A DNA stretch of 32,518 nucleotides from Burkholderiales bacterium. Lineage in GTDB: Bacteria; Pseudomonadota; Gammaproteobacteria; Burkholderiales; Casimicrobiaceae. The position numbers and the translations under genes were made by a program. The stretch lies in NCBI GenBank assembly GCA_025352105.1, contig JANXUB010000005.1, positions 1 to 32,518 on the forward strand, in the 5' to 3' direction. Position 1 is the stretch's first letter; each line of letters starts with the position of its first letter. Below, piece after piece: positions 1 through 32,518 of the stretch. The notes under the pieces are model-generated. The model had not been told where the DNA came from. It ran no database searches and saw nothing but the letters and a program-made list of their open reading frames with translations.

Positions 1-145
1 TTCCTTACAACGTGAATCGTTAACGAATGTGTGTGCCTTAAGGAGAATCTCCCTCAGTGGAGCCCACCCCGATGAGCGAAACCGGAATAGAACTGAGTGA
101 GGAGCGAAAGTATATCGAAAACCCGAAACCGGGAAATCCCGGAAA

Positions 146-637
146 TCACAGCCCAAACGCGTCCGGGAACACGCGGCGTCCCCCTTGTTGCCAAACTACT
201 TCAAATGTACTCATGTAAGTAGTTGATTTATAAGGATCGTGCCAATTGAGCGATCCGTGCGACCGCACCGAATTGGGGCGAAAAAGAATGTGTTGTCGGT
301 CTGCAACAACGTAGTTTGAGGCGCTTTGGGGCGGATTTTCGGCCACCATGAGGGTCAAACGGTGACCGTGCGTTTTCAGCAAATTCGTCAGCCGAGGCAT
401 CGCCGACAGCACGTTTGCGTCATCAGCGAGCAGCATGCGAATGCGCACATTTCGCTCATTCATCGCCGCCAGCAACGCGTCGCATCGCGCGCGCGATTCC
501 CAACCTTGCAACGCTAACGATTGATCCAAAACGTCGAGTGTTTTCTCGCATCGCGCGACCAGCTCATCGACCGCGCGTGACACATCGAGCCACGAAACAA
601 GCGACCGCGATTCAGGAGTTACGAAGTTATCCATCAA
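146..637 (-). CDS. DUF7931-like hypothetical protein
   Basis: 163-aa ORF; resembles the small phospholipase-D-like DUF7931 proteins of betaproteobacteria; overlaps the end of the upstream roxA-like gene. Confidence 0.6.
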   Translation of the reverse strand: MMDNFVTPESRSLVSWLDVSRAVDELVARCEKTLDVLDQSLALQGWESRARCDALLAAMNERNVRIRMLLADDANVLSAMPRLTNLLKTHGHRLTLMVAENPPQSASNYVVADRQHILFRPNSVRSHGSLNWHDPYKSTTYMSTFEVVWQQGGRRVFPDAFGL

Positions 638-1778
638 CCAGTTTTAGACGGCCGTCGCAGTACCACTCATACAGCGCGTCAATGGTTTCTTTGGCCTGAT
701 CGCGCGTGATAACGGCGCGTCGCTCGTCGGCGAGTGCACGCCAAAAATGAGCATCACCTTTTATGACGAATGCATCGCCGTTGATGAATAGAAATTCATC
801 ATCGTAGAGGCAGAGGGTCGCAGGGGCTAACGCAACACCTTGCTGCATCGCGAGCTTAGCGAATGCCTGACGCGTAATGGGTTCGTCAGGCGCGTCGAAT
901 TCAATTTGCGGCTTCACGTCGGTGGCAAAGCATCCCGCGAACTGCTTCATCGCGGCGCGATCAATCTGCATTTCGGCAATCGCGCCGAGCACTTCGCGCT
1001 GATAACTCGCGGGCATCCTGGCGGGCGTCAAGGTCGCGGGCAAATCAGGATCACTCAGACGACCTTCGATTTCGCTCGTAGCGCCCAGCCAATCCAGAAA
1101 GGCGTCAGCTAGCTCTTGTCGCGTCGGCGCGCGAAAGCCAATTGAGTAGGTCGTGCAAAAACCTTCGCTTTGCATTGCCACGCCATCGTGGGCCACTTGC
1201 GGTGGCAGATAAAGCATGTCGCCTGCTGTCAACTCAAACGTTTCCGTCGGCACCAGTTTTTTCAAAATTTTGAGCGGCGCAGCAGGGTCAAGCGACAAAT
1301 CCTTCTGCTCGCTCAACTGCCAGCGCCGCGTGCCCATACCTTGCAACAAAAATACATCGTACGAATCAAAGTGCGGGCCGACGCCGCCACCCGGCGCCGC
1401 GAGTGACACCATCACGTCATCGAGCCGCGCGTACGGCAAAAAATTGAATTGTCGCAACAGCGCATCGGCGGCGTGCACATGCAAATTGAGTCCTTGCACC
1501 AAGAGCGTCCAGCCACGCTCAGGCAGCGCCGCAATCTGCTTCTTGTTGAACGGCCCGCTTTCCAGCTTCCAGTTTTTGCCGTCACGGATGATGAGCCGCG
1601 ACTCGACGCTGGAGGATCCTGCCAGCGCCCAAAGCGTTTTCACATCCACCAGCTCTTTGAAGTCTGGAAGCGCGCCGCGCATCAGCCGCCAGCGTTTCTG
1701 CCAATGCGCCGCCATGAACTGCTTGGGCGTCATGTCGCCTAACAGCGTGCTTGTCTGTTTATCGTTACGGACGCTCAC
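627..1778 (-). CDS. roxA: Cupin/JmjC-type ribosomal protein uL16 arginine hydroxylase (YcfD/RoxA family)
   Basis: 383 aa with the GVGPHFDSYDVFLLQGMGTRRW HxD motif and 'LYLPPQVAHDGVA', typical of the YcfD/RoxA family. Confidence 0.88.
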   Translation of the reverse strand: MSVRNDKQTSTLLGDMTPKQFMAAHWQKRWRLMRGALPDFKELVDVKTLWALAGSSSVESRLIIRDGKNWKLESGPFNKKQIAALPERGWTLLVQGLNLHVHAADALLRQFNFLPYARLDDVMVSLAAPGGGVGPHFDSYDVFLLQGMGTRRWQLSEQKDLSLDPAAPLKILKKLVPTETFELTAGDMLYLPPQVAHDGVAMQSEGFCTTYSIGFRAPTRQELADAFLDWLGATSEIEGRLSDPDLPATLTPARMPASYQREVLGAIAEMQIDRAAMKQFAGCFATDVKPQIEFDAPDEPITRQAFAKLAMQQGVALAPATLCLYDDEFLFINGDAFVIKGDAHFWRALADERRAVITRDQAKETIDALYEWYCDGRLKLVDG

Positions 1779-1844
1779 GCAAAGTCCCGGTCGGTTGTAA
1801 GGTGCTGGAATCGATACAAGTACGGCTCTCTATAATTTGCGGCA

Positions 1845-2585
1845 GTGAAGATTCTAGTTTCCAATGATGATGGTTACGACGCGCCGGGTATTTCTGCGCT
1901 GGCGGCGGCACTGTCATCGCTGGCTGAGATCACGGTGGTCGCGCCGAGCCGCAACCGCAGCGCTACGTCGAACTCCATCACCGTTGACCGGGCGCTGCGC
2001 ATCACGAAGGCCGACAACGGTTTCTATTTTGTGGACGGCACGCCAGCCGACTGTGTGCATCTGGCGGTCACTGGCTTTCTCGATTTTCGACCCGACCTTG
2101 TGGTCTCCGGCGTGAACGATGGTGCGAATCTGGGCGACGACACGATTTACTCAGGAACGGTTGCAGCCGCGATGGAAGCTTATCTGCTCGGCATTCCATC
2201 GATTGCCGTGTCGCTCGCTGCGCGTCCGGCGACGCGTTTCGATACCGCCGCGCTTGTCGCTCGCGATATCGTTGCCCGCTATCAAACTAACTTGCCGTCA
2301 ACGCCTTGGCTGCTCAATGTGAACGTGCCCAATGTGCCTTACGCAGAACTCAAAGGCATCCGAACGGTGCGTCTCGGCAAGCGCCATCAAGCCGAGCCTG
2401 CCGTGAAATCGATTAACGAGAAAGGCGACACCGAATATCGCGTTGGCCCCGTCGGAAAAGCCGCCGACGCTGGGCCGGACACTGACTTTGGCGCCATTGC
2501 CGAGGGCTATGCATCGGTCACGCCACTCTCCATCGACCTGACTAAATTTGACGCGCTGCATCTTGTCAAGGCGTGGCTTTCTTGA
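1845..2585 (+). CDS. surE: 5'/3'-nucleotidase SurE
   Basis: GTG start; N-terminal [15 protein letters not shown] and [25 protein letters not shown] motifs. Confidence 0.97.
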
Positions 2586-3262
2586 GCGATTCGTCCGCGC
2601 GCGCGGCGCGTTCAGCCTCCGGCCTGGGGATGGTCTCTGAGCGCACGCGTCTACGCATGGTTGCGCGACTGCGTGAGCAGGGAATTCGTGACGAAGTCGT
2701 TCTCGCTGCGATGGCCGCCGTGCCGCGACATTTGTTTGTGGAAGAGGCGCTGGCGAGCCGTGCTTACGAAGACACCGCGTTGCCAATTGGGTTCGCGCAA
2801 ACCATCTCACAACCGTTTTCGGTTGCCCGTTCCTGCGAGCTGCTTCGTGCAGGCAAAACGATTGATCTCGCGCTCGAAATCGGCGGCGGTTGCGGCTATC
2901 AGGCCGCCGTGCTCGCACGTCTGGCGCGCGAGGTGTACACCATTGAGCGCATCGGCGCGTTGGCGGCCAAGGCGCGGCAAACCCTGTCGTCCATTGGTGT
3001 CAGCAACGTCAAAGTGCGCAACGCCGACGGTCAGGAAGCGGCTTCGAACGTCGTTCAGTTTGACGCCATCGTCGTCGCTGCGGGCGGCTCAAAAATACCG
3101 CCGAACTTACTGGGGCTCATGGCCGATGGCGGGCGCATGGTGATCCCGCTCGGCTCCCCCGAACGACAACGACTCACGCTGGTCACACGCAGTGGCGACA
3201 CCTTTCAGCAAACCGCATTTGACGAGGTGGTCTTCGTGCCCCTAAAGACAGGACAAGAATAA
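2573..3262 (+). CDS. pcm: Protein-L-isoaspartate O-methyltransferase
   Basis: '[31 protein letters not shown]' and '[16 protein letters not shown]'; follows surE. Exact start uncertain (GTG at 2573 overlaps surE). Confidence 0.95.
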
Positions 3263-4399
3263 ATGCAGCATTCAAAATTGCTTTGTGCGGCCACCGCACT
3301 GTTGATTGTTTCCGGTTGCACCACGAGCGTTCCCGCACCGGTGCAGGATCGCAGCGCGCGACCCGCTCAGGCACAGCCACCGCAAGTTTTTCCTCCAGTG
3401 TCCGGGCCGGGCGCTCAGCTCAACCCTGCGCTGCCGGGCAACACAGCGGGCTCGAAGTTTCACGTGGTGCAGCGCGGTGAGACGCTCTACGGGATCGCGC
3501 GCAGCAACAATCTGGATATCAATGCGCTCGCCGCGTGGAATAACTTGATCGTTGCCCAGCCGCTTCGCGAAGGGCAGGTGCTGCGCTTGCAAGCATCCTC
3601 CGAGACCGACGCAGGCGCAGCGACAGCGACCTCGACAGCGTCCGTGCCGAGCGCAACGTTGACGCCAGTTCCATCTACCGGCGCGATTCAGGGGCAGCCA
3701 CTGCCCGCAGGTCCGACTGCGGTGATTACTTCGGTGACGCCCATCCCCAATCAGCCGAACCCGGTGTTGCCAGTTGAGGCACCGTTCAAGCGAGAGCCCA
3801 AGTCGCAGCGACTGGCCTACAGTGATGCGGCGCTGGAGTCGATGAAGCAGGGCAATGTGGCGCCTGCGTTTCCAGCTGGTTCCGGCGGCCCCGTTGCTGC
3901 GCCAAGCGCGCCCGCCAGCGCGCCCGCCTCCACGATGTCGCCGACGCTCAGCGCGCCCCCCAGCGGTGCTGCCGTAGTCGCTGCACCCGCACCGTTGATA
4001 GACGCCGAAATCAAACCCGGCACTGGCGTGGATCGCGACGGCATCGCATGGACCTGGCCGACCTCGGGCAAGGTTGCCAGCAAATTCAACGACAAAGCGC
4101 CTATGAAAGGCATCGACATCGCGGCGAACGCGGGTACGCCAGTCGTCGCAGCAGCTGCGGGCAAAGTTATCTACGTTGGCAAAGAGCCGCGTGGGTTCGG
4201 ACAGATGATCGTGGTCAGTCACGCCAAGGAAACGGTCAGCGTTTATTTCCACACCGACAAATTGTTGGTGAAAGAACAGCAGCGCGTATTGATCGGCCAA
4301 AAGCTCGCCGAGGTTGGTGATTCAGCGGGCAACAAAATGCATTTTGAAGTCCGCCGTCAGGGCCGCCCGCTGGATCCGATGTCGCTGATGCCGCGCTAG
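3263..4399 (+). CDS. nlpD: LysM + degenerate LytM/M23 domain lipoprotein, NlpD-like amidase activator
   Basis: Signal with lipobox 'LLIVSGC', LysM 'FHVVQRGETLYGIARSNNLD', Pro/Ala-rich linker, C-terminal M23-like domain; surE-pcm-nlpD order. Confidence 0.93.
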   Translation: MQHSKLLCAATALLIVSGCTTSVPAPVQDRSARPAQAQPPQVFPPVSGPGAQLNPALPGNTAGSKFHVVQRGETLYGIARSNNLDINALAAWNNLIVAQPLREGQVLRLQASSETDAGAATATSTASVPSATLTPVPSTGAIQGQPLPAGPTAVITSVTPIPNQPNPVLPVEAPFKREPKSQRLAYSDAALESMKQGNVAPAFPAGSGGPVAAPSAPASAPASTMSPTLSAPPSGAAVVAAPAPLIDAEIKPGTGVDRDGIAWTWPTSGKVASKFNDKAPMKGIDIAANAGTPVVAAAAGKVIYVGKEPRGFGQMIVVSHAKETVSVYFHTDKLLVKEQQRVLIGQKLAEVGDSAGNKMHFEVRRQGRPLDPMSLMPR

Positions 4400-4429
4400 G
4401 GAAGTGCTGAAAAAAATCAACGATTTGCG

Positions 4430-4472
4430 ACGGGCGTGGGCCCCAACCTTCGCCGGAGTAGCAATTAATTCA
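4430..4472. repeat. Solo/degenerate REP-like sequence (gggcgtgggccccaaccttcgccggagtagca)
   Basis: Matches the right arm of the REPIN-like element at 11983-12064 (gggcgtgggccccggcctccgccggggtggca). Confidence 0.7.
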
Positions 4473-4497
4473 GTGTCTCCCCAGTTTTCCCGAGAAT

Positions 4498-4614
4498 CAG
4501 CTTTCTAACGCAAAGCTTGATTGCGCAGGGGATAGGCGGGGTATTTTTGCAAAGTCGATAAGCGCGATTTCATGCACCTATCCCCAATAAAAAAGGCCTG
4601 ACAGCAAAAAGCTG
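4498..4614. repeat. Copy A of a ~117-bp near-symmetric palindromic intergenic element (possible structured RNA)
   Basis: CAGCTTT...GGGGATAGG...AAAGTCGAT...CCTATCCCC...CAGCAAAAAGCTG; same motif spacing as copies B and C. Confidence 0.7.
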
Positions 4615-4626
4615 TAGGCCTTTTTT
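4588..4626. terminator. Bidirectional rho-independent terminator
   Basis: aaaaaggcctgacagcaaaaagctgtaggcctttttt hairpin flanked by A and T tracts, between convergent genes. Confidence 0.9.
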
Positions 4627-4673
4627 AATCGGCAGAGCGCCCTTGTCGCGGCTCTGCCGGGTAACGCCTGATC

Positions 4674-5186
4674 CTAGTAGTAGCGCGTTAACTGCGCCCA
4701 CGGTGCAAGCGCTGCCAAGCCATCGTCATTGACTGCGCCTTTGGGCGCGCTTGCTTTTTTTGACGGCGGTACTTCGGTGACAAACAAGTCGAAGCGACCC
4801 TGCGCCGCGAGGATATCGTTCATTACGCGTGGATCGCGGCAGGCGGTGGCCCACAGTTTGTTGTCAGAGCGGGTTTGTCGCGCCTCGTTGGCGTACGTTG
4901 CGAACCAGCTTTGCGTGGCACGGGTGCCTCGCACAATCGCGCGGGCCAGCAGGCCAAACGTGGTGAGCGCCACAACGGTCAAGATCGCCCATTCGAAGGC
5001 GAAACCGGTTTCAACGGCGTTCAGCGCGCGTTCGGCTGCGGTGACGACGGCCATGATGGTGACGCCGAGTACGTAGGTCGGCAAACGCTTGGCCGAGAAA
5101 ATATCAGAAAAGACGCTTTTTGCGGCAGATACGCCGTCGGTCAAGCGATCCAGGCCGTCGTGGGAGGTGTGGAAGTGAGTAGCCAT
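4674..5186 (-). CDS. Hypothetical membrane protein
   Basis: 170-aa ORF with two likely TM segments (YVLGVTIMAVVTAAERAL; FEWAILTVVALTTFGLLARAIV); no recognisable family; good terminator downstream. Confidence 0.7.
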   Translation of the reverse strand: MATHFHTSHDGLDRLTDGVSAAKSVFSDIFSAKRLPTYVLGVTIMAVVTAAERALNAVETGFAFEWAILTVVALTTFGLLARAIVRGTRATQSWFATYANEARQTRSDNKLWATACRDPRVMNDILAAQGRFDLFVTEVPPSKKASAPKGAVNDDGLAALAPWAQLTRYY

Positions 5187-5325
5187 GATGTTGATGTCCT
5201 TTTCTTGCTAGATGTTGCCCTATGGGTATTAAGGCGACACCTGCAATTTAGGGTAACCCCTGATATACTGCAAATTTATATTAGTGATTAATAATATTCA
5301 CAATATTGATACATAGGCCGTCAAA

Positions 5326-6300
5326 ATGCATCGATTTCGAATGCTAGACCTTAATTTGCTACGTGTTTTCGACGAGGTCATGGCCACGCGGAACACCACG
5401 CGAGCCGCAGAGAACCTCGCGATGACGCAACCTGCGGTCAGCAACGCACTGCGTCGTTTGCGCGAAGCGCTGGGCGATGAATTGGTGACCCGCGCGGGCT
5501 ACGGAATCACCCCCACGCCCAGAGCAATCGCTCTATGGCCTGTGGTGCGCGACGCACTAAGCTCGTTGCAGGCAAGCATCGCGCCCGACGCGTTCGAACC
5601 GGCAACATCGAAGCAGGGTTTCGTCCTCGCCATGGCAGACGCCACCGCCGCCATGCTGATCCCGCCGCTCATCCGTCACAGCGAAACCCACGCTCCCGGC
5701 ATCAACACCCGAGTGCTCCCGCTCACCACGCGCGATCCGCGCGCGCTGCTCGAAGCGGGCGAGGTGGATCTCGCCGTGGGCTACTTTCCGGCGGTGGTGG
5801 CCGCTATCAACCTGCAAAGCATGCAAACAGGCAACCCCGATAGCCTCTTTCACACCCAGCTCTACAGCGGCGAATATGTCTGCGTGATGCGGCGTGATCA
5901 TCCGCTCGCGCTGGATTTGCGGCGCAAACCACTCACGCTCGACGCGTATTGCGCCGCGCATCACCTGCTCGTTAGTTTTTCGGGAAGGCCATTTGGCTTT
6001 GTTGACGAGGCGTTGGCCACGATCAACCGGACACGGCGAATTGTGTTAACCGTCAACCAGTTTTTTACGGCGGGACGGGTCGTCGCAGGGTCTGATTTGC
6101 TCACCGTTTTGCCGAGACACTTTTTGCCCTCGACCGGGATTCGTGAAGAGTTCGCGGTCGTCGATTTGCCCTTCGACGTGCCGCCCGTTCGCGTCGACAT
6201 GGTCTGGCACCGGAGAACGCAAACGGTGTCGGCGCAGCAATGGTTGCGCGCGGCGGTGAGTGAGGCGGCGAAGGGCGCGGTGGCCGCGCTCCATGCGTAA
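5326..6300 (+). CDS. LysR-family transcriptional regulator
   Basis: N-terminal HTH 'LDLNLLRVFDEVMATRNTTRAAENLAMTQPAVSNALRRLREALGDELVTRAG'. Confidence 0.96.
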   Translation: MHRFRMLDLNLLRVFDEVMATRNTTRAAENLAMTQPAVSNALRRLREALGDELVTRAGYGITPTPRAIALWPVVRDALSSLQASIAPDAFEPATSKQGFVLAMADATAAMLIPPLIRHSETHAPGINTRVLPLTTRDPRALLEAGEVDLAVGYFPAVVAAINLQSMQTGNPDSLFHTQLYSGEYVCVMRRDHPLALDLRRKPLTLDAYCAAHHLLVSFSGRPFGFVDEALATINRTRRIVLTVNQFFTAGRVVAGSDLLTVLPRHFLPSTGIREEFAVVDLPFDVPPVRVDMVWHRRTQTVSAQQWLRAAVSEAAKGAVAALHA

Positions 6301-8316
6301 CTAATACGTCGCCGTTATTCCCATGAAAATGCTTCGTCCTGGCATGGGCGCAAAGTCCTTCAAGAAAGAAGTGTGTACGCGGATGTCCCGATTGGTCAGA
6401 TTTCGGCCGAGCACATAAAACTCCGCGCTTCGGCTGTTGGCGAAAGCTACCCGGTATCGCACCGACGCGTCCACGCGCGTGTACGCTGGCGTGATGGTTT
6501 CGAACGAGGCGAGCTGATTCTGCGCAAATACGTGCGTCGCGCCTGCGTCCGCGTACCACGCGCTCCCCACCCCTCCGCGCCACGTGAGTTTGCCGCCGAC
6601 TCTTGATGGGCTCATGCGCGGCAGATTACCGCCGCTGTCGCTAGTGATGATGCCGCGAACGGTGTCGGCCATGGCGGTAAATCCGAGCCCTTGCGTCGGC
6701 GCATAATCGAGCGAAAGCTCAGCCCCAGTGAGGCGTGCATTTACGTTCTTGAATTCGCGTTTGAGCAGTTCGCCATCGGCTGTGATTTCGCCCTCGGTGT
6801 TCACGCGATCAGCGACGCCGTCACGGTTTTCATCAACGCTTGCGCCGTAGATAAAGTTCTTCACGCTGTTGCGAAAAACCGAGGCACGCACGCTCCATGC
6901 GTGGCTTTGCAATTTGTAGGAAACGTCGATGTTTTGCGAACGCTCTTTGGCGAGCCGCGCGTTGCCAAGGTCGTAGGTGAGGGTGGCAATGTGTGCGCCT
7001 TTTGAGTACAACTCTTCGATGGCCGGTGCGCGCTCGGCGTGACTAAACGACGCGCTCACCGCACTGTTGCTGTCGAGCTGCCATTGATAGCCGATGGAGC
7101 CGCTCGACAGCGAAAAGCTGCGACCGGGCTGCGCAGCCATCGCGTCGGGCGAATGCGCAACACGCTCAATCCGCCCGCCGATTTCCACGCGGCCGGGGCC
7201 GAATTTCCGCTCGGTGACAGCAAAAAGCGCGTGGCTCTTCGTGTTGGTCAGCGGCACGATGGTTTCCTCGCCAAGGGCCGAGAATTCCGCACGCTCAACG
7301 TCCGCGCCAATCACTGTTCGCCACCCCGCGAAGGGCCTTGTTTGCAGATCGAATCGGGCGCTTCGTGCGTTGTTGCGAAACACGGTGCCGACTTCGCCCG
7401 ACGATTCGATTTCGGCATGTTTGTATTGATTGTTGGCAACACTAAAACGGATGCGCTCCAGCCCGAGCACATTGTTGATTTCACCCAGGGTTTCGATGCG
7501 ATTGCGGGACAGGTCAATGCGTGCCGCGTCGGGCGAAGGAATGCCGTAATTGCTCTCGAAGCGATTGATGCCGACGCCGATAAATCCATTGGTCAGAATG
7601 TAGGAACCGCCGAGACTTGCGTTGCGTGATCGGGTGTCCGAGTTCGCCAGTTTTCCGTGCGTGGTTTCGTAGTCATCAGTGCGGCGATCCGACGCTTCGC
7701 CAGTGAAGGCAAAGGGGCCAGCGCTAGCACGCAATTGCCCACCGAAATCGCGGGTTTTTTCTGCGGTTGACAAGCGCCCGTCGAGCAGCAGCCGTACGCC
7801 ATCGCTGTGCGCTTGCGGAATGCGATCAGTGACGACATTGACCAGCCCACCAATCGCGCCCGAGCCGTACAGCAACGTCGCCGGACCGCGCAAAATTTCG
7901 ATCTGGCGCGCGCCGAGCACCTCAGAGGAAACCGCGTGATCGGGGCTGATGGTGGCAACGTCAAGCGTACCGACGCCGTTCTCGGCGGTCTTGATGCGCG
8001 GCCCGTCGAGCCCTCGAATGATCGGTCGCGATGCGCCGGGGCCGAACGACGACGACTGCACACCCGGTTGTGTCGACAGCGTGTCGCCCAGGCTCGCCGC
8101 GCGGTCTCGCACCAACGCCGCCCTGCTCACCACGATGGCGGGCTGCACCGATTGCAGCTCGTCCTGATCGGTGAATGGCGAGGCGGTGACGATGACTTTA
8201 TCAACCTTAACGGCTTCGTCGGCATACGCAATCCGCGCTGAGCTGAACACTGTCAGGAGCGCGCAGGCCAACACACTGAGCTGTGGATGGGAGTTTGAGT
8301 GAATGAGCATGGGCAT
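6301..8316 (-). CDS. TonB-dependent outer membrane receptor, ZnuD-like
   Basis: Plug 'GASRPIIRGLDGPRIKTAENGVGTLDVATISPDHAVSSEVLGARQIEILRGPATLLYGSGAIGGLVNVV' and C-terminal 'GRSIFMGITATY'. ORF opens to 8421, but a signal-peptide-compatible Met lies at 8316 (MPMLIHSNSHPQLSVLACALLTVFSSARIAYA). Confidence 0.9.
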   Translation of the reverse strand: MPMLIHSNSHPQLSVLACALLTVFSSARIAYADEAVKVDKVIVTASPFTDQDELQSVQPAIVVSRAALVRDRAASLGDTLSTQPGVQSSSFGPGASRPIIRGLDGPRIKTAENGVGTLDVATISPDHAVSSEVLGARQIEILRGPATLLYGSGAIGGLVNVVTDRIPQAHSDGVRLLLDGRLSTAEKTRDFGGQLRASAGPFAFTGEASDRRTDDYETTHGKLANSDTRSRNASLGGSYILTNGFIGVGINRFESNYGIPSPDAARIDLSRNRIETLGEINNVLGLERIRFSVANNQYKHAEIESSGEVGTVFRNNARSARFDLQTRPFAGWRTVIGADVERAEFSALGEETIVPLTNTKSHALFAVTERKFGPGRVEIGGRIERVAHSPDAMAAQPGRSFSLSSGSIGYQWQLDSNSAVSASFSHAERAPAIEELYSKGAHIATLTYDLGNARLAKERSQNIDVSYKLQSHAWSVRASVFRNSVKNFIYGASVDENRDGVADRVNTEGEITADGELLKREFKNVNARLTGAELSLDYAPTQGLGFTAMADTVRGIITSDSGGNLPRMSPSRVGGKLTWRGGVGSAWYADAGATHVFAQNQLASFETITPAYTRVDASVRYRVAFANSRSAEFYVLGRNLTNRDIRVHTSFLKDFAPMPGRSIFMGITATY

Positions 8317-8742
8317 GGCAAAAGATGCTAATGAAACTAAATTGCGTTTTAGCAGAAAACGAGCGTTAAAGCACATTTGTTGCATTAGCGTTAAAGTGTC
8401 ATCTGATAACAACTTTTGCATGAAATAACCTGTGCATATGGGATAAACGACGAAATATCCATTTATCGATAACTCATCATTACCGCATTAAGCCACGACG
8501 AAATAAGGCATCTAGCGAAAAGCTGTGTCGCAACAGAAACGTCAAAAAGGTTTCTCGTTGCGATTAAAACGGGCGAGGGTTGCGAGGTCGCAACATCCGC
8601 TGGCACGCGGGCTGCAACATGGTGCGTAGTTCACCGAAACAGCGCGAATCCATGCACAATTCGGGAATATGTTTGGCAAACGCGCCGTCGTGCAGCGAAC
8701 CGGCGCGCCAACACCAGACCCACACAGCAACAAGGAGGCCCC

Positions 8743-9984
8743 ATGAAATCAAGCTCACTATTCGCCCGCAGCGCAGCAGTTCTAGCCGTGCTCCCGCTCT
8801 CGCTGGCGGTCAATCACGCGCTGGCGCAGACGGCCAACGTCACGCTGTATGGCGTCGTTGATGTTGGCGTGCAAAACGTCACCGGCGTCAAGGGCGGCAG
8901 CATCACGCAAGTGGCCAGCGGCATCATGGAAGGCTCACGTTGGGGGCTGCGTGGTACGGAGGATTTGGGCGGCGGTTACAAGGCCACTTTCGTGCTCGAA
9001 AATCGCTTTGAAGCGGACACGGGCTCGTTGTCAAATCGCACGATTTCGGGCAATCAGTTGCCGGATCGCTTTCTCGCTGGCCTGCCACCTGCTGTGCAAG
9101 CCGCGCTCAACGGCGCGGTCGGCACCTCGCTCGGCGTGAACTTGCCCGGTCGCTTATTTGATCGACAGGCTTTTGTTGGTGTGATCACGCCGTTTGGCGC
9201 GGTGCTTGTGGGCCGTCAGTACACCCCGGCGTTCGAAATAACCAATCGTTTTGATGCATTCGCCAATGCGACCGCCGCCTCGCCCGGCCAGATTTCCGGC
9301 ATCCCGGCCGGCGTAGATATTCGCGAGAGCAATTCGATCCTGTATCGCATCGAATTAAACGGCTTCTTCGGTACGGGCTATTACGCGTTCGGCGAGAGCT
9401 CTTCGGGCACCAAGAACGGTCGTCTGGTCGGCATCAACGGCGGCTATCAGTCCGGCCAGTTTGGTGCCGGTGTGGGCTACAACGAGCGTACCAACAGCGC
9501 GGGGCAGAAGTCGCTCAACACGCTGGCCGCAGGTGCCAACTACAATGCCGGGTTCGTGAACCTCTTCGGGCTGTTTGCTTCCATCAAGGAGCCGAATGGC
9601 TCATCCGCGCCTGAATTGCGTGCTGGCCTCATCGCTGGCGGCGTGCCAGCAACATTGGTCGACAGTGGCATCCTGCCGCGCTTCATGCAAAACGCCAAGC
9701 TTTATCACGTTGGAGCGCGCATCCCGTTGGGAGTATCGACCATCACCATTGGCTATTCGCGCTTTGATGATCGTCGCGCGACTAACGCCGATTCCGAGTC
9801 CTACGGCATTGCCTTCACCTATCCGTTCTCGAAGCGCACGGATGTCACGCTCGCCGTCACCCAAGTCAACAACAATGCCAACGGGCAGGCATTGGCCGGT
9901 GGTAACGGTTTCCTTGGCGGCGTGACGGCGTTTGGTGGCAAGGATTCGACGTCAACCCAGTTCTCTCTGCGTCACAAGTTCTAA
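8743..9984 (+). CDS. Gram-negative porin (Burkholderiales type)
   Basis: Signal peptide ending ALAQ, 'NVTLYGVVDVGVQNVTG', 'SRWGLRGTEDLGGGYKATFVLENRFEADTG', C-terminal 'TQFSLRHKF'; aaggagg RBS just upstream. Confidence 0.97.
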   Translation: MKSSSLFARSAAVLAVLPLSLAVNHALAQTANVTLYGVVDVGVQNVTGVKGGSITQVASGIMEGSRWGLRGTEDLGGGYKATFVLENRFEADTGSLSNRTISGNQLPDRFLAGLPPAVQAALNGAVGTSLGVNLPGRLFDRQAFVGVITPFGAVLVGRQYTPAFEITNRFDAFANATAASPGQISGIPAGVDIRESNSILYRIELNGFFGTGYYAFGESSSGTKNGRLVGINGGYQSGQFGAGVGYNERTNSAGQKSLNTLAAGANYNAGFVNLFGLFASIKEPNGSSAPELRAGLIAGGVPATLVDSGILPRFMQNAKLYHVGARIPLGVSTITIGYSRFDDRRATNADSESYGIAFTYPFSKRTDVTLAVTQVNNNANGQALAGGNGFLGGVTAFGGKDSTSTQFSLRHKF

Positions 9985-10015
9985 GTTCGACTCAGCACAG
10001 CAAGGCACACATCTT

Positions 10016-10056
10016 CAGGCCGCAGTCGCTCAGAGCGACGCGGCCTTTTTCTTTTT
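10016..10056 (+). terminator. Rho-independent terminator of the porin gene
   Basis: aggccgcagtcgctcagagcgacgcggcctttttcttttt: long GC stem plus T tract. Confidence 0.93.
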
Positions 10057-10125
10057 CGTTGCCGGAGTGCCTCGTTGCCCCGACTGGAAAGATGTCGCGC
10101 CCGCCGCGCCCCTTAAAATAGCCCG

Positions 10126-10746
10126 ATGGATGATATCATTTACAAAATCGCGGTCAACGCGATTCCGCTCTTGCTCGCGATTACGCTGCACGAGGCTGCG
10201 CACGGTTACGCAGCGCGCGTGTTTGGCGATCGCACCGCTGAAATGCTTGGGCGCATTTCGCTCAATCCGATCAAGCACATTGATTGGGTCGGCACGGTTG
10301 CCGTACCCGCGCTGACGCTCGCGATTGGCGGTTTCTTTTTCGGCTGGGCCAAACCGGTGCCGGTGAACTTCGATAATTTGCGCAACCCCAAACGCGACAT
10401 GATCTGGGTCGCGGCCGCTGGACCCGCCGCTAATTTGGTGATGGCCATCGGCTGGGCAATCATCCTGAAGCTGTCCGATATGTCGGCAATCGATGCAATC
10501 GCGCGTGCCGGTGTAGCGTGGAACGTCGGCCTCATGGTGCTCAATCTGCTTCCGATATTGCCGCTGGACGGCGGTCGCATCGTTGCCGGTTTGTTGCCGC
10601 AACAGCTCTCGTACAGCTATTCGCGTATGGAGCCTTACGGTTTATTTATCGTGCTTGGCCTTGCCGTCGCGGGCATCCTCGGCACGATTTTGTCGCCGCT
10701 GTATTCAATTACATATCGTGCTTTGGGCGCGTTGGTTGGCCTGTAG
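10126..10746 (+). CDS. Site-2 protease family (M50) membrane metalloprotease
   Basis: HEAAH motif in 'LLAITLHEAAHGYAARVFGD', 'NLLPILPLDGGRI', multiple TM segments. Confidence 0.95.
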   Translation: MDDIIYKIAVNAIPLLLAITLHEAAHGYAARVFGDRTAEMLGRISLNPIKHIDWVGTVAVPALTLAIGGFFFGWAKPVPVNFDNLRNPKRDMIWVAAAGPAANLVMAIGWAIILKLSDMSAIDAIARAGVAWNVGLMVLNLLPILPLDGGRIVAGLLPQQLSYSYSRMEPYGLFIVLGLAVAGILGTILSPLYSITYRALGALVGL

Positions 10747-10749
10747 CTT

Positions 10750-11952
10750 ATGTTTAAAGATCGCGTTCTCTCCGGCATGCGCCCCACGGGTTTCATGCAC
10801 ATCGGCCACTATCACGGTGCGCTCAAAAACTGGATCAAGCTGCAATCCGATTTCGAGTGCTTTTATTTCGTAGCCGACTGGCATGCGTTGACGAGCCACT
10901 ACGATGACCCGCGTGTAATTGAGACGTCCACGTTCGACATGGTCACCGATTGGCTCGCGGCTGGGCTCGACCCGAATCAATCCACGATCTTCCTGCAAAG
11001 TCAGGTTCCTCAGCATGCGGAACTCTCCTTGCTGCTTGGCATGATCACGCCGCTCGGCTGGTTGGAGCGCGTGCCAACGTATAAAGAGCAGCAGGAAAAT
11101 CTTAAAGAAAAAGACCTCACGACGTACGGTTTTCTCGGGTATCCGCTCATGCAAACGGCAGACATCGTCGTCTATCGTGCCAACAAGGTTCCGGTGGGCG
11201 AAGATCAGGTGTCGCATCTCGAAATCAGCCGCGAAATCGCGCGCCGCTTCAATCACATTTATGGCCGCGAACCGGGTTTTGCGGAGAAGGCAGAGGTCGC
11301 AATCAAGAAGCTCGGCGGCAAGGTCGGCAAGCAGTATCAGGCCTTGAAAGTGGCGTTTAATCAGGACGGCAACACCGAGGCCCTTGAGCAGGCGAAAGCG
11401 CTCGTGATGGCTGCGGGCTCAATCTCGAATGCTGAGAAAGAAACCCTGCTCGGCTTCCTCACGGGCGCACGCAAAACGATCCTGCCAGAACCGCAGGCGC
11501 TCTTGACGCCAACATCCAAAGTCATCGGACTCGATGGCCGCAAAATGAGCAAGAGCTACGGCAACGGCATCGATCTGCGCGAAACCCCTGCGTCGGTCGA
11601 GCAGAAGGTTCGCCGCATGCCAACTGATCCGGCGCGTGCGCGTCGCAATGATCCGGGCAATCCCGACAAGTGCCCCGTGTGGACGCTGCATCAGGTCTAT
11701 TCGAGCGAAGCGACAAAAGCTTGGGTACGGCAGGGCTGCACCACGGCGGGCATTGGCTGCCTCGAATGCAAGCAGCCGGTCATTGACGCGATCAACGCTG
11801 AACTCGCCCCGATGCAGGCGCGGATCAAGGAGATTGAAGCGAACCCTGGCTACGTGAAAGAAGTGCTGCACGATGGTTGCGCCAAGGCGCGTCGCGTGGC
11901 GGAAGAGACTATGCTTGATGTGCGTGCAGCGATGGGGCTGGCGAAGGTTTAG
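10750..11952 (+). CDS. trpS: Tryptophan--tRNA ligase
   Basis: 'VLSGMRPTGFMHIGHYHGAL', 'GRKMSKSYGNGIDL' (KMSKS), 'GYPLMQTADIVVYRANKVPVGEDQVSHLE'. Confidence 0.98.
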   Translation: MFKDRVLSGMRPTGFMHIGHYHGALKNWIKLQSDFECFYFVADWHALTSHYDDPRVIETSTFDMVTDWLAAGLDPNQSTIFLQSQVPQHAELSLLLGMITPLGWLERVPTYKEQQENLKEKDLTTYGFLGYPLMQTADIVVYRANKVPVGEDQVSHLEISREIARRFNHIYGREPGFAEKAEVAIKKLGGKVGKQYQALKVAFNQDGNTEALEQAKALVMAAGSISNAEKETLLGFLTGARKTILPEPQALLTPTSKVIGLDGRKMSKSYGNGIDLRETPASVEQKVRRMPTDPARARRNDPGNPDKCPVWTLHQVYSSEATKAWVRQGCTTAGIGCLECKQPVIDAINAELAPMQARIKEIEANPGYVKEVLHDGCAKARRVAEETMLDVRAAMGLAKV

Positions 11953-11982
11953 GCAAGCGCAGAATAATTCGTATGCTTGCTG

Positions 11983-12064
11983 TACCGGCGGAGGCCGGTA
12001 TCCACGCCCTCATCCCAATCAACCCTTTGCTGCGGGCGTGGGCCCCGGCCTCCGCCGGGGTGGC
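11983..12064. repeat. REPIN-like pair of inverted REP sequences
   Basis: Left arm accggcggaggccggtatccacgccc, right arm gggcgtgggccccggcctccgccgggg, ~24-nt spacer. Confidence 0.85.
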
Positions 12065-12135
12065 ATTTCGGCGGTCGACCTTAGCGTACGTGTTTTGCGG
12101 GACGTACATTCCCGAAAAGTAACGAGGAGGAAATC

Positions 12136-12660
12136 ATGAAGTCATTCGTTGATTATTTGAGCCAGTACGCCGCGTATCACCGCGACAAACGGAACATTGC
12201 GACGCACTTCGTGGGCATTCCGATGATTGTTGCGGCGGTGGTGATTTTGTTGTCTCGACCAGTGTTCATGCATGCTGACGGCGTGGCGATTTCACCTGCA
12301 CTTTTTGGCGTTGCCTTGACCGCGTTGTTCTATGTGAAGCTCGACATTCGTTTTGGTGTCGCGATGACGGCGTTTCTGCTCGCGTGTTTGTGGCTCGGGC
12401 AATGGTTTGCCGTGCAGAGCACCATGAACTGGCTGGTCGCTGGAATCGGCCTGTTCGTTGTCGGCTGGGTGTTTCAGTTTGTCGGCCACTACTACGAAGG
12501 CAAAAAGCCCGCGTTTGTCGATGACATCATGGGCCTTGCCATTGGGCCGATCTTCGTTGCCGCCGAGCTCGCGTTCGAGCTGGGCTTGCGTAAAGACGTC
12601 GAAGATGCAGTCGTCGCCCGCGTTGGGCCAACCCGTATCCGGCAGATGAAAGCCGCGTGA
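12136..12660 (+). CDS. Mpo1-like (DUF962/YGL010w family) membrane protein
   Basis: 'SFVDYLSQYAAYHRDKRNIATHFVGIPMIVAAVVILLSRP' and 'WVFQFVGHYYEGKKPAFVDDIMGLAIGPIFVAAE'; gaggagg RBS. Confidence 0.95.
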   Translation: MKSFVDYLSQYAAYHRDKRNIATHFVGIPMIVAAVVILLSRPVFMHADGVAISPALFGVALTALFYVKLDIRFGVAMTAFLLACLWLGQWFAVQSTMNWLVAGIGLFVVGWVFQFVGHYYEGKKPAFVDDIMGLAIGPIFVAAELAFELGLRKDVEDAVVARVGPTRIRQMKAA

Positions 12661-12698
12661 TGCCCGTTCCCGCAAAACAAAAATAACTGTCTGAAGTA

Positions 12699-13586
12699 TT
12701 GATGGATGTAGTCACCGCAACGCCACCCGAAGTCGCCCCTGAAGTCGCCGCCGTCGTCGAACACGCGTTAGCCAAAATTTACGGCCAGCCGTTCGGCGAG
12801 ATGCCGAAGGATCTCTACATCCCGCCGGAAGCGCTGGAGGTGTTTCTCGACGCATTCGAAGGGCCGCTTGACCTGCTGCTCTATCTCATCCGCAAGCAGA
12901 ATCTGAACATTCTTGACATCCCGATGGCGGCGCTCACGCGACAGTATCTGGACTATGTCGAAAAGATGAAGTCATCGCAGCGATTTGAGCTGGCTGCCGA
13001 ATACCTGTTGATGGCCGCGATGCTGATCGAAATCAAATCGCGCATGCTGCTGCCGCGTCCGCCGGTGACCGCCGAGGAAGAGGTTGATCCGCGCGCAGCT
13101 CTGGTCAAGCGCCTGCTCGAATACGAACAAATGAAGCTCGCCGCAGCGGGTCTGGATGACCTGCCGCAGGCTGAGCGTGACTATGCCATCGTGCAGGTTA
13201 TCTTTGAAAAACAGACGTCCATGCGCATGCCTGACGTCGAGCCGGACGACCTGCGCCGTGCTTGGGGCTGGATTCTGGCGCGGGCCAAGCTCAATAAAAC
13301 TCACCTTATTTCGCGCGACGAGCTCTCCGTCCGGGCGCGCATGAGTTATCTGCTGAGGAGGCTCAAACCGGGCTTGCATGTAGAATTCGCACAACTGTTT
13401 GAGGAAACGGCGACCGTACCCTTGGTTGTTGTCACCTTCCTCGCGATTCTTGAGTTAGCGCGCGAACGACTGATCTCGGTCGCGCAAACCGAACCCTTTA
13501 GCCCCATTTACGTGCAACTCGCCGGTGACGGTGGAGTGATGGTTGCGGCCACCGGCACAAATGCGGCGAATGACGAAGCGGCGTAG
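12699..13586 (+). CDS. scpA: Segregation and condensation protein A
   Basis: 'LDAFEGPLDLLLYLIRKQNLNILDIPMAALTRQYLDYVEKM' and 'AAEYLLMAAMLIEIKSRMLLP'. Confidence 0.97.
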   Translation: MMDVVTATPPEVAPEVAAVVEHALAKIYGQPFGEMPKDLYIPPEALEVFLDAFEGPLDLLLYLIRKQNLNILDIPMAALTRQYLDYVEKMKSSQRFELAAEYLLMAAMLIEIKSRMLLPRPPVTAEEEVDPRAALVKRLLEYEQMKLAAAGLDDLPQAERDYAIVQVIFEKQTSMRMPDVEPDDLRRAWGWILARAKLNKTHLISRDELSVRARMSYLLRRLKPGLHVEFAQLFEETATVPLVVVTFLAILELARERLISVAQTEPFSPIYVQLAGDGGVMVAATGTNAANDEAA

Positions 13587-13664
13587 CACTTTTTCACTGC
13601 TTTTTCGTTTTTAGGGGCGTTCGCAATGGCGTTATCCATTGCCCATCAACCATAGAGCCCTTCA

Positions 13665-14378
13665 TTGGACGAACTCACCCACGCGAAACGCGTACTGGAA
13701 ACGGTCTTGCTGGCCAGCCACGAGCCGCTTCCGCTCGACGAAATTGTCAAAGTTTTTGATCCTCCGGTGCCCACCGAAACGGTGCGCCTGTTGCTGGCCG
13801 ATCTCACCGCTGAATGGAAAGAGCGCGGCAGCATCGAGCTCACGCAGGTCGCCTCTGGTTACCGGTTTCAGACGCGTACCGAGATGCAGATCAACATTGA
13901 TCGCCTGACGCCGCAAAAGCCGCCGAAATATTCTCGCGCCGTGATGGAGACGCTTGCGATCATCGCGTATCGCCAACCCGCCACGCGCGGTGAGGTTGAG
14001 GCGATTCGCGGCGTGGCCGTGTCGACCAACATCCTGAAAGCGCTCGAAGATCGCGGCTGGGTCGAGGTGATCGGCCACAAGGACACGCCGGGTCGTCCGG
14101 CGCTCTACGCCACGACCAAAGAATTTTTGAATGACCTGAGCCTACGCTCGTTATCCGAACTGCCGCCGCTGGCTGACCTTGATGCGCACCCCGCGCTTGA
14201 GCTGCCGGAAGTGCCGCATGAGCCGGTGTATCCCGAGCAGGGGCGCATCGACACGTCGCCTGCTGAATTGACCGATGCTGCGGCGCTGGTTGCCGCCACC
14301 GAAACGCTGGACGATGAGTTGTTCGAAGTTCCCCCTGGAGAGACCATGATTCCCCCCACATCCCCGACCGTTCACTAA
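13665..14378 (+). CDS. scpB: Segregation and condensation protein B (probable TTG start)
   Basis: 'KPPKYSRAVMETLAIIAYRQPATRGEVEAIRGVAVSTNILKALEDRGWVEVIGHKDTPGRPALYATTKEFL'; follows scpA. Start codon uncertain. Confidence 0.95.
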   Translation: MDELTHAKRVLETVLLASHEPLPLDEIVKVFDPPVPTETVRLLLADLTAEWKERGSIELTQVASGYRFQTRTEMQINIDRLTPQKPPKYSRAVMETLAIIAYRQPATRGEVEAIRGVAVSTNILKALEDRGWVEVIGHKDTPGRPALYATTKEFLNDLSLRSLSELPPLADLDAHPALELPEVPHEPVYPEQGRIDTSPAELTDAAALVAATETLDDELFEVPPGETMIPPTSPTVH

Positions 14379-14380
14379 AG

Positions 14381-16813
14381 ATGAATGACATGCACGATTC
14401 CGACGCTGGTAATTTTGATGATCACGAACCGGGGGATGTGAACGGCAACGTCGATCCAGCGTACGCGAAGAAGATGAAGCAGGGGGCGCAGGGGGCTCAG
14501 GGTGCCAGAGCGCCACGAGCTGATCGCCCAGCAGGTAACCAGAACGGACGACCCGCTAGACCGCCTCGGCAGCCGCGCCCTCCACGCGCTGCGCCACCGG
14601 ATGGCTTGACGCAGGATATGCAGGTGGTTCAAGCAAATAGCGATGGACAGTTATTAGAGACCGCGCAAAGCGCGTCCGATGCGCCGGGCGAGATGCAAGT
14701 GAGGCCAACCCGCCCCCCGCGTGAGCCACGTCAGCCGCGCCCACCGCGTGAACCCCGCGTTCAGCGTCCTCCAAGAGCCGAAGCCGCTGTTGGCGCAGAT
14801 GGCGTTGCCTATGCGGAGGGTGCAGCCTTCGTCGCTAACGACGGCGCTGCCGGCATCGATGGCGATCATTCAACCAACGCGGGCGCTACGGATGCAGCAC
14901 CGGCAGTGCCTGGCTCGGGCCAGGAGCGCAATGAACGCGGCCCACGTCGCAACCGCCGAGGTGGTCGTGGACGCAATGCACGATCGGGCCCAGATGATCG
15001 CAATGGCCCGCGCCAACTGCGCCAGCCCTATCCTGTCTACGATCCTAACGCTTCAGCAACTTCGGGCGAAGCCGGCCCAGACGCAGCATTTGCAGGCGTC
15101 GACGGCGAACATTCAACCGCCACACCGCGCATCACCAACTGGGTGCTCGACGATGCCGGCGATGGTTCGGCTGCGTTTGGCCCCAATCCGGGCGCGTTCG
15201 GCGACCCGAGCCGCCCGATGGATCGCTCGGCGCGACGCAACCGCAATCATCGCGAAAAGCGGGCCCAGAGCGCGCCGCCGGTTCGGATCGGGCAAGGCCC
15301 GCGTGACCGAATGATTCAACCCGCCGTTGCGATGTTCGACGACGAAGGCAACGCTATTGAGCCTGCGGAAACTGAAATCGTTTCTGGCGTCAACGATCAG
15401 GGCGAACGCGATGGCGAACGTCTGCACAAAGTCCTCGCGCAGCAGGGGCTAGGCTCGCGCCGCAACATGGAGGCGCTGATCGAGCGCGGTGAAGTGGACG
15501 TCAATGGCGTCAAAGCGCGCGTCGGTCAGATCGTCAATGAACAGGATCGGGTTCACGTCAACCGCCGCAAGGTCACGGTCAAGCTTGGAGACGACAACCC
15601 CCGCATCCTGATTTATCACAAGCAATCCGGCGAAATCGTCAGCCGTGATGATCCCGAGCAGCGCGACACCGTGTTTGATCGTCTGCCACGGCCTGATCAC
15701 GGCAAGTGGGTTGCAGTCGGTCGTCTCGACTACAACTCCGAAGGCCTGATGCTGTTCACCACGTACGGTGAACTCGCCAATCGTTTCATGCATCCGCGCT
15801 ACGAAATTCTGCGTGAGTATTCGGTGCGCACTTTGGGTGAACTGACGCCCGAGCAAGAGGATGCCCTGATGGACGGCATCGAGCTTGACGATGGCCCGGC
15901 GCGGCTGTTGTCACTGGATCGCATTGATCGTGACAGCGACGCCGCCAATCACTGGTATCGCGTGACATTGAACGAAGGCCGTAACCGCGAAGTGCGGCGC
16001 ATGTTTGAGCACATGGGCCTCGTCGTCAGCCGCCTGATTCGCACGACCTACGGCTGCGTGCAAATGCCGTCGTGGCTCAAGCGCGGGCAAACGAAATTGC
16101 TCGATGAAGCCGAGACGTTTGAGATCCTCGAATCGGTCGGTTTGCGCTCCAAGAAAAAGCTCGAAAAAGCCGCGCGATTCGGCGGTCGAAATCGTATTCC
16201 GCAACAACCGCTCGGCCCGATGCGCTCGGCGACCGAGCACGAAGCCATCTACAACCCGACGACGACTGATGCGGGCGCCGGGCAGGGGCGAGGTGGCCGT
16301 CGACAGGGCGGTCGTGGCGGCGCAGGCGCCGGCCAAAACGGGCGCGGCGGACCGCGTTTCCGTACGGGTATGGGCGGTGGCAACGCGATGCCCGCGCCGT
16401 TGCAACAACAGCAATTTCCCGGCTTTGGCGGTGCAACAGAAATGCAGCCCGTCGGCCGCCGTCAGCGCACACCGGGCAACAAAGTCAAACGTGGGGCCAA
16501 TGGCGAGGTCAACGGCAACGTCGCACCGGGTTATCGTGGTGGTGGCGGTGGCGGCGGAAATGCTGGCAATGTGGCTGTCACGGGCCGTGGCGGGAGCGGC
16601 AACGCCCGTGGCGGACGCGGCGGCGGTCGCAACGGCGCGAATGCGGGGAACGGCGGTAACGCTGGCTACCCTCAGGCTGGCGGTAACGTGCCGGCCGGCG
16701 GTGCTGAGGCCAAGCGGGGGCGCCGTCGTCGGGGTCGCGGGCCGGGGGCGGGCGCTGCGCCACGGACTGACGGCGGTGCGCCAAGCGCGCCGCCGATGCC
16801 AGACTTCGAATAG
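14381..16813 (+). CDS. rluB: 23S rRNA pseudouridine synthase RluB-like, with long disordered N- and C-terminal extensions
   Basis: S4 domain 'ERLHKVLAQQGLGSRRNMEALIERGEVDVNG', catalytic 'GRLDYNSEGLMLFTTYGELANRFMHPRYE', 'LNEGRNREVRRMFEHMGLVVSRLIRTTYG'; scpA-scpB-rluB order. Confidence 0.95.
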   Translation: MNDMHDSDAGNFDDHEPGDVNGNVDPAYAKKMKQGAQGAQGARAPRADRPAGNQNGRPARPPRQPRPPRAAPPDGLTQDMQVVQANSDGQLLETAQSASDAPGEMQVRPTRPPREPRQPRPPREPRVQRPPRAEAAVGADGVAYAEGAAFVANDGAAGIDGDHSTNAGATDAAPAVPGSGQERNERGPRRNRRGGRGRNARSGPDDRNGPRQLRQPYPVYDPNASATSGEAGPDAAFAGVDGEHSTATPRITNWVLDDAGDGSAAFGPNPGAFGDPSRPMDRSARRNRNHREKRAQSAPPVRIGQGPRDRMIQPAVAMFDDEGNAIEPAETEIVSGVNDQGERDGERLHKVLAQQGLGSRRNMEALIERGEVDVNGVKARVGQIVNEQDRVHVNRRKVTVKLGDDNPRILIYHKQSGEIVSRDDPEQRDTVFDRLPRPDHGKWVAVGRLDYNSEGLMLFTTYGELANRFMHPRYEILREYSVRTLGELTPEQEDALMDGIELDDGPARLLSLDRIDRDSDAANHWYRVTLNEGRNREVRRMFEHMGLVVSRLIRTTYGCVQMPSWLKRGQTKLLDEAETFEILESVGLRSKKKLEKAARFGGRNRIPQQPLGPMRSATEHEAIYNPTTTDAGAGQGRGGRRQGGRGGAGAGQNGRGGPRFRTGMGGGNAMPAPLQQQQFPGFGGATEMQPVGRRQRTPGNKVKRGANGEVNGNVAPGYRGGGGGGGNAGNVAVTGRGGSGNARGGRGGGRNGANAGNGGNAGYPQAGGNVPAGGAEAKRGRRRRGRGPGAGAAPRTDGGAPSAPPMPDFE

Positions 16814-16919
16814 CGCGATTCGCGGGCGATGACGAGGCGGAACCGCCCCGCTGCCGCACTCAAATCGCCTGCTCATTGCATCGGCTTGGATGAACCGGGG
16901 ACATTCGCTTCGATGCAAG

Positions 16920-17035
16920 CAGCTTTTCGCTAGAAGCGCCGCTGCTTTGGGGCTAACGCCAATAATCGTTTAAAGTCGATTATTGATGATTCGAGCCTCT
17001 AGCCCCAATGAAACGGTCGATTCAGCGCAAAGCTG
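16920..17035. repeat. Copy B of the ~116-bp near-symmetric palindromic intergenic element (possible structured RNA)
   Basis: CAGCTTTT...TTGGGGCTA...AATAATCG-tttaaagt-CGATTATT...TAGCCCCAA...CAGCGCAAAGCTG; same spacing as copy A. Confidence 0.75.
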
Positions 17036-17042
17036 AATTTTT
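17020..17042 (+). terminator. Hairpin plus T-tract terminator
   Basis: attcagc-gcaaa-gctgaat followed by tttt, between convergent rluB and the FAH-family gene. Confidence 0.7.
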
Positions 17043-17053
17043 GGTCAGAAGCC

Positions 17054-17860
17054 TCAAACTACCTTGACCGTGATATCCGGCAGTTTTTCGATCTTGCCGA
17101 CCATGACGTCGCCGCGAACGACGGGCCCCACATTTTCGGGCGTCCCCGAATAAATGATGTCGCCCGCCATCAGCTCGAACGCCTCCGACAATTTGCTGAT
17201 TTGTTCGGCCACGTTCCAGATCATTTGCTGCAAATCAGCGCTCTGTTTGACCTTGCCGTTCACGTACAGCTCAATCTTGCCGCGCGTGAAATGTCCCGTG
17301 TCTTCAACGCGGTGAATGGGGCCGATTGGCGCTGATTTGTCGAAGCTCTTGCCGATTTCCCATGGCTTCTTTTCGTCGCCCATTGCGCGCTGCAAATCGC
17401 GTCGCGTCATGTCGAGCCCCACTGCGTACCCGAATACATGTTTCAGGGCGTCGGCGGGCGCAATATTGCGACCACCGCTCTGCAACGCGGCAACCAGCTC
17501 AATTTCGTAGTGATAATTTTTGGTCAACGGCGGATAAGGATGATCAACCGTTTGCCCCGGCGGCACGAGCTGAATGGCATCGGTGGGTTTCTGGAAAAAA
17601 AAGGGCGGCTCGCGCGTCGGATCTGAGCCCATCTCGCGCGCATGCGCTGCGTAGTTTCGGCCAATGCAATAGATGCGACGCACCGGAAACACCTGCGAGC
17701 TGCCGACAATCGGAATGGTGGTCGCTGCGACCCGGAACGGTGTTGTCGGCGTCTGCGCCTGGGCGGTCACGCTGGCGCATCCCGCCATAGCAGCACCACC
17801 TCCAAGAACGCCCGCTGTGCCCAGCGATTTCAAGACATCGCGACGTGTTGTTTGGCTCAT
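17054..17860 (-). CDS. Fumarylacetoacetate hydrolase (FAH) family protein with Tat/lipoprotein-like signal
   Basis: 'RIYCIGRNYAAHAREMG', 'YHYEIELVAAL', 'GDIIYSGTPENVGPV'; N-terminus MSQTTRRDVLKSLGTAGVLGGGAAMAGC. Confidence 0.93.
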   Translation of the reverse strand: MSQTTRRDVLKSLGTAGVLGGGAAMAGCASVTAQAQTPTTPFRVAATTIPIVGSSQVFPVRRIYCIGRNYAAHAREMGSDPTREPPFFFQKPTDAIQLVPPGQTVDHPYPPLTKNYHYEIELVAALQSGGRNIAPADALKHVFGYAVGLDMTRRDLQRAMGDEKKPWEIGKSFDKSAPIGPIHRVEDTGHFTRGKIELYVNGKVKQSADLQQMIWNVAEQISKLSEAFELMAGDIIYSGTPENVGPVVRGDVMVGKIEKLPDITVKVV

Positions 17861-17905
17861 GCTGAGATCTCCTTATCAAGCGCTGGAAGAATACTCCGCA
17901 AAAAT

Positions 17906-17933
17906 AAAAACGGACACCGAAGTGCCCGTTTTT
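17906..17933. terminator. Bidirectional hairpin terminator
   Basis: aaaaacggacaccgaagtgcccgttttt. Confidence 0.85.
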
Positions 17934-17950
17934 GCGCGTCGTTGATCGAA

Positions 17951-19459
17951 TCAATCCTCGACAAACGTCTCGTCGCGCTTTTTGCGGATGGCAGGCAGTG
18001 CAAGAACCACCAAAAGCAATCCTGCGAGCACCAGCATGGACGCGCTGATCGGACGCTCAAGGAAGACCATCGGATCGCCGCGCGACAACAGCATGGCACG
18101 GCGCAGGTTCTCTTCCATCATCGGGCCCAAGATGAAGCCGAGCAGCAAAGGTGCAGCTTCGCATTCAAGCTTCGCGAAGATGTAGCCGATGACGCCGAAG
18201 GCCGCGATGATCCACACGTCAAACGTTGTGTTGTTCACGGTGTACACGCCGATGGCGCAAAACACCAGAATCATCGGATAGAGGAGGCGATACGGAATCT
18301 TCAACAACTGAACCCACATGCCGATCAATGGCAGATTCAGAATCACCAGCATCGCGTTACCCACCCACATCGAAGCGATCAGGCCCCAGAAGAGCTGTGG
18401 ATTCGCCGTGATGACCTGAGGGCCCGGCTGGATGTTGTGAATCGTCATTGCGCCGACCATCAACGCCATAACCGCGTTGGGTGGAATGCCCAGCGTCAGG
18501 AGCGGAATGAAGGAGGTTTGTGCGCCGGCGTTGTTGGCCGACTCAGGGGCGGCGACGCCACGGATGTTGCCTTGACCAAACGGTGGGTTGGCTTTCGGGC
18601 CAGCGATTTTTTTCTCAAGCGTGTACGAGGCAAACGACGCCAATACGGCTCCGCCGCCAGGAAGGATCCCGAGCACTGAGCCGAGCAATGTTCCGCGCGT
18701 AATGGCACCCCAGGAATCCTTGAAATCCTGCACTGTCGGCAACAAGCGGCCCACTTTTGACGTGAACACTTCACGGTCTTCGCCTTGCTCCAGATTGGTA
18801 AGAATTTCACCAATACCGAAGATGCCCATCGCAACGCCCACGAAGCCGATGCCGTCTGTGAGCTCGGGTACATCGAAGCTGTAGCGGGCAACGCCCGAGT
18901 TAACGTCAGTACCGACCAATCCGAGCACGATCCCCAACACCACCATCGCAATCGCTTTGACGATTGAACCGTGCGCCATAGCAATGGCAGCAAAGAGGCC
19001 CAGCACCATCAGCGAGAAGTAGTCCGCAGGACCGAACTTCAACGCCGCTTCCGATAACGGCGGCGCGAACGCAGCCACGAGCAGGGTAGAGAACGAGCCC
19101 GCTATGAACGAGCCGATCGCGGCCATACCCAGCGCCGCGCCAGCGCGACCCTTACGCGCCATCTGGTAGCCGTCCAGTGCGGTCACCACCGAGGACGATT
19201 CGCCGGGCAAGTTAACCAAAATGGCCGTCGTCGAACCGCCGTACTGTGCGCCGTAGTAAATACCGGCCAGCATGATCAGCGCCGAAACCGGTGGCAGCGC
19301 GTAGGTCGTGGGCAGCAGCATCGCGATGGTCGCGACCGGGCCGATGCCGGGGAGCACGCCGATCAGCGTGCCAAGCAGGCAGCCGATGAGCGCGTACAGG
19401 ATGTTGGTGGCTGTGAGCGCAACGCCAAAGCCGAGGGATAGATTGCTAAGTAAGTCCAT
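17951..19459 (-). CDS. tctA: Tripartite tricarboxylate transporter permease, TctA family
   Basis: 'GCLLGTLIGVLPGIGPVATIAMLLP' and 'GIYYGAQYGGSTTAILVNLPGESSSVVTALDGYQMA'. Confidence 0.97.
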   Translation of the reverse strand: MDLLSNLSLGFGVALTATNILYALIGCLLGTLIGVLPGIGPVATIAMLLPTTYALPPVSALIMLAGIYYGAQYGGSTTAILVNLPGESSSVVTALDGYQMARKGRAGAALGMAAIGSFIAGSFSTLLVAAFAPPLSEAALKFGPADYFSLMVLGLFAAIAMAHGSIVKAIAMVVLGIVLGLVGTDVNSGVARYSFDVPELTDGIGFVGVAMGIFGIGEILTNLEQGEDREVFTSKVGRLLPTVQDFKDSWGAITRGTLLGSVLGILPGGGAVLASFASYTLEKKIAGPKANPPFGQGNIRGVAAPESANNAGAQTSFIPLLTLGIPPNAVMALMVGAMTIHNIQPGPQVITANPQLFWGLIASMWVGNAMLVILNLPLIGMWVQLLKIPYRLLYPMILVFCAIGVYTVNNTTFDVWIIAAFGVIGYIFAKLECEAAPLLLGFILGPMMEENLRRAMLLSRGDPMVFLERPISASMLVLAGLLLVVLALPAIRKKRDETFVED

Positions 19460-19465
19460 AGTCGT

Positions 19466-19930
19466 CTAACCACTCCAGGGGAAGAGTTTCATCTGAAGCT
19501 TCAAACCCCAAATAAACACACCGGCACAAAAAATACACATGATGACCGTGATGAAGGCCAGCTCGCGGTAGTTTTTGTCATGCGCGGCGACGCCGGAAAT
19601 AAAGGTCAAGAGCGAGATCGCGATGATCATGCCGAGCGTCGGCAATGTGATACCGAACAGCACCACTGCAACGGTCAGGATGATGACTGGCTTCCACGTC
19701 CAGCCGATGCCTTCTGACTGGGCGTATTGCGCCTGATTTTTCAGGCCGATGCCGGCGATGATGAAGCCCAGACCCGCCATGATGAAGCCCAAAATGCGCG
19801 GAAAAAATCCCGGCCCCATTCGGGCTGCGGTGCCCATCTGATAGTTATATGCGCCAACGACAAAGATCAAACCCACCGCAATAAACATGATTCCGGCAAG
19901 CAGGTCTTTATTTTTTAAGAACCCATTCAA
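19466..19930 (-). CDS. tctB: Tripartite tricarboxylate transporter small subunit, TctB family
   Basis: 'KDLLAGIMFIAVGLIFVVGAYNYQMGTAARMGPGFFPRILGFIMAGLG'; directly upstream of tctA. Confidence 0.95.
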   Translation of the reverse strand: MNGFLKNKDLLAGIMFIAVGLIFVVGAYNYQMGTAARMGPGFFPRILGFIMAGLGFIIAGIGLKNQAQYAQSEGIGWTWKPVIILTVAVVLFGITLPTLGMIIAISLLTFISGVAAHDKNYRELAFITVIMCIFCAGVFIWGLKLQMKLFPWSG

Positions 19931-20042
19931 GTGACATCTCCTCCTGAGTAGTGACTCTAGGATTATGGTCTATCCGTCTGTCGCTTGTCTGTCTTTTCGT
20001 CATTGTTTGGCGACAAATTGCCGCAAGAAATGAAAAGAAATG

Positions 20043-20066
20043 AAAAAGCCACCCGAAGGTGGCTTT
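20043..20066 (-). terminator. Rho-independent terminator of the peptidylprolyl isomerase gene
   Basis: Minus strand reads aaagccaccttcgggtggctttttcatttctttt. Confidence 0.88.
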
Positions 20067-20110
20067 GTTGCGGCGCAACGAAGGCGTGATCGTCGCGTAT
20101 CGCTTGCTGG

Positions 20111-20953
20111 TTACTTCACGCCGGCTTTGACGCGCAGTTCAGCCAGATGCTTCTCGATGACCTGACCTTGCAGGCGTTGTGACAGTTGTTGCTTCACTTC
20201 CTCAAACGCAGGCGCTTTGGCTTCACGGGTGTCATCGAGTTGGATCACGTGGAAACCGAACGGGCTTTGCACCGGCGTCGCTGTGTACTTGCCTTTTTGC
20301 AGAGCGATCATCGCGTCGGCAAACGGCTTGACAAAATTCGAAGGAACCGCCCAGTCAAGGTCGCCTCCGTTTTCTTTCGAGCCGGGATCTTTCGAATTCG
20401 CCTTGGCGAGTTCTTCAAATTTGGAGCCGCCTTGCAACTGCTTGATGATGTTTTCGGCTTCTTCTTTTTTCTCGACGAGGATGTGGCGAGCGCGGTATTC
20501 CTTGTCGCCAAGACCGGCTTTAATTGTCTCGTATTCTTTTTTGAGAACGTCATCGGTGACCGGATTGGCGGTCAAATATTCGTTGATGTAGGCGCGGATC
20601 AGGATCGAGTCACTCGCCACCTGCATTTGCGTTTTCATTGTGCTGGCGCGATCCAGGCCCTTGGCTTTGGCGGCGCGCATGAACAACTCACGGTTGATCA
20701 GTTCGTCGCGCAGAACGGCGCGGAGTTCCGGTGTGTCTGGTTGACCCTGGGCCAGGCGTTCCTTCACGATCAGATCAAGCTGTTCGGATGGAATGGCTAC
20801 GTCGCCTGCGCTTGCAGGACGGGTTGCGGTGGGTGCGGCAACTGGCTTTTTAGCCGGGGCGGGCGTTTGGGCAATCGCAGAGCCAGCCAGCGTCGCAGAC
20901 GCGATTAGCGTTGCAGCAGCAACTGTTGCAAATGAAGAGTATCCAGATTTCAT
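20111..20953 (-). CDS. Parvulin-type peptidylprolyl isomerase with signal peptide
   Basis: 'EYRARHILVEKKEEAENIIKQLQGGSKFEELAKANSKDPGSKENGGDLDWAVPSNFVKPFADAMIALQKG'. Confidence 0.95.
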   Translation of the reverse strand: MKSGYSSFATVAAATLIASATLAGSAIAQTPAPAKKPVAAPTATRPASAGDVAIPSEQLDLIVKERLAQGQPDTPELRAVLRDELINRELFMRAAKAKGLDRASTMKTQMQVASDSILIRAYINEYLTANPVTDDVLKKEYETIKAGLGDKEYRARHILVEKKEEAENIIKQLQGGSKFEELAKANSKDPGSKENGGDLDWAVPSNFVKPFADAMIALQKGKYTATPVQSPFGFHVIQLDDTREAKAPAFEEVKQQLSQRLQGQVIEKHLAELRVKAGVK

Positions 20954-21006
20954 CGTTGTGTGTTCCAGTGATTGAGGATTTAGCTAAGTATTTTGCTAGA
21001 TTTTTG

Positions 21007-21285
21007 CTAAGTTTTGACTAGGGCTTCTTCATCGGGCGTCGCCACCGTCAGTGACAGCGCGTGAATCGTGTGCGGCATCAAGTCCGCCACCAACGCATAA
21101 ACCGCGCGATGCCGGGCAACCGTACTGAGCCCTGAAAAAACGTTGGACACGATTTTCGCCGATAAGTGCCCGCCGCCGGTGTTTCCCGCATGTCCGGCGT
21201 GAAGCGCAGAGTCGTCGCTGATGGTCAAAACCGTCGGCGACAGCGGGGCAAGACGTGCTTCAAGGGCGGCTACAAGCGCGTTCAT
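21007..21285 (-). CDS. BolA family protein
   Basis: Start at the internal Met (MNALVAALEARLAPLSP); 'HAGHAGNTGGGHLSAKIVSNVFSGLSTVARHRAVYALVADLM'. Confidence 0.92.
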   Translation of the reverse strand: MNALVAALEARLAPLSPTVLTISDDSALHAGHAGNTGGGHLSAKIVSNVFSGLSTVARHRAVYALVADLMPHTIHALSLTVATPDEEALVKT

Positions 21286-21839
21286 TTCGGGGCAACCTCG
21301 TTGTCCGGGCTCTCTTTGATGTACTTGGCCAAGAGTGCCACGTTGCCAATCGTGAAGGCGAAGAAGAGGCCCATCGCCCACCACACTTTGAAATTCACCC
21401 ACGTATCGAGGCTGTAATTCGTTGCCACATAGCCGTTAAGAACCGCCATAAAGACAAAAAACACGATCCAGGCCCAAGTCAGTTTGCTCCAGAGCGCGTC
21501 CGGCGCCTGAATCTGCGCCTGCTTGAACACCACCTGAATCCAGTTTTTCTTGAGCACCAGCTTGCCAAACAGGAGCGCCAGTGCAAACGCGCCGTAAAGC
21601 GCAGAGGGCTTCCATTTGATGAAGGTTTCGTCGTGCAACAACAGCGTTGCGCCGCCAAAAATCACGATGATGGCGAGCGAGAGCCACTGCATCGTACTCA
21701 CGCGCTTCGTGCCAAACCACGCCCACGCGATGGCAATTACGGAGGCCGCGATGGCCACGCCGGTAGCGAAGTAGATGTCTTTGAGTTTGTAGGCGACGAA
21801 AAAAAGAATGATCGGCGCGTATTCGAGAAGGAACTGCAT
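21282..21839 (-). CDS. yciB: Septation protein A / YciB family inner membrane protein
   Basis: 'MQFLLEYAPIILFFVAYKLKDIYFATGVAI', 'HDETFIKWKPSALYGAFALALL', 'WVNFKVWWAMGLFFAFTIGNV'. Confidence 0.95.
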   Translation of the reverse strand: MQFLLEYAPIILFFVAYKLKDIYFATGVAIAASVIAIAWAWFGTKRVSTMQWLSLAIIVIFGGATLLLHDETFIKWKPSALYGAFALALLFGKLVLKKNWIQVVFKQAQIQAPDALWSKLTWAWIVFFVFMAVLNGYVATNYSLDTWVNFKVWWAMGLFFAFTIGNVALLAKYIKESPDNEVAPK

Positions 21840-21900
21840 GGAATAGCATTGTATGCAGGCCGCATTCATACGCTGCGGCCACCGCGTTTAATAAATGTTG

Positions 21901-21928
21901 TTGACAATTTAATTGTGTGCAATATAAT
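21901..21928 (+). promoter_or_regulatory. ohrR promoter with embedded OhrR-type palindrome
   Basis: TTGACA (21901-21906), 16-nt spacer, TATAAT (21923-21928); palindrome ACAATT-T-AATTGT at 21904-21916. Confidence 0.85.
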
Positions 21929-21936
21929 TTCTGAAA

Positions 21937-22416
21937 ATGAACGCAAAAAGCTCACTTTTAGACCTCGATCGCCAGCTCTGTTTTGCGCTTTATGCGGCGT
22001 CGCTCGCGATGACCAAGGCGTACAAGCCGATCTTGGCGGAGCTGGGTCTGACCTACCCGCAGTACCTCGTCATGCTCGCGCTCTGGCAGCACGGCTCGCA
22101 ACGTGTGGGCGAACTCGGTGAGCGGCTGGGTCTTGACTCCGGCACGCTGACGCCGCTTGCAAAACGTCTGCAAGCACTGGGGCTTATTGAGCGTGAGCGC
22201 AGCGCCGTCGACGAACGACAGGTCGAAATAACCCTGACCGCAGCGGGCCAACAATTGCGCGCTCGTGCCGAACCGATACCGCTGTGCGTGATGCAGCTCA
22301 CGGGCTGCCAATTGCCGCAACTTGAATCCCTGACGCGTGAGTTGAAAGACTTGCGCCACCAACTCGCCTCGGCGTACCCCGCAGAGGCGAACCTTTTCCC
22401 CCCACTGAAAACCTAG
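21937..22416 (+). CDS. ohrR: MarR-family organic peroxide sensor OhrR
   Basis: 'LDRQLCFALYAASLAMTKAYKPILAELGLTYPQYLVMLALWQ' with the OhrR-type reactive Cys; adjacent to ohr. Confidence 0.94.
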   Translation: MNAKSSLLDLDRQLCFALYAASLAMTKAYKPILAELGLTYPQYLVMLALWQHGSQRVGELGERLGLDSGTLTPLAKRLQALGLIERERSAVDERQVEITLTAAGQQLRARAEPIPLCVMQLTGCQLPQLESLTRELKDLRHQLASAYPAEANLFPPLKT

Positions 22417-22425
22417 GAAATCACC

Positions 22426-22851
22426 ATGTCCATCGAAAAAGTACTCTACCGCGCCGAAGCCACCTCCACCGGCGGTCGTGAAGGCTCGTCGCGTTCGTCC
22501 GACGGCATTCTTGACGTCAAACTCACCACGCCAAAAGAGCTCGGCGGCAACGGCCTTCCCGGCACCAACCCCGAGCAACTGTTCGCAGCGGGTTATAGCG
22601 CCTGCTTCCTCGGTGCGTTGAAATATGTAGCGGCTGCCGCCAAAGTCGCGCTGCCAGCCGAGACAAAAATCACGGGAAACGTTGGCATCGGTCAGATTCC
22701 GACGGGCTTTGGCATCGAAGTCACCCTGACTGTTGATATTCCGGGCGTTGACCGTGCCGTCGCACAAGGATTGGTCGACAAGGCACACGTCGTATGCCCG
22801 TACTCGAACGCAACGCGTAGCAATATTGACGTTACGCTAAAGCTCGCGTAA
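22426..22851 (+). CDS. ohr: Organic hydroperoxide resistance protein Ohr
   Basis: '[25 protein letters not shown]' and '[19 protein letters not shown]' (both redox cysteines). Confidence 0.97.
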
Positions 22852-22869
22852 GCGGCGATTGACGTGTGG

Positions 22870-23421
22870 TCAGGCGTGCCATCGCACGCCGAGCCGTGAC
22901 CAGTCAAAGGTCGGGCCTGGATCAATCTTCCGGCCCGGCGCGATTTCGCTGTGCGTGGCGACCGCCTTGATCGCGTAGTTTTGCTTGATCGCCCCCAGCA
23001 ATGCGTCCAGCGCAAAGTACTGCGGATCAACAAACGCGGTGACGGCGTCGCCTTCGATCTCGATCCCGATTGAAAAATCATTGCATCCGCTGCGTCCTCG
23101 CCATGCTGAAATGCCAGCGTGCCAAGCGCGATCATTGCAACTTACAAACTGAAGCACTTCACCTGTTCGCCGCAAGAAAAAGTGCGCTGATACATGAATG
23201 TCCGCCAGCTCGGAGAGCATCGGATAACGCGCAACATCCAGCCGATTTTCAAAAAAGTCACTAACGGCGCTGCCTTCAAACTGTCCGGCGGGAAGACTGA
23301 TGTGATGCAGCACTACGATTTTTGCCGGTGTTTCTGCGGGCCGTGGATTAAAGTTTGGGCTGGCGCGCCGCGCCGCCCCGCTCCACCAACCGTCGGTCCA
23401 CGCCGGGGCATCAGAGGTCAT
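22870..23421 (-). CDS. ampD: 1,6-anhydro-N-acetylmuramyl-L-alanine amidase AmpD
   Basis: 'IVVLHHISLPAGQF', 'VSAHFFLRRTGEVLQFVSCNDRAWHAG', 'THSEIAPGRKIDPGPTFDW'. Internal Met (MTSDAPAW) preferred as start. Confidence 0.93.
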   Translation of the reverse strand: MTSDAPAWTDGWWSGAARRASPNFNPRPAETPAKIVVLHHISLPAGQFEGSAVSDFFENRLDVARYPMLSELADIHVSAHFFLRRTGEVLQFVSCNDRAWHAGISAWRGRSGCNDFSIGIEIEGDAVTAFVDPQYFALDALLGAIKQNYAIKAVATHSEIAPGRKIDPGPTFDWSRLGVRWHA

Positions 23422-24826
23422 CGGGTTCCATGCCAAGCCGCTCCAGCCGGTAGCGCATGGAGCGAAAAGTGATACCCAAAAGCTTTGCCGCCTGCGTGCG
23501 ATTGCCACGCGTTTGCGCCAAGGCTAATTCGAGCGTTTCGCGTTCGCTTCTATCGAGAAAATCCTGTAGCGGCGTTCGGCCAGCCAACGTCCCGGCATCA
23601 GCACCCACGCTTGATGCGGCCGCCTGCGTGACGGGATGGTCGTCGACCGTTAGCCGCAAATCCGAAGCCTCGATCATGTCGGGATTTTCGGCGAGCGCTA
23701 CGGCGCGTTCCAGTACGTTCTCAAGCTCGCGCACATTACCCGGAAAGCTGTAGCGCATGAGCGCACTGGACGCACCGGGCGAGAGCTTCGCGTTGGAACT
23801 TCCGGTGACACGGGCTAGCGTGCGTGAAGCGATCACTGGAATGTCTGACGCGATTTCGCGCAACGCAGGCATCTCAACCTGCAACACGTTGAGACGATAA
23901 AACAGATCCTGCCGGAAGAGGCCGGATTGCACCAATGTGGTCAAGTTTTTGTGCGTCGCGCTGACGATGCGAACGTCAATTGCGTCCTCTGCCGTATTGC
24001 CGACTTTGCGAACACGTTTCTCCTGAATTGCACGCAATAATTTCACTTGCAGCGACAGCGGCAAGTCCGCTACTTCGTCTAGAAACAACGTGCCGCCGGT
24101 TGCGGCCTGAAAGAAGCCGTCGCGATCCGTTTCTGCGCCCGTGAATGCGCCTTTACGGTAGCCGAAAAATTCGCTTTCCATCAGATTCTCAGGGATCGCA
24201 CCGCAGTTCACGGCGACAAACGGCCCGGCTGCGCGTGGCCCGTTGCTGTGCAGGATGCGCGCGGCGAGTTCCTTGCCAGTTCCAGATTCGCCGTGGACGT
24301 GGGTGGCGGTGTTGGTGTTGGCGAGCTTGGCGAGCAGGTTGCGCAGGGCCACAATCGCGTGCGATTCGCCAATGAGTGCGGGCGCACTGCTGGTCGGAGC
24401 CGCGGTGGACTGCGACGCGCTGGCGGGCGGCGCTGCGCGGCGCTCAGGCAGCTTGATCGCGGACTTGACCAGCGTGCGTAGCTGATCGAGCGACACCGGT
24501 TTGGCGAGATAGTCAAAGGCACCCGCCTTTAACGCTGCCACCGCGTTGTCAGCGTTACCGAATGCGGTGATGACGGCGCAGGGTAAATCGAGTCCTCGCT
24601 CGGCAATCGCCGCTAGCACATCGAGTCCGGTCCCATCGCCCAGATTCATGTCGGTGAGGCATAACGAATAGCTCTGCTTGTCGAGCGCCGCAATGGCGCT
24701 TTGTCGCGAGTCGGCGGTGACGACTTCGAGCCCGAGCTTGGTGAGCGTCAATTGCATCAGGGTCAACAAGTCGGGTTCATCGTCCACGACGAGTACACGA
24801 GGCGTTGCTTCCAGTCTTTTGGCCAT
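23411..24826 (-). CDS. pilR: Sigma-54-dependent response regulator, PilR-like
   Basis: Receiver 'RVLVVDDEPDLLTLMQ', AAA+ 'HVHGESGTGKELAARILH' and 'GYRKGAFTGAETDRDGFFQAATGGTLFLDEVADL', C-terminal Fis HTH; next to pilS-like kinase. Confidence 0.94.
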   Translation of the reverse strand: MAKRLEATPRVLVVDDEPDLLTLMQLTLTKLGLEVVTADSRQSAIAALDKQSYSLCLTDMNLGDGTGLDVLAAIAERGLDLPCAVITAFGNADNAVAALKAGAFDYLAKPVSLDQLRTLVKSAIKLPERRAAPPASASQSTAAPTSSAPALIGESHAIVALRNLLAKLANTNTATHVHGESGTGKELAARILHSNGPRAAGPFVAVNCGAIPENLMESEFFGYRKGAFTGAETDRDGFFQAATGGTLFLDEVADLPLSLQVKLLRAIQEKRVRKVGNTAEDAIDVRIVSATHKNLTTLVQSGLFRQDLFYRLNVLQVEMPALREIASDIPVIASRTLARVTGSSNAKLSPGASSALMRYSFPGNVRELENVLERAVALAENPDMIEASDLRLTVDDHPVTQAAASSVGADAGTLAGRTPLQDFLDRSERETLELALAQTRGNRTQAAKLLGITFRSMRYRLERLGMEPDDL

Positions 24827-24830
24827 AGTT

Positions 24831-26453
24831 TTATGCTTCCCGTTCCGGCATCAGTGGCAATTCGAGCACAAATCGCGCGCCTTTTTGTGAGGATCCGAGT
24901 CGTACGCTGCCACCGTTGGCAAGCGCAAGTTCGCGGACAAGATACAGGCCCAAACCCGTGCTGCCGCTGCCGCTAAAAAACGGCTCAAAAATGCGATCAG
25001 CAGCCTCGGGGGCAACGCCTGCGCCATCATCCACCACGTTGATGATGGCGCGCTGCATTTCGTCATTGATGGTCGCAAGCACCGTCACGCTGTCGGATAC
25101 TTTTTGTGAATGTCGCCACGCATTTGACATCAAATTGACGAGCATTTCATCCAGATGGCTGCGATCAACGTAGATGGTCGCATCCTCTGGCAGGGCGAGA
25201 CGAAACGCCGCGCGTGGCGCGGGCAGCGACTGGCACAACTCGTCGACCAGTTCGATCACTGCCTCGTGCAACTGTACCGCGCCGGGCGTGCCGCGATCAC
25301 GGCGGCCAAGAAGCGATACATCGCGCACGATGCGGTCAATGCGATCCACGTTTTTATCGATCATGGTGGCAAGCGCACGGGCACCGGGGTTGTCGCTAAC
25401 TTCCTCGCCGATCAGCTGTGCGGCCTGCTTGATCGCGGAGAGCGGATTGCGGATTTCGTGGGCAATACTCGCCGACAATCGCCCGAGCGCGGCCAGTTTG
25501 ATTTGCTGTGCTTGCGCCTCCGCCGCCTCGACGTCTTCCAAAAAAATGAGCGTTCCGGCGCGTTGCTCAAGATCGACCGGCATCATGCGCGGCGTCAACA
25601 AACGCGCGCCGTCAGCCGTGCGAATCGGGGAGCCGTCGATGGTTGAGTTATGCAGGAAGTAGGACATCCAGCGCGCATGCAAATCAGCTGACAGGTCGCT
25701 CAACTGCAAGTCTGATCGCATCATTGCTTCGTCGCTGCCGAGCCAGCGCGTGGCCTGGGGATTGGCCATCACCACTTGCCCCAACGCACCGATGACCAGA
25801 ACGCCGTCGTTTAGCTCGCTGATCACTACCTGATTGATATGCGCCAGACGACGGATATCGGCGGTACGCAGCTGCACTTTTTGCTCGGATTCTTCGGCGC
25901 TGCGACCGAGCAAGATGCCAATCGCCGTCAGCAAAAAATAACCGGCTCCTACCAGTGCTGCCTGCGTCAGCGCCTGCACGCTGGCCGAGCGCAACGCAAG
26001 CTCGGCGACGAGCAGCGTAATGCTCGCCAACGCCGCATGGCCGAAGGCGATGCGATCACGCAGGAACCAGCCATGCGCCGCGAGAATGGGGTAGAGATAA
26101 GTCGCATAAGTCGCCACCGGGCTTTGCGAATCAAAGTAGATAACAACGGTGAATAGGAGATCGATAGCCAGCTGGACAAGCAGTAGCCCGGAAACACCGC
26201 CCTTGAATCGAGGCAGCGTCAAGAGGCTCAGCAGCGACCAGATTGCGTACGCCGCGGCCGCCGAATAGCTGACCGCATGCAGGCTGGTGCCAGCGGTCGC
26301 AATGGCGAGCGCGATGGCGGCAACGCATCGATACAGCGACAAAAGCCGCAGCAACCGAAGCGTTGTCGCTCCGAACACCGACGGCGCTAGCGCCTCCGAC
26401 TGAAGCCTAGCGCTTTTGCGCGCAGCGCTCGTCGCCACAGCTCCAGCCTCCAC
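24831..26453 (-). CDS. pilS: PAS-domain sensor histidine kinase, PilS-like (start uncertain)
   Basis: N-terminal multi-TM region, H-box 'LGRLSASIAHEIRNPLSAIKQAAQLI', HATPase 'IINVVDDGAGVAPEAADRIFEPFFSGSGSTGLGLYLVRELALANGG'. Confidence 0.93.
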   Translation of the reverse strand: MEAGAVATSAARKSARLQSEALAPSVFGATTLRLLRLLSLYRCVAAIALAIATAGTSLHAVSYSAAAAYAIWSLLSLLTLPRFKGGVSGLLLVQLAIDLLFTVVIYFDSQSPVATYATYLYPILAAHGWFLRDRIAFGHAALASITLLVAELALRSASVQALTQAALVGAGYFLLTAIGILLGRSAEESEQKVQLRTADIRRLAHINQVVISELNDGVLVIGALGQVVMANPQATRWLGSDEAMMRSDLQLSDLSADLHARWMSYFLHNSTIDGSPIRTADGARLLTPRMMPVDLEQRAGTLIFLEDVEAAEAQAQQIKLAALGRLSASIAHEIRNPLSAIKQAAQLIGEEVSDNPGARALATMIDKNVDRIDRIVRDVSLLGRRDRGTPGAVQLHEAVIELVDELCQSLPAPRAAFRLALPEDATIYVDRSHLDEMLVNLMSNAWRHSQKVSDSVTVLATINDEMQRAIINVVDDGAGVAPEAADRIFEPFFSGSGSTGLGLYLVRELALANGGSVRLGSSQKGARFVLELPLMPEREA

Positions 26454-26703
26454 GTTTCATGACGGCATTTGCCTTCGGAGTGAACACGCCGCAACGTTCG
26501 CACTTGACCATCGCGTCGGTCGCGGGTTTGTCGTCGCGCTTTCTGTTCGGATCATCCGGCTTGTCGCGATTTTCGTCGTCGCGATCTCGCTGTTCATTCC
26601 GGGTTTTATGGACAGAAACCAGTCGCAATGCCAGCAGCACCAGAAAAAATACGATGATCCAGAATATGATTTTCCCCACTGCTTGCGACCCTAACCCTTT
26701 CAA
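26407..26703 (-). CDS. PP0621-like small membrane protein with Cys-rich C-terminus
   Basis: One TM segment followed by 'MVKCERCGVFTPKANAVMKRGGWSCGDERCAQKR'. Confidence 0.8.
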   Translation of the reverse strand: MKGLGSQAVGKIIFWIIVFFLVLLALRLVSVHKTRNEQRDRDDENRDKPDDPNRKRDDKPATDAMVKCERCGVFTPKANAVMKRGGWSCGDERCAQKR

Positions 26704-26778
26704 GACAATTCACGAGTAGACTTCGCGAATAGTCTAGCAGCGTGGCATACGCCCACATCGTCATCAACAGGAGACATC

Positions 26779-27177
26779 ATGAGTCAAGCAGCAAACGAAC
26801 CTTGGGCAGCATGGGCCGAATCGATGCAAAAAATGATGTCAAACCCGGCCGCATTGAACCCGTTTGCCGGGATGATGGGTGTGCCCGGAGCGGGGGCGGC
26901 AGGCGCTGGCGCTGCCTTTGATCCGCAGCAGTTTATGAAGGCGATTGATCCAGCGGAAATTGATCGCCGCATTCAGGATTTGCGTGCGGTCGAGGCATGG
27001 ATGAAGCTCTCACTGTCTGGGCTCGAGATGTCGATCAAAACGATGGCGATGCAGCGTGATGCGTACGCCTCGTTCAACAAAATGAGCGAGTCAGCAACCC
27101 AGTCAATGAAAGAAGGCGCTGAATCGATGGAGCGCACGGTAAAACGAGCGGCACGGAGCAGTGCGCGGCGACGCTAA
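26779..27177 (+). CDS. phaM: PhaM-like polyhydroxyalkanoate granule regulatory protein
   Basis: 'AIDPAEIDRRIQDLRAVEAWMKLSLSGLEMSIKTMAMQRDAYAS' and basic tail 'RTVKRAARSSARRR'; caggaga RBS. Confidence 0.85.
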   Translation: MSQAANEPWAAWAESMQKMMSNPAALNPFAGMMGVPGAGAAGAGAAFDPQQFMKAIDPAEIDRRIQDLRAVEAWMKLSLSGLEMSIKTMAMQRDAYASFNKMSESATQSMKEGAESMERTVKRAARSSARRR

Positions 27178-27239
27178 GCACTTTCCCACCCTCCAGCTTT
27201 TTGTCTTTGGAGCGCCGACAGACGCAGTGGCAACTAGTA

Positions 27240-27355
27240 CGGCTTTTCGGTAAATTGACCACTCAACGTGGGGTACAAACGTAAAAGTGCAAAAGTCGAC
27301 TATAACTATATTGCGCCCTTAGCCTATATTCATCAAGGGTTTGGTTAAAAAGCTG
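27240..27355. repeat. Copy C of the ~116-bp intergenic element (more diverged)
   Basis: CGGCTTTTCGGTA...GGGG (offset 31)...AAAGTCGAC...19 nt...TAGCC...29 nt from TAGCC to AAAGCTG; spacing agrees with copy B. Confidence 0.6.
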
Positions 27356-27362
27356 CCAAGAA

Positions 27363-29078
27363 CTATCCTTCAGCTTCACGTTCCTGCAGCGCTCGCCACA
27401 TGACCTTGCCCGACCCGCTCTTTGGCAATGCGTCGACGAACTCGACCACGCGCGGTGCTTTGTACGCGGCCATGTTGGCATGCGCCCAGTCGACGATTTC
27501 TTTTTCGGTGGTGTCTTTGGCGTTGGCGCGCAGCACGATCACGGCCTTGACCGATTCGCCGCGATAAGCGTCTTTGGTGGAGATGATGCAGGCTTCCTGC
27601 ACTGCGGGATGGCGGAAGAAGAGGGCCTCGACCTCGGCGGGCCAGACCTTGAATCCGCTCGCGTTGATCATGCGTTTCAGACGATCGGTCATGAAGAAAT
27701 AGCCGTCTTCATCGACGCGGCCCATGTCGCCGGAGCGGAAGAAGGATTTGCCGTCAACCTCGACGAATGCGGCCTCGGTCTCGGCGCGGTTTTGCCAATA
27801 GCCTTTGAAGACTTGCGGGCCGTGGATCAGGATTTCGCCGGATTCGCCGATGTCGCATGGCACGAGTGTGTCCGGGTTCACCACGCGTGAATCGACGCCG
27901 ATAAAGGGCACGCCGAGGCACTGCTGCTTCGGGCTGTCCGGCGGGTTGGAATGTGACGGTGCAGCGGTCTCGGTGAGCCCGTAGCCCTCGACAAAGCGCA
28001 GGCCAAATTTCTGCCAGAGATTTTCTGCAACGGCCTGCGGCATCGCTGCACCGCCACCGCTGATGAACGCGAGGCTTGTGAGATCGTAGCTGGCTACATT
28101 CGGGCTGCTGAGCAGATCGATGATCATGGTCGGCACCATCGTCCAGCTGTTGATGCGATGCTGCGAAATCAGCCGCCCCGCCAGATCGCGATCCCAGCGC
28201 GGCATGATGACCGCGCAGGCACCCAGATAAATGGGCAAGTGCAGGCCGTAAAGCATGCCTGTGATGTGAAACATCGGTACCACGGCAAGGCTCACCGACT
28301 CGGCCGACCCGTCGCCCCACAGCGCACCCGAGACCACGTTGTGCATGATGGTGCGGTGCGTGTGCATGCAGCCTTTGGGCAGGCCAGTGGTGCCGGAGGT
28401 GTAAGGCAGCACGGCGAGATCATCAGGGCCAGCCGTGGGCGCAGCGGCGATGTGATGGGCCGCCATCGCGTCGCGCCAATGCGCTCCATACGTGGGCAGG
28501 TCAGCGTGCAGATCAAGCCAGCTGCGCCACGCATCCGGTATGCCGCTGTCGGGCAGGCGACCATCGGTCATCTCGTCGCAGTACCGGGTGACGAGCAGAT
28601 GCTGTAAACCGCCGTCGGGTTTGGCGGCGACGACTTCCTCGTTGGCTGCGACCCACAGCGCCGAAAGGTCGCTGCCGACGATCGCGACGCGCGCCGCAGG
28701 ATCCGTGATGTAGTGCGTCAACTCGGCCGCTTTGTTCATCGGATTGACTGGAACCACCACTGCATCAGCGCGCAAGATGGCGTAATAGCCAATCACGAAT
28801 TGCGGCGAATTCTGCATACAGAGTGCCACGCGATCACCTTTGGCAACACCCGCCACTTTCTGTAACCAGCCCGCCAGCGCCTCAACCTTTGCATTGAGTT
28901 CGCGATACGTCAAAACGCGGTCACAAAAGACAAGCGCCGGCCGTTCCGGATAGCGCCTGACGGTAATGTCAAGATTCGCCCACAGCGTCGTGTCAGGCGT
29001 GCTCACAGTTTTTGGCAGACGCTTGGGCCAGACGTCGTAGTGCTTGTTGAGGGTTACGGGCGTGCCTGTCATGTCCAT
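27363..29078 (-). CDS. AMP-dependent synthetase / long-chain fatty acid--CoA ligase
   Basis: 'LPYTSGTTGLPKGCMHTHR', 'EGYGLTETAAPSHSNP', 'FFRSGDMGRVDEDGYFFMTDRLKRMINASGFKVWPAEVE'. ORF opens to 29147; MDMTGTPV Met at 29078 preferred. Confidence 0.95.
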   Translation of the reverse strand: MDMTGTPVTLNKHYDVWPKRLPKTVSTPDTTLWANLDITVRRYPERPALVFCDRVLTYRELNAKVEALAGWLQKVAGVAKGDRVALCMQNSPQFVIGYYAILRADAVVVPVNPMNKAAELTHYITDPAARVAIVGSDLSALWVAANEEVVAAKPDGGLQHLLVTRYCDEMTDGRLPDSGIPDAWRSWLDLHADLPTYGAHWRDAMAAHHIAAAPTAGPDDLAVLPYTSGTTGLPKGCMHTHRTIMHNVVSGALWGDGSAESVSLAVVPMFHITGMLYGLHLPIYLGACAVIMPRWDRDLAGRLISQHRINSWTMVPTMIIDLLSSPNVASYDLTSLAFISGGGAAMPQAVAENLWQKFGLRFVEGYGLTETAAPSHSNPPDSPKQQCLGVPFIGVDSRVVNPDTLVPCDIGESGEILIHGPQVFKGYWQNRAETEAAFVEVDGKSFFRSGDMGRVDEDGYFFMTDRLKRMINASGFKVWPAEVEALFFRHPAVQEACIISTKDAYRGESVKAVIVLRANAKDTTEKEIVDWAHANMAAYKAPRVVEFVDALPKSGSGKVMWRALQEREAEG

Positions 29079-29179
29079 CCTTTTCGAGTGCAGCTCTTTG
29101 GCCGTTGATCGATTATTACTTGTTCCGGGCGCGGCTGCACACAGCATTCAAAATACCCGGTGAAGACTATATTTATTGA

Positions 29180-29584
29180 ATGACATTGCCTGTTGCCCGC
29201 AAGAGTGTTTCTGCAAAATCCGAATCGGTCGCCGCTGGCGCGGTTGCCGAGCGCGAGTTGCGTTTGCGGGTTTACGCAGGATCAGTGATTGCGATGGGAC
29301 CGGGCAAGGCCGAACTCTTGTCAGCCATTGAAGCGACGGGCTCCATTTCCGCCGCAGCGCGCGAGCTGGGCATGTCGTACAAACGCGGCTGGGATCTCGT
29401 GGCGATCATGAACGAGCACTTTGCCTCGCCGCTGGTTTCGACGAGCGCGGGTGGCACAGGTGGCGGGGGCACCCGCCTGACCCCGCTAGGTGTGCGCGTG
29501 TTGCGCGACTACCGGCGTATGCACGATCTCGCGCTATCGGCCATCGCCGGTGATCTGCGCAGATTTCGCAAGCACCTGAAGTAG
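29180..29584 (+). CDS. modE: ModE-type winged-helix molybdate regulator, HTH domain only
   Basis: 'MGPGKAELLSAIEATGSISAAARELGMSYKRGWDLV' and 'GGGTRLTPLGVRVLRDYRRM'; no Mop domain; upstream of modABC. Confidence 0.92.
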   Translation: MTLPVARKSVSAKSESVAAGAVAERELRLRVYAGSVIAMGPGKAELLSAIEATGSISAAARELGMSYKRGWDLVAIMNEHFASPLVSTSAGGTGGGGTRLTPLGVRVLRDYRRMHDLALSAIAGDLRRFRKHLK

Positions 29585-29598
29585 CTTTTCCGCATGCT

Positions 29599-29650
29599 GT
29601 CGTTATGTCTGGAAAAATATGACGGTCGTTATATACTTAAAAATACTGCG
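29599..29650. promoter_or_regulatory. Putative ModE operator half-sites upstream of modA
   Basis: tcgttatgt (29600-29608) and tcgttatata (29626-29635), resembling the CGnTATATA half of E. coli ModE boxes. Confidence 0.5.
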
Positions 29651-29677
29651 CTAGCCCCACACATTCAGGAGAAACTC

Positions 29678-30472
29678 TTGCAACATAGTCGGTTTTCGCC
29701 ACTTCAACGGCTGATGATTCTTGTGCTGATTGGCATTTGCGTCAACGTGCCATTGATCACCCGGGCTGCTGCCGCCGATCTCGTCGTGTTTGCCGCTGCC
29801 TCGCTCAAGGAGGCGCTGGACGAGCAGGTCAAAGTGTTTTCGGCGAGCAACAAGGACACCCAGATTCGCATGTCTTACGCGGGCAGCAACGCGCTTGCGA
29901 AGCAGATTGAGAATGGCGCACCGGCGCAAATTTTCATTTCGGCCGATGAAGAATGGATGGATTACGTCACGCAGAAAAATCTCGTCGTCGCCAGCACGCG
30001 CCGCGATATCGTCAAGAATGAACTCGTCATCATCGCGCCTGCGACGAGCACCGTGAAACTCGATGTTGCACCGGGTTTCGCGCTCGCCAGCGCGCTTGGC
30101 AATGGGCGTTTGTCACTGGCCAATCCCGACGTTGTGCCTGCCGGCAAATACGCGAAAGCGGCACTGACGAAGTTGGGTGTCTGGGGTACGGTCGATACGA
30201 AGATTGCTGGGGCTGAGAACGTGCGCGCGGCGCTGGCGTTTGTGGCACGTGGCGAAACGCCGTTGGGTATTGTTTATCGCACCGATGCGCTGGCCGAGCC
30301 GCGCGTGCGTGTGGTGGCGGCGTTCCCCGGCGAGCTTCACGCGCCGATTGTTTACCCGGCAGCTATTGTTGCCGGGCAGGACTCGCCCGCAGCGCGCGCT
30401 TTGCTAGATGCGCTGAGCGGCGTGACTGCGCGTGTCGTTTGGCAAAAATACGGATTCGTAGTCGCGAAGTAG
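29678..30472 (+). CDS. modA: Molybdate ABC transporter substrate-binding protein (likely TTG start)
   Basis: 'ADLVVFAAASLKEALDEQ' and 'MSYAGSNALAKQIENGAPAQIFISADEEWMD'; aggag RBS spaced before TTG at 29678. Listed ORF opens at 29594. Confidence 0.93.
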   Translation: MQHSRFSPLQRLMILVLIGICVNVPLITRAAAADLVVFAAASLKEALDEQVKVFSASNKDTQIRMSYAGSNALAKQIENGAPAQIFISADEEWMDYVTQKNLVVASTRRDIVKNELVIIAPATSTVKLDVAPGFALASALGNGRLSLANPDVVPAGKYAKAALTKLGVWGTVDTKIAGAENVRAALAFVARGETPLGIVYRTDALAEPRVRVVAAFPGELHAPIVYPAAIVAGQDSPAARALLDALSGVTARVVWQKYGFVVAK

Positions 30473-30491
30473 CGGTCGGCAATAATCCGGC

Positions 30492-31178
30492 ATGCTGTCG
30501 AAAGAAGAAGTCGAGATCGTTGTCCTGAGCCTGAAAGTCGCGTTCGCGAGTGTGATTTTCAGTGTGCCGCTCGCCGTGGCTTGCGCCTGGGTACTGGCTC
30601 GCTGCTCATTTCCCGGCAAGACGTTGTTTGACGCGTTGGTGCATTTGCCACTTGTGCTGCCACCCGTCGTGATTGGCTATTTTTTGCTAGTGATGTTTGG
30701 AAAAAATGGATGGATCGGCGGCGCGCTTGATGCGTGGTTTGGCGTGACCTTTGCCTTCCGCTGGACGGGCGCCGCGCTGGCAGCAGGCGTGATGGGCTTT
30801 CCGCTCATGGTGCGGGCGATTCGCCTCGCCATTGAGGCGGTGCCGGTGCGGTTGGAATGGGCGGCGCGGACCTTGGGTGCTTCGCGCTGGCGCGTGTTTT
30901 TCACGGTGACTTTGCCGCTGGCGATTCCCGGTTTGGCCGTGGGTGTGCTGCTGGCGTTTGCCCGTTCGCTCGGCGAATTCGGCGCGACGATCACCTTTGT
31001 CTCGAACATTCCCGGAGAAACGCAAACGCTGCCGCTCGCGATCTACAACCTCACGCAGAGCCCCGGTGCGGATGCCGCGATATTGAAGCTCTGCATCGTG
31101 TCGATTGTGCTCTCGGTCGCGGCGCTCGCGGCGTCGGAATGGGTGAACCGCGTTGCGCGGCGCAGGCAGAGCGCATGA
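30492..31178 (+). CDS. modB: Molybdate ABC transporter permease
   Basis: 'PLVLPPVVIGYFLLVMFGKNGWIG' and 'ARSLGEFGATITFVSNIPGETQTLPLAIYNL'. Confidence 0.97.
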   Translation: MLSKEEVEIVVLSLKVAFASVIFSVPLAVACAWVLARCSFPGKTLFDALVHLPLVLPPVVIGYFLLVMFGKNGWIGGALDAWFGVTFAFRWTGAALAAGVMGFPLMVRAIRLAIEAVPVRLEWAARTLGASRWRVFFTVTLPLAIPGLAVGVLLAFARSLGEFGATITFVSNIPGETQTLPLAIYNLTQSPGADAAILKLCIVSIVLSVAALAASEWVNRVARRRQSA

Positions 31179-32296
31179 TCGAAGTTGACATCAAGAAGCG
31201 ATTCAACGCACAGACCGAAATCAGCGCGAAGTTTGCAAGTGATGCCTCGGTCGTCGCATTGTTCGGTCGCTCCGGCTCAGGCAAGACCACCGTGGTGAAC
31301 GCGATGGCGGGCCTCGTGAAGGCAGATCGTGGGCACATTCGCGTCGACGGTGTGACGTTGTTTGACAGCGAGCGCGCTATCAACATGCCCGCTGAGCAGC
31401 GCGGAATCGGTTACGTGTTTCAGGACGGGCTGTTGTTTCCGCATCTGAGTGTGAAGCAAAACCTGTTCTACGGCGCGCGGCGGCTTTCGCCTGCGCATGA
31501 CGGTGCATCGAGCATTCCGTTTGATCAGGTGGTGGATTTGCTGGGTATCGGTGGGCTCATGGCGCGCGATACGCCGTCACTTTCTGGCGGAGAAAAGCAG
31601 CGCATCGCGATTGGTCGTGCCCTCTTGTCGCGGCCACGGCTCCTGCTGATGGACGAGCCACTAGCGTCACTTGACAGCGGTCGCCGTGGTGAGATTTTGC
31701 GCTTGATTGAGCGTGTGCGTGATGAGTTCGGCGTGCGCATTGTTTACGTTAGCCACTCCATCGGTGAAGTGTCGCGGCTGGCCGATGATGTGGTGCTCAT
31801 GAACGACGGCAAGGTCGTTGCCTGCGCGGCCACCGAGGAGATTTTCAATCGTGCTGATCTGCGCCCCTTCACCGGGCGGTTTGAGGGCGGCGCGCTGATT
31901 GAGGCGCATGCTGTGCGTCACGACATGAAATATTTCCTCACCACGTTCAAGTTTGACGGCGGCGAGTTGATCGCACCCGGCGTCGATACGCCCGTTGGCG
32001 CTCGTGTGCGCATCCGCATTCGTGCGCGCGATGTGACCCTTGCGACAGAGCGACCGCGCGGCCTCAGCATTCGCAATATTCTGGAAGGTACGGTCGGCGC
32101 AATTGACAACCGCGGCGGTGCGATTTCCGAGGTGCATGTGCTGCTGGCGGGACCGGGAGCTTTATCGGGACGTGAGCTGCTGGCGCGCGTTTCAACGCAG
32201 GCGCTCGATGAGATGCAGCTAACGCCTGGTCAGCCCGTCTTCGCGCTCATAAAGGCCATTGCATTTGACAAACGCAGCATGGGATTTAGCGCGTAG
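31175..32296 (+). CDS. modC: Molybdate ABC transporter ATP-binding protein
   Basis: ATGA overlap with modB; Walker A 'GRSGSGKTT', signature 'LSGGEKQRIAIGRALLSRPRLLLMDEPLASLD', C-terminal TOBE/Mop-like domain. ORF track start at 30857 is too early. Confidence 0.96.
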   Translation: MIEVDIKKRFNAQTEISAKFASDASVVALFGRSGSGKTTVVNAMAGLVKADRGHIRVDGVTLFDSERAINMPAEQRGIGYVFQDGLLFPHLSVKQNLFYGARRLSPAHDGASSIPFDQVVDLLGIGGLMARDTPSLSGGEKQRIAIGRALLSRPRLLLMDEPLASLDSGRRGEILRLIERVRDEFGVRIVYVSHSIGEVSRLADDVVLMNDGKVVACAATEEIFNRADLRPFTGRFEGGALIEAHAVRHDMKYFLTTFKFDGGELIAPGVDTPVGARVRIRIRARDVTLATERPRGLSIRNILEGTVGAIDNRGGAISEVHVLLAGPGALSGRELLARVSTQALDEMQLTPGQPVFALIKAIAFDKRSMGFSA

Positions 32297-32330
32297 CTGA
32301 GTCGGCATGGCGGGCTTGAAATCAGACTAT

Positions 32331-32380
32331 CAGCTTTTCCTGAAAACGACCATTCATCCTGGGAAAAGCGCGCTTTTAGC
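32331..32380. repeat. Partial copy D of the intergenic element (left half only)
   Basis: CAGCTTTTCCTGAAAACGACCATTCATCCTGGGA matches 24 of 34 ungapped positions of copy C's left end; the right half is not recognisable. Confidence 0.4.
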
Positions 32381-32518
32381 ACTAGTGTCCGGTTAAAACT
32401 GCGGGTACCGAGCTGGAAGCGCCTATGCATGAGCATTTGCACGCGACTGGGGGTGTCTCCGACTTGAACGACGAAAGTGCTTGGGTGCACGCTACGCGCT
32501 TTACTCCCGGAGTAGCGC

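Follow-up and report, generated by a model that had tools for sequence, protein, structure and literature searches.

Four copies of a symmetric element in the window

The window analysed here is the whole of a 32,518-nucleotide stretch of the genome of an uncultured Burkholderiales bacterium (contig JANXUB010000005.1). Upstream of copy A lies nlpD, identified by its LysM and peptidase M23 domains, and downstream a convergent ORF (4674-5186, minus strand) without a Pfam match. This is the setting given in the preliminary description, and the blocks CAGCTTT, GGGGATAGG, AAAGTCGAT, CCTATCCCC and CAGCAAAAAGCTG were all located in copy A where that description had put them. Its alignment of copy A with copy B, with about one gap, holds from end to end, as do the spacings it reported between blocks. 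In total, four copies were found within the window (Table 1), of which that at 27240-27355 is probably the copy C mentioned previously. The orthologous junction of the copy at 8410-8525 also contains an element in two related genomes, G015 and G004 (G and L numbers denote genomes and loci throughout). A weight matrix trained on copies from the genome gave scores of 53 (copy A), 121 (copy B), 92 (27240-27355) and 85 (8410-8525), set against a top score of about -24 in a background of 406 kb of reversed sequence. The hairpin that shares the right end box of copy A is an intrinsic terminator (z -5.2).

Table 1. Coordinates of the element copies in the window and of their component blocks
Feature	Position	Remarks
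Copy A, whole element	4498..4614	117 nt; one extra base in left arm; axis 4556|4557
Copy A, central block AAAGTCGAT	4551..4559	family centre AAGTCGACTT
Copy A, left side-module core GGGGATA	4528..4534	family form GGGGCTA
Copy A, right side-module core TATCCCCAAT	4579..4588	family form TAGCCCCAATG
Copy A, right end box AAAAGCTG	4607..4614	shared with intrinsic-terminator hairpin, ~4588-4627
Copy B, whole element	16920..17035	116 bp; axis 16977|16978
Copy B, left end box CAGCTTTT	16920..16927	
Copy B, left side-module core GGGGCTA	16949..16955	
Copy B, central block AAAGTCGAT	16972..16980	
Copy B, right side-module core TAGCCCCAATG	17000..17010	
Copy B, right end box CAAAGCTG	17028..17035	family form AAAAGCTG
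Further copy	27240..27355	adjoins 3' end of AMP-binding enzyme gene
Fourth copy	8410..8525	divergent TonB-receptor and porin genes on either side

The element belongs to a large family of dyads

A strict search pattern recovered a third copy at another place in the genome, and a looser one several more. Counted with a 22-base gapped pattern (up to three mismatches), there are at least 319 copies in the 4.5-Mb genome to which the window belongs, 360 in G015 and 49-101 in each of five further congeners; most of the genomes compared are metagenome assemblies ('Burkholderiales bacterium' MAGs where named). No match to this pattern was found in backward-read control sequences. The proposal of a new intergenic family is borne out: the family had not been named before, and Rfam returned only chance-level matches at both gathering and permissive thresholds.

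The element forms a dyad 116-118 bp long, whose two-fold symmetry about GTC|GAC is evident in 58 ungapped copies. Its centre AAGTCGACTT is flanked by AA/TT steps at a distance of 13 bp, by side modules at approximately 33 bp from the axis and by the end boxes CAGCTTTT and AAAAGCTG. In outline, the 116-bp consensus runs from the left as CAGCTTTT - TGAAA - C - TGCA - GGGGCTA - ATTT - AAGTCGACTT and continues rightward from the centre as AAAT - TAGCCCCAATGCA - G - TTTCA - AAAAGCTG, the bases between blocks being unconserved. The consensus holds about 85 bits of information in total, and copies score from 30 to 122, whereas reversed sequence never exceeds approximately -24. The half-length seems to vary, at 58 bp in G000 and G015 and 59 bp in G012. 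Moreover, AT-rich steps alternate with GC-rich ones with distance from the axis. The period that fits best is 9.35-9.5 bp in G000, G015, G004 and G012 and 10.75 bp in G010 (block permutation, P = 0.004 for G015, 0.002 for G012 and 0.07 for G004). This alternation is similar to patterns that accompany DNA bending or wrapping.

The two arms vary independently

The preliminary description regarded the element as structured, citing two paired differences between copies A and B. Both differences are real in these two copies but are not general: across the family, the pairs concerned (42/91 and 8/125) show no coupling, or a negligible one, beyond column composition, and symmetric pairs taken together agree with what shuffling predicts. 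Covariation was assessed in 138 copies, drawn from the window's own genome and from three further MAGs in the genus (almost entirely G015). Within this set, symmetric pairs of intermediate conservation were Watson-Crick at a frequency of 0.494, against 0.496 with shuffled partners, and variable symmetric pairs at 0.296 against 0.301. The scores of left and right half-sites were uncorrelated (-0.09). The top mutual information was found only between bases 1-3 apart (for example, positions 53-54 are AA or TT and rarely AT or TA), and its top ranking across the 138 copies contained no long-range pair. Judged from sequence, such short-range dependence is the behaviour of a double-stranded site read partly via DNA shape, typical of indirect readout.

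Base pairing between the arms should leave covariation at symmetric positions; none was found, which argues that the element is not an RNA helix. In favour of a structured RNA, or of an sRNA family whose stem covaries, are the ability of GGGGCTA and TAGCCCC to pair, the good folding of single copies and the real terminator at the end of copy A. However, neither the variable nor the intermediate pairs covary in the 138 copies, and Rfam contains no match. A covariance model built from nine copies with the proposed stem did recover the family (150 scored matches, all E <1e-6), but it did so by sequence and not by covariation, and many of its matches coincide on both strands, which counts against an RNA. 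Such an RNA family is therefore extremely improbable, and was rejected on the independence of the arms and the negative Rfam result.

Positions are conserved between genomes

At conserved gene junctions compared among G000, G015 and G004, the element was present in both genomes in 22 cases and discordant in none, although these 22 are partly non-independent, since some loci recur across comparisons and several were fetched because they held an element. Three further junctions were concordant (two between G012 and G004, one between G010 and G015), and one between G010 and G000 was discordant, the G010 gap there being just 83 bp. Ten out of ten orthologous pairs from G000 and G015 are exactly 116 bp long. 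Their identity is 69-96% at high-information positions and 25-61% at low-information positions, and most of the gaps in which they lie differ in length. This combination is accounted for by purifying selection acting at each site on both geometry and contacts, but not by neutral decay.

These data bear on whether the family is a non-autonomous mobile repeat, either MITE- or ERIC-like or a REPIN moved by a RAYT transposase. Its elements are short, intergenic, high in copy number and palindromic with terminal inverted repeats, as such a repeat would be, and Y1 transposase domains (PF01797) occur in 15 of 17 genomes of the genus, being absent from the element-poor G008 and G016. Against this, no target-site duplication was found at the copies, near-identical copies are lacking (no 21-mer is common to more than two of 138 copies), the arms do not covary and orthologous positions are concordant by 22 to 0. 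Moreover, clear half-sites accompany just two of the six transposase loci examined, a weak link to RAYT/REPIN systems. Mobility of this kind is consequently very unlikely.

At the two loci in question, L210 and L211, a half-site resembling that of the element lies close to a Y1-type transposase gene. Copies in G013 (L190-L195) have in common a stretch, GCATCCATAACGGGCTTGG, that varies unusually little, and at some places just one half-site is good, which suggests a more recent spread in that genome. An exact match to the element was not found in viral contigs.

Elements lie at the ends of transcription units and are evenly spaced

Almost all copies are intergenic: 60 of 61 in G004 (800 kb) and 29 of 29 in G015 (360 kb), both counted in contiguous DNA that was mostly not selected for elements, and 47 of 48 in the window's own genome. 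Junctions between convergent genes are preferred. In G004, 21 of 35 convergent junctions were occupied compared to 39 of 216 others (p=7e-7), with corresponding values of 10/24 and 19/87 in G015 (p=0.048) and 7/10 and 9/51 in G010 (p=0.002). The preference is also present in the window's own genome (p=0.009) and is only a trend in G012 (p=0.15). Many copies lie between tandem genes, where they tend to be closer to the upstream stop than to the downstream start.

The mean distance between elements is 10.5-14 kb, and their spacing is more even than expected if they were placed at random in intergenic regions, with weights by class (coefficient of variation 0.64, 0.64 and 0.55 against null values of 0.90, 0.92 and 0.83, combined P 1.7e-4); this test, like the location counts, rests on gene calls from a home-made hexamer model, and several of the loci were fetched because they bear an element. 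Convergent placement together with even spacing favours a topological or architectural role over promoter regulation.

The nearest rival to an architectural reading is a roadblock terminator, in which a symmetric protein-DNA complex halts RNA polymerase arriving from both sides where genes converge. The strong convergent preference in G004 would follow from this, as would the position of copies in tandem pairs, at a median of 25-62 bp past the stop codon. In G015, convergent ends with an element seldom have an intrinsic terminator (1 of 18, compared to 12 of 24 without, p=0.002). However, this relation is absent in G004 and the trend is reversed in G012, so that a general association with terminators was rejected as contradictory between species. 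Copy A, moreover, overlaps a real intrinsic terminator, and even spacing is not predicted by a roadblock. We consider this explanation unlikely, albeit the strongest of the alternatives.

Distribution in the genus and replacement of the side module

As far as the patterns detect, the family is confined to one genus of Burkholderiales. Outside it, pattern counts were at background both in the other genomes of its taxonomic family and in those sampled from the order. Within the genus, G008 and G016 are nearly element-free and G001, G006 and G009 have few pattern matches; a clean motif was not obtained from G001. Centres resembling TTTCGAAA were found in G010 and G014.

The side module differs between species. 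A GGGCT-type module is found in G000, G015, G004, G003, G005, G011 and G013. In G012, G007 and G002 (L268-L287, L161, L152), its place is taken genome-wide by the palindrome CGACC...GGTCG, with ends and centre unchanged; half-sites of this type number 126, 194 and 120 in the three genomes, compared to seven or fewer in all others. In a tree of GyrA, G012 falls with G004 and G011 (97/94), whereas G007 and G002 fall with G000 and G015 (100/99). This split implies that the side module changed at least twice. An NlpD tree resolved too weakly to count the changes.

DNA gyrase as a candidate binder

In the better-assembled genomes of the genus there is one PF00521 protein (GyrA, no ParC), compared to two in most other families of the order. 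Topoisomerase IV thus appears to have been lost, which would leave gyrase as the one type II topoisomerase. With this in mind, the element could be a strong gyrase site, the enzyme recognising the 116-bp dyad, cutting at its centre with a 4-bp stagger (TCGA) and wrapping both arms, by analogy with E. coli BIME-2 or the strong gyrase site of Mu. The nearest described parallel to the periodicity of the element is indeed the E. coli gyrase motif, which is symmetric, spans about 130 bp, has a GC content periodic at 10.75 bp and is located in intergenic BIME-2 as well as downstream of transcription units (PMC6379681), a placement similar to that of the elements, which lie where transcription units end. 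The motif of E. coli, however, is degenerate, whereas the element is a rigid 85-bit site with base-specific blocks and, in four species, a period of 9.35-9.5 bp; BIME-2 is also made of hairpin-forming REPs, unlike the element. Furthermore, the C-terminal domains of GyrA are 91-97% identical to that of G004 in species whose site motifs differ. A domain so nearly constant is not the source of the species-specific side modules, and direct reading of the sequence by gyrase was rejected on this conservation and the different period. Gyrase itself is a possible binder, though a strong gyrase site of the kind outlined is improbable, slightly more so than a roadblock.

A putative architectural site

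The reading that we favour, tentatively and at a little under an even chance, is that the element is a double-stranded recognition site for a symmetric putative protein assembly with an architectural or topological role at the ends of transcription units. The family, its dyad and fixed length, the independence of the arms, the intergenic and convergent bias, the spacing and the conserved positions are observations, whereas protein binding, bending or wrapping, and the topological role are inferred. A large two-fold symmetric assembly would contact the centre, both side modules and both end boxes in a fixed helical register, and would probably bend or wrap the DNA of the element; wrapping is tentative, since the AT/GC period is shorter in most species (G010, at 10.75 bp, apart) than that of free DNA or the known gyrase wrap. 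Sited immediately after transcription units end, with a preference for convergent pairs, and recurring about every 10-14 kb, the anchored complex could absorb or isolate the supercoiling that accumulates between converging polymerases, and the chromosome would thereby be punctuated into domains.

The broader proposal is somewhat more tentative again. It envisages a genus-specific chromosome-organising system, in which a putative complex on more than 300 vertically inherited sites of 116-118 bp per genome would mark borders of topological domains at the ends of transcription units, its side-module specificity having changed on two or more occasions, with the sites rewritten throughout the genome. 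If the element is an architectural site, its copies would provide a sequence-defined map of domain borders and of junctions of converging transcription, and a direct test of how sequence sets topological domains in bacteria. Replacement of the side module amounts to a natural experiment in which more than 100 half-sites per genome were recoded while centre, ends and geometry persisted, and raises the question of how a system that binds DNA comes to rewrite the sites it binds.

Comparison with known repeats and sites

Literature searches for a matching repeat found nothing nearer than ERIC, REP and BIME. The sites of architectural or segregation proteins, such as matS, parS and KOPS, are dispersed like the element and are about 8-16 bp long, whereas the element is composite, 116-118 bp long and confined to intergenic DNA. 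To our knowledge, no bacterial chromosome site is equally long, specific, numerous and fixed in place.

ERIC/IRU sequences are imperfect palindromes of about 120 bp, intergenic and present in up to hundreds of copies (PMC10969869), and the element is like them in all four respects. The likeness to ERIC suggested by its near-symmetric layout stands as far as the layout goes but does not extend to behaviour, since the element keeps its orthologous positions and a fixed length, has species-specific modules, and lacks covariation and signs of transposition. With REP/REPIN families and their RAYT it shares two inverted half-units, more than 100 copies, an extragenic location and a lineage-specific consensus; the GT(A/G)G head, the stem with complementary changes and the many identical copies that characterise REP (PMC2817692) are all absent from it. 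The window does contain a second, unrelated repeat that is REP-like, a GC-rich hairpin GGGCGTGGGCCCC..CCT.CGCCGG (4432-4456, 11985-12058), which matches three times in the window, where 0 matches are expected, and also occurs in L048 and L160.
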